Source of the DNA: Pseudoclavibacter sp. AY1H1
GTDB taxonomy: Bacteria; Actinomycetota; Actinomycetes; Actinomycetales; Microbacteriaceae
NCBI RefSeq assembly: GCF_002931055.1
Contig: NZ_PSXX01000002.1
Span: 434,001 to 498,000, forward strand
Direction of reading: 5' to 3'
DNA: 64,000 bases
Part shown: positions 1-64,000 of the stretch, piece by piece
Layout: the number at the start of each line of letters is the position of its first letter
Position numbering within the stretch: position 1 is the stretch's first letter
The notes under the pieces: model-generated
Told to the model about the DNA's origin: nothing
The model's database searches: none
Seen by the model: the letters and a program-made list of their open reading frames with translations, nothing else
Made by a program: the position numbers and the translations under genes

Positions 1-357
1 GTTCTTCTTCGCCTCTTCGACGCCCTTGGCGATGGCCAGCGGGACCTCACGGGCCTTGCCGTAGCCGACGCCCACGAGTCCGTTGCCGTCGCCGACGACG
101 ACCAGCGCGGTGAACGCGAAGCGACGACCGCCCTTGACGACCTTGGAGACGCGGTTGATGGTGACGACGCGCTCCAGGAACTGGTTCTTGTCATCGCGCG
201 AGTTGCGGTCGCGGCCGCCCTGGCCACGCTCGCCACGACCACCGCGGCGGTTGTTGTCGCGACCTCCGTCGCGCTGTGCCGACTCACTCGACGCGGCCGT
301 CTCAACGGGCGTGTCGGTCATGTTGTCGGGCGTGTTGGTGTCGATTTTCTCGGTCAC
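1..357 (-). CDS. rpsE: 30S ribosomal protein S5, partial (3' end beyond window)
   Basis: The first 119 codons are present and the C-terminal part lies outside the window. The start is GTG (355-357), whose last bases overlap the rplR stop as GTGA, so the two genes are probably translationally coupled. An ATG 12 codons further in is a weaker alternative. The N-terminal ~50 residues are Asp/Arg/Gly-rich with RGGRGERGG-type runs, the disordered tail seen in actinobacterial S5. The conserved S5 core follows ([20 protein letters not shown], then [12 protein letters not shown]). S5 belongs to the 30S body and helps decoding fidelity. Confidence 0.97.
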
Positions 358-725
358 AGGTTCAGCCCTGCCTCTCGTGCTCCATCAGCGATAGCCGCGA
401 CGCGACCGGCGTACTTGTTGCCGCCGCGGTCGAAGACCACGCTTTCGATGCCGGCGTCCTTGGCGCGTGCGCCGACGAGCTCGCCGACCCGCTTCGCCTT
501 GGCCGACTTGTCACCGTCGAACTCACGCAGCTCGGCTTCCATGGTGGATGCCGAAGCCAGCGTGATGCCCTTGGTGTCGTCGACAACCTGGACGAAGACG
601 TGACGCGCCGAGCGCGTGACGACGAGACGGGGACGCTGTGCGTCGCCGGAGACCTTCTTGCGAAGGCGGACGTGGCGGCGACGGGTCGCTGCCTGCTTGC
701 TCTTTCCTCGAGTTCCGAGTCCCAT
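354..725 (-). CDS. rplR: 50S ribosomal protein L18
   Basis: A 123-residue protein of normal L18 length. It has a basic N-terminus rich in Lys/Arg, then the L18 core ([18 protein letters not shown]) and the typical C-terminal REAGLNL-type ending. L18 binds 5S rRNA together with L5 and L25 in the 50S central protuberance. It starts at ATG two bases after the rplF stop and its own stop overlaps the rpsE GTG by four bases, so it sits in the tightly packed spc part of the operon. Confidence 0.98.
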
Positions 726-727
726 GG

Positions 728-1264
728 TTACTTACCTGACTTTCCGGCCTTGCGGCGGATCTGCTCGCCCTCGTAACGCACGCCCTTGCCCTTGTAGGGC
801 TCGGGGAGGCGGAGCTTGCGGATGTTCGCTGCGACCTCGCCGACAGCCTGCTTGTCGATTCCGACGACCGTGAGCTTGTTGTTGCCCTCGACCTGGAACG
901 TGATGCCCTGGGGGGGCTCGACGTTGATCGGGTGCGAGTAGCCGAGTGCGAACTCGACGCCCGTGCCCTTGGAAACGATGCGGTAACCGGTTCCAACGAC
1001 CTCGAGCTTCTTCGTGTAGCCCTCGGTGACGCCGATGATGTTGTTGTTGATGAGCGTGCGGGTCAGGCCGTGCAGTGCACGCGACTCACGCTCGTCGTTC
1101 GGACGCGTGACGAGAAGCTGACCGTCTTCGAGCTTGACCTCGATGGGGTTCGCGACGACGAGCGCGAGCTCGCCCTTCGGTCCCTTGACGGTGACGTTCT
1201 GCGCGTCGATCTTGATGTCAACGCCTGCTGGGACGCTGATCGGGAGACGACCAATTCGTGACAT
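728..1264 (-). CDS. rplF: 50S ribosomal protein L6
   Basis: A 178-residue two-domain L6. The N-terminus is [15 protein letters not shown] and the conserved C-terminal signature [14 protein letters not shown] lies near residues 155-170, followed by a Lys-rich end. L6 binds 23S rRNA near the factor-binding site at the base of the stalk. It starts at ATG six bases downstream of rpsH, and no internal promoter is visible. Confidence 0.98.
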
Positions 1265-1270
1265 GACGGA

Positions 1271-1669
1271 TTACCACACGTAGGCGAGGACTTCTCCGCC
1301 TACGCCCTTCTGCTCGGCCTGACGGTCCGTGAGGAGACCGGAGGAGGTGGACAGGATGGCAATGCCGAGGCCGCCGAGGACGCTTGGCAGCTCGGTCGAG
1401 CGCGCGTACACGCGGAGACCTGGCTTGGAGACGCGCTTGATGCCGACGATCGACCTCTCGCGGTTCGGACCGAACTTCAGCGAGAGAGTGAGGGTCTGGC
1501 CCACTCGTGCATCTTCGACTGTCCAGTCGGTGATGTAACCCTCGCGCTTGAGGATGTCGGCAATGTGGGACTTGAGCTTCGAGCTCGGCATCGACACGGA
1601 GTCGTGGTGCGCCGAGTTCGCGTTGCGCAGTCGCGTCAGCATATCTGCGACGGGATCTGTCATCGTCAT
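1271..1669 (-). CDS. rpsH: 30S ribosomal protein S8
   Basis: A 132-residue S8 beginning [17 protein letters not shown] and ending in the family's GGEVLAYVW. The open frame extends further upstream, but it would run through a strong hairpin with no S8 similarity. The ATG at 1669 has an AAAGG ribosome binding site at suitable spacing and is chosen. The next ATG two codons later is also possible. S8 binds helix 21 of 16S rRNA and in other bacteria represses its own operon. The upstream gap is unusual: 125 bases with two large hairpins where rpsN normally sits. Confidence 0.97.
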
Positions 1670-1692
1670 GATGAGTGCCTTTCGCCTGGTTT

Positions 1693-1786
1693 CGCGGGGC
1701 CGTACACGGCCCCGCGACCTGTGGTGGACGGGCCATTGCGGTTGCAACAGCCCGATGGGGTCACGGCATACGCCGTGACCCTCGGG
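1693..1786 (-). other. two strong RNA hairpins in the rplE-rpsH gap
   Basis: On the transcript, rplE is followed by a stem of 15 pairs (1751-1786: arms CCCGA plus GGGTCACGGC, loop ATAC, 2-nt bulge) and then a 10-bp GC-only stem (1693-1716: CGCGGGGCCG with loop TACA). Neither is followed by a U-run. They may be processing, stabilising or attenuating structures, or the binding site for S8. No reading frame for S14 is present here. Confidence 0.75.
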
Positions 1787-1794
1787 TGTTCAGA

Positions 1795-2382
1795 CTAGTT
1801 CTGCTGGAGACCGGCCTGGAACGGGAAGCCGAGCTTGCCCAGGAGAGCGCGCCCATCTTCGTCGTTCTTCGCCGTCGTGACGACGGTGATGTCCATACCG
1901 CGTGTGCGGTCGATCTTGTCTGGATCGATCTCATGGAACATTACCTGCTCCGTGAGGCCGAAGGTGTAGTTTCCGTTTCCGTCGAACTGGCGGTCGTTGA
2001 GACCACGGAAGTCGCGGATACGGGGAAGAGCGAGCGAGAGCAGGCGGTCGAGGAATTCCCACATGCGGTCGCCGCGCAGTGTGACGTGCGCGCCGATCGG
2101 CTGTCCTTCGCGCAGCTTGAACTGTGCGATCGACTTCGTGGCCTTCGTGACCTTCGGCTTCTGACCGGTGATCGCCGTGAGGTCCGTGATGGCACCCTCG
2201 ATGATCTTTCCGTCGCGAGCTGCTTCGCCAACACCCATGTTCACGACGATCTTCACGAGACCGGGAACCTGGTGGACGTTGCTCACGCCGAGGTCTGCCT
2301 GCAGCTGAGCCTTGAGCTCGTCGCGGTACTTCAGCTTGAGACGGGGCTGGATTTTGCCAGCCTCCGTGGCGATGTCAGTCAT
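1795..2382 (-). CDS. rplE: 50S ribosomal protein L5
   Basis: A 195-residue L5 with the family's [38 protein letters not shown] and [15 protein letters not shown] segments. It binds 5S rRNA and contacts the P-site tRNA. The start ATG is two bases after the rplX stop. The N-terminus ([16 protein letters not shown]) is slightly longer than in E. coli L5, as is common in Actinobacteria. Confidence 0.98.
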
Positions 2383-2384
2383 AT

Positions 2385-2852
2385 CTACTCGTCGTCCTTC
2401 TTCTTCGGTGCGGCGGCCTTGGCCTTCGTCGCGGGCTTCTTCTCAGCCTTCTCAGCCTTGTCGGCCTTGGCGGCCTTCTCGACCTTGGCCGGCTTCGCAG
2501 CGCGGCGCGATGGCTTGAAGACGCGCGTGCGCACCGTCTTGGTCACGCCGTCCTTCGTGACCTCTTCGACCTGCACACCGGTGCGAGCCGGCTGCTTGGT
2601 CTCGGGGTCGACGAGTGCGACGTTGGAGATGTGGATGGGGGCCTCGACGGTCTCGATGCCACCCGTCTTCGTGCCACGCTGCGTCTGTCCGACGCGAACG
2701 TGCTTGGTCACGAAGTTGATTCCCTGAACGAGAATGCGGTTCTCTTCGCGGAGCACCTCGAGCACTTCGCCCTGCTTGCCGCGGTCTCCACCACGAGCCT
2801 GGCTCGGGCCCGAGATGACCTGGACCAGGTCGCCCTTGCGGATCGTTGCCAT
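2385..2852 (-). CDS. rplX: 50S ribosomal protein L24 with C-terminal Lys/Ala tail
   Basis: Residues 1 to ~112 are a complete L24: an N-terminal KOW segment ([23 protein letters not shown]) and the [12 protein letters not shown] motif. Residues ~113-155 form an added low-complexity tail of repeated [12 protein letters not shown]-type sequence ending KKKDDE. Ordinary L24 is about 105-120 residues. L24 starts 50S assembly at domain I of 23S rRNA. The tail is probably disordered and may contact rRNA; its function is not known from the sequence. Confidence 0.96.
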
Positions 2853-2855
2853 GGG

Positions 2856-3224
2856 TTAAATCACCTCCGGCGCGAGCGACACGATCTTCATGAACTTCTT
2901 GTCGCGGAGTTCGCGACCGACCGGTCCGAAGATTCGAGTGCCACGCGGCTCGTTGTCACCCTTGAGGATGACGGCTGCGTTCTCGTCGAACTTGATGTAC
3001 GAACCGTCGGGACGACGGGTCGACTTGACTGTGCGAACGATGACGGCCTTGACGACCTCACCCTTCTTGAGGTTTCCGCCGGGGATCGCGTCCTTGACGG
3101 TCGCGACGATGACGTCACCGATCCCCGCGTAGCGGCGGCCGGAGCCACCGAGTACGCGGATCGTGAGGAGTTCCTTGGCGCCGGTGTTGTCGGCGACACG
3201 GACTCGTGATTCTTGCTGAAGCAT
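2856..3224 (-). CDS. rplN: 50S ribosomal protein L14
   Basis: A 122-residue L14 starting [18 protein letters not shown] and ending IVSLAPEVI, full length and strongly conserved ([31 protein letters not shown]). It sits at the subunit interface and forms bridges with 16S rRNA. It lies 39 bases downstream of rpsQ and three bases before rplX. Confidence 0.99.
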
Positions 3225-3263
3225 CTGTCAAATTCCTTCGCTGAGTGGTCGAAGAGGCGAGGC

Positions 3264-3560
3264 CTACTTCGCCTTCTCCAGGATCTCGACCAGGCGCCAG
3301 CGCTTGGTAGCGCTGAGGGGACGGGTCTCTGCAATCAGGACGAGGTCGCCGATGCCGGCCTGGTTGTCGGCGTCGTGCGCCTTGACCTTGCTTGAGCGGC
3401 GGAGCACCTTGCCATAGAGGGGGTGCTTGACGCGCTCTTCGACCGAGACGGTGATGGTCTTTTCCATCTTGTCGCTCGTGACGTAGCCGCGCCGGGTCTT
3501 GCGGTAGTTGCGCTCGTGCGCTTCTTCCGTTGCCTCGGGCTGTGTCGTGCTTTCAGCCAT
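3264..3560 (-). CDS. rpsQ: 30S ribosomal protein S17
   Basis: A 98-residue S17 with the core [19 protein letters not shown] and the C-terminal [20 protein letters not shown]. The first ~18 residues (rich in Glu/Thr) extend the E. coli form. The start ATG overlaps the rpmC stop as TAATG, a coupling junction used repeatedly in this operon. S17 is a primary 16S rRNA binder in the 30S body. Confidence 0.98.
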
Positions 3561-3889
3561 TACTTGGTCTCCTCGTTCTCAGCCTCGGGCGCAGCCTCGG
3601 AGGCTTCGGCCTTCTTCGAAGCCTTGGTGGCCTTCGACTTCTTGGCCGGCTTCTCGACCGGGGCCGGGGTTGCGCGGATCCCGAGCTCACGCTCGCGGAT
3701 CACCGTGTAGATGCGCGCGATGTCGCGCTTGACCTGACGGATGCGTCCGCGCTCTTCGACCTGGTTGGTCACGGCCTGGAAGCGCAGGTTGAACAGCTCT
3801 TCCTTGGCCTTCTTGAGCTCCTCGACGAGACGTCCGTCTTCGAAGTTGTCGAGCTCGGTGGTGGCGAGCTCCTTGGTACCAATCGCCAT
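3560..3889 (-). CDS. rpmC: 50S ribosomal protein L29 with long C-terminal tail
   Basis: The L29 helical hairpin occupies residues ~1-77 (LRFQAVTNQ, then [20 protein letters not shown]). A further ~32 residues of Lys/Ala/Glu-rich sequence follow, ending EAENEETK. The family is normally 60-77 residues, so about a third of this protein is extra. L29 lies at the polypeptide exit tunnel near L23, so the tail could reach nascent chains or exit-site factors; this is inference. Confidence 0.96.
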
Positions 3890-3891
3890 GA

Positions 3892-4308
3892 TTACTCGCC
3901 TTCCTCGCGCGAAATGATGCGTGCCTTGAGCGGCAGCTTGTGGATGGCGCGCGTGAGGGCCTCGCGAGCGAGCTCCTCGCTGACGCCGGCGACCTCGAAG
4001 AGGACGCGGCCGGGCTTGACGTTCGCAACCCAGGAGTCGACTGCACCCTTACCGGAACCCATGCGGGTCTCGGCGGGGCGAGCGGTCATCGGGCGGTCCG
4101 GGTAGATGTTGATCCAGACCTTGCCGCCACGCTTGATGTGACGCGTCATGGCGATACGAGCTGCCTCGATCTGACGGTTGGTCACGTAGGACGGGGTGAG
4201 CGCCTGGATGCCGAACTCGCCGAACGATACGGTGTTGCCACCCTTCGACATGCCGCTACGGTCCGGGCGGTGCTGCTTACGGTGCTTGACTCGACGTGGA
4301 ATCAACAT
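3892..4308 (-). CDS. rplP: 50S ribosomal protein L16
   Basis: A 138-residue L16 beginning [15 protein letters not shown], with the conserved [28 protein letters not shown] region that reaches towards the peptidyl transferase centre. Full length. It starts two bases after rpsC and ends two bases before rpmC. Confidence 0.99.
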
Positions 4309-4310
4309 GG

Positions 4311-5069
4311 TTACGCCTCAACTCCTGCGGCGACCTGCTTCTCGTTGTCGCGGCGCGGGCCACGGCGTGAGCGGTCGTTACGGTCCCCACGGGACGACTT
4401 CTGGTTGGCCTGTTCGCGGGCGAGTTCCTTGTTGGTCATGTCGCCCTTGTAGATCCACACCTTGACACCGATGCGACCGTAGGTGGTCTTGGCCTCGTAG
4501 AAGCCGTAGTCGATGTTGGCGCGGAGCGTGTGCAGCGGAACGCGTCCCTCGCGGTAGAACTCCGAGCGGCTCATCTCAGCACCGCCGAGGCGGCCGGAGA
4601 CCTGGATGCGGATGCCCTTGGCACCTGCACGCTGAGCGCCCTGGAGGCCCTTGCGCATCGCACGGCGGAAGGCGACACGAGCAGAGAGCTGCTCGGCGAT
4701 GCCCTGCGCGACCAGCTGAGCGTCAGCCTCGGGGTTCTTGACCTCGAGGATGTTCAGCTGGATCTGCTTGCCCGTGAGCTTCTCGAGGTCGGCGCGGATG
4801 CGCTCGGCCTCTGCTCCGCGTCGTCCGATGACGATGCCGGGGCGTGCCGTGTAGATGTCGACGCGAACGCGGTCACGCGTGCGCTCGATCTCGATGCGGG
4901 AGACGCCTGCACGGTCGAGTGTCTTCTGGAGATACTCGCGAATGCGGATGTCTTCCTTGACGTAGTCGCTGTAGCGCTGACCCGGCTTGGTCGAGTCTGC
5001 GTACCAGCGGGAGACGTGGTCGGTCGTGATTCCGAGACGGAAGCCGTACGGATTGATCTTCTGGCCCAT
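4311..5069 (-). CDS. rpsC: 30S ribosomal protein S3
   Basis: A 252-residue S3. The KH domain is near residues 40-110 with the GxxG loop in [11 protein letters not shown]. The C-terminal S3 domain includes [23 protein letters not shown] and [10 protein letters not shown]. The last ~35 residues are an Arg/Asp-rich tail. S3 lines the mRNA entry channel. The start ATG overlaps the rplV stop (TAATG). Confidence 0.98.
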
Positions 5070-5452
5070 TACTTGCTGCTCCCCTTCTCGGCCTCGGCGA
5101 GCTCCGGCGTCGCCAGCACAACCGTGATGTGGCTTGTGCGCTTGTTGATGCGGAATGCTCGTCCCTGTGCACGTGGACGGAAGCGCTTGAGGGTTGCACC
5201 CTCGTCTACGAACGCCTTGGCGATGTAGAGGTCGCGCTCGTCAAGGAACTGGCTTTCCTTGTCTGCCTTGACACGTGCGTTGGCGATTGCGGATGCAACG
5301 ACCTTGTAGACCGGCTCAGAGGCACCCTGAGGTGCGAACTTCAGGATCGCGAGCGCTTCGAGCGCCTGCTTGCCGCGGATCAAGTTGACGACGCGACGAG
5401 CCTTCTGAGGGGTGACGCGGATGTGCCGCACGCGTGCGGTTGACTCCACCAT
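5069..5452 (-). CDS. rplV: 50S ribosomal protein L22
   Basis: A 127-residue L22 with [20 protein letters not shown] at the N-terminus and the beta-hairpin region [19 protein letters not shown] that lines the exit tunnel. The frame is open for five more codons, but that stretch contains the AAGGAGG ribosome binding site of the chosen ATG (5450-5452), so the shorter start is preferred. Confidence 0.98.
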
Positions 5453-5476
5453 ATTTTCCTCCTTCACGTCGCCGCG

Positions 5477-5758
5477 TTAGCGGCGACGACCCTTCTTGTC
5501 GTCCTTCTCGTGTCCACGGAAGGTGCGGGTCGGTGCAAACTCGCCGAGCTTGTGGCCGACCATGGTTTCGGTGACAAACACGGGGATGTGCTTGCGACCG
5601 TCGTGCACGGCGATGGTGTGGCCGAGCATGTCCGGCACGATCATCGATCGGCGCGACCAGGTCTTGATGACGTTCTTCGAGCCAGCTTCGTTCTGCTTGA
5701 CCACCTTCTGGAAGAGGTGTTCGTCGACGAAGGGGCCCTTCTTGAGACTGCGAGGCAT
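5477..5758 (-). CDS. rpsS: 30S ribosomal protein S19
   Basis: A 93-residue S19: [15 protein letters not shown] at the start, [20 protein letters not shown] in the middle and [19 protein letters not shown] near the end. It is a head protein of the 30S subunit that contacts S13. It starts 11 bases after rplB behind a GGAG ribosome binding site. Confidence 0.99.
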
Positions 5759-5769
5759 CTTCTGATCTC

Positions 5770-6609
5770 CTACTTACGCTTCTTGCCGGCAGGGCGACGG
5801 CGGACGATGAGCTTGTCGCTCTCCTTGTTGGGGCGACGGGTGCGGCCTTCTGGCTTACCCCAGGGGCTCACCGGGTGACGTCCACCGGATGTGCGGCCCT
5901 CACCACCACCGTGCGGGTGGTCGACCGGGTTCATGACGACACCACGGACCGTCGGGCGAACGCCGAGCCAGCGCTTGCGGCCGGCCTTGCCCAGGTTGAT
6001 GTTCGACTGCTCGGCGTTGCCGACCTCGCCGATCGTCGCGCGGCAGCGCACGTCGACGTTGCGGACTTCGCCGCTCGGCAGACGCAGCTGGGCGTAGGGG
6101 CCGTCCTTCGCAACGAGGCGAACGGAGGCTCCGGCCGAGCGCGCCATCTTCGCGCCGCCGCCTGGGCGGAGCTCGATGGCGTGGATGACCGTACCGGTCG
6201 GGATGTTGCGAAGCGGGAGGTTGTTGCCCGGCTTGATGTCGGCGCCAGCGCCCGACTCGATGATGTCGCCCTGCTTGAGCTTGTTGGGAGCCAGGATGTA
6301 GCGCTTGGATCCGTCGAAGAAGTGCAGCAGCGCGATACGAGCGGTGCGGTTGGGGTCGTACTCGATGTGAGCGACCTTGGCGTTCACGCCGTCCTTGTCG
6401 TTACGACGGAAGTCGATGACGCGGTACTGGCGCTTGTGGCCACCACCGATGTGACGGGTCGTGATGCGTCCCTGGTTGTTGCGTCCACCCGACTTGGTGA
6501 GGGGGCGGAGCAGCGACTTTTCGGGAGTCGAGCGCGTGATCTCGGTGAACTCGGACACCGAGGCTCCACGACGACCTGGCGTCGTGGGCTTGTAATTGCG
6601 AATAGCCAT
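5770..6609 (-). CDS. rplB: 50S ribosomal protein L2
   Basis: A 279-residue L2. It contains the RNA-binding domain ([16 protein letters not shown]) and the conserved [13 protein letters not shown] segment, whose histidine is needed for peptidyl transferase function in this family. The C-terminus is Lys/Arg-rich. L2 helps join the subunits and shape the catalytic centre. Confidence 0.99.
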
Positions 6610-6634
6610 GTGAATTCGTCCTCTGTGCTCTCGA

Positions 6635-6934
6635 TTAACCGGCGTTCGAGAAGATGTCGATGGTGCCGGACTTGAGCGAGACGATGGCGCGCTTGGTGTC
6701 CTTGCGCTTGCCGAGCCCGAAGCGGGTGCGGCGCGTCTTGCCCGTGCGGTTCAAGGTGTTGACCTTGTCGACCTTGACGTCGAAGATCTGCTCGATAGCG
6801 AGCTTGATCTCGGTCTTGTTCGAACGGGGGTCGACCTCGAAGGTGTACTTGCCCTGGTCGATCAGGCTGTAGCTCTTCTCGGAGATCACCGGCGCGAAGA
6901 TGATGTCGCGCGGGTCCTTGTTGTTTGCGCTCAT
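6635..6934 (-). CDS. rplW: 50S ribosomal protein L23
   Basis: A 99-residue L23 with [25 protein letters not shown] and the [18 protein letters not shown] core. It forms the docking site for trigger factor and SRP at the tunnel exit. The start ATG overlaps the rplD stop as ATGA. Confidence 0.99.
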
Positions 6935-7578
6935 GCGCCCTGCTCCTTGCTGGTCTTGCTCTCGACGAACGCGTCGTAAGCAGCCTTCGTGAAGAGGATG
7001 TCGTCCGAGACGAGGACGTCGTAGGCGTTGAGCTGGTCCACGAAGAGCACGTGAAGTGCCTGCAGGTTGCGGACGCTCAGCAGGCTGAGCTCGTCGCTGC
7101 GGTCGAGGACGACGAGGATGTTGCGTCCCGCCGCGACCTTCGCGATTGCTGCGGCTGCGACCTTGGTCGAGGCCTTCTCGCCCGTGACGAGGGAGTCGAC
7201 GATGTGCAGGTGGCCACCGCGTGCGCGGTCGCTCAGTGCGCCGATGAGGGCGGCTGCAATCATCTTCTTGGGGGTGCGCTGCGAGTAGTCGCGCGGCGTC
7301 GGTCCGTGGACGATGCCACCACCCTTGTGCTGCGGCATGCGGACCGAGCCCTGACGGGCGCGGCCGGTGCCCTTCTGCTTGAACGGCTTGCGACCGGAGC
7401 CGGAAACCTCTCCACGGTTCTTCGTCTTGTGCGTGCCCTGACGAGCAGCCGCACGCTGTGCGACGACGACCTGGTGGATCAGCGGGACGTTGGTCTGCGC
7501 GTCGAAGATGGCGGCAGGCAGTTCGACCGAGCCGGACTTCTTGCCGGCTGCGTCGGTGACGTCAATCTTGGTTGCCAT
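6931..7578 (-). CDS. rplD: 50S ribosomal protein L4
   Basis: A 215-residue L4 with the internal extended loop ([20 protein letters not shown]) that enters the exit tunnel, followed by the globular domain. In gamma-proteobacteria L4 represses the S10 operon through the leader. No equivalent leader structure is recognisable here by eye, so autoregulation is uncertain. Confidence 0.99.
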
Positions 7579-7584
7579 AGGAAA

Positions 7585-8238
7585 CTAGGCCCCCTTCACT
7601 GCGTTGCGAACGAAAACGAGACGACCCTTGGGGCCGGGGACAGCACCCTTGACGAGGAGGATGCCCTTCTCGGCGTCGGCTGCGTGAACCGTGAGGTTCT
7701 GGACGGTGACGCGGTCGCCACCCATCCGGCCAGCCATGCGCGTGCCCTTGAAGACACGGCTGGGGGTCGCGGAGGCACCGATGGAGCCGGGGCGACGGTG
7801 GTTCTTGTGCGCACCGTGAGATGCGCCGACACCGGAGAAGTTGTGACGCTTCATGACACCGGCGAAGCCCTTGCCCTTGCTGGTGCCGACGACGTCGATC
7901 TTGGTGCCGGGCTCGAACGTGTCTGCGCCGAGCTCCTGACCGATCGTGTACGAGGCTGCATCAGCGGTGCGGAGCTCGGTGATGTGGCGGCGAGGCGTGA
8001 CGCCCGCTGCTGCGAACTTGCCGGCTGCCGGCTTGTTCACCTTGCGCGGGTCGATCGCGCCTGCGGCGATCTGGACGGCTTCGTAGCCGTTCTTTTCGAC
8101 GGTCATGATCTCGGTGACGACGTTGGTGCTCACCTGGATGACCGTGACGGGGACGAGACGGTTTTCAGCGTCCCAGACCTGGGTCATGCCGAGCTTCGTG
8201 CCCAGCAGACCCTTGAACGTCTTGGTAGCGGTAGACAT
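7585..8238 (-). CDS. rplC: 50S ribosomal protein L3
   Basis: A 217-residue L3: [21 protein letters not shown] at the start, then the central loop [32 protein letters not shown]-type region approaching the peptidyl transferase centre (described here by its first and last residues, 120-155). It starts at ATG behind AGGGAAAC, eight bases after rpsJ. Confidence 0.99.
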
Positions 8239-8246
8239 GTGTTTCC

Positions 8247-8555
8247 CTAGAGCTTGATCTCGATGTTGACATCGGCCGGAAGGTCGAGGCGCATGAGCGA
8301 GTCGACGGCCTTCGGCGTCGGGTCGACAATGTCGATCAGACGCTTGTGGGTGCGCATCTCGAAGTGCTCGCGGCTGTCCTTGTACTTGTGAGGGCTACGG
8401 ATCACAGCGATCACGTTCTTCTCGGTAGGCAGGGGCACCGGACCGATGACGGAGGCGCCAGCACGGGTTACGGTGTCGACGATCTTGCGCGCCGAGCTGT
8501 CGATGACCTCGTGGTCATACGACTTCAGTCGAATGCGGATCTTCTGTCCCGCCAT
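8247..8555 (-). CDS. rpsJ: 30S ribosomal protein S10, first gene of the operon
   Basis: A 102-residue S10 ([20 protein letters not shown], then [20 protein letters not shown]). Besides its 30S head role, S10 (NusE) joins antitermination complexes with NusB in bacteria. It is the promoter-proximal gene; no Shine-Dalgarno stands out beyond the purine-rich GAGAGAGAGAG run 6-16 bases upstream of the ATG. Confidence 0.99.
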
Positions 8556-8862
8556 GGTTGACTCTCTCTCTCAATGACGTGCCGCCATTGCGGCTTCGCA
8601 TGCAACCCCGTGGCGTCTTCACGCCGGGATTCGCACCACTGTTTTTCTGTCAAGTTCACCTGCTCGGAGCACAGGAGTGTACTCAAGCTGATGGACGGCC
8701 TTCGGGATTCGACCTCGGTGAGGTGTCTTCCTTTGGCCGGAGCTTTGCTCTGCTGCCGGCGGCCTAAGCTGCACACCAGGCGCCTTGCGACGCGGGGCGC
8801 TTATGCACACTCCGGGCAGTGATTCGAACACACGACTAGCGCCGTGCCCCGAAATACTGAAC
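8556..8862 (-). other. long 5' leader of the S10 operon
   Basis: About 305 bases lie between the predicted transcription start and rpsJ with no convincing gene. Small stem-loops are visible on the minus strand, for example GCCGC-AATG-GCGGC (8580-8593) and GGCGT-GAAG-ACGCC (8611-8624). A TTGACA hexamer (8648-8653) and a TACACT hexamer near 8680 could be parts of secondary promoters but lack good partners. The length leaves room for regulation of ribosomal protein synthesis. Confidence 0.5.
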
Positions 8863-8868
8863 TCACCG

Positions 8869-8898
8869 AGTTTAGACCGGGGAGGCCTGTTCTTGCAA
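8869..8898 (-). promoter_or_regulatory. predicted S10 operon promoter
   Basis: On the minus strand a TTGCAA -35 box (8893-8898) and a TAAACT -10 box (8869-8874) are separated by 18 bases. It lies just after the acyltransferase stop codon and points into the S10 leader. No terminator separates it from the acyltransferase gene, so some read-through into the operon is possible. Confidence 0.55.
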
Positions 8899-8924
8899 CC
8901 CGGGCGTGTCGCGGATTTCGCTGG

Positions 8925-11039
8925 TCACTCGGTGCGCGCGTCCGCGAGGCCCTGTGCGATGACATCGGCGAGGAACACCGAGTACTCGCGACCCACGTGC
9001 GTCGGGTCCGAATGCACGGAGATCCCAGCGACGACGAGGGGGCAGAGCCCGAGCTCCACGTCGCAGAACCAGTCGGAGGTCCGGACGACCGCGGCTCCGC
9101 CTGCCGCCATCTGCTCGGCCTGGTGATCGCGACGCTCCACGAACTCCGGCCCGAAGGCGCTCGTGCAGGATTCCTCGGCCTGTTGCCGCGTCGATGCGGC
9201 GAGGCAGGCGTCCAGGGAGTTGGCGGGAGTCACTGCGTCGAGCCAGATGACGTCGATTCCCATCTCGGTGAGCTCGCGGACCAGTTCAACGGAGCCCTCG
9301 CCGAGCGTGGTTCCCTTGTTCCACGCGAGGTCACCGAACTGCTCCCCCACCCACCAGCCGCCGTAGGAGATGATCACCGTGTCCGGTCGGTCCGCAGCAG
9401 CGAGCTCCATGACCCAGTTGTTGTGGGCGGCGCACTCGTCCTTCATGTCGCCTGATCTGTCGAGGGCTGCGCCCTGAGTGAAGGGGCACATGCTCTTGCC
9501 AAGCAGTTGCACGGTCGTCTCGTCACCGACAGCTGCCCGGACGCCGGGTGCCCAGGAGACAGCCTGCGAGTCGCCGACGATCCAGAGCTCTTCGCCGGAG
9601 TCCTGATCGGCATCTTCGGGTGCGTAGCGGCAGTTGGCTCGATTGTCGTCGGTGACCGTCAGGCAGCCGTTCACCGACCATTCCGGGCCGAGTGCATCCC
9701 AGCCCGAGACCGCCTCGCCGTTGAGCGCGGTCGGCTCGAGGAGCGCCTCGGTGATCGCGAGGCTCAGCTGCTGCTCGCTCGTGACGGTCTGCCCGGGACC
9801 GAGGTCTGCGATGGCCTCCTGGCGCAGGCCAGGTGCGAGCTGCACACCCACGAAGGCCACGATGGCGATCAACGGCACGCTGACCGAGGTCAGCAGCCGG
9901 GGATTGCGCTTCCATCTCGGCGCCGTCGAATCCACCTGGGCCACCGGATTGCGAACCCGGCCAAGGAACGCGAGGAAGCGCGACATCGCCCAGGCGACGG
10001 CGATGGACACGGCGAGGAGCAGGAGACCGTCGAGGAACGACACCGGCTCACTGCGCTCGGGAAAGAGCTCGACGAAGAGCTTGAGGATCGGCCAGCTCGA
10101 CAGGTACAGGCCGTACGAGAAGCCGCCGAGCCAGACGAGCGGTCGCCACGTGAGCAGACGATTCCCGCCGGAGAGCTCCCCTGAGGCACCTGAGATGAGC
10201 ACGAGGAGCGCACCCCCGACGGGGTACAGGGCGATGAGGCCCGGGTACGGCCATTCACTCGGGAGGAGACCCGCGGTGAGCACGAGTGCGAGGCCGAGGC
10301 TGCCGAGAAGCGCTCGCACGGTCTTCGGCAGGTGGATACGCGTCATCACGAGCGCGGCGACGGCGCCGATGCCGAACTCCCAGAGGCGGGCCCAGGTGCT
10401 GTAGTAGGTGGGCACAGGATCGCTCGCGACGCCGTTGAGCGCGTAGATGAGCGATGCTGCAGTGAGGAGCGCGAGTCCCGCAGTAGCGACACGACGCACA
10501 CGCCACTTCGCGAGCTTCGCAATGGCCCCCAGGATGAGCACGAATGCGAGCAGCAGCAGCGTCGCCTGCCCCTGGACCGACATCGCCCAGAAGTGCTGCA
10601 CGGCCGACTTGTCGTGCCCCGCGGAGATGTAGTCGGTTGCGTCCCCCGCCAACCGCCAGTTCTCCCAGTACGTCGCGGCGGCGAAGATATCCGTCACGTT
10701 GCGCTGGAACGACAGCGGCGACTCGGTCATGAGGAGCACTGCTGAGACCACGATGAGGACGAGTCCGGCCATCGGGAAGAGCCGGGTGGCCGTGCGCTTG
10801 ACGTACTGCCAGGCGCGGATGCTCCCCCGTCGCTCGAGCTCGCCGACAAGCGTCGTCGCCAGCAGGAAGCCGCCGAGGACGAAGAAGAGGTCGACACCGC
10901 CGGAGACCGTGCCGAACCAGATGTGGAACGACGCGACGAGCAGCGAGGCGATCGCGCGCAGGCCCTGGATGTCCGAGCGGTAGCGATTCGGCTCCGGCCG
11001 AGCTGGCACGCTCGTCGGGCGTTCTGCGCGTACGGACAT
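8925..11039 (-). CDS. acyltransferase-3 family membrane protein with C-terminal SGNH domain
   Basis: 704 residues. The N-terminus has the acyltransferase-3 signature (YRSDIQGLRAIASLLVASFH) and about ten membrane helices across residues 25-400. The extracytoplasmic C-terminus is an SGNH esterase-like domain with GDSQ (Ser 491) and DPTH (Asp 678, His 681) as the likely catalytic triad. This OafA/YrhL-like architecture O-acetylates cell-surface glycans or peptidoglycan in characterised relatives. The substrate here is unknown. It starts at ATG behind AGGGAG and has its own promoter (TTTCAC-17-TACACT). The position between tuf and the S10 operon is unusual for such a gene. Confidence 0.9.
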   Translation of the reverse strand: MSVRAERPTSVPARPEPNRYRSDIQGLRAIASLLVASFHIWFGTVSGGVDLFFVLGGFLLATTLVGELERRGSIRAWQYVKRTATRLFPMAGLVLIVVSAVLLMTESPLSFQRNVTDIFAAATYWENWRLAGDATDYISAGHDKSAVQHFWAMSVQGQATLLLLAFVLILGAIAKLAKWRVRRVATAGLALLTAASLIYALNGVASDPVPTYYSTWARLWEFGIGAVAALVMTRIHLPKTVRALLGSLGLALVLTAGLLPSEWPYPGLIALYPVGGALLVLISGASGELSGGNRLLTWRPLVWLGGFSYGLYLSSWPILKLFVELFPERSEPVSFLDGLLLLAVSIAVAWAMSRFLAFLGRVRNPVAQVDSTAPRWKRNPRLLTSVSVPLIAIVAFVGVQLAPGLRQEAIADLGPGQTVTSEQQLSLAITEALLEPTALNGEAVSGWDALGPEWSVNGCLTVTDDNRANCRYAPEDADQDSGEELWIVGDSQAVSWAPGVRAAVGDETTVQLLGKSMCPFTQGAALDRSGDMKDECAAHNNWVMELAAADRPDTVIISYGGWWVGEQFGDLAWNKGTTLGEGSVELVRELTEMGIDVIWLDAVTPANSLDACLAASTRQQAEESCTSAFGPEFVERRDHQAEQMAAGGAAVVRTSDWFCDVELGLCPLVVAGISVHSDPTHVGREYSVFLADVIAQGLADARTE

Positions 11040-11151
11040 ACGTCGTGCTCCCTGACTGCACTGAGGCGATGGATGGCCCTCGGCTGGGGATGCGGAGGCG
11101 ACCGATCAGCGCCAGGGAAGGGGCAGGCTTCGACCCGGCACACGAGAGACG

Positions 11152-11180
11152 AGTGTAGCTCGCATCTCGACTCCGTGAAA
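11152..11180 (-). promoter_or_regulatory. predicted promoter of the acyltransferase gene
   Basis: On the minus strand TTTCAC (11175-11180) and TACACT (11152-11157) are 17 bases apart. It lies just downstream of the tuf terminator and 113 bases before the acyltransferase ATG. Confidence 0.45.
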
Positions 11181-11199
11181 ACGGATGAAAACACGAAAT

Positions 11200-11225
11200 G
11201 GGGCCGGACCCGAAGGTCCGACCCC
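11200..11225 (-). terminator. tuf terminator
   Basis: An 11-bp stem with one G-U type mismatch (GGGGTCGGACC / GGTCCGGCCCC) and a four-base loop begins 21 bases after the tuf stop. On the minus strand it is followed by ATTTCGTGTTTT, a broken T-rich tract. It should end the str operon transcript before the acyltransferase gene. Confidence 0.85.
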
Positions 11226-11246
11226 ACTGCGAAGTGAGCTGGAAGC

Positions 11247-12440
<1,194 letters not shown>

Positions 12441-12513
12441 TGTGGTCCTCCTAGGACGTCGTTGGTGTCCATCCGCCAATGATGCAGAAGGACTTCCGGG
12501 TTTTCAGTGATGA

Positions 12514-12551
12514 ATGTTACCCGCTCGGGCGACGCGCTGCGTCACCCGAGC
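12514..12551 (-). promoter_or_regulatory. hairpin and possible -10 box in the fusA-tuf gap
   Basis: On the minus strand fusA is followed by a 12-bp stem-loop (12523-12551: GCTCGGG and GACGC pairing with GCGTC and CCCGAGC around AGC). A TAACAT hexamer (12514-12519) follows three bases later. The stem may reduce fusA read-through while the hexamer starts extra tuf transcription, giving tuf separate dosage. The -35 is weak, so the promoter call is tentative. Confidence 0.4.
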
Positions 12552-12561
12552 CGGTAGAGGC

Positions 12562-14676
12562 TTATTCGCCCCGGTTCTTCTGGATGATCTCCTCGGCAAC
12601 GGCCTTGGGGACCTCGGAGTAGGTTTCGAACGTCATCGAGTACACAGCGCGACCAGAGGTCTTGCTGCGCAGGTCACCGATGTATCCGAACATCTCCGAC
12701 AGCGGTACGAGTGCACGCACTACCTTCACGCCACTGGCATCTTCCATCGACTGGATCTGGCCGCGGCGGGAGTTCAGGTCGCCGATCACGTCGCCCATGT
12801 ACTCCTCAGGAGTACGGACCTCGACCGACATGAGCGGCTCGAGGATGACGGGACCGGCCTTGGGGGCTGCTTCCTTGAACGCGATCGAGCCCGCGATCTT
12901 GAACGCCATCTCCGAGGAGTCGACGTCGTGGGCAGCACCATCGAGGAGCGACGCCTTGACGCCGACCATCGGGTAGCCGGCGAGGACGCCGACCTGCATG
13001 GCGTCCTGGATGCCAGCATCCACGGAAGGGATGTACTCACGAGGCACGCGACCACCGGTGACGGCGTTCACGAACTCGTAGGTCTTCTCCGCGTCCATCT
13101 CAAGCGGCTCGAGCTTGATCTGGATCTTGGCGAACTGGCCGGAGCCACCCGTCTGCTTCTTGTGGGTGTAGTCGAACTTCTCGACGACCTTCGTGAGCGT
13201 CTCGCGGTAGGCGACCTGGGGCTTGCCCACGTTCGCCTCGACCTTGAACTCGCGCTTCATGCGGTCGACGAGGATGTCGAGGTGCAGCTCGCCCATGCCC
13301 TTGATGACCGTCTGACCGGTCTCCTGGTCGAGCATGACGCGGAACGTCGGGTCTTCCTCGGCCAGCTTCTGGATAGCCGTTCCGAGCTTCTCCTGGTCGG
13401 CCTTGGTCTTCGGCTCGATCGCGACCTCGATGACGGGGTCCGGGAAGGTCATCGACTCGAGGACGATCTGCTTGTCAGGGTCGCTCAGGGTGTCACCGGT
13501 CATGGTGTCCTTGAGGCCGATGACGGCGTAGATGTGTCCAGCGGTCATCGACTCGACCGGGTTCTCCTTGTTGGCGTGCATCTGGAAGATCTTCCCGATG
13601 CGCTCCTTCTTGCCCTTCGAGGAGTTCACGACCTGCGCGCCGGACGGGACGTGTCCCGAGTAGACGCGCGTGTAGATGAGGCGACCGAAGAACGGGTGCA
13701 CGGCGATCTTGAACGCGAGAGCCGCGAAGGGCTCGTCGGCGCTCGGACGACGCGTGAGCTCCTCCGACTCGTCACGCGGGTTCATGCCGATGACGGCAGG
13801 AACGTCGAGCGGCGACGGGAGGTAGTCGACGACGGCATCGAGCATCGGCTGGACGCCGCGGTTCTTGAACGCGGAGCCGCAGAGCACCGGGTACATCTCG
13901 CTCGTGACGGTGAGCTTGCGGATGGCTGCCTTGATCTCGGGAATCGAGATCTCCTCGCCGGCGAAGAAGCGCTCCATGAGCGCGTCGTCGGTCTCGGCGA
14001 CGGCCTCGAGCAGCTTCGTGCGGTACTCCTCGGCGCGCTCCTTGAGGTCTTCCGGGATCTCCTGGGTCTCGTACGCAGCACCCAGGGTGGTGTCACCCTT
14101 GGAGTCGCTCGGCCAGACCTTGGCGTTCATCTCGACCAGGTCGACGACGCCGATGAAGTCGTTCTCAGCGCCGATGGGGAGCTGGATGACGAGCGGCTTC
14201 GCGCCGAGGCGGTTGATGATCGTGTCGACCGTGAAGTAGAAGTCGGCGCCGAGCTTGTCCATCTTGTTGACGAAGCAGATGCGCGGGACGTCGTACTTGT
14301 CAGCCTGACGCCAGACGGTCTCCGACTGGGGCTCAACGCCCTCCTTGCCGTCGAACACGGCGACGGCACCGTCGAGGACGCGGAGCGAGCGCTCCACCTC
14401 GACGGTGAAGTCGACGTGACCAGGCGTGTCGATGATGTTGATCTGGTTCTTCTTCCAGAACGACGTCACAGCAGCGGAGGTGATCGTGATGCCACGCTCC
14501 TGCTCCTGCTCCATCCAGTCCGTCGTCGAGGCGCCGTCATGCGTCTCGCCGAGCTTGTGGTTGACACCGGTGTAGAACAGGATGCGCTCGGTGGTTGTCG
14601 TCTTGCCAGCATCGATGTGCGCCATGATGCCGATGTTGCGGACCTTGTTCAGGTCAGTAAGCACGTCCTGTGCCAC
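12562..14676 (-). CDS. fusA: elongation factor G
   Basis: 704 residues, the normal length. The GTP-binding domain has [23 protein letters not shown] and [10 protein letters not shown]. Domains II-V follow, including [18 protein letters not shown]. The start is GTG (14674-14676) behind GGAGG. EF-G drives translocation and, with RRF, ribosome recycling. It lies 54 bases downstream of rpsG. Confidence 0.98.
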
Positions 14677-14730
14677 GGGTGTCCTCCGAAAGGATTGAAG
14701 CGAGAGTGGTGAGGGCTACCAGCTGCTGGA

Positions 14731-15201
14731 TTACCAGCGGTAGTGCGCGAAGGCCTTGTTCGACTCGGCCATCTTGTGCGTGTCTTCACGGCGCTTCACC
14801 GCGGCGCCGAGGCCGTTGGATGCGTCGAGGATCTCGTTCGTGAGGCGCTCGGTCATCGACTTCTCGCGACGGTTCTTCGCGTAGCTCGTGAGCCAGCGGA
14901 GAGCGAGCGTGTTGGCGCGGTGAGGCTTGACCTCGACCGGGACCTGGTAGGTCGAGCCACCGACGCGGCGCGAGCGAACCTCGAGCGTGGGGCGCACGTT
15001 GTCGAGCGCCTTCTTCAGAGTCGCGACTGCGTCGAGCTCGGACTTGGCAGCGACACCCTCGAGTGCGTCGTAGACGATGCGCTCGGCGAGGCCCTTCTTG
15101 CCATCAAGAAGGATCTTGTTGACGAGCTGGCTGACGATGGGGGCGCCGTACACGGGGTCGGCGACCACGGGGCGCTTGGGGGCTGGACCCTTACGTGGCA
15201 T
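14731..15201 (-). CDS. rpsG: 30S ribosomal protein S7
   Basis: A 156-residue S7: [19 protein letters not shown], the conserved [19 protein letters not shown] and a C-terminal [15 protein letters not shown]. It starts 30S head assembly and sits at the E site. The ATG overlaps the rpsL stop (TAATG). Confidence 0.99.
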
Positions 15202-15575
15202 TACTTCTTCTCCATCTTCGCGCCGTAACGGCTGCGAGCCTGCTTGCGGTTCTTCACTGCCTGGGTGTCGAGTGCACCGCGGACGATCTTGTACCGCACA
15301 CCCGGGAGGTCCTTCACACGGCCGCCACGGACGAGCACCATCGAGTGCTCCTGGAGGTTGTGGCCCTCACCTGGGATGTAGGCGGTCACCTCGGTGCCGT
15401 TCGACAGCTTGACACGGGCAACCTTGCGGAGCGCCGAGTTCGGCTTCTTAGGCGTCGTCGTGTAGACGCGGGTGCAAACCCCGCGCTGCTGAGGGTTGGC
15501 CTTCAGGGCTGGCGTCTTGGACGCCGACGCCTTGGGGCGGCGGCCCTTGCGGACCAACTGCTGAATTGTTGGCAC
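15201..15575 (-). CDS. rpsL: 30S ribosomal protein S12
   Basis: A 124-residue S12 starting at GTG (15573-15575) behind AAGGAG. Lys43 in [11 protein letters not shown] and Lys88 in [11 protein letters not shown] are the unmodified residues whose replacement gives streptomycin resistance in other bacteria, so this copy looks wild type. S12 monitors decoding. It is first in the str operon and lies about 230 bases from the predicted promoter. Confidence 0.99.
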
Positions 15576-15805
15576 GAATAATCTCCTTGGTTTTGTACTG
15601 CGTGATCGTGGTAAGCACGATTCCTGTGCCTACGAGGCACTGTTTGCCTCTTGATAACCGACCGGCGGTACAAAATCTCTGGTATCGCTGGTTGGTGAAG
15701 CGGTGGCAGTCGAGGCGACTGGCGTTGCTTACAGTTGCGCGTTGAGCTGCGGTTTTACACAGTTTCAACGTTCGCACGGTTTTGGGCGCGACAGGGCGCG
15801 CGCAC
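15576..15805 (-). other. 5' leader of the str operon
   Basis: A 230-base untranslated stretch. Two small stem-loops lie close to rpsL: ATCGTG-gtaag-CACGAT (15605-15621) and GTGCCT-acg-AGGCAC (15626-15640). Their closeness to the ribosome binding site suggests translational or attenuation control. No gene is supported. Confidence 0.45.
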
Positions 15806-15811
15806 CGAAAA

Positions 15812-15840
15812 ATCCTACCCCGTCAGTTTTGCAGGGTCAA
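15812..15840 (-). promoter_or_regulatory. str operon promoter
   Basis: TTGACC (15835-15840) and TAGGAT (15812-15817) on the minus strand are separated by exactly 17 bases, the best sigma-70-type promoter in the window. Its -35 overlaps the stop codon of the upstream membrane-protein gene. It drives rpsL-rpsG-fusA-tuf. Confidence 0.75.
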
Positions 15841-16355
15841 GCCACACCCCGATCGCGTCCGGACGGACGTGCCGTCGAGAGGAGGACGGCGATGATCACG
15901 ATGATCGCGAGCGGCACGATCGCGATCCCGAACGGACTCGTGGAGAGGCCCACGGCGACCTGGCTCGGAAGCGTGGAGATCGCATCCGACGCCCCCGGCT
16001 CCGGCCGGGAGCTCGATACCGCGATGCCGGCCATGATCGCGAACGCGAGCCAGGCGAGCAGGCCACCCGGAAGCGACAGCCAGAGCGAACCCGGCTTGCC
16101 GAGGAAACTCCTGCGGAGTGCAACCGCCGCGGAGAGGGCGACCACGGCCGTCGCGGCCGCCACCGCCAATGGCGCCACGAGGACACCGACGCCTGGCAGC
16201 TCGATGACGTCCCGATCGAGGCCGAGGGAGACGAATCCCCACGTCGCGATGACGAGCGACGCGAACACGAGGCCGCTGACGGCACCCCACGTCCCAGCCC
16301 TCCCCCACGAGGAGCCGGGATCAGGCGGCAGCTCGGCATCGAAGCGTTCGATCAT
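15837..16355 (-). CDS. hypothetical four-helix membrane protein
   Basis: 172 residues with four hydrophobic segments (about 25-45, 57-80, 92-112 and 140-160) and short polar termini. It does not match a family I recognise. It starts at ATG 19 bases after the preceding hypothetical gene on the same strand, and GC-rich third positions support coding. It forms a short run with the two genes upstream; the str promoter overlaps its stop. Confidence 0.75.
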   Translation of the reverse strand: MIERFDAELPPDPGSSWGRAGTWGAVSGLVFASLVIATWGFVSLGLDRDVIELPGVGVLVAPLAVAAATAVVALSAAVALRRSFLGKPGSLWLSLPGGLLAWLAFAIMAGIAVSSSRPEPGASDAISTLPSQVAVGLSTSPFGIAIVPLAIIVIIAVLLSTARPSGRDRGVA

Positions 16356-16374
16356 GAGCTCGCAGCCGCCTTCC

Positions 16375-16866
16375 TCAGGACGTGACCTCGACCTGCAGGC
16401 CGCGGACGATGCCAGCGATGTCCTTGCCGATATGCGCCGACTGTCCTGCGGTGCTCGTCCCGACAGCCGTCACGATCTCCGTGACGGGCCCACGGTGCAG
16501 GATCACCATCTTCGAGCGGACCTCGAGTCCGCCCAGCCTCTGGTCCCGCTGCGTGGACTCGACGTAGTGGGACAGCTGGGGCTGGTCGAGCGTCTCCGCG
16601 GTTCGCTCCTTGCCACCCCCCTGCGTGATGCGCTGCCGGAGCACGGTGAGCGCATCCTCTGGCGAGATCGTTCCAGGCCATCGCTCGATCGTGACCAGCA
16701 CGTTCGGGTTGAATCCGTTGGTCGCCACCAGGTGACGGGCGCCGAGCACCGACCCCGCCCACTGCAGCGGCTCCCAGCCGGCAGGGACGTCGAGGGACAC
16801 AGCTGGGAAAGCGGGGAACTCCTCGCTCGGCAGCGTCAGCCGTCGGAGCTGCGTGCCATCGCTCAC
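16375..16866 (-). CDS. hypothetical soluble protein
   Basis: 163 residues from a GTG start that overlaps the preceding gene's stop as GTGA. It has a beta-rich pattern: FPAVSLDVPAGWEPLQW, NVLVTIERWPG, then VRSKMVILHRGPVTEIVTAVGTS. The layout resembles actinobacterial LpqN/DUF1795-like single-domain proteins, but it has no signal peptide and I cannot assign it. The overlap with the large acidic membrane protein implies co-translation and perhaps a shared complex. Confidence 0.7.
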   Translation of the reverse strand: MSDGTQLRRLTLPSEEFPAFPAVSLDVPAGWEPLQWAGSVLGARHLVATNGFNPNVLVTIERWPGTISPEDALTVLRQRITQGGGKERTAETLDQPQLSHYVESTQRDQRLGGLEVRSKMVILHRGPVTEIVTAVGTSTAGQSAHIGKDIAGIVRGLQVEVTS

Positions 16867-18653
16867 TCTGCCGTTCCGTTCGCCTCTGCGGTCTCGGCGG
16901 CGCGATCGGCCATGCGCTTCTCGTAGCTGAGCTTGGCCCTGCGGTTCGCGCGGGACACCCGGCGTCCGCGTGCCGCCGCGATGCCTCCGACCCACGTGAA
17001 GGCCTCCCGGGCCGCGATGGCCGCGACCAGAGCCGTGAGCAGGTGCTCGGAGGCGCCGAACTTCGCGATCACCTCGTCGATCCGGATGCTCGTGAGCGGC
17101 AGCCCATCCGCGAGGTGCTGCTGCAGCGCGGCACCGAAGTAGTAGCCGAGGACGACAAGCGCGGCAGCGAGGAAGCCCCCGAGCACGTAGGCCCACCAGC
17201 CCGCGCGATTCACGATGAGCGCCCAGATGACTCCGAACGCGGCGAAGACCGTCACCGGCACCGTGAAGGCCGCCGTTATGGCGAACTCCGAAGCCTCGCC
17301 GATCGGGTCGAGGCCGGTGTTGAACGCCGTGCGCAGCACAGCGAAGGCCAGCAGATACAGGGCGGCGAACACCACGGCCGCGACCAGCGCGACGAACACG
17401 GCGAACATCCGGTTCCCGCGTTTCTTCGGCTTCACGGGCGCGAGGTCGTCGCTGTCCGTGGGGGCAGAGAGACGCAGCGGGGCGAAGGTCGCGTCGTCCG
17501 TCGAGGACGTCGTGGCGACAGCTCCGGCGACGCGCTCGTCGTCGCCCTCGTCGCTCAGGCGCTCAGATGGGCCCGTGGCGTCGCCCTCAGCCTCGGTCGA
17601 GGAGATGTCTGCCTCCGTGACTCCGTCACCCTCAGCGAGCCCTCCTGACGTCTCTGCGGCCACCGCGGGCACAACCGGGTCCGTGGCCGAGGTGCCCTCC
17701 ACGACATCGACCCGCTCGGTGACGGTGACGGCCTCGACCGTCTCGCCGTCGTCGGCGAGCTGCTCGGTCACCGTCTCCGTGACGACGACCTCCGCCTGCA
17801 CGGCATCGCCGGCATCCCTCTGAGCCGCTCGTTCACTGTCGAGCGCTGCTGCGGCGACAGGCGCGACGGCGTTCACCGCCGCGACGCGGGCAGCGGTGCG
17901 GTCGATCTCCAGGGTCCGGCGGGGAGCGTCGAGCTCGTCCGCGGGGGCGGTCGCCGAGCCGGCGGCGTCCACCGTGATCGCGGCGACGGATTCGGCGCCG
18001 ATGGCGTCGGCAGCCAGCTCCTGTGCGGGCACGGGCTCCGTGACCGGGAAGTCGGCGGCATCATCCTCCTCGGCGACCACTCGGTCGACGACGGGAACGG
18101 AGCCGTACGAGTCGACGAGGCCCTCGCGGCCGTCGGGGCGGACGTCCGCGGAATCAGCGGCCTCGGACGGCTCCGAGATGTCATGGTCGAGATCCTGAGA
18201 CGGGGCGGCGACGTCGACGTCGTCGGTCTGCTCGGGGACGGCGTGGGACTCCGCAGCAGGTGGCTCAGTGGCATCCCGATCAGGCTGGTGGCCGAGCACG
18301 GCTGCGAGCTCCTCGCGGTCCAGGCCCACCGTGGCGTTGGGGTCTGCCGCCTCGGCAGCCGTCGAGCCGTCCGCGGCCAGCGGGTCGGAGAATGCCACCG
18401 CGACGTCGTCCTGCGGGGCGAGCGCCGGATCGGTCGGTGCCTCAGCGCGCCCATCGAACGCGAGGTCGTCCGCCGCGAGCACGTCGCCAGAGCGCACGTC
18501 GCCGTCCTCGCCGATACCTCGGCTGCGCGCAAGCGCGGCCTCCAGCTGGTCCTGGGCGTCCGGAAGCTCTCGGGGCTCGCCCGTCCCTCCGCCGGCCTCC
18601 GGCTGCGGGCCGTCATCGAAGGGCTGGCGAGGCGCGCGCGTGTCGTCACTCAT
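16863..18653 (-). CDS. large acidic protein with C-terminal membrane domain
   Basis: 596 residues from the ATG at 18651-18653. Residues 1 to ~425 are low-complexity, dominated by Asp, Glu, Ala and Val with few basic residues, and contain imperfect VTETVTEQ / VTERVDVVEG repeats. A basic KPKKRGNRM patch then precedes four hydrophobic segments (~435-560) and a short Arg/Lys-rich end. It looks like a disordered cytoplasmic tail tethered to the membrane. No family is recognised. A TAACGT hexamer seven bases before the ATG and no ribosome binding site suggest a leaderless transcript. Confidence 0.75.
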   Translation of the reverse strand: MSDDTRAPRQPFDDGPQPEAGGGTGEPRELPDAQDQLEAALARSRGIGEDGDVRSGDVLAADDLAFDGRAEAPTDPALAPQDDVAVAFSDPLAADGSTAAEAADPNATVGLDREELAAVLGHQPDRDATEPPAAESHAVPEQTDDVDVAAPSQDLDHDISEPSEAADSADVRPDGREGLVDSYGSVPVVDRVVAEEDDAADFPVTEPVPAQELAADAIGAESVAAITVDAAGSATAPADELDAPRRTLEIDRTAARVAAVNAVAPVAAAALDSERAAQRDAGDAVQAEVVVTETVTEQLADDGETVEAVTVTERVDVVEGTSATDPVVPAVAAETSGGLAEGDGVTEADISSTEAEGDATGPSERLSDEGDDERVAGAVATTSSTDDATFAPLRLSAPTDSDDLAPVKPKKRGNRMFAVFVALVAAVVFAALYLLAFAVLRTAFNTGLDPIGEASEFAITAAFTVPVTVFAAFGVIWALIVNRAGWWAYVLGGFLAAALVVLGYYFGAALQQHLADGLPLTSIRIDEVIAKFGASEHLLTALVAAIAAREAFTWVGGIAAARGRRVSRANRRAKLSYEKRMADRAAETAEANGTAE

Positions 18654-18660
18654 GAGGCCA

Positions 18661-18666
18661 ACGTTA
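18661..18666 (-). promoter_or_regulatory. putative leaderless -10 box
   Basis: TAACGT on the minus strand ends seven bases before the ATG of the acidic membrane protein. Transcription would begin at or next to the start codon. The -35 is unclear. Confidence 0.4.
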
Positions 18667-18709
18667 GGGCCGTCCGCACGCATCGGGTCGGTGACAAGCC
18701 GCAGACGCA

Positions 18710-18744
18710 CGAACGCCCCCACCCGAGACGGGTGGGGGCGTTCG
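18710..18744 (-). terminator. rpoC terminator
   Basis: A 15-16 bp perfect stem (CGAACGCCCCCACCC / GGGTGGGGGCGTTCG, loop of 3-5 bases) starts 35 bases after the rpoC stop. No T-run follows, as is common for intrinsic-like terminators in high-GC Actinobacteria. It separates rpoBC from the acidic membrane protein gene. Confidence 0.85.
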
Positions 18745-18779
18745 CGCTGGAGCTGCGTCGAGTCGACGCGAGCGAGTGA

Positions 18780-22658
<3,879 letters not shown>

Positions 22659-22706
22659 TGCTGTTGTCTCCTTGTGAAGAATGAGTCTTCGTCGTGTCGG
22701 GGAGGC

Positions 22707-26195
<3,489 letters not shown>

Positions 26196-26394
26196 GGAAG
26201 TTCCCTCCACGATCCCGCGGATTGCGCGAGATGCCAGTAGTGTCGTCGGTGAGGTTCCGCCACGTTTCACGATGTACAAGGCGTGCCCATCGCCAACGGA
26301 CGCAGTCGATGAAGACCCGCGAAGAAGTTGGTGAGAGAAGCACTGCCAGGCCGACCGCAATATGAAGGCATGGTGAGACGAAGCGCAAACATCG
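26196..26394 (-). other. rpoB 5' leader
   Basis: About 190 bases lie between the predicted start of transcription and the TTG of rpoB. Apart from the GGAGGG site at its end, I see no gene and no compelling structure. The frame upstream of rpoB stays open here, but this looks accidental. Confidence 0.5.
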
Positions 26395-26423
26395 AGTGTA
26401 TGCGCCGTTTGGTGGTATGTCTA
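26395..26423 (-). promoter_or_regulatory. rpoBC promoter
   Basis: On the minus strand TAGACA (26418-26423) and TACACT (26395-26400) are 17 bases apart, a good match to an actinobacterial housekeeping promoter. It lies nine bases from a possible promoter facing the other way. Confidence 0.6.
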
Positions 26424-26431
26424 CCCCGACC

Positions 26432-26460
26432 TTGCCTCAATCTGGATTCTCAGGTATAAC
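26432..26460 (+). promoter_or_regulatory. possible divergent promoter next to the rpoB promoter
   Basis: TTGCCT (26432-26437) and TATAAC (26455-26460) are 17 bases apart on the plus strand. It could give a long transcript into the DUF1540 gene 175 bases away. A closer promoter exists, so this one is uncertain. Confidence 0.35.
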
Positions 26461-26576
26461 GCGCTGTCCGACGACGTTCGTTCGCCTCCGAACTCACCCA
26501 CCCGAGACAGGCAAGGCTCTGCTCAGCAAGGGGACCCTGGCCTTATCAGAAAGGTGCCGCAGAGTCCAGTGTCGGC

Positions 26577-26606
26577 TTGAGTACCGGCCTCTCCGGCTCC
26601 TACCGT
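26577..26606 (+). promoter_or_regulatory. promoter of the DUF1540 gene
   Basis: TTGAGT (26577-26582) and TACCGT (26601-26606) are separated by 18 bases. It lies about 28 bases before the ATG and leaves room for the GGAGG ribosome binding site. Confidence 0.5.
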
Positions 26607-26634
26607 GGGAGCAACCCAACATCGGAGGCACACC

Positions 26635-26922
26635 ATGACACTGCTCGATCTCCCCAACGTCAGCACCTGTTCAGTTGCCGGCTGCTCGTTCAACCACGAC
26701 GGCTGCCACGCTCCCGCGGTGACCATCGACGGCCACGAGGGCTGCGCCACGTTCATCCCGCTGGACCGCAAGGGCGGCCTCGACAAGGTCATCGCCGGCG
26801 TCGGCGCCTGCCAGTCGACCGACTGCCGCTTCAACAAGGACCTCACCTGCACCGCTCCTGCGATCCGGGTGGGCGCGCAGGGCAGCGATGCCGCCGACTG
26901 CCTCACCTACGAAGCCGCCTGA
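26635..26922 (+). CDS. DUF1540 cysteine-rich small protein
   Basis: 95 residues with eight cysteines in two similar halves: CSVAGCSFNHDGCHAPAVTI...GCATF and CQSTDCRFNKDLTCTAPAIRV...CLTY. This duplicated C-x4/5-C-x(5-6)-C...C pattern is that of the DUF1540 family, whose members probably bind a metal; the function is not established. The start ATG has GGAGG upstream. It is a monocistronic unit with its own promoter and terminator, transcribed away from rpoB. Confidence 0.88.
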   Translation: MTLLDLPNVSTCSVAGCSFNHDGCHAPAVTIDGHEGCATFIPLDRKGGLDKVIAGVGACQSTDCRFNKDLTCTAPAIRVGAQGSDAADCLTYEAA

Positions 26923-26940
26923 CCGCGCCGTAGTTCACCT

Positions 26941-26976
26941 CGAAGCGCCGACCTCCGCACGGAGGCCGGCGCTTCG
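26941..26976 (+). terminator. terminator of the DUF1540 gene
   Basis: CGAAGCGCCG plus CCTCCG pair with CGGAGG plus CGGCGCTTCG around a short CAC loop, with one internal mismatch. The stem starts 19 bases after the stop codon. It is followed by GCGTTCTCC, without a full T-run. Confidence 0.8.
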
Positions 26977-27099
26977 GCGTTCTCCTGCCGTTCAGGTGCC
27001 AGCTACCGCTACGGCACCCGCTCCCGCTTCCATGGGCGAGGCGCTGGCGCTCGCCCCGAGCGCACTTCGCTTCATTCCCGAGCGCAGAGGAGCGCGTGC

Positions 27100-29244
27100 G
27101 TGCAAGCACAACGAATCACCCTGGCGGCCTTCGTCGCCGCCATCATCGGCGGAGGTGCGGCCCTGGCAGTTCCCATGTCGGCGAACGCGGCCACCACCCC
27201 CGCACCTGACCCGACCGGCGTCGTCATCAACGAGGTCGAATCCTCCGGTGGCGAGCCGGGCGACTGGGTCGAGCTCTTCAACCCGGGCATCGGCGCCATC
27301 GACCTGAGCGGCTACGTCTTCACCGACAACTCCCCAGAGGACGCCACGCACCGCTACGCGCTGGCGGACGGCACGACCCTGCAGCCCGGCGACCACCTCG
27401 TCATCGAGGAGGCCGACTTCGCCTTCGGCCTGGGCGGCGGCGACAGCGCCATGCTCTTCGCGCCGGACGGGACCACGCTCGTGGACGAGCACACCTGGAC
27501 CCAGCACGCGGCGACCAGCTACGGCCGCTCCCCGAACGGCACCGGCGCCTTCACGGAGACCTCGGAGCCAACCAAGGGAGCCGAGAACCTCTTCGCCGGC
27601 GTCGCCCCCACCTCCCCCGTGGTCATCAACGAGGTCGAGTCGAACGGCGGCACCCCCGGAGACTGGGTCGAGGTCTACAACCGCAGCGCAGAGACTGTGG
27701 ACATCTCCGGCTGGACGATCGTGGACGACAACGCGGACCACACGCCTGCGCCCGCTCCCGCATCCACCGTGCTCGCGCCCGGCGAGTTCTACGTCTACGA
27801 GGAGAGCAGCCTCGGCTTCGGGCTGGGCAGCGGGGACAGCGCCACGCTCGCCGACTCCGCCGGAACGATCCTCGACTCGACCACCTGGATCGACCACGCC
27901 GATGTCAGCTGGGCCCGCTGCGCCGACGGCGACGGCGACTTCCGCGCGACGACGGCATCGACCAAGGGCGCACTGAACACATGCTCCGACGTGCCCGTCG
28001 AGACGCCAGCTCCCACGGCTCCCGCGCCCGAGCCCTGGACGGGCTCCCCCGAGGTGGCTCCCATCGCGAGCGACGTCATGCTCGGCGAGGACATGTCCGG
28101 CCTCGAGTACCAGTACTCCGCAGAGGGCAGCACGCTCTGGGCTGTCGACAACGGCACGGGCGGACTGTACCGCTTCGACGTCGCGGTCGACGGCGGCGTC
28201 ACCCCGGCGGCCGGCTGGGAGGAGCCCAAGCGGGTTCGCTTCCAGGCGGATGCGGGCAACCCCGCTGCTGCGGGCCCGGACGCCGAGGGCGTGACGGTCT
28301 CGGCCGCGCACCCCGAGTCGGTCTACATCGGCTCGGAGCGCGACAACTCGGACAAGGCGACGAACGAGAACACGATCCTCAAGGTCGACCTCGTCGACGC
28401 GAGCGGTCCCGACGTGGTCGCGGCCGCCGAGTGGGACCTCACCTCCAGCCTGCCGCAGGTCGGTGCCAACACGGGCATCGAGGCCATCGAGTGGGTCGCG
28501 GACAGCGAGCTGGAGGGGCGCCTGCTCGATGAGCGCACGGGAGCGCCATACGACGCCGCGAACTACCCGGGCGCGGACGGCCTGTTCTTCGTCGCCGTCG
28601 AGGAGACCGCCGGGGTGTACGCCTACGCGCTCTTCGATGACGGGACCGCCGCCCGCGTCGCGACGCTCGAGTCGGGCCTGGGCGGCGTCATGGCCCTCGA
28701 CTACGACGAGTCGACGCAGACCCTGTGGGGCATGTGCGACAACGGGTGCGGCGGAACGAGCGCGCTCTTCCAGTTCGGTGCGGCAGACGGCTCCGCCGGC
28801 TACTCCGTGACGCACGTCGCACGCCCGGCCGGCCTGCCGGACACCAACAACGAGGGCTTCGCGATCGCTGCGAACGAGACCTGCCTCGACGGCACCCGTG
28901 CTGCGTACTGGCTCGAGGACGGGGTGCAGACGGATGCCCTCAAGCAGGGTGCCCTCGCGTGTGCCCCGCTCGCGACGCCCGACCCCACGGAGACTGCCGG
29001 CCCCACGGAGACGCCTATCACCACGGAGACGCCCGTCACCACGGAGGCCCCGAGCACCACGACGACGCCAGGCACGGCCACGGGCTCGGACGGCGCTTCG
29101 ACCGGCGGAAGCGGCGCGAAGGGCCAGGAAGGTGGCACGACGCTCGCGACGACGGGCGCAGAGGATCTCGTCATCGTCACGCTGACCGCCCTCGCGGCAC
29201 TCGCGCTCGGATCCCTGGCGCTCGCACGCCGCCGCGACGCGTAG
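27100..29244 (+). CDS. sortase-anchored surface protein: two lamin-tail domains plus phytase-like esterase domain
   Basis: 714 residues from GTG behind GAGGAG. A signal peptide (1-30, ending SANA) is followed by two lamin-tail domains (about 38-165 and 170-300), each beginning VVINEVES...GDWVE and containing FGLG-GDSA. Residues ~315-620 resemble the esterase-like domain of phytase. A Thr/Pro/Glu linker (~635-675) leads to LATTG (682-686), a hydrophobic helix and RRRDA, a class E-type sortase signal. It is probably a wall-linked secreted phosphodiesterase or phosphatase; the catalytic activity is not proven by the sequence. It is followed by a strong terminator. Confidence 0.88.
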   Translation: MQAQRITLAAFVAAIIGGGAALAVPMSANAATTPAPDPTGVVINEVESSGGEPGDWVELFNPGIGAIDLSGYVFTDNSPEDATHRYALADGTTLQPGDHLVIEEADFAFGLGGGDSAMLFAPDGTTLVDEHTWTQHAATSYGRSPNGTGAFTETSEPTKGAENLFAGVAPTSPVVINEVESNGGTPGDWVEVYNRSAETVDISGWTIVDDNADHTPAPAPASTVLAPGEFYVYEESSLGFGLGSGDSATLADSAGTILDSTTWIDHADVSWARCADGDGDFRATTASTKGALNTCSDVPVETPAPTAPAPEPWTGSPEVAPIASDVMLGEDMSGLEYQYSAEGSTLWAVDNGTGGLYRFDVAVDGGVTPAAGWEEPKRVRFQADAGNPAAAGPDAEGVTVSAAHPESVYIGSERDNSDKATNENTILKVDLVDASGPDVVAAAEWDLTSSLPQVGANTGIEAIEWVADSELEGRLLDERTGAPYDAANYPGADGLFFVAVEETAGVYAYALFDDGTAARVATLESGLGGVMALDYDESTQTLWGMCDNGCGGTSALFQFGAADGSAGYSVTHVARPAGLPDTNNEGFAIAANETCLDGTRAAYWLEDGVQTDALKQGALACAPLATPDPTETAGPTETPITTETPVTTEAPSTTTTPGTATGSDGASTGGSGAKGQEGGTTLATTGAEDLVIVTLTALAALALGSLALARRRDA

Positions 29245-29281
29245 CGGCGGCTCGACGAGCACCGCATTCGTCGCAGTGAGG

Positions 29282-29321
29282 GCAGTGGGGGCAGTGGCAT
29301 TCGTGCCGCTGCCCCCACTGC
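29282..29321 (+). terminator. terminator of the surface protein gene
   Basis: An 18-bp stem with one mismatch (GCAGTGGGGGCAGTGGCA / TGCCGCTGCCCCCACTGC) around a TTCG tetraloop, 37 bases after the stop. The remaining bases to 29522 hold a TAGCGT hexamer (29430-29435), a possible -10 for the next gene, and nothing else recognisable. Confidence 0.85.
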
Positions 29322-29522
29322 TCTCGCGACGCTCGCTGCCACGCTCACCGCCAGGAACGCGCGTGCGCAGACACGGCCGCGGATGCGGGGAGTACTCCCC
29401 CGCATGCACGCCGGATGGTCCTGTTCCGTTAGCGTGTCTTCCAGCAGATCGGCTCCGTCGGGTCGCGAGGAAGCGACCCGCTGGCCTCGGACGCGCCAAG
29501 CCCCGCATCGAAGGAGACCCCC

Positions 29523-30344
29523 GTGAAGAAGCTCATGCGCTCGTCGGCGCTCGCGCTCACCGCCCTCTTCCTCCTCTCGGGATGCGCCCTCGTCAACCAG
29601 GCGACGGGCGGCCAGTCCCCTGAGGTCGAGGCGACCTCCACCTCCTCGGCGGAGACGACACCCTCGGGACCAGGCGAGCCACCGTCGGCCACATCCTCCG
29701 GCTCCGCGGCCTTCGCCGTCACCTACTCGTGCAGGATGGCCGACTCACGGAGCTTCACCGAAGCACCCTCCGATCTCGCGGAGATCTGGGCGCTCGGCGA
29801 TGACGTGACGCGCTGCACAGGCAAGTCCAACGGTGGGACGACCTTCACGGAGACCGAGCAGAAGGCGCTCGATGCCCTCGGGCAGGCCGCCACCGATGAC
29901 GCCAAGGAGGAGGCGGGCGCCGACGACGTCCGTCTTGCGGACGTCTACGCGCTCTGCGCGACCCCCGGCTTCTACTTCGCGGTCTCGCCAGGCATCTCCA
30001 ACGATGAGCAGGCATCGCAGATCGCGGCCGCGCTCATCCTGTGCCCAGATCACCCTGATGCAGACCCGACCAAGACCTCGCTCAGCACCTATGAGGCGAA
30101 CGTGAAGGCAGGCATCGACGGCACGCGATTCAACGATGGCGTCTGGAAGGTCGGCAGCGACATCAAGCCGGGCACGTACAAGCCGGAGATGCCGAGCGAC
30201 ACCTGCCGCTGGTTCCGCTACGACGCCAAGGGCGAGTGGATCGAGTCGTCCTACGACAAGCCCCAGGCAGAGATCGTCGTGACGATCGACGCGAGCGACA
30301 GCACCTTCGAGTCCCGCAACTGCGGATACTGGCGAGCATCCTGA
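29523..30344 (+). CDS. lipoprotein with C-terminal GTY(K/R)-type domain
   Basis: 273 residues from GTG behind AAGGAG. MKKLMRSSALALTALFLLSGC is a lipoprotein signal with the lipidated Cys at 21, described here by its LSGC lipobox. A Ser/Thr/Glu/Pro linker runs to ~62. The middle region has paired cysteines, and the last ~70 residues contain DGVWKVGSDIKPGTYK and DTCRWFRYDAKGEW, a beta-rich module found in secreted Gram-positive proteins. Function unknown. It is a single-gene unit ending at a bidirectional terminator shared with katA. Confidence 0.85.
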   Translation: MKKLMRSSALALTALFLLSGCALVNQATGGQSPEVEATSTSSAETTPSGPGEPPSATSSGSAAFAVTYSCRMADSRSFTEAPSDLAEIWALGDDVTRCTGKSNGGTTFTETEQKALDALGQAATDDAKEEAGADDVRLADVYALCATPGFYFAVSPGISNDEQASQIAAALILCPDHPDADPTKTSLSTYEANVKAGIDGTRFNDGVWKVGSDIKPGTYKPEMPSDTCRWFRYDAKGEWIESSYDKPQAEIVVTIDASDSTFESRNCGYWRAS

Positions 30345-30365
30345 CCCTCGGCTCCATCACGAAAG

Positions 30366-30400
30366 GCGTGCCCCCTCGAGAAGCTCTCGAGGGGGCACGC
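30366..30400. terminator. bidirectional terminator between the lipoprotein gene and katA
   Basis: A perfect 15-bp stem (GCGTGCCCCCTCGAG / CTCGAGGGGGCACGC) with a five-base loop, 21 bases from each flanking stop codon. The genes converge on it. Confidence 0.85.
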
Positions 30401-30420
30401 CTGTCTCTGCGGGTCAGCGA

Positions 30421-31917
30421 CTAGTGGCCGACGCCCACGGGTGCCGGGTCGGTGTCCACGGCGTTCGCCTCGACGGCGGCGCGGATGCGCGCACCCGTCT
30501 CGGCGTCGATGTTCGTCCAGTACTGGAAGGCGTTCGAGCGGACGGGCTCGACAACCGTCTCGAGGGCTCCCGCCACGGTCTCCACGAGGCGGTCACGCTG
30601 CTCCGGCGAGTAGACCTCGCGGATGAGCGTGCCGGCCTGCGAGAAGTCGTCGTCGTCCTGGCGGAGCGTGTACGCGCTGCGCACGAGATCGCCGTCGGTC
30701 TCCCACGAGTTCTCGACCGGGCCCGTCTGGTCCGCGTAGGGGCGACCGAACGAGTTCGGCGCGTAGACAGGAGCCGCACCGGAGTGCGACACCGTCATGT
30801 TGCCGTCGAACGTGTACGAGTTCGTCGCGTTCTTCGGCCGGTTCACGTCGAGCTGCTGGTAGTTGGTGCCGATGCGCGCGCGCTGGGCATCCGGGTACGC
30901 GAAGACGCGGCCGAGGAGCATCTTGTCCGGCGAGATGCCGGTTCCCGGCACCTGGTTCGACGGGGAGAACGCAGCCTGCTCGATCTGCGCGAAGAAGTTC
31001 TCCGGGTTGCGGTTCAACTCGAGCGTTCCGACCGGGATGAGCGGGTAGTCGGCGTGCGGCCACACCTTCGTCAGGTCGAAGGGGTTGATGCGGTACGTCT
31101 TGGCCTCCTCGAAGGGCATGACCTGCACGCTCAGCTTCCAGCGTGGGAAGTCCTTGCGGCCGATCGCGTCGAAGAGATCGCGGCGGTGGAACTCGGCGTC
31201 CGAGCCGGCGAGCTTCTCCGCCTCATCGTTCGAGAGCACCTCGACGCCCTGCTCGGAGATGAAGTGGTACTTCACCCAGAAGCGCTCGCCTGCCGCGTTG
31301 ATCCACGCGTAGGTGTGCGAGCCGTAGCCGTTCATGTGCCGCCAGGACTGCGGGAGTCCGCGGTCGCCCATGAGGTAGGTCACCTGGTGGGCGGTCTCCG
31401 GGTTGAGGGTCCAGAAGTCCCACTGCATGCTGTTGTCGCGGAGTCCGGAGTCAGGGAGGCGCTTCTGCGAGCGGATGAAGTGCGGGAACTTCATCGGGTC
31501 GCGGAGGAAGAAGACCGGCGTGTTGTTGCCGACGATGTCGAGGTTGCCCTCACTCGTGTAGAAGCGAAGCGAGAAGCCACGAACGTCGCGCCACGTGTCA
31601 GGGGAGCCCTGCTCGCCGGCGACGGTCGAGAAGCGGAGGAGCGTCTCGCTCTCGGCACCCTGCTGGAAGACGGCGGCACGCGTGTACTGCGACACGTCTT
31701 CCGTCGCCGTGAACGTGCCGAACGCGCCGGCACCCTTGGCGTGCGGGTTGCGCTCCGGGGTGCGCTCGCGGTTGAAGCTCGCGAGCGTCTCGACGAGGCG
31801 CACGTCGTGGAGCATCAGGGGGCCGTCTGCTCCGGCGCTGAGGGAGTTGCGGTCGCTCTCGGTGGGCGAGCCGTTGGTCTCGGTCGATGGGACTGTCGGG
31901 TCGATGTACTCAGTCAT
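30421..31917 (-). CDS. katA: monofunctional haem catalase (small subunit, clade 3)
   Basis: 498 residues. The distal His59 is in [11 protein letters not shown], the catalytic Asn is in VGNNTPVFF (131-132), and the proximal haem-ligand Tyr341 is in [14 protein letters not shown]. The length and the PHAKG form fit small-subunit catalases. It dismutates hydrogen peroxide. It lies 53 bases downstream of a Fur-family repressor gene on the same strand with AAGGAG before the ATG, so it is probably co-transcribed with and controlled by that regulator. Confidence 0.97.
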
Positions 31918-31970
31918 AAACGCTCCTTGTCGGATTCATCTGGGCAGTGGACTGGGAAGGGGATCTGGGG

Positions 31971-32435
31971 TCAGGGCGTCGCGCAGTCGGCGCAGACACC
32001 CCGATACACGACTTCCGCCGTGTGCACCGCGAAGCCGCTCGGCGAAGCCGGAACGAGGCACGGTGCCTCGCCGACGGCGCAGTCGATGTCCTCGATGCGG
32101 CCGCATTCGTCGCAGACGGCGTGATGGTGGTTGTCGCCGATACGGGTCTCGAACCGGGCCGCGGTGCGCGGCGCGTCGAAGCGGCGCACGAGGCCGGTGC
32201 GGCCGAGGTCGTCGAGGATTCCGTAGACGGCCTGCAGGGTGAGCGAGCCGAGCTCGGCGCGCTGGGGGGTCGCCGCGGCGAAGATTCGCTCCGCGGACGA
32301 GTGCGGGCTGGCGTCGAGCAGCTCGAGCACCGCGACCCGCTGACGGGTGACACGAAGACCGGCCCGGCGCAGCGAGGTCCGCCAGAACGCGGCGTCCCGC
32401 CGCTCTCTGCTCGCGTGCTCGATGCTGGTGGTCAT
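31971..32435 (-). CDS. furA: Fur-family peroxide-responsive repressor (FurA/CatR/PerR-like)
   Basis: 154 residues from the ATG at 32433. A winged helix (RVTRQRVAVLELL, then SLTLQAVYGILDDLGRTGLVRRF) is followed by the metal-binding domain with DNHHHAVCDECG (His103-105, Cys108, Cys111) and VCADC (Cys148, Cys151), which forms the structural zinc site. Its place directly before katA is the actinobacterial furA/catR-catalase arrangement. It most likely represses itself and katA and is released by peroxide. A matching operator lies about 20 bases upstream. Confidence 0.93.
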   Translation of the reverse strand: MTTSIEHASRERRDAAFWRTSLRRAGLRVTRQRVAVLELLDASPHSSAERIFAAATPQRAELGSLTLQAVYGILDDLGRTGLVRRFDAPRTAARFETRIGDNHHHAVCDECGRIEDIDCAVGEAPCLVPASPSGFAVHTAEVVYRGVCADCATP

Positions 32436-32454
32436 GAGACCATCGTGGCCGTTC

Positions 32455-32471
32455 TTTTGAATGATTCCAAA
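32455..32471. promoter_or_regulatory. Fur/CatR-type operator upstream of furA
   Basis: TTTTGAAT-G-ATTCCAAA is an interrupted palindrome with 7 of 8 pairs, AT-rich in a GC-rich genome. It resembles the TTGAAT/ATTCAA sites bound by actinobacterial FurA and CatR. It lies 19 bases before the furA ATG and about 50 bases before the divergent methyltransferase-like gene, so it might influence both. Confidence 0.7.
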
Positions 32472-32519
32472 CAAGGTCACCCTTGCTCGAAATCCGCGTG
32501 TCTCTGCTTGACTTGCCAG

Positions 32520-33416
32520 GTGTCGCCAGCCAGCAGCAAGACCCCAAGCAGTGCAATCCCCGCGACGAGCGTGACGCTCGACTCCGGAGCTCAGGCGCGG
32601 TTCTCGCGCGACGGAGAGGAGTGGACCCTCATCGTCGACGGCACCCCGCAGTCCGCGGTCAACCCGCTCGACCCCAGGGAGCTCTCCTTCGGCTACATCC
32701 GGCACATGGGCTACGTCCTCGACCTCGCGTTCCCCGAGGCAGAGGCGATCACCGCCCTCCACCTCGGCGCCGGAGCACTCACGATCCCTCGCTACGTCGA
32801 CGCCACGCGGCCGCGCTCGAGGCAGCAGGTCGTCGAGCTCGAGCGGTCCCTGGTCGACTTCGTGCGCGAGGTCGTTCCGCTTCCCGCCGGCGCGAGCATC
32901 CGCATCCGCTACGGGGATGCACGAGAGCAGCTCGGCAGACTCCCCCGGGGGCTCCTCGGCTCGGTCGATGCGATCGTCGTCGACATCTTCTCCGGCGCAC
33001 AGACGCCGGCGCATGTGACGAGCGTCGAGTTCTTCGCCGAACTCGAGCCGTTCCTGCGCCCGGACGGCATCGTGCTCGTCAACATCGCCGACGGCCACGA
33101 TCTCGCCTTCGCGCGGGCCGAGGTCGCGACCCTGATCGAGGTATTCGGCGAGGTCGCGCTCGTCGGCGACCCTGCAATGCTGAAGGGCCGCCGCTTCGGG
33201 AACATCGCCGCGGTCGCCTCCCGCTCGCCGGAAGCGCTCTCGCTGCCCGGCCTCGAGAGGCGCGTCGCATCTGGCTTCCCGCCAGCCGTCGTCGTGCGCG
33301 GGAAGGCGGTTCGCGAGTTCGTGCGCGGCACGGAGGCCGCGCGCGATGCCTCCGCGACGGCGTCTCCACTGCCCGGGAAGAGCGTCTTCCGCGAGCGCAG
33401 GCAGGGCGGCTGGTAG
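32520..33416 (+). CDS. spermidine-synthase-like (PABS domain) protein
   Basis: 298 residues if read from GTG 32520; a second in-frame GTG at 32571 gives 281 residues and starts nearer the conserved region. Neither has a clear ribosome binding site. The Rossmann-like methyltransferase fold is visible: ELSFGYIRHMGYVLDLAFP, ALHLGAGALTIPRYVDATRP, RYGDAREQL and VDAIVVDIFSGAQTPAHVTS. These match the SAM/decarboxylated-SAM fold of polyamine synthases. Single-domain actinobacterial members of this type have unclear substrates, so true spermidine synthesis is uncertain. Divergent from furA. Confidence 0.8.
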   Translation: MSPASSKTPSSAIPATSVTLDSGAQARFSRDGEEWTLIVDGTPQSAVNPLDPRELSFGYIRHMGYVLDLAFPEAEAITALHLGAGALTIPRYVDATRPRSRQQVVELERSLVDFVREVVPLPAGASIRIRYGDAREQLGRLPRGLLGSVDAIVVDIFSGAQTPAHVTSVEFFAELEPFLRPDGIVLVNIADGHDLAFARAEVATLIEVFGEVALVGDPAMLKGRRFGNIAAVASRSPEALSLPGLERRVASGFPPAVVVRGKAVREFVRGTEAARDASATASPLPGKSVFRERRQGGW

Positions 33417-33490
33417 TCGGGAGCAGAAGGCCGACCGACCGGCTCTCCACAACGCGGCGAGGGATGCGCCCATTCCGTCACGGCTGCGGC

Positions 33491-33496
33491 TAACCT
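33491..33496 (+). promoter_or_regulatory. putative leaderless -10 box
   Basis: TAACCT ends six bases before the GTG of the following gene, which has no Shine-Dalgarno sequence. Confidence 0.4.
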
Positions 33497-33502
33497 GCTG
33501 GG

Positions 33503-34075
33503 GTGTCAGACGCTCCCATCATCCTCGGCTACGACCCGGAGACCCTCCGCGAGCGCATCGACATCGACGCCGCGGAGGCTCGCCTGGCGGAGATCGCCGT
33601 GCTTCGGTCCCTCTCCGCGCTCAACGAGAAGGTCGCGCTGCTGCGCATGCTCGGTCGGCTCGACGAGGCGTTCGACACCGCACAGACCGCCTACCGGCAG
33701 TCCCGGTTCACGGGAGCCCGCGAGGATGCCCTCGCCGCTCGCATCCGCAAGGCTCAGGTCCAGCAGTTCCAGGGCAAGCACGACGTCGCGCTGCAGGACC
33801 TGAACAACTGCGTCGACGAGGCCCTCACCCACGAATGGGACGAGCTCGCGGCCTTCGCCCTGCAGCATCGAGGCAAAGTGCGCTTCGAGCAGCGCGAGTA
33901 CACCGACGCGCTCGTCGACTTCGAGCGCGCGCACGAGCTTCGCCTTGCGAGGGGCGTCGCGGCCGACCAGCTGCAGTCCTCGAAGTTCGCGATCCGCGTC
34001 ACCCGCGCGATCCTCGAGGGCGACGAGGAGCCCTCCTCGGAGCTGAGCGAGCCGATCACCTCGATCGACTCCTAG
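33503..34075 (+). CDS. hypothetical TPR-like helical protein
   Basis: 190 residues from GTG. The protein is nearly all helix, with TPR-like spacing: ALLRMLGRLDEAFDTAQTAYRQS, KAQVQQFQGKHDVALQDLNN, LQHRGKVRFEQREYTDALVDFERAH (described in part). It is likely a scaffold for protein contacts; no partner is identified. The start follows TAACCT by six bases, suggesting a leaderless mRNA. It lies 11 bases before the SprT-like gene, so the two may form an operon. Confidence 0.75.
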   Translation: MSDAPIILGYDPETLRERIDIDAAEARLAEIAVLRSLSALNEKVALLRMLGRLDEAFDTAQTAYRQSRFTGAREDALAARIRKAQVQQFQGKHDVALQDLNNCVDEALTHEWDELAAFALQHRGKVRFEQREYTDALVDFERAHELRLARGVAADQLQSSKFAIRVTRAILEGDEEPSSELSEPITSIDS

Positions 34076-34086
34076 GGGCGGGGCCC

Positions 34087-34560
34087 GTGGCCGACCTGGC
34101 CAAGGTGCGAGTCTGGGCGGAAGCGCTCATCCGCATGCACCTCGACGAGAGCTGGAGCTTCGGCTTCGATCACGCGAAGAAGCGCGCTGGCGCCTGCAAC
34201 TTCCGAGACAGGCGCATCACCGTCTCCCGCTACCTCTCGGCCCGCTACGACGACGACACGGTGCACCAGACGCTGCTGCACGAGGTCGCCCACGCCGTCG
34301 CCGGGCACAAGGCGGGACACGGCCCCGAATGGAAGCGCATCGCCGACGAGCTCGGCTACGTCGGCGGTCGCACGCACGACGGCGAAGTGGCGACCGAGTT
34401 CGCGAAGTGGGTCGGGGTCTGCCCCAATGGGCACGAGGTCCTGAGGTTCCGCCGCCCGACGCGCGGCAGGCTCGTCTCCTGCCTCCGGTGCGCACCTTCC
34501 TTCGACCGGCGGTACCTCATCCAGTGGCGGGAGCGCTCGGAGGCTGAGCGACGGGGCTGA
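34087..34560 (+). CDS. SprT-like zinc metallopeptidase-domain protein
   Basis: 157 residues from GTG 34087. The zinc site is HEVAH (near residues 66-70) with a further His in AGHG-PEW, as in SprT/Spartan-type domains. A C-terminal zinc-ribbon-like part has C-PNGHE and C-LRC. In eukaryotes such domains degrade DNA-protein crosslinks; the role of short bacterial forms is not established. The open frame continues far upstream, but that overlaps the TPR-like gene. The weak GGGGCGGGG site before the GTG makes the exact start tentative. Confidence 0.82.
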   Translation: MADLAKVRVWAEALIRMHLDESWSFGFDHAKKRAGACNFRDRRITVSRYLSARYDDDTVHQTLLHEVAHAVAGHKAGHGPEWKRIADELGYVGGRTHDGEVATEFAKWVGVCPNGHEVLRFRRPTRGRLVSCLRCAPSFDRRYLIQWRERSEAERRG

Positions 34561-34696
34561 ATCCCGGGTCTGAACCCCGGTGCGGAGATGTGCGCGCTGG
34601 CAGGCAGGCCAGGCAGCACGGAGGCTCGCTCACTAGCGTTGCTTCCCCAGCCCTCCACTCCCGCACGGAGGGGCCCTCCACTCCCCGAGGAGGAAC

Positions 34697-35902
34697 GTGC
34701 TCGATCCCTGGTGGAACTTCGCCCTCTCGATTGCCGTCGCCGTCGTCGCGGCCGTCACGCTCACCGCGCTCGTCGCGCTCATCATCCGCCTCGTCGCGAA
34801 GCGCCTTCGCTGGCCGGAGCCGCTCGTGCGACACACGCGGCGCCCCTTCCGCGTCGTCGTGCTCATCATCGCGCTCTGGGCCGCAGTCGCCGTCGCCTTC
34901 CCGTCCGACGGTGACGGGTCCTGGCGCGACCTCATCTACCACGCGCTCACGATCTTCATCATCGCCGCCGGCGCCTGGCTCATGGCGGGACTCGTCGCCT
35001 TCTCGACGGACATCACGCTGGGTCGCAACCGCATCGACGTGGCGGACAACCGCGTGGCTCGGCGCATCCGCACGCAGACCCTCATCCTCCGGCGGCTCGC
35101 AGTCGCGGTGATCATCGTCATCGCTCTGGGGGCGATCCTCCTCACGTTCCCTGCGGTGCGGACCGTCGGGGCGAGCCTCCTCGCCTCCGCCGGCATCGCC
35201 TCCGTGGTCGCGGGCCTCGCAGCCCAGTCGGTCCTCGCGAACATCTTCGCGGGCCTGCAGCTCGTGTTCAGCGAGGCGCTGCGCGTGGACGACGTCGTCG
35301 TGGTCGAAGACGAGTGGGGGCGTATCGGCGAGATCACGCTGAGCTACGTCGTCGTCGACCTGTGGGACGACCGCCGCCTCGTGCTGCCGTGCACCTACTT
35401 CACGACCCAGCCCTTCCAGAACTGGACGAGGCAGGGCAGCGAGCTCCTCGGCTCCGTGGAGCTCGACGTGGACTGGCGCGTCTCCCCGGCGCTCATGCGA
35501 GAGCGCCTCGCCGAGGTGCTCACGCAGACCGACCTCTGGGATGGGCGGGCGCAGGTCCTCCAGGTGACCGAGGCGACCGGCGGGCTCGTTCGCATCCGCA
35601 TCCTCGTCACCGCGGTGGATGCGCCCACCCTCTTCGACCTGCGCTGCTTCGTGCGCGAGGCCATGGTGACGTGGATGCAGCGCACCATGCCGTCGGCGCT
35701 GCCCGTGCAGCGTGTGCTCATCACCGAGTCGGCAGGTCCGGGCGATGCCGCATCGCGGGCATCGCAGGCGGAAGACACCAGAAACGACGACGACAGCGCC
35801 GGCGGGTCCGGGCTCTTCACCGGGAGCGTCCAGGCGCAGGAACGGGCATCGGTGTTCACGAACGCCATCCCCATCATCGACCCCGAGGACCGCGCGCGAT
35901 AG
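34697..35902 (+). CDS. MscS-family mechanosensitive channel
   Basis: 401 residues from GTG behind GAGGAGGAAC. Membrane helices lie near 7-30, 50-70, 82-105, 135-155 and 160-200, with the pore-lining, Ala/Gly-rich SLLASAGIASVVAGLAAQSVLANIFAG stretch (quoted in part). The MscS beta domain follows (DDVVVVEDEWGRIGEI, LPCTYF) and then the C-terminal alpha/beta domain. The last ~60 residues are polar and variable. It should release osmolytes on hypo-osmotic shock. TAGCGT at 34634-34639 may be its -10 box. Confidence 0.9.
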   Translation: MLDPWWNFALSIAVAVVAAVTLTALVALIIRLVAKRLRWPEPLVRHTRRPFRVVVLIIALWAAVAVAFPSDGDGSWRDLIYHALTIFIIAAGAWLMAGLVAFSTDITLGRNRIDVADNRVARRIRTQTLILRRLAVAVIIVIALGAILLTFPAVRTVGASLLASAGIASVVAGLAAQSVLANIFAGLQLVFSEALRVDDVVVVEDEWGRIGEITLSYVVVDLWDDRRLVLPCTYFTTQPFQNWTRQGSELLGSVELDVDWRVSPALMRERLAEVLTQTDLWDGRAQVLQVTEATGGLVRIRILVTAVDAPTLFDLRCFVREAMVTWMQRTMPSALPVQRVLITESAGPGDAASRASQAEDTRNDDDSAGGSGLFTGSVQAQERASVFTNAIPIIDPEDRAR

Positions 35903-35919
35903 CGGTCCCGCTCAGGGCC

Positions 35920-35957
35920 GGCTCAGTCCTCGCGGGTTCGCCCGCGCGGGCTGAGCC
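35920..35957. terminator. terminator hairpin overlapping the 3' end of the pirin gene
   Basis: GGCTCAG pairs with CTGAGCC, and inner CGCGGG pairs with CCCGCG around TTCG. The arms include the last ~11 codons of the convergent pirin gene. It can end transcripts from both sides, so mscS transcripts would stop inside antisense pirin sequence. Confidence 0.65.
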
Positions 35958-36951
35958 GGACGTTCGGGAGCGTCGGAGCGGCGAGCGTCCTGCCCTCGTG
36001 GCTGTCGACGCGGCCGAAACGGGCATCAGTGCCGGCGCTCGACCTGCTCCGCTGCCACTCGTCGCGAGCTGCCGCGACGTCGTCGTGGGAGGAACCGACG
36101 AAGTTCCAGAACATGACGATCTTCTCCTCGAAGGGCGCTCCACCGAGCAGCAGGGCGCGCCCGCCATCACTCGCGCCCAGGATCGCGCGGTCGGTGCCGG
36201 TGGGCAGGTAGCCCACGGCTCCGACGGGAAGCTCGACGTCGTCGACCGTGATGCCGGGAGAGCACGCGAGGATGCCGTGCTCGTAGCTGGGCTCGAGGTC
36301 GAGCTGCGCCTCCGCGCAACCGGATAAGGCGAGCTCGACGCCGACAAGCGGCGAGAAGCTGGGCGCAGGCGAGCGGAGGCCCGCGAACTCCCCCATGAAG
36401 ATGGTCGCCTCGACGGGGGTCCCAGCCGTCGTGGGAGACGGCAGTCGCAGCGATGGGCATCGGTCCAGGCCGACGAAGGCCGGCGCGATATCCCGCTGCG
36501 CAGCTGGCAGGGCCACCCAGAGCTGCACGCCATGCAGCACGCGGGCCCGATCAGGGCGATCAGCGGACACCTCCGAGTGGGCGATGCCACGCCCGGCGGT
36601 CATCACGTTGACGCCACCGGGCTCGACCTCATGGAAACTGCCGATGGAGTCCCGGTGCACGACCTCGCCGGAGAACAGCCAGCTGACGGTCTGCAGCCCC
36701 GTGTGCGGGTGCGGGGGCACATCCATGCCAGCACCCGACGGCACGTCCACGGGGCCGTAGTGGTCGATGAAGCACCAGGCGCCGATGAAGTGGCGGAACT
36801 TGTTGGGCAGCGAGCGCAGGACAGGCAGCGAGCGCGGGCCACCAAGCGGCACCTCACGCGGCAGGAGCAGCTCGATACCGGCCACCACCTGCCCGGTCTC
36901 ATAGGCGGCCTGCAGCTGTGCCTCGATGGGGTTGGCCTCCGCGTTGCTCAT
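35923..36951 (-). CDS. pirin-family protein
   Basis: 342 residues with two cupin domains. Iron ligands His81, His83 (PPHPHTGLQTVSW), His125 and Glu127 (RGIAHSEVS) are all present. Pirins of this type may act as quercetin 2,3-dioxygenases or as metabolic regulators; which applies cannot be told. The ATG follows TACGCT by seven bases with no ribosome binding site, so it may be leaderless. Single gene, divergent from ltaE. Confidence 0.92.
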   Translation of the reverse strand: MSNAEANPIEAQLQAAYETGQVVAGIELLLPREVPLGGPRSLPVLRSLPNKFRHFIGAWCFIDHYGPVDVPSGAGMDVPPHPHTGLQTVSWLFSGEVVHRDSIGSFHEVEPGGVNVMTAGRGIAHSEVSADRPDRARVLHGVQLWVALPAAQRDIAPAFVGLDRCPSLRLPSPTTAGTPVEATIFMGEFAGLRSPAPSFSPLVGVELALSGCAEAQLDLEPSYEHGILACSPGITVDDVELPVGAVGYLPTGTDRAILGASDGGRALLLGGAPFEEKIVMFWNFVGSSHDDVAAARDEWQRSRSSAGTDARFGRVDSHEGRTLAAPTLPNVRLSPRGRTRED

Positions 36952-36958
36952 AGCTCAG

Positions 36959-36964
36959 AGCGTA
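36959..36964 (-). promoter_or_regulatory. putative leaderless -10 box of the pirin gene
   Basis: TACGCT on the minus strand ends seven bases before the ATG. Confidence 0.4.
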
Positions 36965-37016
36965 GACGCGAACCCATGAGTTCTCATCGATGTGGCACGT
37001 GCGGAAGAATGGATCG

Positions 37017-38060
37017 GTGATCACGCAGCTGCACGACCCCCACCTCCGCACCTTCACGAGCGACAACGCCGCGGGCGCTCACCCGCAGGTCCTGGATGCG
37101 CTCGTCACCGCCAACGGCGGGCATGTCGGCGCCTACGGGGGCGACCCCTACTCGGCGGCATTCCAGGCGCTGTGCAGGGACCTCTTCGGCGCGGAGGCGA
37201 TCGGCCTGCCGGTCTTCAACGGCTCCGGTGCCAACGTCGTCGCGCTGCAGTCGATGGTGCCGCGCTGGGGCGGCGTCGTATGCCCGGCTTCAGCGCACAT
37301 CAACACCGACGAGAACGCCGCCCCGGAGCGCGTCGGCGGGGTGAAGCTCCTCACCGTCGAGACGGCGGACGGCAAGCTCGTTCCGGCGGACATCGAGCGG
37401 GCCGCAGCCGTGCGCCGCGACGTGCACCGGGCCACGCCCCTCGCCGTGAGCATCAGCCAGGCGACCGAGGTCGGCACCGCCTACTCGCCAGATGAGGTTC
37501 GGGCGCTCGCCGACGTCGCCCACGCGAGCGGCATGTGGCTGCACGTCGACGGCGCGCGCCTCTCGAACGCCGCCGCCCACTTCGGCTGCACGCTCGCCGA
37601 GGTCTCCAGCGCGGCCGGGGCCGACGTCATCAGCCTGGGCGGCACCAAGAACGGCGCGCTGGCCGCCGAAGCGGTTGTCGTCGTCAACCCGGAAGCCGTC
37701 TACGGCACCGAAGAGGCCCGCAAGATCGACCTGCAGCTGTCATCGAAGATGCGCTTCATCTCCGCCCAGCTCCTCGCGCTGTTCGGCGACGAGCTGTGGC
37801 GCGAGAACGCGGAGCACGCCAACGCCATGGCCGCGCGCCTCGCCACCGGCATCGAGCGCGTCCACGGCTGCTCAGTGCCACTCCCCCGGCAGGCGAACGG
37901 CGTCTTCGCCATTCTCCCCGGCGAGGTCGCCGAGCGCGTCAGCGAGAGCTACGCGTTCCACACCTGGGACGCGTCTCGCGGCCTCGTCCGCTTCCTCTGC
38001 TCCTGGGACACCACCGAGCACGACGTGGATGCCCTCATCGCGGCAGTCGCGGGAGCGTAG
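37017..38060 (+). CDS. ltaE: low-specificity threonine aldolase
   Basis: 347 residues from GTG 37017; the frame is open nine codons more, but the N-terminus then departs from the family. The PLP lysine is Lys211 in SLGGTKNGA, Asp178 is in HVDGARL, and the ring-stacking His94 is in SAHINTDENAAPE. Tetrameric fold-type I enzymes of this family cleave threonine or allo-threonine to glycine and acetaldehyde. AAGAAT lies six bases before the GTG and could be a weak leaderless promoter. A stem-loop (38072-38101) follows. Confidence 0.93.
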   Translation: MITQLHDPHLRTFTSDNAAGAHPQVLDALVTANGGHVGAYGGDPYSAAFQALCRDLFGAEAIGLPVFNGSGANVVALQSMVPRWGGVVCPASAHINTDENAAPERVGGVKLLTVETADGKLVPADIERAAAVRRDVHRATPLAVSISQATEVGTAYSPDEVRALADVAHASGMWLHVDGARLSNAAAHFGCTLAEVSSAAGADVISLGGTKNGALAAEAVVVVNPEAVYGTEEARKIDLQLSSKMRFISAQLLALFGDELWRENAEHANAMAARLATGIERVHGCSVPLPRQANGVFAILPGEVAERVSESYAFHTWDASRGLVRFLCSWDTTEHDVDALIAAVAGA

Positions 38061-38071
38061 GCCAGCCGCGC

Positions 38072-38101
38072 GGCCCCGGGTGGGCAGGTACCCTCGGGGC
38101 C
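38072..38101 (+). terminator. stem-loop after ltaE, overlapping the next gene's -10
   Basis: GGCCCCGGGT pairs with ACCC and GGGGCC, with a two-base bulge. The right arm contains TACCCT (38089-38094), which ends seven bases before the next GTG. The element may both end ltaE transcripts and carry a leaderless promoter. Confidence 0.5.
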
Positions 38102-38620
38102 GTGACTGACTACACCGCCTGGCAACGCCTCTGCACGCTCATCGACGACGACCCCGAGATCTGGCCGAGCGTCCAGCAGGCTCTCGAGGGCGACTCTCGG
38201 GACGAGGACGAGGACCAGGGCGAGGACCAGTCCGGCGACGACGACCGAGACGAGAGCGGCGTCGAGGAGGACGACGGCGCGGATGAAGCCTGGGGCGCGC
38301 TCATCGACGCCCTCGACGACTGCGGAGCGCTGGCCTACCTCCACGCCGAGGACACAGGCATGGAGCTCGCAGACGCCCTGGCCGGAGTTCCGCGGATCGT
38401 CCGCCTCGGCCTCGACACCGATGAGGTCGGCGACGTGGACGGCGACGTGCCGACAGCAGCCGCCGCAGCTGATGCGCTCCTCGCGCCCGTGGGGCTCGCA
38501 CTCGTGTTCCTCGAGGAGGACAGCGACGCCCACCCGCTGGTCGTCGTACCGCGCGAGTCCGTCACCGAGATCGTCGACACGGCCGCCGCGCTCGGCTTCG
38601 TCGCGAGGCAGCTGCCCTGA
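38102..38620 (+). CDS. hypothetical acidic protein
   Basis: 172 residues from GTG. Residues ~28-65 are a run of Asp, Glu, Gly and Ser. It is flanked by a helical start (DYTAWQRLCTLIDDDPEIW) and a folded-looking end (AWGALIDALDDCGALAYLHAEDTG, LVFLEEDSDAHPLVVVPRE; quoted in parts). The C-terminal part may belong to the DUF6630 group, but I am not certain. It is probably leaderless (TACCCT seven bases upstream). Confidence 0.65.
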   Translation: MTDYTAWQRLCTLIDDDPEIWPSVQQALEGDSRDEDEDQGEDQSGDDDRDESGVEEDDGADEAWGALIDALDDCGALAYLHAEDTGMELADALAGVPRIVRLGLDTDEVGDVDGDVPTAAAAADALLAPVGLALVFLEEDSDAHPLVVVPRESVTEIVDTAAALGFVARQLP

Positions 38621-38679
38621 GGCAGGCCTGAGGACGCGTCGATGGCAGCGATCTCGCCTCGAATGTTATCCACGATTCC

Positions 38680-38695
38680 TCGAATCTACATTCGA
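38680..38695. promoter_or_regulatory. SOS-box-like palindrome over the promoter of the DUF222-HNH gene
   Basis: TCGAAT-CTAC-ATTCGA is a perfect palindrome around a four-base centre, extended by C/G to 18 bp (38679-38696). It has the length and outer bases of the actinobacterial LexA site TCGAAC-N4-GTTCGA. It covers the position expected for the -35 and spacer, with TACGAT (38703-38708) as -10 and the ATG six bases later. Repression by occlusion fits. Confidence 0.5.
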
Positions 38696-38714
38696 GTAAT
38701 GCTACGATCGGACC

Positions 38715-40313
38715 ATGTACCAAGCGGCGGCGAAGTTCGAGGAGCGGTGGCATTTCGATGTCAACGATCCGGCTTCCGTCGCCGCTGAACGCGCCACCAT
38801 CCTGTCCGAGACCGCCCGCATCGAATCCGCCAAGCGTGCGATCGACGCCGAGCAGATCCTGCTCGAAGCTCGTGCGTACAACTTCGGCTACCTCCTCGAC
38901 CTCGCCGAAGGGCATCCCGAGATGGGCATGCACGTACGGTCGATCTCGGCAGAGATCTCGATCGAGGTGCAGGCGAAGCACGGCTTCGTCATGAGGCAGC
39001 TCGCCGGTTCGTGGAACGCCGTGCGTGAATTTCCTGCCGCAGTGGATGCCGTGGCCGACGGGCGCATCTCCGGTCGCCACCTCGATGCCATCGTCAGCTC
39101 AGGGCTCCTCGTCACCCACGAGGTCGAAGCCGAGCAGACCGCCCTGCGTGCCCGCTACGTCGACCTCGCACTCCGCGAGGTAAGCACCCAGATCCTGACG
39201 GACGCGGCACTGAAGCGGCTGACCGCCCGCATCGCAGAGGAACTCACGCGGGTCCCACTCGCCGAGCGGCGCAAGGTGACGCGCATGAAGGGCTTCGTGT
39301 CCGTGACCGACTCCGGTGACGGACACGGAGTGCTCCACGTCGGCGGCTCACTCCTTCTCCTCACCGCGGTCCGGGACAGAGTCAGAAAGCAGGCGACACT
39401 CGTCCTGCGAGCTCGATCACGGGCGCAGAAGGCTCAAGCAACGGGAGAGGTACCGCAGGGCGCCGCCGACGAGCGCACCCTCGGCGAGGTCAGCGCCGAC
39501 CTCATCTGCGACCAGCTCCTCACGAGCGAACCGAACTCCGCACCCCTGGCATCCGGGGTCCAGGCGAAGGTGCACCTGGTCATCCCCACGACCACGCTGC
39601 TCGCCGACGAACGCGACCCCGGCCACCCTCCGGCTCTGCTCGACGGCCTCACACCGGTACCGCTCGACGAAGCCAAGCGCCTCGCGGCCAACGCCCCCAT
39701 GTTCACGAGAATTCTCACCCACCCGATCACGGGCACCGTCCAGGCCGTCGACACCTACAAGCCAACAGCGGCGATGCGGCGATTCCTCGCGGCGCGCGAC
39801 GTGCACTGCCGGTTCCCCGGCTGCCGACTCCCAGCACGCGGGTGCCACATCGACCACACCCATGAGTGGGAGCACGGCGGTGCAACCTGCACGAACAATT
39901 TGGAGCACCTCTGCGTGTTCCACCACGTCATGAGGCACGCAACGCCGTGGTCGGTTCTGCAGCTCGAAGGCGGAGTCCTCCAGTGGACGACACCAAGCGG
40001 AAAAGTCCTGACAGACAGACCCGACAGGCAAGGCGTTCGCTTCGTGCCGTCGGCGGATGCCGGAAGCACCAGCCCGCCGAAGGCAACGAGTGAGGCGGAT
40101 GCAAGGTCAGGGCCTGAGCCCGGGCCTGGGCCAGGGACAGAGACAGAGACAGAGACAGAGACAGAGACAGACGCAGGATCAGGCACAGGATCAGGCACAG
40201 GATCAGGCACAGGCACAGGCATAGGCACAGGCATAGGTACAGGACCGGACGTCGAGCGGGGCAGCAGCGCCCGGCGAGAACGCGACGCGGGCACCGACCC
40301 TCCGCCGTTCTGA
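38715..40313 (+). CDS. DUF222 / HNH endonuclease protein (13E12-like)
   Basis: 532 residues. DUF222 covers roughly residues 40-345. The HNH nuclease motif is near 360-410: CRFPGC, CHIDHTHEWEHGGATCTNNL, then LCVFHHVMRH, with the Cys pairs and catalytic His expected. The tail (~from 445) is low-complexity, encoded by a hexanucleotide repeat. Actinobacteria often carry several copies of this family, related to the mycobacterial REP13E12 proteins. They are thought to be mobile or DNA-damage-linked, and no specific target is known. The ATG follows TACGAT by six bases, so it is probably leaderless. Confidence 0.9.
   Translation: MYQAAAKFEERWHFDVNDPASVAAERATILSETARIESAKRAIDAEQILLEARAYNFGYLLDLAEGHPEMGMHVRSISAEISIEVQAKHGFVMRQLAGSWNAVREFPAAVDAVADGRISGRHLDAIVSSGLLVTHEVEAEQTALRARYVDLALREVSTQILTDAALKRLTARIAEELTRVPLAERRKVTRMKGFVSVTDSGDGHGVLHVGGSLLLLTAVRDRVRKQATLVLRARSRAQKAQATGEVPQGAADERTLGEVSADLICDQLLTSEPNSAPLASGVQAKVHLVIPTTTLLADERDPGHPPALLDGLTPVPLDEAKRLAANAPMFTRILTHPITGTVQAVDTYKPTAAMRRFLAARDVHCRFPGCRLPARGCHIDHTHEWEHGGATCTNNLEHLCVFHHVMRHATPWSVLQLEGGVLQWTTPSGKVLTDRPDRQGVRFVPSADAGSTSPPKATSEADARSGPEPGPGPGTETETETETETDAGSGTGSGTGSGTGTGIGTGIGTGPDVERGSSARRERDAGTDPPPF
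40134..40241 (+). repeat. in-frame hexanucleotide tandem repeat
   Basis: Eighteen consecutive six-base units, mostly GAGACA, GGCACA and GGATCA, encode Thr-Glu then Gly-Thr/Ser/Ile dipeptides at the C-terminus of the DUF222-HNH protein. Four more degenerate units precede it (from 40110). The codons ACA, TCA and ATA are rare elsewhere in this GC-rich window, a sign of recent expansion by slippage. Copy-number change would keep the frame. Confidence 0.9.
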
Positions 40314-40347
40314 GGCCTCACCGAGCGAGACCTCCTCACTCCCCGAG

Positions 40348-40566
40348 CTAGACCTCTTCGATACCGACGCCGCGGAGCAGAAGCCTCTGCTCCCCAACCC
40401 CTGCGCGCTCCGAGAGGAAGACCCGCGAGAGCACCTGCTGCAGGCGAGCAACGAACAAGGGAGCGCCGGCCGCATGTCCATCAGACGCGCGCGCGTCGGT
40501 CGTGCGCCCGCCCGTCGTGCGCTGGTCGGTCAACTGGCCGTGCGTCATGCGGAGCGTGATGCTCAT
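40348..40566 (-). CDS. possible small hypothetical protein
   Basis: 72 residues (starts MSITLRMTHGQL, ends RLLLRGVGIEEV) from ATG 40566 with AAAGGG upstream. Most third positions are G or C, as in real genes here, and the C-terminal half looks like an amphipathic helix (FVARLQQVLSRVFLSERAG). It converges with the DUF222 gene. I recognise no family. The rest of the 440-base gap between the DUF222 and acetyltransferase genes shows nothing else. Confidence 0.4.
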   Translation of the reverse strand: MSITLRMTHGQLTDQRTTGGRTTDARASDGHAAGAPLFVARLQQVLSRVFLSERAGVGEQRLLLRGVGIEEV

Positions 40567-40754
40567 GATCTGCCCTTTCGTTCGTCACCGGTTGGATAGG
40601 TCGTCGCGTCAGCGTAGGAATCCCTGGTCCGGGTGAACAGCAACCTGCGCAAGACGGGCACACGAGACGACACCGCGCTTCGCGGGGCGAAACACGGCGT
40701 CACCTGGGGGCCGAACGAAGAGCGAGACGCCCGGAGGCGGAGCACCATGTGCGC

Positions 40755-41258
40755 ATGACAAACGCGCTCACCGTCCGCCACCTCGACATCACCTCTGCCG
40801 AGGTGTCGGAAGTGCTCGACATCCTCGACGCGGAGTACCGAACCAGGTACCGGGAGTTCTACACAGACGACATCACCGCGTACCCCGTCACCGACTTCAC
40901 GTCCCCCGACGGCGCCTTCATCGGCATCCTCGAGGGTGACCTCCTCGTCGCCGCCGGCGCCATCCGCCGATACGACTCCACCACCGCAGAGGTCAAGCGC
41001 ATGTGGACACGCGACACGCACCGCCGCCGCGGATTCGCCCAGCGGGTCCTGCGAGAACTCGACGCAGCAGCCGGAGACCTCGGCTATACCCGCATCTTCC
41101 TCACCACCGGCTCTCGGCAGCCCGAAGCAGTCGCCCTCTACCGAGCGTCGGGCTTCGAAGGCGGCGAGCGACGCATCCCGGAATTCGACCTCCCCGTCTT
41201 CGCGTTCGAGAAGCCCGTCGGCCGCACCACCCTCGTCGAGCACCCCTCCCACAGCTGA
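40755..41258 (+). CDS. GNAT-family N-acetyltransferase
   Basis: 167 residues from ATG 40755 (GTG 40749 is possible; GGAGG lies further upstream). The GNAT core is present: VKRMWTRDTHRRRGFAQRVL carries the acetyl-CoA pyrophosphate loop R-x-x-G-x-A near residue 95, and EAVALYRASGFEGGERR is the usual end. The substrate is unknown. It is followed after 16 bases by the hydrolase gene, which appears to have its own promoter. Confidence 0.88.
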   Translation: MTNALTVRHLDITSAEVSEVLDILDAEYRTRYREFYTDDITAYPVTDFTSPDGAFIGILEGDLLVAAGAIRRYDSTTAEVKRMWTRDTHRRRGFAQRVLRELDAAAGDLGYTRIFLTTGSRQPEAVALYRASGFEGGERRIPEFDLPVFAFEKPVGRTTLVEHPSHS

Positions 41259-41262
41259 GCGA

Positions 41263-41268
41263 TATCCT
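41263..41268 (+). promoter_or_regulatory. putative leaderless -10 box of the hydrolase gene
   Basis: TATCCT ends six bases before GTG 41275 and starts five bases after the acetyltransferase stop. Confidence 0.45.
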
Positions 41269-41274
41269 CGGCGG

Positions 41275-42069
41275 GTGCCAGCAACTCCCCCGAACCAGCA
41301 GCCACCGCGACGCAGACGCAGCCGGCTGCGACGCGCGCTGATCTGGACCTTCTCGATCATCGCCGCGGTCTTCGTCGTCGCCATCGCAGCATTCCTGATC
41401 TGGGCGAACGTCGGGGTCATGGCAGCCGAACCGGAACCCCTCGCATCGGTCACGAACAACCCAGCTATCTCGGTCACCGAGGTCGACGGCTCCCTCGTGC
41501 TGAGCCCGAGCGAGGAGCCAAGCGACACCGGACTCGTGTTCATCCCCGGAGCCAAGGTCGAGCCGTCGGCCTACGCCGCGAAGCTCTCGAGCCTGGTCAC
41601 CGACGACAACATGACCGTCGTCATCCCGCAGCCGCTCCTCAACCTCGCGTTCTTCGACACCCGCACGCTCGACGACTACACGACCGCCGCCCCCGAGGTC
41701 ACCACCTGGTCCGTCGGTGGGCACTCCCTCGGCGGAGTCCGCGCCTGCCAGCTCGCCGAGTCGCCGGACGTCGCCGGCCTGCTGCTGTTCGGCAGCTACT
41801 GCGCCAACGACCTCGCCGACGACGAATCGCTCGACGTGCTCAGCATCACAGGAAGCGCCGATGGGCTCAGCACCCCGCAGAAGGCAGCGGACGCACGCGG
41901 CCTGCTCCCCGCCGACGCCGAGACCCTGGAGATCGAGGGCGCGAACCACGCGATGTTCGGCAACTACGGCCCGCAGTCCGGCGACGGAACCGCGACGATC
42001 CCCGACGAGGACGGGCGCCAACAGATCGCCGCGGCGACCTCAGCCTGGGCGGCAGAGCTCCAGCCCTAG
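41275..42069 (+). CDS. membrane-anchored alpha/beta hydrolase
   Basis: 264 residues from GTG. A basic N-terminus (RRRRSRLRR) and one membrane helix (~21-45) place the catalytic domain outside the cell. The nucleophile is Ser151 in VGGHSLGGV, an Asp candidate is in ITGSADGLSTPQK, and the His is in EGANHAMFGNYG. This fits the alpha/beta hydrolase group PF12695. The substrate is unknown. Its TAG stop shares the palindrome CTAG with the convergent TetR gene. Confidence 0.87.
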   Translation: MPATPPNQQPPRRRRSRLRRALIWTFSIIAAVFVVAIAAFLIWANVGVMAAEPEPLASVTNNPAISVTEVDGSLVLSPSEEPSDTGLVFIPGAKVEPSAYAAKLSSLVTDDNMTVVIPQPLLNLAFFDTRTLDDYTTAAPEVTTWSVGGHSLGGVRACQLAESPDVAGLLLFGSYCANDLADDESLDVLSITGSADGLSTPQKAADARGLLPADAETLEIEGANHAMFGNYGPQSGDGTATIPDEDGRQQIAAATSAWAAELQP

Positions 42070-42644
42070 GCGGAAGGCACGGCGTCAGGCGAAGCGAGCA
42101 TCCGCCGCACGGTCGGCTGCACGTCGACGGACGCGTCGGGGAGGTCCTCCTCTAGCAGGGAGAGCCGGTGCAGGACGACCCCGTCGATGAACGCGAACAG
42201 CGCAGACGCACGGGCCTCGGCATCGTCGACGCCGAGACCTGCGATGGCACCCGCCGCCCAGCCCCGCAGGCGATCGCGGCCCACCCGGATCGCCTCGGCG
42301 ACCACCGCGTTGTGGGTTCCCTCGAGGACCAGGGCGTACCTGGCGAGCGTCTGCGTGCGGCCGACGCCCGTCATGTCGTCCACCCCAGCGCAGATCGCCG
42401 CGCAGAATCGCTCCACGCTCGGCTCGCCCCACTCGTAGCTCAGCAGCCACTCGGCGTAGTCGCTGCGCTCCAAGCGACCGATGACGCCCTCGATGAGCGC
42501 CTGACGTGTCCTGAAGTGATTCGACGTCGACCCCCTCGGGAGCACCGCCTCGGCGTCGACCCGCGCGTGCGTGAGCGCACGCATCCCGCCAGATGCGAGG
42601 AGCTCGAGGGCGGCGGTCAGCGAACGATCACGCGTGGAGGGCAC
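42066..42644 (-). CDS. TetR-family transcriptional repressor
   Basis: 192 residues from GTG. The N-terminal helix-turn-helix is near 8-50 (AALELLASGGMRALTHARVDAEA, then GSTSNHFRTRQALIEGV; quoted in parts). The ligand domain is helical and typical of the family. It is divergent from the oxidoreductase, and the gap holds two identical palindromes, its likely operators. TAGAGT (42651-42656) six bases before the GTG suggests a leaderless mRNA. Confidence 0.92.
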   Translation of the reverse strand: MPSTRDRSLTAALELLASGGMRALTHARVDAEAVLPRGSTSNHFRTRQALIEGVIGRLERSDYAEWLLSYEWGEPSVERFCAAICAGVDDMTGVGRTQTLARYALVLEGTHNAVVAEAIRVGRDRLRGWAAGAIAGLGVDDAEARASALFAFIDGVVLHRLSLLEEDLPDASVDVQPTVRRMLASPDAVPSA

Positions 42645-42679
42645 CCCCGAACTCTAGACGCAGAGATCTCGACACAGAA

Positions 42680-42693
42680 ACTACGGGCGTAGT
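42680..42693. promoter_or_regulatory. operator palindrome 1
   Basis: ACTAC-GGGC-GTAGT, a perfect 5-bp inverted repeat with a 4-bp centre, between the divergent TetR and oxidoreductase genes. Confidence 0.75.
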
Positions 42694-42699
42694 GCATCC

Positions 42700-42713
42700 A
42701 CTACGAATGTAGT
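42700..42713. promoter_or_regulatory. operator palindrome 2
   Basis: ACTAC-GAAT-GTAGT has the same arms as palindrome 1. The two centres are exactly 20 bp apart, close to two helical turns, as expected for two repressor dimers bound on the same face. Confidence 0.75.
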
Positions 42714-42754
42714 CATCGACCGGTCTGGTCAGAATGCTGTGATTGTCTGACGTG

Positions 42755-43801
42755 ATGACCTCAACCGCCATCAGCACGCAGATCCAGCTCGCCTCCCGCC
42801 CGAAGGGGTGGCCCAAGGAAACGGACTTCCGCACGGTGACGGTCGAGTACGCCGAGCTGCAGCCAGGTCAGGTGCGCGTCGAGAACCTCTTCCTCTCGGT
42901 CGATCCGTACATGCGCGGCCGCATGACCGACGCGCCGAGCTACGTCGCCCCCTACGCCCTGGGCGAGACGCTCACCGGCGGCGCGGTCGGCGTCGTGGTC
43001 GAGTCGGCCAGTGACGAGGTCCCGGTCGGGGCGCACGTGCTCCACGCATTCGGGTGGCGCGACATCGCCCAGGAGGACGCGGCGTCGTTCCGCGTCGTCG
43101 ACGAGATTCCCGGCGTCCCGCTGTCGCTCTACCTCTCGATGCTCGGCATGACCGGCCTCACCGCCTACGTCGGCCTCACCGCGATCGCGGGCCTCAAGGA
43201 GGGCGAGACGGTCTTCGTATCGGGTGCGGCGGGTGCCGTCGGCACCGCGGTCGGACAGATCGCCCGCAAGCTCGGCGCCGGCCGCATCATCGGCTCAGCG
43301 GGCTCCGACGAGAAGGTGGCCCTCCTCACGGAGAAGTACGGCTTCGACGCCGCCTTCAACTACAAGGAACGGCCCGTGCGGGAGCAGCTCGCGGAGGCGG
43401 CGCCAGACGGTATCGACGTGTACTTCGACAACGTGGGAGGCGACCACCTCGAGGCGGCCCTCGACGTCTTCAACCGGGGCGGCCGAGCGGCGCTGTGCGG
43501 TGCCATCTCGAGCTACAACGAGCGCGAGAAGCCAGCGGGTCCGGACAACATGGCCAACCTCATCAAGCAAGCCCTGCGGTTGGAGGGCTTCACTGTCGGA
43601 GGCTACGGCCACCTCGCCGGGGAGTTCCAGCCGCGGATGGTCGAGTGGCTGCGGGCGGGCGAGATCGCCTACGACGAGACGGTCGTCGTCGGCCTGGACA
43701 GCACCGTGCAGGCGTTCCTCGACATGATGCGCGGCGCCAACACGGGCAAGATGATCGTGGATCTCAGCGGCGAAGCGCGCGCTCGTGCCGTGTATGCATG
43801 A
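42755..43801 (+). CDS. NADP-dependent MDR-family oxidoreductase (CurA/leukotriene-B4-dehydrogenase-like)
   Basis: 348 residues from ATG 42755. GTG 42752 and TTG 42743 are in-frame alternatives; CAGAAT seven bases before the TTG could be a -10. It has the zinc-free MDR features: LFLSVDPYMRGRM near the N-terminus, the nucleotide loop VSGAAGAVGTAVGQIARKLG and IDVYFDNVGG. Relatives reduce alpha,beta-unsaturated carbonyls. Twin TetR operators lie just upstream, with site 2 over the likely -35, so it is probably induced by an electrophile or drug. Confidence 0.92.
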   Translation: MTSTAISTQIQLASRPKGWPKETDFRTVTVEYAELQPGQVRVENLFLSVDPYMRGRMTDAPSYVAPYALGETLTGGAVGVVVESASDEVPVGAHVLHAFGWRDIAQEDAASFRVVDEIPGVPLSLYLSMLGMTGLTAYVGLTAIAGLKEGETVFVSGAAGAVGTAVGQIARKLGAGRIIGSAGSDEKVALLTEKYGFDAAFNYKERPVREQLAEAAPDGIDVYFDNVGGDHLEAALDVFNRGGRAALCGAISSYNEREKPAGPDNMANLIKQALRLEGFTVGGYGHLAGEFQPRMVEWLRAGEIAYDETVVVGLDSTVQAFLDMMRGANTGKMIVDLSGEARARAVYA

Positions 43802-44057
43802 CGAGCCCCGGCACGAACAGAACGAGAATGACGGGAAGCATCGCGAAGAGCCCGATGACGTGCCACAGCTGACCGGCGGCGACGACGGCCAGGAGGGCCC
43901 CGCCCATGCGCAGCCAGCTCGCGAGCTTCGGCGTCCCCGGCGGGTCCTTGAAGATAGGCAGCCTGCGCCCGGCACCCGCCCGTCCGACAAGGAAGTGCGC
44001 CCAGGTCGTGAGCGCGAGGCTGAGCCCGAGCAGCACGGCACCGAGGATGAACATCAC
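43764..44057 (-). CDS. small membrane protein
   Basis: 97 residues from GTG 44055-44057, directly followed by ATG. TACAGT (44064-44069) six bases upstream marks a probable leaderless start. Three hydrophobic segments (~2-22, 42-62 and 66-86) surround a short basic loop. No family recognised. Its last 38 bases overlap the convergent oxidoreductase gene, so the transcripts are antisense to each other there. Confidence 0.65.
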   Translation of the reverse strand: MMFILGAVLLGLSLALTTWAHFLVGRAGAGRRLPIFKDPPGTPKLASWLRMGGALLAVVAAGQLWHVIGLFAMLPVILVLFVPGLVMHTRHERALRR

Positions 44058-44192
44058 GCTGCCACTGTAATCCAGCTTCACGTTACGGCCCACGACGGCG
44101 ACCCCGACACGGCCCACCACGCTCCCGGAGAATCGAGGCACGATGGATGCGGACGGCCCACCCGGGGCTGCCGGCGGCAAGGAGCACACCAC

Positions 44193-45605
44193 GTGAGCGA
44201 AGCAGCAGACCCGACCAGCGCACCCCGAGCAACAGGGGCGACCCGCGGAATCCGGGTGGGCGCATCTCCCACGACTCCCAGCAGCACCTACCTCGATCTC
44301 GTGGCCGCAGAGACCGCCATCGCCGCGGCCGCCGCGCCGCCCATCACCTCACCGCACGACGGAGCCTCCATCGAGGACACGTCAGCCATCCGCGCGGCCG
44401 CTGATTCCCTGCAGCCTGAGCTGGTCGAGCTCTCCCACCGCATCTTCGAATACGCCGAGGAGGGCTTCGAGGAGACGCAGAGCGTCGCCGACATCGCCGA
44501 ACTGCTCGCAGAGCACGGCATCACGGCACAGCTGGGAGCCTTCGGGCTCGACACGGCGCTCGTCGCGGAGCTCGTCGTCGGCGAAGCGAAACCAGATTCG
44601 ACGGAGGCGCCGACGGTCGCGATCCTCGCCGAGTACGACGCCCTGCCCGGCGTCGGGCACGGCTGCGGGCACAACATCATCGCCGCCTCCGCTGTCGGCG
44701 CCTTCCTCTCGCTCGTCGAGGCGAGCCGCCGCCACGAACTCCCCGCGGGCCGGATCGTGCTCTACGGCACGCCCGCGGAAGAGGGCGGCAACGGGAAGGA
44801 GATCATGGCGAGGGCCGGCGCATTCGACGACGTCGACGCCGCCATCATGATCCACCCGTTCGGCTACGACGTCACCGACCAGCCATTCATCGGGCGACGC
44901 ATCCTGCGTGTGCGCTACTACGGCGTCCCGGCACACGCCTCAGCCTCGCCGTTCCAGGGCCGGAACGCGCTCGACGCCGCCAACCTCAACTACCAGGCCA
45001 CGGGCCTCATCCGGCAGCACCTCTACCCCGGCGACCGCATCCACGGCGTCATCCTCGACGGCGGGCAGCGCCCCAACGTCGTGCCGGAGTTCGCGGAGCT
45101 CGAGTACTACGTCCGCTCGAACGCGGCGGAGACCTTGAAGGAGCTGAGCCTGCGCCTCGAGGACATCGCCAACGGCATCGCCCTCGCGACCGGCACGGGC
45201 GTCGAGGTCGAGTGGGACCCGCAGCCGTTCACGATGCCGCTGCGCTACAACACGCCCCTCTCCGAGCGGTGGGCGGTACACCAGGAGGCGCGGGGCCGAC
45301 GCGTCCTCACGAAGGCGTCCGTGCCATCGCACCTCGCCGCCTCCACCGATTTCGGCAACGTGAGCGTTCGCGTGCCGGGCATCCACCCCGTCATCGCCAT
45401 CAGCCCACCGGATGTGAGCCTGCACACACGTGAGTTCGCTCAGTACGCGACCAGCGACGCCGCGAGCACGGCCATCGCCGATGCGAGCACCGGCCTCGCA
45501 CTCGTGGCCGCCGATTTCCTCGCCGACTCCAACCTCCGTGCCGCCGCACGCGCCGACTTCGACGCGGCCGGCGGCGCACTCGATGTCGAAGGGTTCTTCT
45601 CATGA
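44193..45605 (+). CDS. M20 family amidohydrolase/peptidase (AbgA/PM20D2-like)
   Basis: 470 residues from GTG behind AAGGAG. The metal-site motif AEYDALPGVGHGCGHN is near 150-165 and GTPAEEGGNGK near 192-202. A lid domain follows, with VPAHASASPFQGRNALDA. This is the M20 group that hydrolyses aminoacyl or small-peptide amides such as p-aminobenzoyl-glutamate and related dipeptides. The first ~60 residues are an unconserved Ala/Ser/Thr stretch. Its stop overlaps the ATP-grasp ligase start (ATGA), so the pair is co-translated. Confidence 0.9.
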   Translation: MSEAADPTSAPRATGATRGIRVGASPTTPSSTYLDLVAAETAIAAAAAPPITSPHDGASIEDTSAIRAAADSLQPELVELSHRIFEYAEEGFEETQSVADIAELLAEHGITAQLGAFGLDTALVAELVVGEAKPDSTEAPTVAILAEYDALPGVGHGCGHNIIAASAVGAFLSLVEASRRHELPAGRIVLYGTPAEEGGNGKEIMARAGAFDDVDAAIMIHPFGYDVTDQPFIGRRILRVRYYGVPAHASASPFQGRNALDAANLNYQATGLIRQHLYPGDRIHGVILDGGQRPNVVPEFAELEYYVRSNAAETLKELSLRLEDIANGIALATGTGVEVEWDPQPFTMPLRYNTPLSERWAVHQEARGRRVLTKASVPSHLAASTDFGNVSVRVPGIHPVIAISPPDVSLHTREFAQYATSDAASTAIADASTGLALVAADFLADSNLRAAARADFDAAGGALDVEGFFS

Positions 45606-46606
45606 GCGCATCCTCCTCCCCCCAGCCCGCAGCTGCTGGCCCTGTCGTCTACGCCCTGCACGAGAACCCCGAATGGTGGCCGCCGTTCCAGGCCGCCTTC
45701 GACGCGGCCGGTGTCCCGGTCGTCGAGTGGCGGCTCGTCGAGGGCGTGCTCGACATCGACGCGCTCCCGCCAGAGGGCATCTTCTGGTCCCGCATCAGCG
45801 CCTCGTCGCACACCCGAGACCACGCACTCTCGAAGGACTACGCACGCTCGGTGCTCAACTGGGTGGAGGCTGCCGGCCGGCGCACCGTCAACGGCCGGCG
45901 GGCCATCGAGCTCGAGGTCAGCAAGGTCGACCAGCTGACGCTGCTGCGCCGCGCCGGCATCGACACGCCCCGCACGGTCGCCGTCATCGGCAAGCAGGGA
46001 CTGCGGGACGCGGCGAGGGAGTTCCCGACACCCTTCATCACGAAGCACAACCAGGGCGGCAAGGGCCTCGGTGTGCGCCGCTTCGACGCGTTCGCCGACT
46101 TCGAGAGCTACCTCGACTCCCCCGAGTTCGAGGAGCCGCTCGACGGCATCACCCTCCTGCAGGAGTACCTGCGACCGGCAGGCGGGTTCATCACCCGCGT
46201 CGAGATCGTCGGCGGCGAGCACATCTACTCGATCGCGGCAGACACCATCCACGGCGGGTTCCAGCTCTGCCCGGCGGATGCCTGCGCGATCGACCCAGAC
46301 ACTGGGCGCCCGGTCGTGCCCCCAGGTGCTGAGCTCGCGCCAGAGCCAGGCACCTCGATCTTCTCGCTCCGACAGGGCGGGCACGACGAGCTCGTCGAGC
46401 GCCTCATCGCGTTCACGAAGGAGATCGGCCTCGAGATCGCCGGCATCGAGTTCATCGAGACCGAGGACGGCCGTCAGGTGGTGTACGACATCAACACGAA
46501 CACCAACTACAACGCCGACGTCGAGCGCGTCGCCGAAAGATCCGGGCCGGGCGCGATCGCCGCCCTCCTCGGGCGCATCCTCCGCGAGACCTACCCGAAC
46601 TCGTAG
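45602..46606 (+). CDS. ATP-grasp ligase (RimK-like)
   Basis: 334 residues. The ATP-grasp parts are visible: FITKHNQGGKGLGVRRFDAF (nucleotide-binding loop, ~141-160), LLQEYLRPAGGFITRVEIVGG, and the metal-binding end IAGIEFIETEDGRQVVYDINTNTNYN (quoted in part; the EF and D-N-T-N residues bind Mg). Such enzymes join a carboxylate to an amine through an acyl-phosphate. Pairing with an M20 hydrolase suggests making and breaking of the same kind of peptide bond. The substrate is unknown. Confidence 0.88.
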   Translation: MSASSSPQPAAAGPVVYALHENPEWWPPFQAAFDAAGVPVVEWRLVEGVLDIDALPPEGIFWSRISASSHTRDHALSKDYARSVLNWVEAAGRRTVNGRRAIELEVSKVDQLTLLRRAGIDTPRTVAVIGKQGLRDAAREFPTPFITKHNQGGKGLGVRRFDAFADFESYLDSPEFEEPLDGITLLQEYLRPAGGFITRVEIVGGEHIYSIAADTIHGGFQLCPADACAIDPDTGRPVVPPGAELAPEPGTSIFSLRQGGHDELVERLIAFTKEIGLEIAGIEFIETEDGRQVVYDINTNTNYNADVERVAERSGPGAIAALLGRILRETYPNS

Positions 46607-46639
46607 TCGAACGCAGCGTCGAGCACGCAGCCGGACAGC

Positions 46640-46682
46640 GAAGAGGTGGGCGTCGGAGTTCAACTCCGACGCCCACCTCTTC
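46640..46682. terminator. bidirectional terminator
   Basis: A perfect 19-bp stem (GAAGAGGTGGGCGTCGGAG / CTCCGACGCCCACCTCTTC) with a five-base loop TTCAA, between the convergent ATP-grasp and monooxygenase genes. It is the longest perfect stem in the window. Confidence 0.9.
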
Positions 46683-46701
46683 TCCTCGGGCGGATTCCGG
46701 G

Positions 46702-48069
46702 TCAGTACGCGAAGGCCGAAGGTGCGCGCGTTCCTCGCTCGGGCACGGGGATGCCGAGGTTCTCCCGCAGCGTCGTCCCCGTGTACTCCTCGCGAAGCGA
46801 GCCGCGCTCCTGGAGGATCGGCACGACGTGGTCCACGAACTCGTCGATGCCGCCGGGCGTGAGATGCGAGCCGATGACCAGCCCGTCCGAGCCCTCGTTC
46901 TGCACGAAGTCGTCGATCTCCTCGGCGACCTGGGACGCCGTTCCGACGTACCGCACACCGCCGAGCTCGTGGCGCGCGAACTCGCGGATGCTCCAGCCGT
47001 TCTCCGCCGCCTTCTCGCGCCACTTGCGCACGGTCGCGAGGCGGTCGCCATAGGTGAAGGCGCGGCCCTCGATGATCGGCGCGCTCTCCCCATCCGGGTC
47101 GGAGTCGGGCAGCGGACCATCGAAGTCGATCTCCGAGAAGTCCCGGTTCCAGACCTGCTCGAGGCGCACCTGGATCGTGCGCGGGCTCAGCTGCTGCTCC
47201 GTCACCCAGCGCGCCTTCTCCTGCGCCTCCTCGTGGGTGTCGCCGAGCACGAAGCTCGACTGCGGGAGGATCTTGAGGTCGTCCCGGTTGCGGCCGAAGC
47301 CCTCGACCCGACCCTTGATGTCGGCGTAGAAGTCTCGTGCCTCCTCGAGGCGCGAGTACGGGGAGAAGATGACGTCGGCGTTGGCGGCCGCGAAGTCGCG
47401 ACCCTGCGGCGAGATGCCTGCCTGCACGATGATCGGCCTGCCCTGCGGACTGCGGGGAACCGTGAAGCGACCGCTGATGTCGAACTGACTCGTCGAGACG
47501 TCGAAGCGTCCCTCCTCGGCGGAGTCCAGGAACTGGCCAGACTTCTTGTCGGCGACGATCGCATCCGCCGACCAGGAATCCCACAGCTCCCTGACCGTGT
47601 TGACCGTCTGCTCTGCCCGCTCGTAGCGCTCGGCGTGAGGGAGGAAGCCGCCGCGTCGGAAGTTGGCACCGGTGAACGCGTCGAACGATGTGACCACGTT
47701 CCAGCCCGCCCGCCCGCCGGACAGATGATCGAGGCTGGCGAACTGGCGCGCGAGCTCGAACGGCTCGTTGAAGGTGGCGTTGATCGTGCCCACGAGCCCG
47801 ATGTGCTCGGTGACCGCGGCGATGGCGGCAAGCACGGGAATGGTATCGGGGCGCCCCGCGATGTCGTGGTCGAAGATCTCGCCGCGCCGCGAGCGCAGCG
47901 CGAGCCCCTCGGCGAGGAAGAAGTAGTCGAACTTCCCGGCCTCGGCCTTCTGGGCGGCGTGCTTGAACGTCGAGAACTCGATCTGGCTCCCGGCATCCGG
48001 GTGCTCCCAGAGGGTGTGCTCGTTGACTCCGCCGACGTAGGCGGCGAGGATGATCTGCTTCTTGGTCAC
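46702..48069 (-). CDS. NtaA/SnaA/DszA-family FMN-dependent monooxygenase
   Basis: 455 residues from GTG behind AGGAG. It has the bacterial-luciferase-like barrel with the subfamily motif FASLDHLSGGRAGWNVVTS (near 109-127) and NFRRGGFLPHAERYERA. Members use FMNH2 from a separate reductase to oxidise nitrilotriacetate, dibenzothiophene sulfone, pristinamycin and similar molecules. The substrate here is unknown. It is second in a two-gene operon with another LLM-class monooxygenase, 24 bases downstream of it. Confidence 0.92.
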   Translation of the reverse strand: MTKKQIILAAYVGGVNEHTLWEHPDAGSQIEFSTFKHAAQKAEAGKFDYFFLAEGLALRSRRGEIFDHDIAGRPDTIPVLAAIAAVTEHIGLVGTINATFNEPFELARQFASLDHLSGGRAGWNVVTSFDAFTGANFRRGGFLPHAERYERAEQTVNTVRELWDSWSADAIVADKKSGQFLDSAEEGRFDVSTSQFDISGRFTVPRSPQGRPIIVQAGISPQGRDFAAANADVIFSPYSRLEEARDFYADIKGRVEGFGRNRDDLKILPQSSFVLGDTHEEAQEKARWVTEQQLSPRTIQVRLEQVWNRDFSEIDFDGPLPDSDPDGESAPIIEGRAFTYGDRLATVRKWREKAAENGWSIREFARHELGGVRYVGTASQVAEEIDDFVQNEGSDGLVIGSHLTPGGIDEFVDHVVPILQERGSLREEYTGTTLRENLGIPVPERGTRAPSAFAY

Positions 48070-48093
48070 GATGATCTCCTGATCGAGTCGGGC

Positions 48094-49287
48094 CTAGACG
48101 GCGGCGTAGCGGTTCGGGACGGTGGTCGGCAGGCCGAGGAGGCCCCGCAGGGAACGCGCTTCGTAGCGCTCCCGGAAGAGCCCCTTCTGCTGGAGGAGGG
48201 GAACGACGTCGGCGACGATGCGGGGAAGATCGTCCGTCACGACCCCGGGGTGCAGGCGGAAGCCGTCGTAGCCGAGCGCCGAGAGCGTCTCGAAGTGCTC
48301 GACGAGCTCGGAGGCCGAACCGGCGAACACCGCGGGCGGCTGCTCCAGCGTGCGGCCCTTCGCGTCGAGGCGAGCGAGACGAGCAGCCCCGGTCTCCTCG
48401 GGCCCGTCGAGAAATACCGCCACGTCGACGTAGACGGAGAGCGGCTCGCCGGCACGGCCCACGTTCTGCTCGGCGGCCCGCACCTCCGACAGGATGCTCA
48501 CGGCCGAGGCGACATCCGACGGGGTGACGAAGAGCAGATCGGAGCTCGCGGCGGCGAACTCGTACGGCACCTGGGCGTGCCCGAGGGAGGCGACCACGGG
48601 CTGCCCCTGCGGCGGCCGCGGCGTGATCGACGGACCACGCACGCTGAACCATCTGCCCTCGAACTCGACGCGGTGCACCTTCGCGGCGTCGAGGAAGCGG
48701 TCCGTGGAGGCGTCGCGGATCTCCGCGTCGTCCTCCCAGCTGTCCCAGAGCCTGCGCACGACCTCCACGAAGTCGTTGGCCTCGGCGAAGAGGTCGCCGA
48801 TGTCCGCGGTCGAAGCACGCTCGAGGGTCTCCAGGAACTCCGCCGGGTCGCGGCGCCCGAAGTGCGTGTGGTCCGACCCGATCGAGAGTCGAGCCTGCCA
48901 GCCGGCGCGGCCCTCGCTCGTGTAGTCGAGCGTCGCGACAGCCTTGGAGACGTGGAAGGGCTCGGTGTGCGTGGTCGTGACCGTCGGGATGAGACCGATG
49001 CTGTGGGTCACGGGGGCTACCCGCGAGGCGATGAGCAGCGCATCCAGTCGTCCCCGGACCTCGTCGGTGCGATCGTCGTCGTGCAGCCGCTCGGACGACT
49101 GCAGCGCCAGCGAGTCCTCGATGGTCGCGAAGTCGAGGAGCCCCTGCTCGGCGAGCTGGACGAGCCCCACCCAGTAGTCGGGCGTGAAGAGCTCGTCCGG
49201 ACGGGCGCTCGGCTCCCGCCAGGCGGCCGGGTGGATGCCGGCGCCATCGAGTGCGACGCCGAGGTGGATTCGGTGTGGGTTCGTCAT
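48094..49287 (-). CDS. LLM-class flavin-dependent monooxygenase
   Basis: 397 residues. IHLGVALDGAGIHPAAWR starts the barrel, and HVSKAVATLDYTSEGRAGWQARLS is the equivalent of the subfamily's SGGR-GWN motif (quoted in part). It resembles the SsuD/NtaA group. Likely an FMNH2-dependent C-S, C-N or Baeyer-Villiger oxidation. The ATG follows TAGCGT by six bases without a ribosome binding site (leaderless). It is first gene of the operon; a GTGGCGCCAC palindrome lies just upstream. Confidence 0.9.
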   Translation of the reverse strand: MTNPHRIHLGVALDGAGIHPAAWREPSARPDELFTPDYWVGLVQLAEQGLLDFATIEDSLALQSSERLHDDDRTDEVRGRLDALLIASRVAPVTHSIGLIPTVTTTHTEPFHVSKAVATLDYTSEGRAGWQARLSIGSDHTHFGRRDPAEFLETLERASTADIGDLFAEANDFVEVVRRLWDSWEDDAEIRDASTDRFLDAAKVHRVEFEGRWFSVRGPSITPRPPQGQPVVASLGHAQVPYEFAAASSDLLFVTPSDVASAVSILSEVRAAEQNVGRAGEPLSVYVDVAVFLDGPEETGAARLARLDAKGRTLEQPPAVFAGSASELVEHFETLSALGYDGFRLHPGVVTDDLPRIVADVVPLLQQKGLFRERYEARSLRGLLGLPTTVPNRYAAV

Positions 49288-49293
49288 GATCTG

Positions 49294-49310
49294 ACGCTAG
49301 GTGGCGCCAC
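49294..49310 (-). promoter_or_regulatory. leaderless -10 box and 10-bp palindrome
   Basis: On the minus strand TAGCGT (49294-49299) ends six bases before the monooxygenase ATG. One base further upstream is the perfect palindrome GTGGCGCCAC (49301-49310), a candidate operator inside the promoter spacer. Confidence 0.4.
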
Positions 49311-49408
49311 GCGGCGAGGCCACGGCACCTGACGCGCCCCGTTACGCGTCGCAACGTGGCGACATGTTCGTGGAGGCTCCTCGCACCGACGTCGAGCATC
49401 ATCGGGGC

Positions 49409-49750
49409 ATGGCTATCAAGGGCGTACTTGCGCAGATCACCGTGTCCGACCTGGCTCAGGCTACGGAATATTACGGCAGGCTCTTCGGGCGCGGCCCCGA
49501 CGAGAATCCGATGCCGGGCCTTCTGGAGTGGCACTTCACAAGCGAGGCCGGCCTGCAGCTCTGGGCCGACTCGAGCCGCTCGGGCAGATCCACGGTGGTG
49601 TTCACCGAGGACGACCTCGCCGGTGTCGCCGAACGGCTCGACGCGGCCAGGATCGAGCACGGTGGAATCGAAGACGCCACTCACTTCCAGATCCTCCAGG
49701 TGCTCGACCCGGAAGGCAATCACGTGGTCTTCACGAGCGCAGGAAGCTAG
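49409..49750 (+). CDS. VOC (glyoxalase/bleomycin-resistance) family protein
   Basis: 113 residues from ATG 49409 (MAIKGVLAQITVSDLAQATEYY; quoted in part). One vicinal-oxygen-chelate domain with two beta-alpha-beta-beta-beta halves, ending DPEGNHVVF. Only some of the usual metal ligands are obvious, so it may bind rather than convert its ligand. Divergent from the monooxygenase pair and only 33 bases before the riboswitch, so read-through into the thiamine operon is possible. Confidence 0.85.
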   Translation: MAIKGVLAQITVSDLAQATEYYGRLFGRGPDENPMPGLLEWHFTSEAGLQLWADSSRSGRSTVVFTEDDLAGVAERLDAARIEHGGIEDATHFQILQVLDPEGNHVVFTSAGS

Positions 49751-49769
49751 GCGCGGACGGCGCCGGGGC

Positions 49770-49775
49770 TACAGT
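49770..49775 (+). promoter_or_regulatory. -10 box for the TPP-riboswitch transcript
   Basis: TACAGT ends eight bases before the first paired base of the riboswitch, matching the expected start of the aptamer transcript. The -35 is weak. Confidence 0.45.
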
Positions 49776-49783
49776 GTGGCCGT

Positions 49784-49883
49784 GCACGGGAGCCCGATGA
49801 GTCGGGCTGAGAGGGAGTACTCGAACTCCGACCGTTGAACCTGATCTGGGTAATGCCAGCGAAGGGAGTCAACTCACCCGTGC
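49784..49883 (+). ncRNA. TPP (THI-box) riboswitch
   Basis: All conserved parts are present. P1 arms are GCACGGG (49784-49790) and CCCGTGC (49877-49883). The pyrimidine-sensing CTGAGAGGGA follows a GCCCGA/TCGGGC stem. Then come ACCGTTGAACCTGATCTGG and GTAATGCCAGCGAAGGGAG, the family's most conserved stretch. It should sense thiamine pyrophosphate and switch off ykoFEDC and the following monooxygenase. Since only 27 bases separate it from ATG 49911 and no terminator stem or T-run is seen, translational control by hiding GGAAGG is likely. Confidence 0.97.
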
Positions 49884-49910
49884 CGTCACGCTCCGACGGA
49901 AGGCACGCAC

Positions 49911-50585
49911 ATGGAAACCATCACCCAGGACCCGCTCGCATTCGGGGTGGGCGCACGAGTCACCGTCTCGGTCATGTCCGACCGCTACGTCGACGTGATC
50001 CTCGCCGCACTCGACGCCGCCGACTCTTCCGGCCTCGTGCTCGAGACGGGCGACGTGAGCACCTACGCGGGCGGCGACGAGCAGTCACTGCTGCGCTGGC
50101 TCACCGACCTCTCGCAGCACATCGCGGCGACGGGACTGCACGCCTCCATCCAGGTGCTGCTGTCTCGCGGCTGCCCCGGCGAGGCCGTCTGCGATCTGCC
50201 GGGAGGCGCCGGCCCCAGGCGAGTGGACGCGCCCCGCGGACGGAGGTCTGGGAGCTTCGCGAGCGCGGAGTGGGCGCTCTACCCCCTCGAGGATGCGGGC
50301 TCGGCAGAGCGGACGCCCGACCACATGCGCGAGATCTACGCGGCCATCGAGACGGCGAAGGCGAGCGGCACGTTCGTGGCCTCCGAGCATTTCGTGACGA
50401 AGCTCAGCGGCGACCTCGGGCGCGTGCTCGAGACGGTCGCGGTCGCTTGGGCGGGGGTCGGGGCGCACGTGCAGCACGTGACGAGCCACCTCACGATCTC
50501 GCTGAACAGCCCCAGCCACGCAAGCGGCCAGGCAGACACAGCAGTTGACTCGGCAATCGACTCGGGAGCCGAGGCTCGCGCATGA
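49911..50585 (+). CDS. ykoF: YkoF-like thiamine/HMP-binding protein
   Basis: 224 residues with two tandem ferredoxin-like YkoF halves: VGARVTVSVMSDRYVDVILAAL at the start (quoted in part) and ASEHFVTKLSGDLGRVLETV later. Bacillus YkoF binds thiamine. Here it is first under the TPP riboswitch. The C-terminal ~25 residues are a polar tail. The TGA stop overlaps the ykoE ATG (ATGA). Confidence 0.9.
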   Translation: METITQDPLAFGVGARVTVSVMSDRYVDVILAALDAADSSGLVLETGDVSTYAGGDEQSLLRWLTDLSQHIAATGLHASIQVLLSRGCPGEAVCDLPGGAGPRRVDAPRGRRSGSFASAEWALYPLEDAGSAERTPDHMREIYAAIETAKASGTFVASEHFVTKLSGDLGRVLETVAVAWAGVGAHVQHVTSHLTISLNSPSHASGQADTAVDSAIDSGAEARA

Positions 50586-51172
50586 GCCTCAAGCTGCGGG
50601 ACATCGTGCTCATGGTCGTGCTCGGCACGGTCTTCGGCTTCCTGTACTGGGCGCTCGTGCAGGCGTGGACTGCGCTCTCCATCGCGATGGGGCCAGCTGG
50701 CGACCTCGCCCAGCACTTCCTCTTCGGCGGCTGGCTACTCGTCGCGCCCATCGCGATCGCCATCATCCGCCGGCCGTTCGTCGGCGTCATCGCGGAGGTG
50801 CTCGCCTCCGTCATCGAGGTCGTGTTCCTCGGCTCGGCCGTCGGCCCCCTGCTCTTCGTCGCCGCCGCCATCCAGGGCGTCGGCAGCGAGCTGCCGTTCG
50901 CGCTCGGCCGGTACCGGAAGTACGGGTGGCTGCGGTATGCGATCTCCGGCGCGCTCGGCGCGGGCCTCGTGTTCTTCTACTCGGCGTTCCGCTCGGGCTG
51001 GTACGGCCAGGAGATCCTGTTCCTGCGCTTCGGCATCCAGCTCGCCTCTGGCATCATCCTCGGCGGCCTGCTCGCGAAGCTCATCGTCGATTCGCTCGTG
51101 CGCACCGGCGTGCTCGACAACTTCGCGATCGTGCAGGACTCGAAGCCGCTCGCCGTTCGCCGTGCGGTCTGA
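50582..51172 (+). CDS. ykoE: ECF transporter S component for thiamine precursor (YkoE)
   Basis: 196 residues with about six membrane helices (starts SLKLRDIVLMVVLGTVFGFLYW; quoted in part, with GIILGGLLAKLIVDSLVRTGVL near the end). It is the substrate-binding membrane subunit of the YkoEDC transporter, thought to import hydroxymethylpyrimidine or a similar thiamine precursor. The gene overlaps ykoF by 4 bases and ykoD by 11. Confidence 0.92.
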   Translation: MSLKLRDIVLMVVLGTVFGFLYWALVQAWTALSIAMGPAGDLAQHFLFGGWLLVAPIAIAIIRRPFVGVIAEVLASVIEVVFLGSAVGPLLFVAAAIQGVGSELPFALGRYRKYGWLRYAISGALGAGLVFFYSAFRSGWYGQEILFLRFGIQLASGIILGGLLAKLIVDSLVRTGVLDNFAIVQDSKPLAVRRAV

Positions 51173-52886
51173 CAGCTCGAGCGCCGATAGCTCGAGCACC
51201 GATATCTCAAGCGCCGACATCGAGGCGGTCGGTTTCGAGGCGATCCACTCCTCTGGAGACGGGCTCGGGCCAGTGGATCTGCGCGTGGCGCCGGGCGAGC
51301 ACGTGCTCGTCATCGGGCCGTCTGGGGCGGGCAAGTCGACGCTGCTGCAGGCGCTCAGCGGGGTCATCCCCCATACCGTCCCCGCCCAGGTCAGCGGGCG
51401 CATCCGCATCTGCGGGGTGGAGACGCAGGAATCGGACGTGCCGCGCCTCTCCAGGCACCTCTCCGTCGTCGCGCAGAACCCGAGCTCCTCGGTGTGCCTC
51501 CCCGACGTCGCCGACGAGATCGCGTTCCCGCTCGAGAACCACGCCTGGGCTCCCGAGGCGATGGGGCCAGCGGTGCGCGCGGCCCTCGACCTCGTCGGCG
51601 CGGGGGTACTCGCCGGCCGTCGCACGGCGACGCTCTCGGGCGGTGAGACCCAGCGCGTGGCCCTCGCCGCGGCCATCGTCACGGAGCCCCGTGTCCTGGT
51701 GCTCGACGAGCCCACCTCGATGCTCGACCCTGCGGGAATCTCGTCGGTGCGCAAGGCGGTCGACGCGGCCTCTGCAAGAGCATCCACGATCGTGCTCGTC
51801 GAGCACCGGCTGGACGAGTACGCGGGAGCGCGCGGCATCGCGGGACTCCCGGGACGCACGGTCGTGATTGCGCGCGGTGGCGTCATCGCGCACGACGGCC
51901 CGACCGCACGGGTGCTGGTCGAGCACGCAGCGACCCTGCAGGAGGCCGGGTGCTGGCTGCCGCTCGACGCGGAACTCGCCGCGCTCACCGGCCTCGAGGG
52001 CGGACTCGCGAACGACGAGGTCGCGGACCGGGTCGCCGCGCTCGGGGCGCGCGCCGAGACCCGGACGGCCGCAGTGGCGCCCTCGGCACCGACCCGCGAG
52101 GCGGAGGCCCTCAGCGTCGACAGCCTCGACGTCGTCGCTGGCGGGGCGCCGAAGCGCACTCGCGCCAAGAACGCCTCGGAGGCGATCCTCCAAGGCGTGA
52201 GCTTCCAGCTCAGAGCGGGCGAGGTCGTGGCGCTCCTCGGCCGCAACGGATGCGGGAAGTCGAGCCTGCTGCGAACGCTCGCGGGTCTCGCTCGGCCCCG
52301 CTCTGGCCAGGTGCATGGCCCCCGCCCCGGCCTCATCTTCCAGAACCCGGAGCACCAGTTCTCCCAGCCGACCGTGCGGCGCGAGATCGAGCACGGCCTC
52401 GGAGCGGATAACGCGGGGCGCATCGCCGAGCTGGTCACCCGCTTCGACCTCTCGGCGCACCTCGACCACAGCCCATTCCGCCTCTCGGGCGGGCAGCAGC
52501 GGCGGGTGAGCATCGCCGCCATGCTCGCCCACGACCGGCCGTTCCTCCTCGCCGACGAGCCCAGCTTCGGCCTCGACCGCCGTTCGAGCATCGCTGCGAT
52601 GCACGCCCTCGATTGCACCGCGCGCAGCGGCTGCGGCGTGCTCTTCTCCAGCCACGAGCTGCGCGCCGTCTGCACGTACGCCGACCGCGTGCTGGTCCTC
52701 GCCGAAGGCGGGCTCATCGCCGAGACGACGCCGTTCGAGCTCCTCGAGGACGAGGGCCTCCTCGCCGCAGCGGGCCTCGAGCGATCGCCGCTGCTGAGCT
52801 GGCTCCAGGCGCGGCGCTTCCCCGCCGAGCGGGCGCGCGCGATCCTGCGCGAGCTCGACGACGCCGCGACACGGGTCGCGGCATGA
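51162..52886 (+). CDS. ykoD: duplicated ECF transporter ATPase (YkoD)
   Basis: 574 residues from GTG 51162, overlapping the ykoE end; no ribosome binding site is seen, so translational coupling is inferred. Two ABC domains: Walker A GPSGAGKST (52-60), signature LSGGETQRVALAAAI and Walker B VLVLDEPTSMLD; then GRNGCGKSS, LSGGQQRRVSIAAML and FLLADEPSFGLD. The first ~25 residues repeat Ser-Ser-Ala/Thr-Asp units. It powers uptake with YkoC and YkoE. Confidence 0.92.
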   Translation: MRSDSSSADSSSTDISSADIEAVGFEAIHSSGDGLGPVDLRVAPGEHVLVIGPSGAGKSTLLQALSGVIPHTVPAQVSGRIRICGVETQESDVPRLSRHLSVVAQNPSSSVCLPDVADEIAFPLENHAWAPEAMGPAVRAALDLVGAGVLAGRRTATLSGGETQRVALAAAIVTEPRVLVLDEPTSMLDPAGISSVRKAVDAASARASTIVLVEHRLDEYAGARGIAGLPGRTVVIARGGVIAHDGPTARVLVEHAATLQEAGCWLPLDAELAALTGLEGGLANDEVADRVAALGARAETRTAAVAPSAPTREAEALSVDSLDVVAGGAPKRTRAKNASEAILQGVSFQLRAGEVVALLGRNGCGKSSLLRTLAGLARPRSGQVHGPRPGLIFQNPEHQFSQPTVRREIEHGLGADNAGRIAELVTRFDLSAHLDHSPFRLSGGQQRRVSIAAMLAHDRPFLLADEPSFGLDRRSSIAAMHALDCTARSGCGVLFSSHELRAVCTYADRVLVLAEGGLIAETTPFELLEDEGLLAAAGLERSPLLSWLQARRFPAERARAILRELDDAATRVAA

Positions 52887-53647
52887 GCCCCGCGCTCGAG
52901 CGCCGCAACCCCACCGTCAAGCTCGCGGTGCTGTTCGCCTGCTCGCTCGCGACGCTGTTCATCCTGAACCCGCTGACCCTTGGCCTGCTGACCGTGCTCG
53001 CGATCATCGCCGTGCTGACGACGACGAGGCTCACCCCAGGAAGACTGCTCGCCGCATCCGTCCCCTTCGTCGCGTTCGGGGTCGGCCTGGTCATGGTCAA
53101 CGCGCTCAGCCGTCCAGGGGGCGAGATCCTCGAAGGCCTGCCGGTTCGGGTGACCAGCGAGGGCCTCGCCATCGGGTTCGCCCTGGCGCTGCGCACGACG
53201 GTCATCGGCATGCTGTCGATCGCGTTCATCGCGAGCACTCCACCCCGTGACCTCATGACGAGCCTCACACAGCACGCCAGGCTCAGCCCCCGCTTCGCGT
53301 ACGCCCTGCTCGCCGGATTCCGCCTCCTGCAGCTCCTGCCGAGCGAGTGGCAGAGCATCCGCGCCGCGCAGGCCGTCCGGGCGCCGCTCGGACGAGACGG
53401 CACGCCGCGCACCGGGATCACCGCGTTCGGCGCTGCCGCGTTCTCTCTGCTCGTCGTCTCGATCCGCTCCGGTGAGCGCATCGCCCAGGCCCTCGAGTCG
53501 CGAGGCCTCGGAGCGGGTCCCCGCACCGTCTGGCGCCCGGTCGCGCTCGATGCCCGCGACGCAACACTCGCCATCGTCGTACTCTGCGCGTTCGCACTCG
53601 CGGCCACGCTCGGCATCGCCGCGGGAACGGGGCTGTCGCTTGTCTGA
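52883..53647 (+). CDS. ykoC: ECF transporter transmembrane (T) component (YkoC)
   Basis: 254 residues, with membrane helices near 14-35, 40-60, 65-85, 105-125, 190-210 and 230-250. The coupling region between them has FRLLQLLPSEWQSIRAAQAVRA, matching the A-R-x-like helices of CbiQ-type T components (quoted in part). Start ATG overlaps the ykoD stop (ATGA). Confidence 0.9.
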   Translation: MSPALERRNPTVKLAVLFACSLATLFILNPLTLGLLTVLAIIAVLTTTRLTPGRLLAASVPFVAFGVGLVMVNALSRPGGEILEGLPVRVTSEGLAIGFALALRTTVIGMLSIAFIASTPPRDLMTSLTQHARLSPRFAYALLAGFRLLQLLPSEWQSIRAAQAVRAPLGRDGTPRTGITAFGAAAFSLLVVSIRSGERIAQALESRGLGAGPRTVWRPVALDARDATLAIVVLCAFALAATLGIAAGTGLSLV

Positions 53648-55025
53648 GAACAGCACGCGTCGGCTCACGCTCGTCGGGATGGTCAACCCGCCGACCCAGC
53701 GCTACGCTGCCGCATGGCGCCACCCGGACTCGAACGGCGACTGGCTGCGCGCCAGCTCGTACATCGACATCGCGCGACTCCTCGAGCGCGGCGGCTTCGA
53801 CCTCATGTTCCTGCCAGACGCGCTCGCGATCCCGGAAGACGCCCTCGGCGACGTCGCGACGACCCTCGCCAGCGGCGGCAAGGGAGCCGTGACGCTCGAC
53901 CCCATCACCGTGCTGAGCGCCGTCATCGGGGCGACGCGGAGCATCGGACTCGGGGCGACCGTGTCGACCACGTTCCTGCCGCCGTACGCCATAGCGCGGA
54001 CGCTCTCGAGCCTCGACCACCTCTCCGCGGGGCGCGTGGCCTGGAACATCGTGACCTCGACGACGGATGCCGAGGCGCGCAACCTCGGCCTCGACCGCAT
54101 CCCACCGAAGGGGCAGCGCTACGACCGCGCCGACCGCGTCGTGGCGCAGGTGCTCGAGCTCATGGGCACGTGGGATCCGGCTGCGCTGGTGCAGGACGCC
54201 CGGAGCGGCGTGTTCGCCGACCCGAGCCTCGTCTCGCGCACTCCGGCGCCGCGAGAACGTGCGGCGGCACCCGGCCCGCTGAGCCTCCCGAGGAGCCCCC
54301 AGGGACATCCGGTGCTCATGCAGGCGGGAACCTCGCCGCGCGGCATGCAGTTCGCCGCGAAGTGGGCGGAGCTGGTCTTCGTCGCGGCCGACGGCATCGA
54401 CGGCAACCGGGCGGTGCGCACCGAGCTTCGCGAGCGGGCCAGACTCGCGGGGCGTGATCCGGACGAGCTCCGCGTGTGCGCTGCGATCCAGCCGATCGCT
54501 GGATCGACGCGTATCGATGCAGTCGGCGTCCGCGACTCGCTCCTCGCGCACATCGACGAAGCCTCGGCCGTGCGCTCGCTTGCGCGGCTCATGCACGCTG
54601 ACGCCGCGACACTGCGACTCGACGGGGACGCCGAAGGCTTCCTCGCCGCGCACCGGGGCGCGACGGGAAGCGATGGCTTCGAGGACATGCTCGCGGCCGT
54701 CTCCGCAAGGGAGGGCCTCACCGTCCGCGACCTCGCCCTGCGCCAGTCGCTCGACCAGCTCACGCCGTCCCCGCTCGGCAGCGGCGCCGACATCGCCGAC
54801 GAGCTGTGCGAGTGGCAGGATGCCGGGGCGGCTGACGGCTTCGTCGTGACCCCGGCCCTCCTGCCCGGCTCGCTCGAGGACTTCGTCGAGCACGTGGTTC
54901 CCGAGCTGCGCAGGCGCGGCCGCCTCAGCGAACCTGCCGCAGCACCCTCGGCGCCGACGCTGCGTTCGCGCCTGGCCGCCAAGAACGCCCCGAGAGCTCA
55001 GTCACCCCCGAGAGCTCAGCCCTGA
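53640..55025 (+). CDS. NtaA/DszA-like FMN monooxygenase at the end of the TPP-riboswitch operon
   Basis: 461 residues from TTG 53640, which overlaps the ykoC end by eight bases. The first ATG (53679) would remove the conserved first strand RLTLVGMV, so TTG is preferred. The motif SSLDHLSAGRVAWNIVTS identifies the FMNH2-dependent NtaA/SnaA/DszA group, and SLPRSPQGHPVLMQAGTSPRG is also typical (quoted in part). With no gap after ykoC, it must be in the riboswitch transcript. It may therefore act on thiamine, a thiazole or an imported precursor. It converges on the dehydrogenase gene with a 10-base overlap. Confidence 0.9.
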   Translation: MSENSTRRLTLVGMVNPPTQRYAAAWRHPDSNGDWLRASSYIDIARLLERGGFDLMFLPDALAIPEDALGDVATTLASGGKGAVTLDPITVLSAVIGATRSIGLGATVSTTFLPPYAIARTLSSLDHLSAGRVAWNIVTSTTDAEARNLGLDRIPPKGQRYDRADRVVAQVLELMGTWDPAALVQDARSGVFADPSLVSRTPAPRERAAAPGPLSLPRSPQGHPVLMQAGTSPRGMQFAAKWAELVFVAADGIDGNRAVRTELRERARLAGRDPDELRVCAAIQPIAGSTRIDAVGVRDSLLAHIDEASAVRSLARLMHADAATLRLDGDAEGFLAAHRGATGSDGFEDMLAAVSAREGLTVRDLALRQSLDQLTPSPLGSGADIADELCEWQDAGAADGFVVTPALLPGSLEDFVEHVVPELRRRGRLSEPAAAPSAPTLRSRLAAKNAPRAQSPPRAQP

Positions 55026-56533
55026 GCGCCCCAGGTGGCCGACTGACCCGCGGCGGCCCGCTGCTGCGGCACACCCCACGGGTTCGCGTCCTGCAGCGGC
55101 TCCGGGAGCGCCTCCTGCGGCGCACCCTGGTAGGCGACACCGCGCAGGAAGCGGGAGATGGATGCGGTGCCGACCGACGTGGAGGTGTCGTTCGACGTCG
55201 CCGGGTACGGCCCGCCGTGCTGCATGGCGGGCGTGACGGCAACGCCGGTCGGCCAGCCGCCGAAGAGCACTCGCCCCGTCTTCCTCGCGAGCCCCGCGAC
55301 GAGCGCGGAGAGCGCTGGCGACTGCTCACCGGCGGCGGCGTGCACCGTGCCCGTGAGGTTGCCGACGTAGAGCTCGTCGAGACTCGGCGCGAGCGCCGTC
55401 TCGTCCTCGTACTCGACGATGACCGAGAACGGCCCGAAGACCTCGTCGAGCAGCGTCTCGTCGCCCGCCGCGAGCTTGCTCGCCGGCACGGCCACGATCG
55501 TCGGCGTCGCCCACACGTTGCCGTCGTCATCGCTGCGCACAGCACCTTCGGCGACGACCCGCACACCGTCCGCGTCGAGCACGTCCGCCCGACGTTCGAG
55601 GTACGCGCGGCCGATGCTCGGGTTGAGGAGCCGGTGCTCGGGGGCCTGCTCGGCCGCCTGCGAGACGCGCAGCTGCAGCTCGGCGGCCGCATCCGTCGCG
55701 GGAACCCAGAGGAAGCCGGGCTTCGTGCACAGCTGACCTGCCGAACCGGCGACCGACGCCGCGTAGCCCGCAGCGATCTCCTCTCCGCGCTCCGCGAGCG
55801 CGGCCCCCGTCACGAAGACGGGGTTGACGCTGCCGAGCTCGCCGTAGAACTGGATGGGGCGGGGGCGGGCCGCGGCCTTGTCGGCGAGCAGGCGGCCCAC
55901 GCGGATCGAGCCGGTGAAGGTCCCGACGTCGACGCGGTTGTCCTCGAGCACGGTGACCCCGGCCTGCTGGCCGATCACGAGCGCGAAGACGCCATCGGGG
56001 GCGCCGCACTCGCGAAGAGCTCCCTCGACGACGCGGGCCGTGGCCACGGACAGCTCCGGGTGCCCCGAGTGCCCCTTCACGATGAGCGCGCATCCCGCCG
56101 CGAGCGCGGCGGCGGAGTCGCCACCGGCCACGGAGAAGGCGAAGGGGAAGTTCGATGCGGAGAAGTTGACGGCGACTCCCACCGGCACGAGCATCCGGCG
56201 CACGTCAGGCCGTGGGCCGAGCACGAAGTCCGGGTCGGCCTCGTCGAGGCGGACGTCGAGGTACGAGCCGTCGCGGATGACGTCGGCGAAGAGGCGGAGC
56301 TGCACGGTCGTGCGCTTCAGCTCGCCCGTGAGCCGCGCCTGCGCGAGCCCCGTCTCCCGCATGCCGATGGGGATGAGCTCCCCCACCGCGGCGTCGAGCG
56401 CGTCGGCGATCGCGATGAGGGCGGTGGCGCGCTCCGTGGGTGGGGTCGCCGCCCAGAGGGGGGCGGCCACGGCGGCTGCCGCGAGGATCTGCTCGAGCTC
56501 GGCGTCGCTGGTATGCGGGGTGGGTGTGCTCAT
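55016..56533 (-). CDS. alpha-ketoglutarate semialdehyde dehydrogenase
   Basis: 505 residues from ATG 56533 (an in-frame TTG four codons earlier is possible). Aldehyde dehydrogenase fold with NFSASNFPFAFSVAGGDSAA, the general-base Glu in FYGELGSVNP and the nucleophile Cys in GSAGQLCTKPG. The FPFAFS and GELGSVNP forms are those of 2,5-dioxovalerate dehydrogenases. It would oxidise the end product of hydroxyproline breakdown to 2-oxoglutarate. It is the last gene of the catabolic cluster, 13 bases after the epimerase. Confidence 0.92.
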   Translation of the reverse strand: MSTPTPHTSDAELEQILAAAAVAAPLWAATPPTERATALIAIADALDAAVGELIPIGMRETGLAQARLTGELKRTTVQLRLFADVIRDGSYLDVRLDEADPDFVLGPRPDVRRMLVPVGVAVNFSASNFPFAFSVAGGDSAAALAAGCALIVKGHSGHPELSVATARVVEGALRECGAPDGVFALVIGQQAGVTVLEDNRVDVGTFTGSIRVGRLLADKAAARPRPIQFYGELGSVNPVFVTGAALAERGEEIAAGYAASVAGSAGQLCTKPGFLWVPATDAAAELQLRVSQAAEQAPEHRLLNPSIGRAYLERRADVLDADGVRVVAEGAVRSDDDGNVWATPTIVAVPASKLAAGDETLLDEVFGPFSVIVEYEDETALAPSLDELYVGNLTGTVHAAAGEQSPALSALVAGLARKTGRVLFGGWPTGVAVTPAMQHGGPYPATSNDTSTSVGTASISRFLRGVAYQGAPQEALPEPLQDANPWGVPQQRAAAGQSATWGAQG

Positions 56534-56546
56534 CGATGAGTCCAAT

Positions 56547-57554
56547 CTAGAATTCGAATCCAGCCGGGAAGGGGTCTGTCGGGTCGAGCATGTACTGGCC
56601 CATGCCGGTGATCCACGCGCGGCCGGTGATGGTCGGGATCACGGCCGGCCTGTCGCCGACCCGGACTTCGTCGATGAGCTGGCCGGTGAAGCTCGTGCCG
56701 ATGAACGACTCGTTGACGAAGTCGGTGTGCAGTGGGAGCTCACCTCTGGCATGCAGCTCGGCCATGCGTGCGGAGGTGCCGGTGCCGCAGGGTGACCGGT
56801 CGAACCAGCCAGGGTAGATCGCCATCGCGTGGCGCGAGTGGGCGGCGGTGGAGCCGGGTGCGATGAACTCGACGTGGTGCACGTGGTCGACACCCTCGAT
56901 GGTCGGATGCTTGGGCGCGTCGTGGGTGTTGATGGCGTCCATGATCGCGAGACCGGCGCGCATGATGTCGTCTTTGCGGGCCCGGTCGAAGGGCAGGTCG
57001 ACGTCGTCGAGGTCGACCATGGCGTAGTAGTTCCCGCCGAACGCCAGCGAGTAGCGAAGCGCGTCGATGCCGAGTTCCGGCACCGGGACGACGGCGTCGA
57101 GGCGTTCGCAGAAGCTGGGCACATTCTCGATGGTAACGCTAACAGCGCGTCCTTCGCTCACTTCGACGCGAGCGATCACAAGACCCGCCGGAGTATCGAG
57201 ACGAATGACGGTCTCCGGCTCGAGGACCTCCACCATGCCCGTCTCGACCAGCACCGTCGCCGTGCCGATCGTCCCGTGTCCGCACATGGGCAGCAGACCG
57301 GAGACCTCGATGTACAGGACGCCGAAGTCGGCGTCCGGGCGCGTGGACGGCTGGAGGATGCTGCCGCTCATCGCCGAGTGCCCGCGGGGCTCCCGCATCA
57401 GGAACGTCCGCAGGTCGTCGCGATGCTCCTGCACGTACAGCCGCTTGTCGTTCATCGTGGCGCCGGGGATGACCCCGACCCCACCCGTGACGACCCTGGT
57501 CGGCATGCCCTCGGTGTGGGAATCGACGGCGGAGATGACTCGTGATGCTCGCAT
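56547..57554 (-). CDS. 4-hydroxyproline 2-epimerase / proline-racemase family
   Basis: 335 residues from ATG 57554 behind GAGG. Both catalytic cysteines are present: Cys91 in LLPMCGHGTIG and Cys256 in RSPCGTGTSARMA, so this is an epimerase or racemase. The Cys-to-Thr change of hydroxyproline dehydratases is absent. Together with the oxidase, deaminase and dehydrogenase genes, trans-4-hydroxy-L-proline to cis-4-hydroxy-D-proline is the likely reaction. Proline racemase activity cannot be excluded. Confidence 0.92.
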   Translation of the reverse strand: MRASRVISAVDSHTEGMPTRVVTGGVGVIPGATMNDKRLYVQEHRDDLRTFLMREPRGHSAMSGSILQPSTRPDADFGVLYIEVSGLLPMCGHGTIGTATVLVETGMVEVLEPETVIRLDTPAGLVIARVEVSEGRAVSVTIENVPSFCERLDAVVPVPELGIDALRYSLAFGGNYYAMVDLDDVDLPFDRARKDDIMRAGLAIMDAINTHDAPKHPTIEGVDHVHHVEFIAPGSTAAHSRHAMAIYPGWFDRSPCGTGTSARMAELHARGELPLHTDFVNESFIGTSFTGQLIDEVRVGDRPAVIPTITGRAWITGMGQYMLDPTDPFPAGFEF

Positions 57555-57760
57555 GCGAAAAGACCTCAAGTTCGTGAGTGAGGGGCCGCCCAGGGCGGGG
57601 GGACGCCCCGGGCGGCCGGCCCAGCGGGATGAGGGGGGATCGCCCCGCGGGCCAGACGCAACCAGCGCTATTGCCGGATTGCGTCGCATTGGTGCGGGAA
57701 GAGCCCCCGCAAGCAGACGGCAGAGAGGCCAGGAAAGCGACCCCCGTGTCTGCTGCGACC
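57555..57760 (-). other. 206-base gap with stem-loops between deaminase and epimerase genes
   Basis: GGCCGCCC/GGGCGGCC (57584-57617, with inner GGGCG pairing CGCCC) lies just before the epimerase. A second repeat GACGCAA/TTGCGTC spans 57655-57685. No gene is supported. These may moderate the expression of epimerase and dehydrogenase relative to the upstream genes. Confidence 0.5.
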
Positions 57761-58702
57761 CTACTTGAGGGTGGCGAGCGCGTCGAGGGCGCGCTGCGTG
57801 TCGGCACGCACGCGCGCCTCCATCTCCGGCGTCAGCGCAGCGCGGGGCGGGCGGCACGGCCCTCCGTTGCGGCCGACCATGTCCATGCCGAGCTTGATGG
57901 CCTGAACGAACTCGACACGGGAGTCCCAGCGGAACGCCGCGATGAGGCTCTTGTAGATCTCACGCGCCTCGACGTAGCGGCCCGCTGCCATGTGGTCGTA
58001 GATCGCCACGGCCTCGGCGGGGAAGACATTGGGGTAGCCGGCGAACCAGCCGGTGGCACCGTCGATCATGAGCTCGAAGAGCACGTCGTCGCTGCCCGCG
58101 ATGACGTCGATCGTCGAACCGGCCGCCTCGCAGGCCTCCTGGATCTCGAAGGCGCGTCGGACGTCGCCGGAGAACTCCTTGACGGCGACGATGCCGTCGA
58201 TCTTCGCGATCTCCGCGACGAGCTCCGGGCGGAGGTCGACCTTCGTGTCGAGCGGGTTGTTGTAGATCATGACGGGCAGCCCCACTTCGGCGACCTTCGC
58301 GAAGTGCTCGATGACATCCGCATCCGCCGACCGGTACATGGTGGGCGGGAGGCAGAGCACGCCGTGGGCGCCGTCTTCCTTGGCGAGCTGAGCCCAGTGC
58401 TGCGCCTGGTGCCAACCTGGACCGTGCACGCCCGCGACGACGATGCCGCGGTCGCCCACAGCCTCGACGGCGACCTGCACGACCTTGCGGCGCTCCTCAT
58501 CGGTGAGGGACGAGTACTCGCCGAGCGAGCCGTTGGGGCCGACGCCCCGGCAGCCGTTCTCGATGAGCCAGTTGCAGTGCTCGGCGTACGCCTCGAAGTC
58601 GACGGCCAGGCCGGCGGGAGCAGAGGCGTCCTCCTTGTAGGGAAGGGCCGTCGCGACGACGACTCCGCCGAGGTCGAGGTGGGTTGAGGCTGCTTCGGTC
58701 AT
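57761..58702 (-). CDS. DapA-family aldolase/deaminase, likely pyrroline-4-hydroxy-2-carboxylate deaminase
   Basis: 313 residues. A (beta/alpha)8 DHDPS-fold enzyme with Schiff-base Lys175 (AVKEFSGD) and Tyr147 (VMIYNNP). GVGPNGSLGEYSSLTDEER replaces the GTTGE loop of true DapA, so lysine synthesis is unlikely. In hydroxyproline pathways this family converts pyrroline-4-hydroxy-2-carboxylate to 2-oxoglutarate semialdehyde and ammonia, which fits the neighbours on both sides. Its ATG overlaps the upstream FAD gene's stop (ATGA). Confidence 0.88.
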   Translation of the reverse strand: MTEAASTHLDLGGVVVATALPYKEDASAPAGLAVDFEAYAEHCNWLIENGCRGVGPNGSLGEYSSLTDEERRKVVQVAVEAVGDRGIVVAGVHGPGWHQAQHWAQLAKEDGAHGVLCLPPTMYRSADADVIEHFAKVAEVGLPVMIYNNPLDTKVDLRPELVAEIAKIDGIVAVKEFSGDVRRAFEIQEACEAAGSTIDVIAGSDDVLFELMIDGATGWFAGYPNVFPAEAVAIYDHMAAGRYVEAREIYKSLIAAFRWDSRVEFVQAIKLGMDMVGRNGGPCRPPRAALTPEMEARVRADTQRALDALATLK

Positions 58703-60150
58703 GGGTGTTGCCTTCCTGTCAGGGGATGCTGTTCTTCTGAGGTTCCTGCCAGCTCAGCGAGCCGGATGGGGGTCTGGATGGGGCGACGGTCGACGATGCC
58801 CTCGTCGAGACCACGCCCGAGCACCGTCTCGATGAGCTCCTCGGCGCTGCGGCCGCAGATGCGGGCCTGGCAGATGCCGAGACCGGCTCGAGTGGAGAGC
58901 TTCTGGGAGCGCAGACTGTGCGAGTGCGTGGCGGCGGCCTTCCGCCGCAGCTGACCGGCGGTCACCTCTTCGCAGCGGCACACGATGGTGTCCTCGCGCA
59001 GCCACTCCTGCCAGCCCGGCCGCACGCCGTGCGCCGCCTCGATGCGCGCCGCGAACGACCCGAAGATCGCGCGCTTGCGCTGGGCGCCGCTGATCTGAGG
59101 GTCGCTGGACGCACCACCCGCTGCGCAGTGCCCGGCCACGCGCCCCTCGGCGAGGGAGAGGTCGACACCGCCGATGCCCGTCACTTCGCCCGCCGCGTAG
59201 ACGTCGGAGGTGCTCGTGGCGCAGGACTCGTCGATGATCACGAACCGGCTGTCATCGAGCGCGCAGCCGGCCGCGATCGCCACCTCGAGCCGCGGGGTGA
59301 AGCCGTGCGTCACGCAGACGGCGTCGCACGCGACCTCTCGCTCGCTGCCGGCGATGGGCCGCCACTGAGCGTCCACGCTCATGATCGTGACGCGCTCTAC
59401 ACGCCCATCCCCGTGCGCCTCGACGACCGCTTCGCCGACTCGGTACGGGATCCGATGCCGCAGCTGACCGGCGACGTAGCCGAAGAGCTCCTGCACCTTG
59501 CCAGGGGCGCCCGCGAGCTGCCACGGCTTGGGCAGCCAGCCCGAAGCGAGACGCGGGATGCGGTTGGCTTCGACGACCTCAACGACCTTGGAGCCGACCT
59601 GGGCGAGCGAGGCCGCGACGGGGAGAAGGAACGGACCCGCGCCGGCCACCACGACGGCGTCGCCGACCGCGATGCGCTCGCTCTTCGCGAAGGCCTGAGC
59701 AGCACCCCCGGTGTAGACGCCGGGGAGGTCCCAGCCGGGAAACGGGAGGGTGCGGTCGTGAGCACCCGTCGCGACGACAACCGCATCGGGCTCGAGGGTC
59801 GATCGAACGCGGTCGGCCGCATCGGACATGCCGGTGAGCAGCTCCAGCGCGGGCAGCCCGACGGCCCACACGCTCGTCTCGCCGAGCACCGTGATCCGGG
59901 CGTGCGAGCGGACACGTCGGTCGAGGTCCAGGAACGTCGACCAGCCGTGGTGCATGGCTGCCTGCCCCTCGCCGTCGCGCTCCTCCGGCAGATGACGCCA
60001 GTACTGGCCGCCGAGCTCCCGACTCGACTCGATGAGCGTCACGCGCGCCCCGCCCTCCGCTGCGGCCAGCGCGGCCGCGAGGCCTGCGGGGCCACCCCCG
60101 ACGACGGCGACATGGCGTGGCGTCGACTGCTCGGTCCGCGTCGATCTCAT
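58699..60150 (-). CDS. FAD/NAD(P)-binding subunit of a hydroxyproline-type oxidase, with C-terminal 2Fe-2S domain
   Basis: 483 residues. The N-terminal dinucleotide site is VAVVGGGPAGLAAALAAAEGG, described by its GGGPAG core near 17-22, with a second GAGP site near 170. The C-terminus has a BFD-like cluster, CRCEEV and GICQARICG (four Cys). This is the alpha-type subunit of heterotrimeric D-amino acid or opine dehydrogenases (HcnB/OoxA-like). It works with the two genes that overlap upstream. Confidence 0.9.
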   Translation of the reverse strand: MRSTRTEQSTPRHVAVVGGGPAGLAAALAAAEGGARVTLIESSRELGGQYWRHLPEERDGEGQAAMHHGWSTFLDLDRRVRSHARITVLGETSVWAVGLPALELLTGMSDAADRVRSTLEPDAVVVATGAHDRTLPFPGWDLPGVYTGGAAQAFAKSERIAVGDAVVVAGAGPFLLPVAASLAQVGSKVVEVVEANRIPRLASGWLPKPWQLAGAPGKVQELFGYVAGQLRHRIPYRVGEAVVEAHGDGRVERVTIMSVDAQWRPIAGSEREVACDAVCVTHGFTPRLEVAIAAGCALDDSRFVIIDESCATSTSDVYAAGEVTGIGGVDLSLAEGRVAGHCAAGGASSDPQISGAQRKRAIFGSFAARIEAAHGVRPGWQEWLREDTIVCRCEEVTAGQLRRKAAATHSHSLRSQKLSTRAGLGICQARICGRSAEELIETVLGRGLDEGIVDRRPIQTPIRLAELAGTSEEQHPLTGRQHP

Positions 60151-60407
60151 TGGGAGCTCACCTCATCCCCCTCGCACGCGCGCCTCTGGCACGCTCGAAC
60201 GTCCGGCACGCCGTCCACCGTGACGAGGCAGTCGAAGCACACGCCGATGCCGCAGAACAGGCCGCGCGGTTTTCCCGCGACGGCGGTCTCGCGCCAGGAG
60301 ACGCGGCCGGAGCCGAGCAGGACGCCCGCGATGCTCTGCCCCTCGAGACCCTCGACCGTCTCACCGTCGACGGTGATGCGCACGGGCTTGTCGGCGCGCT
60401 CGCTCAT
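60147..60407 (-). CDS. small (2Fe-2S)-binding subunit
   Basis: 86 residues, a plant-type ferredoxin-like subunit with Cys52, Cys57, Cys60 and Cys73 in FCGIGVCFDCLVTVDG and VRACQ. It overlaps both neighbours by four bases (ATGA junctions), as expected of a fixed-ratio complex. It resembles HcnA/OoxC-type gamma subunits. It is short and lies within a longer open frame of another reading phase, so it is easily missed. Confidence 0.93.
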   Translation of the reverse strand: MSERADKPVRITVDGETVEGLEGQSIAGVLLGSGRVSWRETAVAGKPRGLFCGIGVCFDCLVTVDGVPDVRACQRRACEGDEVSSQ

Positions 60408-61588
60408 GCGACCGCCTCCAGCTCTCGGGCGAGCGTCGGGCGGGTCGGTGAGAACAGGGCTGCATCGATCTGCGTCGATCTGCCGTCCATGAGATCCCCG
60501 ATCAGCGACGCCGTGGGCAGCGAGAGGCCGATGCCGGCCCCCTCGTGGCCGGTGGCGTGCCAGAGGCCGGGCAGGCGCGCATCCTGGCCGATGAGCGGCA
60601 GGTGGTCCGGCATGAAGGGGCGGAAGCCCGAGTAGCTGCGGATGACGGCCGTCTGGGCGAGGAAGGGGAAGATCGAGATCGCCTTCACCGCGAGCTGGCT
60701 GAGCACGTTCGCGCGGAACGCGTCGTCGAAACCGACCTGCTCGCGACTCGAGCCGATGAGCACCGTGCCACCCGGAGTCGACTCGACGACGCTCGAGGTC
60801 ATGAGAACCGCGTCGCCGGACCCGACGGCACCGACGTAGTCCGCGTCGTACACCTTGTGGAAGACGCGCTGGGGCATCTTCGCCGTGACCAGGACGACTC
60901 CGCGGCGCGGACGAACGGGGAGGGGCACGCCGAGGGTCGCGGAGACCTCGCCGGACCACGGGCCGGCGGCGACGACGATCTCGGCGCCGCGGACGTCGCC
61001 GGCCGAGGTGCGGACGCCGACGATGCGGCCCGCCTCGCGGATCGCGCCCAGCACGTCGTGGTGCTCGAGGATGCTCGCCCCGCGCGCCCTGGCGAGGGCG
61101 ACGAGCGCTTCGGTTGCGATGGTGGGCTGCACCTGGCTGTCGCCCGGGTACCAGACGGCTGCGGTCATCCGCTCGGTGATCCACGGCTCGAGCTCTCGAG
61201 CCTCGGCGTGCGTGACGGGCTCCGCAGCGACCTGCGCGTGGCGCTGCGTGGACGCGAAGTCCAGGAGGGCGGCCGCTCCCCCGTCGGTCGTCGCGACGAC
61301 GAGGCCGCCCTTGGCTTCGAACTCGATATCGGGAAAGTCGTGGCCGAGCTCGTCGCGGAAGGTTCCGGCGAGCGTCGACCAGGCTGCGTTGGCGAGCTTC
61401 GAGAGCTCGAGCTCGGCGCCTGGCCCCTTGTCGGAGACGAGCAGGTTGCCTTCGCAGTGGGCGCTTGTGCCGCTCGCGACGCGGCCGCGCTCGACGAGCG
61501 CGACTCGCCGGCCACGGCCGGCGAGCTCGGCAGCGCAGGCCGCTCCGATGATGCCACCGCCGATGATCACGACGTCGTACCTGACCAT
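60404..61588 (-). CDS. FAD-dependent oxidoreductase (DAO family), catalytic subunit
   Basis: 394 residues behind AGGAGGTG. The FAD site is VVIIGGGIIGAACAAELAGRG (GGGIIG near 10-15), and GLWHATGHEGAGIGLS near 360 is the C-terminal flavin contact of the DAO/glycine oxidase family. With the two downstream subunits it should oxidise cis-4-hydroxy-D-proline, feeding electrons to the respiratory chain. It is first gene of the catabolic operon. Confidence 0.91.
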   Translation of the reverse strand: MVRYDVVIIGGGIIGAACAAELAGRGRRVALVERGRVASGTSAHCEGNLLVSDKGPGAELELSKLANAAWSTLAGTFRDELGHDFPDIEFEAKGGLVVATTDGGAAALLDFASTQRHAQVAAEPVTHAEARELEPWITERMTAAVWYPGDSQVQPTIATEALVALARARGASILEHHDVLGAIREAGRIVGVRTSAGDVRGAEIVVAAGPWSGEVSATLGVPLPVRPRRGVVLVTAKMPQRVFHKVYDADYVGAVGSGDAVLMTSSVVESTPGGTVLIGSSREQVGFDDAFRANVLSQLAVKAISIFPFLAQTAVIRSYSGFRPFMPDHLPLIGQDARLPGLWHATGHEGAGIGLSLPTASLIGDLMDGRSTQIDAALFSPTRPTLARELEAVA

Positions 61589-61615
61589 CTCGCACCTCCT
61601 GTCAGTAATATGTCA

Positions 61616-61628
61616 CACACCATGTGTG
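61616..61628. promoter_or_regulatory. candidate operator of the catabolic operon
   Basis: CACAC-CAT-GTGTG is a perfect 5-bp inverted repeat, 28 bases before the ATG of the DAO-family gene, in an AT-rich patch (TAATATGT alongside). The half-sites resemble those of GntR-family regulators, but no regulator gene lies within the window. Confidence 0.45.
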
Positions 61629-61637
61629 GGTGCAAGC

Positions 61638-61667
61638 CTGGCCCGCCCCTCATCCGGGACGGGCCAG
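61638..61667 (-). terminator. livF terminator
   Basis: An 11-pair stem with one mismatch (CTGGCCCG-CCC / GGG-CGGGCCAG, loop of six) about 28 bases after the livF stop. It separates the transporter genes from the catabolic operon. Confidence 0.7.
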
Positions 61668-61694
61668 CGGGGGCTACCAGCTCCGCGAGCGCGC

Positions 61695-62405
61695 TCAGCC
61701 CAGGTACGCCTCGATGACCGCCTTGTCCTTCGCCAAGTCGGCAGCGAGGCCCGAGAGCGTCACGCGGCCATGCTCGATGACGTAGGCACGATGCGCCACC
61801 TTGAGCGCGGCGCGAGCGTTCTGCTCGACGAGCAGCACAGTGGCACCGCGCTCGTTGATGCGCCCGATGAGCTCCATGACCTGCTTCACGACCAGCGGGG
61901 CGAGCCCCATCGACGGCTCGTCGAGCAGCATCAGCTTCGGGCCGCCGACATACGCTCGCGCGATCGCCACCATCTGCTGCTCACCGCCCGACAGGGTGCC
62001 GCCCTGCTGAGCGCGTCGCTCGAGGAGCCGCGGCATGAGCTCGTAGCACTCCTCGACACGCTCAGCGACGACCTTCTGGTCCTTCACCTGGTAGCCACCG
62101 AGCAGGAGGTTCTCGTGCACCGACATCGTCGAGAAGATGCGCCTGCCCTCAGGCACGTGGATGAGCCCGTCGCGTACGAGGTCCCACGGCTTCGCATTCG
62201 AGATGTCCTTGCCGCGCCACATGATCGTCCCGCGCTTCGCTCTGGCCAACCCGGAGAGCATCGTGAGCGTGCTCGTCTTGCCCGCGCCGTTGTTGCCGAG
62301 CAGCGAGACGACCTCACCCTCGTTGACCTCGATCGACAGCCCACGAAGCGCCTGCACGCGCCCGTAGAAGAGATCCACATCCTTGATCTCGAGCTCGACG
62401 CTCAT
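61695..62405 (-). CDS. livF: branched-chain-type ABC transporter ATP-binding protein
   Basis: 236 residues: Walker A GNNGAGKTS, signature LSGGEQQMVAIARAYV, Walker B LMLLDEPSMGLAP and a C-terminal AVIEAYLG. These are LivF features. It overlaps the livG stop as ATGA. Since it lies next to a hydroxyproline pathway, the transporter probably imports hydroxyproline or proline-type compounds. Confidence 0.93.
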   Translation of the reverse strand: MSVELEIKDVDLFYGRVQALRGLSIEVNEGEVVSLLGNNGAGKTSTLTMLSGLARAKRGTIMWRGKDISNAKPWDLVRDGLIHVPEGRRIFSTMSVHENLLLGGYQVKDQKVVAERVEECYELMPRLLERRAQQGGTLSGGEQQMVAIARAYVGGPKLMLLDEPSMGLAPLVVKQVMELIGRINERGATVLLVEQNARAALKVAHRAYVIEHGRVTLSGLAADLAKDKAVIEAYLG

Positions 62406-63346
62406 GACCGGTCCCCCTCGTCCACTCGCTGGTTCTCGGGCCCGCCGTCTGGCACGCCCTCGTGCTCGTCCTCAGGATCCTCGACGCCGAGGTACGCCTC
62501 GATGACCCGAGGGTCGTTCTTGACGTCCGCGGGCAGACCATCGGCGATCTCTCGTCCGAAGTTGAGCACGATCACGCGCTCCGAGATCTCCATCACGAGA
62601 CCCATGTCGTGCTCGATGAGCACGATTCCGACGCCGAGGTCCCTGATCTTGCGGATCAGTGCGATGAGCTCCTGCTTCTCGTTGTGGTTGAGGCCAGCAG
62701 CAGGCTCATCGAGCAGCAGCAGCTTGGGCTGCGTGGCGAGCGCCCGCGCGATCTCCACTCGGCGCTGCTCGCCGTACGGCAGCTGCGACGCCAGCAGCTC
62801 GTCGTCGAGCGAGTAGCCGACGAAGTCGAGCCAGCCGCGCGCATCCTCGAGCGCCTGGGCCTCGATTTTCTTGTAGCCGAACGTGTGCAGCATCGTCTGG
62901 AACACGTTCTGACGGATGCGCGCGTGCATCGCCGTCTTCACGTTGTCGATGACCGACATGTCCCGGAACATGCGGACGTTCTGGAAGGTGCGGCTCAGCC
63001 CGAGGCGCGTGATCGTCGACGGCTGCTTGCGCATGATGCTCTCGCCGTCAAAGGTGATCGAGCCAGACGTCGGCCGATAGAAGCCGGTGATGCAGTTGAA
63101 CGCACTCGTCTTGCCAGCCCCGTTCGGCCCGATCACCGAGATGATCTCACCCGCGTACGCATCGAACGACGTCCCGTCGACCGCCTTCACGCCGCCGAAC
63201 TGCAGCCGAAGATCACGGACCGAGAGCAACGGCTCCCCTTGATGCGCCCGCCTGAACTCCTCGGCGACCGCGGTCACCGACTCCGTCTTCGGCACGTCGA
63301 TGGGCGCCGTGCCGTAGACGTCACCCGTGCCTGAAACCTGGCTCAT
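62402..63346 (-). CDS. livG: branched-chain-type ABC transporter ATP-binding protein
   Basis: 314 residues: Walker A GPNGAGKTS, signature LPYGEQRRVEIARALA, Walker B LLLLDEPAAGLN. An N-terminal ~38-residue and a C-terminal acidic ~30-residue extension (EDPEDEHEGVPDGG) are longer than in E. coli LivG. The stop overlaps livF and the start overlaps livM (ATGA junctions). Confidence 0.93.
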   Translation of the reverse strand: MSQVSGTGDVYGTAPIDVPKTESVTAVAEEFRRAHQGEPLLSVRDLRLQFGGVKAVDGTSFDAYAGEIISVIGPNGAGKTSAFNCITGFYRPTSGSITFDGESIMRKQPSTITRLGLSRTFQNVRMFRDMSVIDNVKTAMHARIRQNVFQTMLHTFGYKKIEAQALEDARGWLDFVGYSLDDELLASQLPYGEQRRVEIARALATQPKLLLLDEPAAGLNHNEKQELIALIRKIRDLGVGIVLIEHDMGLVMEISERVIVLNFGREIADGLPADVKNDPRVIEAYLGVEDPEDEHEGVPDGGPENQRVDEGDRS

Positions 63347-64000
63347 GCCTGCTCCTTCGAGAGGTCGATGTTGGCGTCGGGCGCCTCGTGCGCCGAGAAG
63401 CCGTCCTTCGGAGACGGCGCCTCGCCCTTGGCTCGCGACTTGAGGAACGGCAGGATCGCCGTCGCCGGCCAGATGCCCTGCGGCCGGAAGATCATCATGA
63501 TCACGAGCAGCACGCCGAACACCAGGAAGCGCCAGTCGGAGAACTCGCGCAGGATCTCGGGCAGCAGCGACACGAGCAGCGCGCCGACGATGACACCCGG
63601 GATGGAGCCCATGCCGCCGAGCACGACCGCCATGAGCAGCAGGGCCGAGTTGAGGAACACGAAGGAGGTCGGGCTGATCGCCGTCTGGTGCGCTGCCATC
63701 AGCACACCCGCGAGACCGCCGAAGACGGCACCGAGCACGTACGCGCCGAGCTTCGTGGTGTACGTGTTGACGCCCATCGCCTCGGCGGCATCCTCGTCAT
63801 CCTTGATGGCGCGCCAGGCGCGACCCATCTTGCCCTTGCCCAGCCTCGAAGCGGCGATGATCGCGGCACCACCGGCGATGATGACGCAGAGGAAGTACAG
63901 CAGGATCTTGCCGTTGAACTCGATGCCGCCGATCGTGAGGCCGTCCGCGAACGACCAGCCGAAGAACTCGAACGTGTCGATGCCGGAGATGCCGGATGGG
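63343..64000 (-). CDS. livM: branched-chain-type ABC transporter permease, partial (5' end beyond window)
   Basis: The last ~219 codons are present. Reading continues beyond the internal ATG at 63828 to the window edge (FFGWSFADGLTIGGIEFNG and LLYFLCVIIAGGAAIIAASR before it). It contains the LivM signature GRAWRAIKDDEDAAEAMGVN and membrane helices with LLLMAVVLGGMGSIPGVIVGALL (quoted in part). The C-terminus is a polar tail. Confidence 0.93.
   Translation of the reverse strand, partial: PSGISGIDTFEFFGWSFADGLTIGGIEFNGKILLYFLCVIIAGGAAIIAASRLGKGKMGRAWRAIKDDEDAAEAMGVNTYTTKLGAYVLGAVFGGLAGVLMAAHQTAISPTSFVFLNSALLLMAVVLGGMGSIPGVIVGALLVSLLPEILREFSDWRFLVFGVLLVIMMIFRPQGIWPATAILPFLKSRAKGEAPSPKDGFSAHEAPDANIDLSKEQA

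Follow-up and report, generated by a model that had tools for sequence, protein, structure and literature searches.

In Bacillus subtilis and other Gram-positive bacteria, a TPP riboswitch precedes the ykoFEDC operon, which encodes the ECF components YkoE, fused YkoD and YkoC together with YkoF. The excerpts of the paper describing this operon (PMC5037267) call the role of YkoF unclear. Here we analysed a window of 64,000 nucleotides (the whole stretch of DNA) from Pseudoclavibacter sp. AY1H1, which carries an operon with the same components but, unlike the B. subtilis operon as it appears in those excerpts, terminating in a flavin monooxygenase. Our best reading is that this enzyme oxidises a YkoF-bound thiamine-related compound and so serves the recovery or clean-up of vitamin B1.

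Organization of the locus

The features of the operon are the following:

49776..49884, + strand, TPP riboswitch aptamer RF00059 (59.2 bits, gathering score 54.3)
49784..49907, + strand, putative expression platform (alternative pairings, from folding)
49911..50585, + strand, ykoF, thiamine/HMP-binding protein (PF07615 83.6 bits; 1s99 YkoF, E 7.8e-20)
50582..51172, + strand, ykoE, ECF S component (PF09819 109.6 bits; 5edl YkoE, E 2.1e-22)
51162..52886, + strand, ykoD, fused double ATPase, GTG start (ABC_tran matched twice)
52883..53647, + strand, ykoC, ECF T component (CbiQ 91.8 bits)
53640..55025, + strand, NtaA/DmoA-family FMN-dependent monooxygenase (LLM), TTG start (PF00296 122.9 bits; TIGR03860 381.6 bits)

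The arrangement of riboswitch, ykoFEDC and monooxygenase is thus confirmed, with YkoF, YkoE, the fused ATPase and the CbiQ-type T gene all in a single operon. The first-pass annotation, whose start at 49784 falls 8 bases inside the aptamer, had proposed a TPP riboswitch ahead of ykoF, ykoE, ykoD and ykoC, followed by an NtaA/DszA-type monooxygenase with a TTG start and an eight-base overlap with ykoC; the former is borne out by the RF00059, Pfam and 1s99/5edl matches, and the latter agrees with TIGR03860 and the coordinates. From ykoF to the monooxygenase, consecutive genes overlap by 4, 11, 4 and 8 bases. The TTG start is supported by a strand, L-x-L-V-G-M-V-N-P-P-T, which precedes the first ATG of the monooxygenase and is conserved in frame across orthologues. 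No promoter- or terminator-like sites were found between 49300 and 55300, with an E. coli-type consensus that makes this weak evidence, and the monooxygenase and ykoFEDC are probably carried on one shared transcript. Neither a flavin reductase gene nor a further catabolic gene was found within the operon. Two more members of the monooxygenase superfamily, LLM2 and LLM3 (46702-49287), sit just 5' of the riboswitch in Pseudoclavibacter.

The leader, which is nearly identical across P. terrae (L032), G188 (L025) and G073 (L024), can adopt two alternative pairings that form a possible expression platform. In the first, GCACGGG (49784-49790) pairs with CCCGUGC (49877-49883), giving a forced fold of -56.3 kcal/mol; in the second, CGUGCC (49879-49884) pairs with GGCACG (49902-49907), giving -51.8 kcal/mol. 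The second pairing covers the Shine-Dalgarno sequence GGAAGG (49898-49903), with pairing of 0.78-1.0 at five of its six bases, and in the fold with the first pairing this sequence does not become fully free (0.02-0.83). With a z-score of -0.95, folding of the leader does not stand out. The switch is presumed to be an off-switch.

In YkoE, the contact residues defined in PMC5037267 show a divided pattern. Those to the pyrimidine (W49, E77 and Q95) are kept in the window and in all 18 actinobacterial YkoE rows compared, whereas the thiazole contacts Y46 and D131, described as less conserved in the excerpts of that paper, are F and S in the window and changed in 18/18 rows, including those from operons without the monooxygenase. 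Across these 18 rows, operons that have the enzyme cannot be told from those that lack it by the contact residues. Taken with the available portion of PMC5627462, the YkoE residues indicate that YkoE and YkoF seem to recognise chiefly the pyrimidine half.

The monooxygenase and its closest relatives

The last gene product belongs to the NtaA/DmoA family (TIGR03860, 381.6 bits against a cut-off of 279.7), and its predicted model (pLDDT 88.6) has the luciferase-like barrel fold with the FMN-site residues. Members of this group such as BdsA/DszA, DmoA, EmoA and NTA monooxygenase act on sulfur- or nitrogen-containing compounds and have catabolic roles. Nearest both in sequence and in predicted fold is the dibenzothiophene sulfone monooxygenase BdsA/DszA (5tlc, 5xkd), with 40% identity over 396 aligned residues, Z 48.5 and an rmsd of 1.9 Å. 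In the alignment, the BdsA residues V137, S139, R159 and Y160 (V138, S140, R160 and Y161 in the window enzyme), F56, F246 and N135 are retained. In contrast, the FMN-phosphate contact H156 is replaced by K157, and of the residues assigned to the BdsA substrate (PMC5819316), F12, H20 and V248 are M14, Y22 and A249, whereas the counterparts of H316 and V372 are not placed with certainty. The window enzyme also has a motif of its own, HRGATG[SA]xGFE, in its pocket-shaping region. The changes at F12, H20 and V248 argue against the enzyme being a true DszA, despite the conserved F56 and F246. It is also not a RutA pyrimidine monooxygenase, since it scores only 48.9 bits with the TIGR03612 equivalog model (cut-off 498.3).

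Conservation of the monooxygenase and its association with YkoF

Orthologues were searched by scoring the best 4 to 8 candidates per genome, which gave at least 13 in total, and those listed form one clade (support 100/100). Eight of the at least 13 orthologues follow ykoFEDC, in all eight cases with a TPP riboswitch above the gathering score, and three more have only ykoF ahead of them and stand opposite a thiY-type (NMT1/THI5-type ABC) importer and a TPP riboswitch; in these three loci no aptamer was found on the strand of the ykoF-monooxygenase pair itself. Thus 11 of the 13 orthologues listed lie in the same cluster as ykoF, and two (L034 and L140) lie away from it. YkoF is present in all 13 orthologue-bearing genomes listed, a count that includes four close Pseudoclavibacter relatives, against a background of 9/199 genomes sampled in the family and 50/396 in the order.

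The YkoF proteins partnered by the monooxygenase are dispersed across the YkoF tree, where the starred branches require at least five changes between presence and absence of the enzyme, and the pairing was therefore gained or lost repeatedly. The majority of ykoFEDC operons have no monooxygenase, and in the family sample an orthologue adjoining ykoF is missing from five of the nine genomes with a two-domain YkoF. The ykoF-monooxygenase pair recurs in varied surroundings and beside either of two kinds of importer, and the link between the two proteins is no peculiarity of one locus. The monooxygenase is shown to be under purifying selection by dN values of 0.107-0.133 against dS of 0.70-0.91 (six pairs). 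Absence of the neighbour from related genomes had been set beforehand as what would refute the proposed coupling; the arrangement instead recurs in eight ykoFEDC and three ykoF-only loci, in support of a flavin monooxygenase being coupled to YkoF/YkoEDC uptake downstream of a TPP riboswitch.

The listed matches at 37-42% identity were not informative. L039-L042 gave no hit for a TPP riboswitch, and tblastn detected no ykoF, ykoE or ykoC in L039-L111 (flanks of at most 9 kb, some shorter). A recent origin of the enzyme from LLM2 or LLM3 was rejected, since both fall outside the clade of 13 orthologues, with long branches and an unsure placement of their own; it is also disfavoured by L026 and L187, where the sole LLM2/LLM3 matches are the monooxygenase itself.

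Thiamine metabolism of the host genomes

The actinobacteria bearing the monooxygenase appear unable to make vitamin B1. ThiC was found in none of the 10 such genomes searched (that of the window and nine others), and neither was ThiE above the cut-off; three weak matches fell below it, including one in the genome of the window. The absence of a classical thi gene nearby, remarked on in the first-pass annotation, extends genome-wide for ThiC and, above the cut-off, for ThiE. It is therefore unlikely that these hosts join pyrimidine and thiazole from salvage along the known route, and they should need an intact thiamine skeleton. The earlier interpretation is accordingly supported in tying the monooxygenase to thiamine uptake, but not as worded for free thiazole or pyrimidine; for lack of ThiE above the cut-off, we rejected as the main reading that free HMP or thiazole is salvaged along the known route. 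A TPK family match is absent in 9 of 11 genomes, so the step from thiamine to TPP is also unaccounted for.

Discussion

Among the orthologues listed, the enzyme occurs so far only in genomes holding YkoF. This suggests a recovery or clean-up step for B1 that is undescribed. We found no description of ykoF, or of a TPP or thiamine riboswitch, paired with a monooxygenase in the open-licence literature, an absence that is weak evidence. As substrate, a toxic analogue or a thiamine derivative whose halves are still linked is more plausible than the free halves.

We tentatively propose, as an explanation that may well be right but falls short of being probable, that a thiamine derivative retaining its pyrimidine half is oxidised so that thiamine is recovered. 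When TPP is scarce, the riboswitch, if it is an off-switch, would permit joint production of YkoFEDC and the monooxygenase. YkoEDC would bring in thiamine or related compounds, and YkoF would hold these by their aminopyrimidine (HMP) half and might hand them over to the monooxygenase, with reduced FMN supplied by a reductase encoded elsewhere. The oxidant could be a hydroperoxide of the flavin, perhaps formed at N5 as has been proposed for the relative DszA, and its action on the derivative would allow thiamine to be recovered.

This recovery of thiamine is favoured by the TPP riboswitch in all ykoFEDC-monooxygenase loci and YkoF in every genome listed, by the single orthologue clade set against the changes forced on the YkoF tree, and by the persistence of the pair with a different, NMT1/THI5-type, TPP-associated importer. 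The low dN relative to dS, the lack of ThiC and of ThiE above the cut-off in the 10 genomes searched, the conserved main FMN-site residues of BdsA and pyrimidine contacts of YkoE, and the salvage precedent of CmoJ in the same family (PMC10863075, in its available part) also argue for it. Counted against it are the many ykoFEDC operons without the enzyme, the two orthologues away from ykoF, the three pairs with no own-strand aptamer, the lack of a flavin reductase in the operon, the change of H156 to K157, the missing TPK match in 9 of 11 genomes and the non-discriminating YkoE residues.

A more specific version, which we regard as doubtful, is that YkoF is the substrate carrier of a dedicated flavin monooxygenase, the pair turning modified or oxidised thiamine back into B1 where the organism cannot make the vitamin itself, with importers interchangeable between the YkoEDC and ThiYXZ types. 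If true, this would be an undescribed oxygen-dependent vitamin repair step. The recurrent enzyme partner offers a direct route to testing the purpose of YkoF, and suggests that some thiamine auxotrophs could use or defuse vitamin forms now counted as lost or toxic.

The same control logic would serve an enzyme that breaks down oxidised thiamine or antivitamins of thiamine (compounds like bacimethrin, oxythiamine or oxothiamine) entering through the derepressed importer under thiamine shortage. Such look-alikes should enter if the pyrimidine half is mainly what YkoE and YkoF recognise, a protective role is known for Nudix enzymes clustered with thiamine genes (both from the available portion of PMC5627462), and a defence-like trait could well be as patchily distributed as this enzyme; however, the literature searched yielded no flavin monooxygenase acting on such compounds, and we consider detoxification unlikely. 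It is improbable that the enzyme has an unrelated substrate and just rides on the expression of the uptake operon: although most ykoFEDC operons lack it, L034 and L140 lie apart from ykoF and two further superfamily members lie just upstream of the riboswitch in Pseudoclavibacter, the association reappears where the flanks differ and where the importer is of the other type, all 13 genomes listed have YkoF and the partners are scattered on its tree. Oxidation of imported thiamine breakdown products as nutrients (thiazole sulfur, pyrimidine nitrogen) would agree with the action of the catabolic relatives on sulfur- or nitrogen-containing compounds, and with HMP and thiazole being unusable as precursors by the known route without ThiE, but seems quite improbable for an operon that has no further catabolic gene and a TPP off-switch that would respond to shortage of thiamine, not of sulfur or nitrogen.

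Returning to the preferred recovery of thiamine, the locus resembles several known systems in part. It shares with the ThiXYZ/TenA salvage of base-degraded thiamine the TPP-associated NMT1/THI5-type ABC importer, found beside ykoF-monooxygenase in three genomes, but TenA is present in only 1 of 11 genomes and ThiE above the cut-off in none of 10. From BdsA/DszA it differs also in operon context. The riboflavin lyase RcaE, to our knowledge, has no link to YkoF. Its overall fold is similar (Z 46.5, 32% identity) and it too acts on a vitamin, but this is riboflavin, according to the PDB entry titles. The alkylcysteine sulfoxide C-S monooxygenase CmoJ/YtnJ belongs to the same superfamily branch (Z about 46, about 32% identity) and, as the excerpts of its description indicate, salvages cysteine from S-alkyl-cysteine, a modified sulfur metabolite, its ties being to cysteine rather than to thiamine.

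Organization and regulation of the operon

The monooxygenase gene (LLM, for luciferase-like FMN-dependent monooxygenase) closes a ykoFEDC operon, with the genes in the order given and downstream of a TPP riboswitch:

46702-49287, minus strand: two further luciferase-type monooxygenase genes, divergent and upstream of the riboswitch
49776-49884, plus strand: TPP riboswitch aptamer, preceding ykoF
49911-50585, plus strand: ykoF
50582-51172, plus strand: ykoE
51162-52886, plus strand: ykoD
52883-53647, plus strand: ykoC
53640-55025, plus strand: LLM

Successive genes from ykoF to LLM overlap by 4, 11, 4 and 8 bases, and the LLM stop codon (55025) lies within the 3′ end of an aldehyde dehydrogenase gene that runs towards it (stop 55016). 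A consensus scan, covering E. coli-type signals only, revealed no promoter-like or terminator-like sites between the riboswitch and the end of LLM. In the leader, GCACGGG shares bases with the 5′ strands of P1 and P2 in the aptamer alignment and can pair with CCCGUGC; in the alternative fold lacking this helix a CGUGCC-GGCACG pairing covers the Shine-Dalgarno sequence. As modelled, these pairings would have the layout of an off switch, with a partial contrast between the two ligand-free folds, as the GCACGGG-CCCGUGC fold also leaves the Shine-Dalgarno sequence half paired. An off polarity is assumed from the general behaviour of bacterial TPP riboswitches.

The convergent genes (55016-61588, minus strand) encode the aldehyde dehydrogenase, members of the proline racemase and DHDPS families and FAD oxidoreductases, a cluster that we take to resemble one for hydroxyproline catabolism. 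The two divergent monooxygenase genes score 416.7 and 259.8 bits against TIGR03860, the latter below the 279.7 cut-off, and both are kept at the same place in Pseudoclavibacter sp. RFBB5.

Distribution and genomic context of LLM

A scan with one genome per species recovered at least seven LLM loci at 54-84% identity, followed by a gap down to 42%; among the named genomes listed, Pseudoclavibacter terrae and P. sp. RFBB5 carry the LLM genes closest to that of the window. Genome searches widened the set to at least 13 intact members, from the window, G073, RFBB5, P. terrae, G052, Leucobacter sp. 7(1), Leucobacter L43, Microbacterium marinilacus, M. gubbeenense, Actinomycetales JB111, G398, G948 and G944. 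LLM directly follows ykoFEDC in eight of the 13, all eight with a TPP riboswitch above the gathering score. It follows ykoF alone in three (L035, L036 and L037), where the opposite strand carries a TPP riboswitch (above the gathering score in two; 53.9 versus 54.3 bits in L036) and genes for an NMT1/THI5-type binding protein, a permease and an ATPase, the last two checked by family scan in L036 only. In the remaining two (L034 and L140) LLM lies away from ykoF, which in both genomes is under or beside a TPP riboswitch. The gene set and riboswitch of the first-pass annotation are borne out, and the sequence alone could not have revealed an association this strong.

A fourteenth genome, G945, retains a C-terminal LLM remnant (L188:8047-8880, minus strand; 83% identity) adjoining the conserved aldehyde dehydrogenase gene; ykoFEDC and the riboswitch were not found in the stretch of L188 read around it. 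In Leucobacter sp. 7(1) (L156:8693-10240, minus strand), an alpha/beta hydrolase gene occupies the LLM position after ykoF, about 120 bases further on, and LLM itself sits elsewhere, behind a TetR-type gene in L034.

Association with YkoF

YkoF is present in all 13 LLM-bearing genomes (by family model; by tblastn in G944 and G948), which are not independent, four being close Pseudoclavibacter relatives. Of the 199 family genomes, 9 have a strong two-domain YkoF match (18 if weak single matches are counted); of the 396 order genomes, 50 give a YkoF match with E no higher than 1e-6. LLM is optional for YkoF-bearing genomes: among the nine of the family sample, it lies inside the ykoF operon in four and was not found there in five. 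Orthologue-class scores were obtained in 2/396 order and 1/394 class genomes, counts that rest on the best 4 to 8 candidates per genome; the next scores were 399 and 421 bits. In a genus sample of ten, six carry the orthologue, one a remnant and three neither.

A tree of 36 family members places the 13 LLM proteins in one clade (support 100/100). The YkoF tree comprises 23 proteins, 13 from genomes with LLM and 10 from genomes without, and the with/without label requires six changes, at least five of them forced by the starred branches alone. As few changes were needed in 74 of 500 label shuffles, so the label is hardly clustered. Taken with the single LLM clade, this scatter indicates that one enzyme lineage is paired with many YkoF lineages. 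From these sequences, the pairing would have arisen through repeated gain or repeated loss, the YkoF tree fitting either. The six pairs of Pseudoclavibacter LLM copies (four genes) show low dN (0.107-0.133) relative to dS (0.70-0.91), which indicates purifying selection.

Host thiamine metabolism, importer specificity and proposed function

Among ten LLM-bearing genomes searched, ThiC was found in none and ThiE in none over the cut-off (three weak matches). Among eleven, TenA was found in one (G052) and not in the other ten, and the TPK catalytic family in two, both short matches over the cut-off, with no match in nine. From this search of four families, LLM hosts are predicted to be thiamine auxotrophs. 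With ThiE missing over the cut-off, the pyrimidine and thiazole halves could not be joined by the known enzyme, which weakens the free thiazole or pyrimidine first offered as example substrates.

In genome G000, a second TPP riboswitch heads a second ECF operon (L023:3054-6837, minus strand, contig C19) encoding a YkoE-like S component, a fused ATPase, a CbiQ-type T component and, last, a 190-residue P-loop protein that scores 170.6 bits against NCBIfam PRK06547 'hypothetical protein', under the cut-off of 173. The same genome gave no TPK family match, which makes this protein a candidate unrecognised thiamine kinase.

According to PMC5037267, W49, E77 and Q95 of Bacillus subtilis YkoE hold the thiamine pyrimidine, and Y46 and D131 touch the thiazole. 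We compared 18 actinobacterial YkoE sequences (eight with LLM in the operon, one with LLM elsewhere, nine without LLM). The pyrimidine contacts are kept and the thiazole contacts changed in all 18, with no difference at these positions between operons with and without LLM. This residue pattern agrees with import of compounds sharing the pyrimidine half.

LLM likely oxidises a thiamine-related compound together with YkoF, with salvage or repair as the leading reading. A role in detoxification ranks behind this, and catabolism, or LLM as a hitchhiker in the uptake operon, are weaker rivals.

Comparison with known monooxygenases

LLM scores 381.6 bits against TIGR03860 (cut-off 279.7), and among solved structures BdsA is the closest to it in sequence (E 5.6e-89). 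BdsA is also closest to the predicted LLM fold (pLDDT 88.6, pTM 0.89, from 30 sequences), with Z 48.5 over 396 aligned residues at 1.9 Å, followed by HcbA1, LadA, RcaE, CmoJ, NTA monooxygenase, DmoA and EmoA (Z 42-47), with RutA near 33. We read the residue roles given in PMC5819316 against an LLM-BdsA sequence alignment. BdsA F56, V137, S139, R159, Y160 and F246 are kept in LLM (F57, V138, S140, R160, Y161 and F247), whereas F12, H20 and V248 are changed, and K157 stands in place of the FMN-phosphate contact H156. The counterpart of H316 is placed uncertainly, with the clade's H319 nearby. N136 of LLM corresponds to Asn135, which PMC11134501 links to the activation of oxygen at flavin N5. All 13 clade members carry the mark HRGATG[SA]xGFE at 338-348 (S in 12, A in G944), the core of which appears in none of 23 outgroup sequences; it falls inside region 304-375, described in PMC5819316 as shaping the BdsA pocket.
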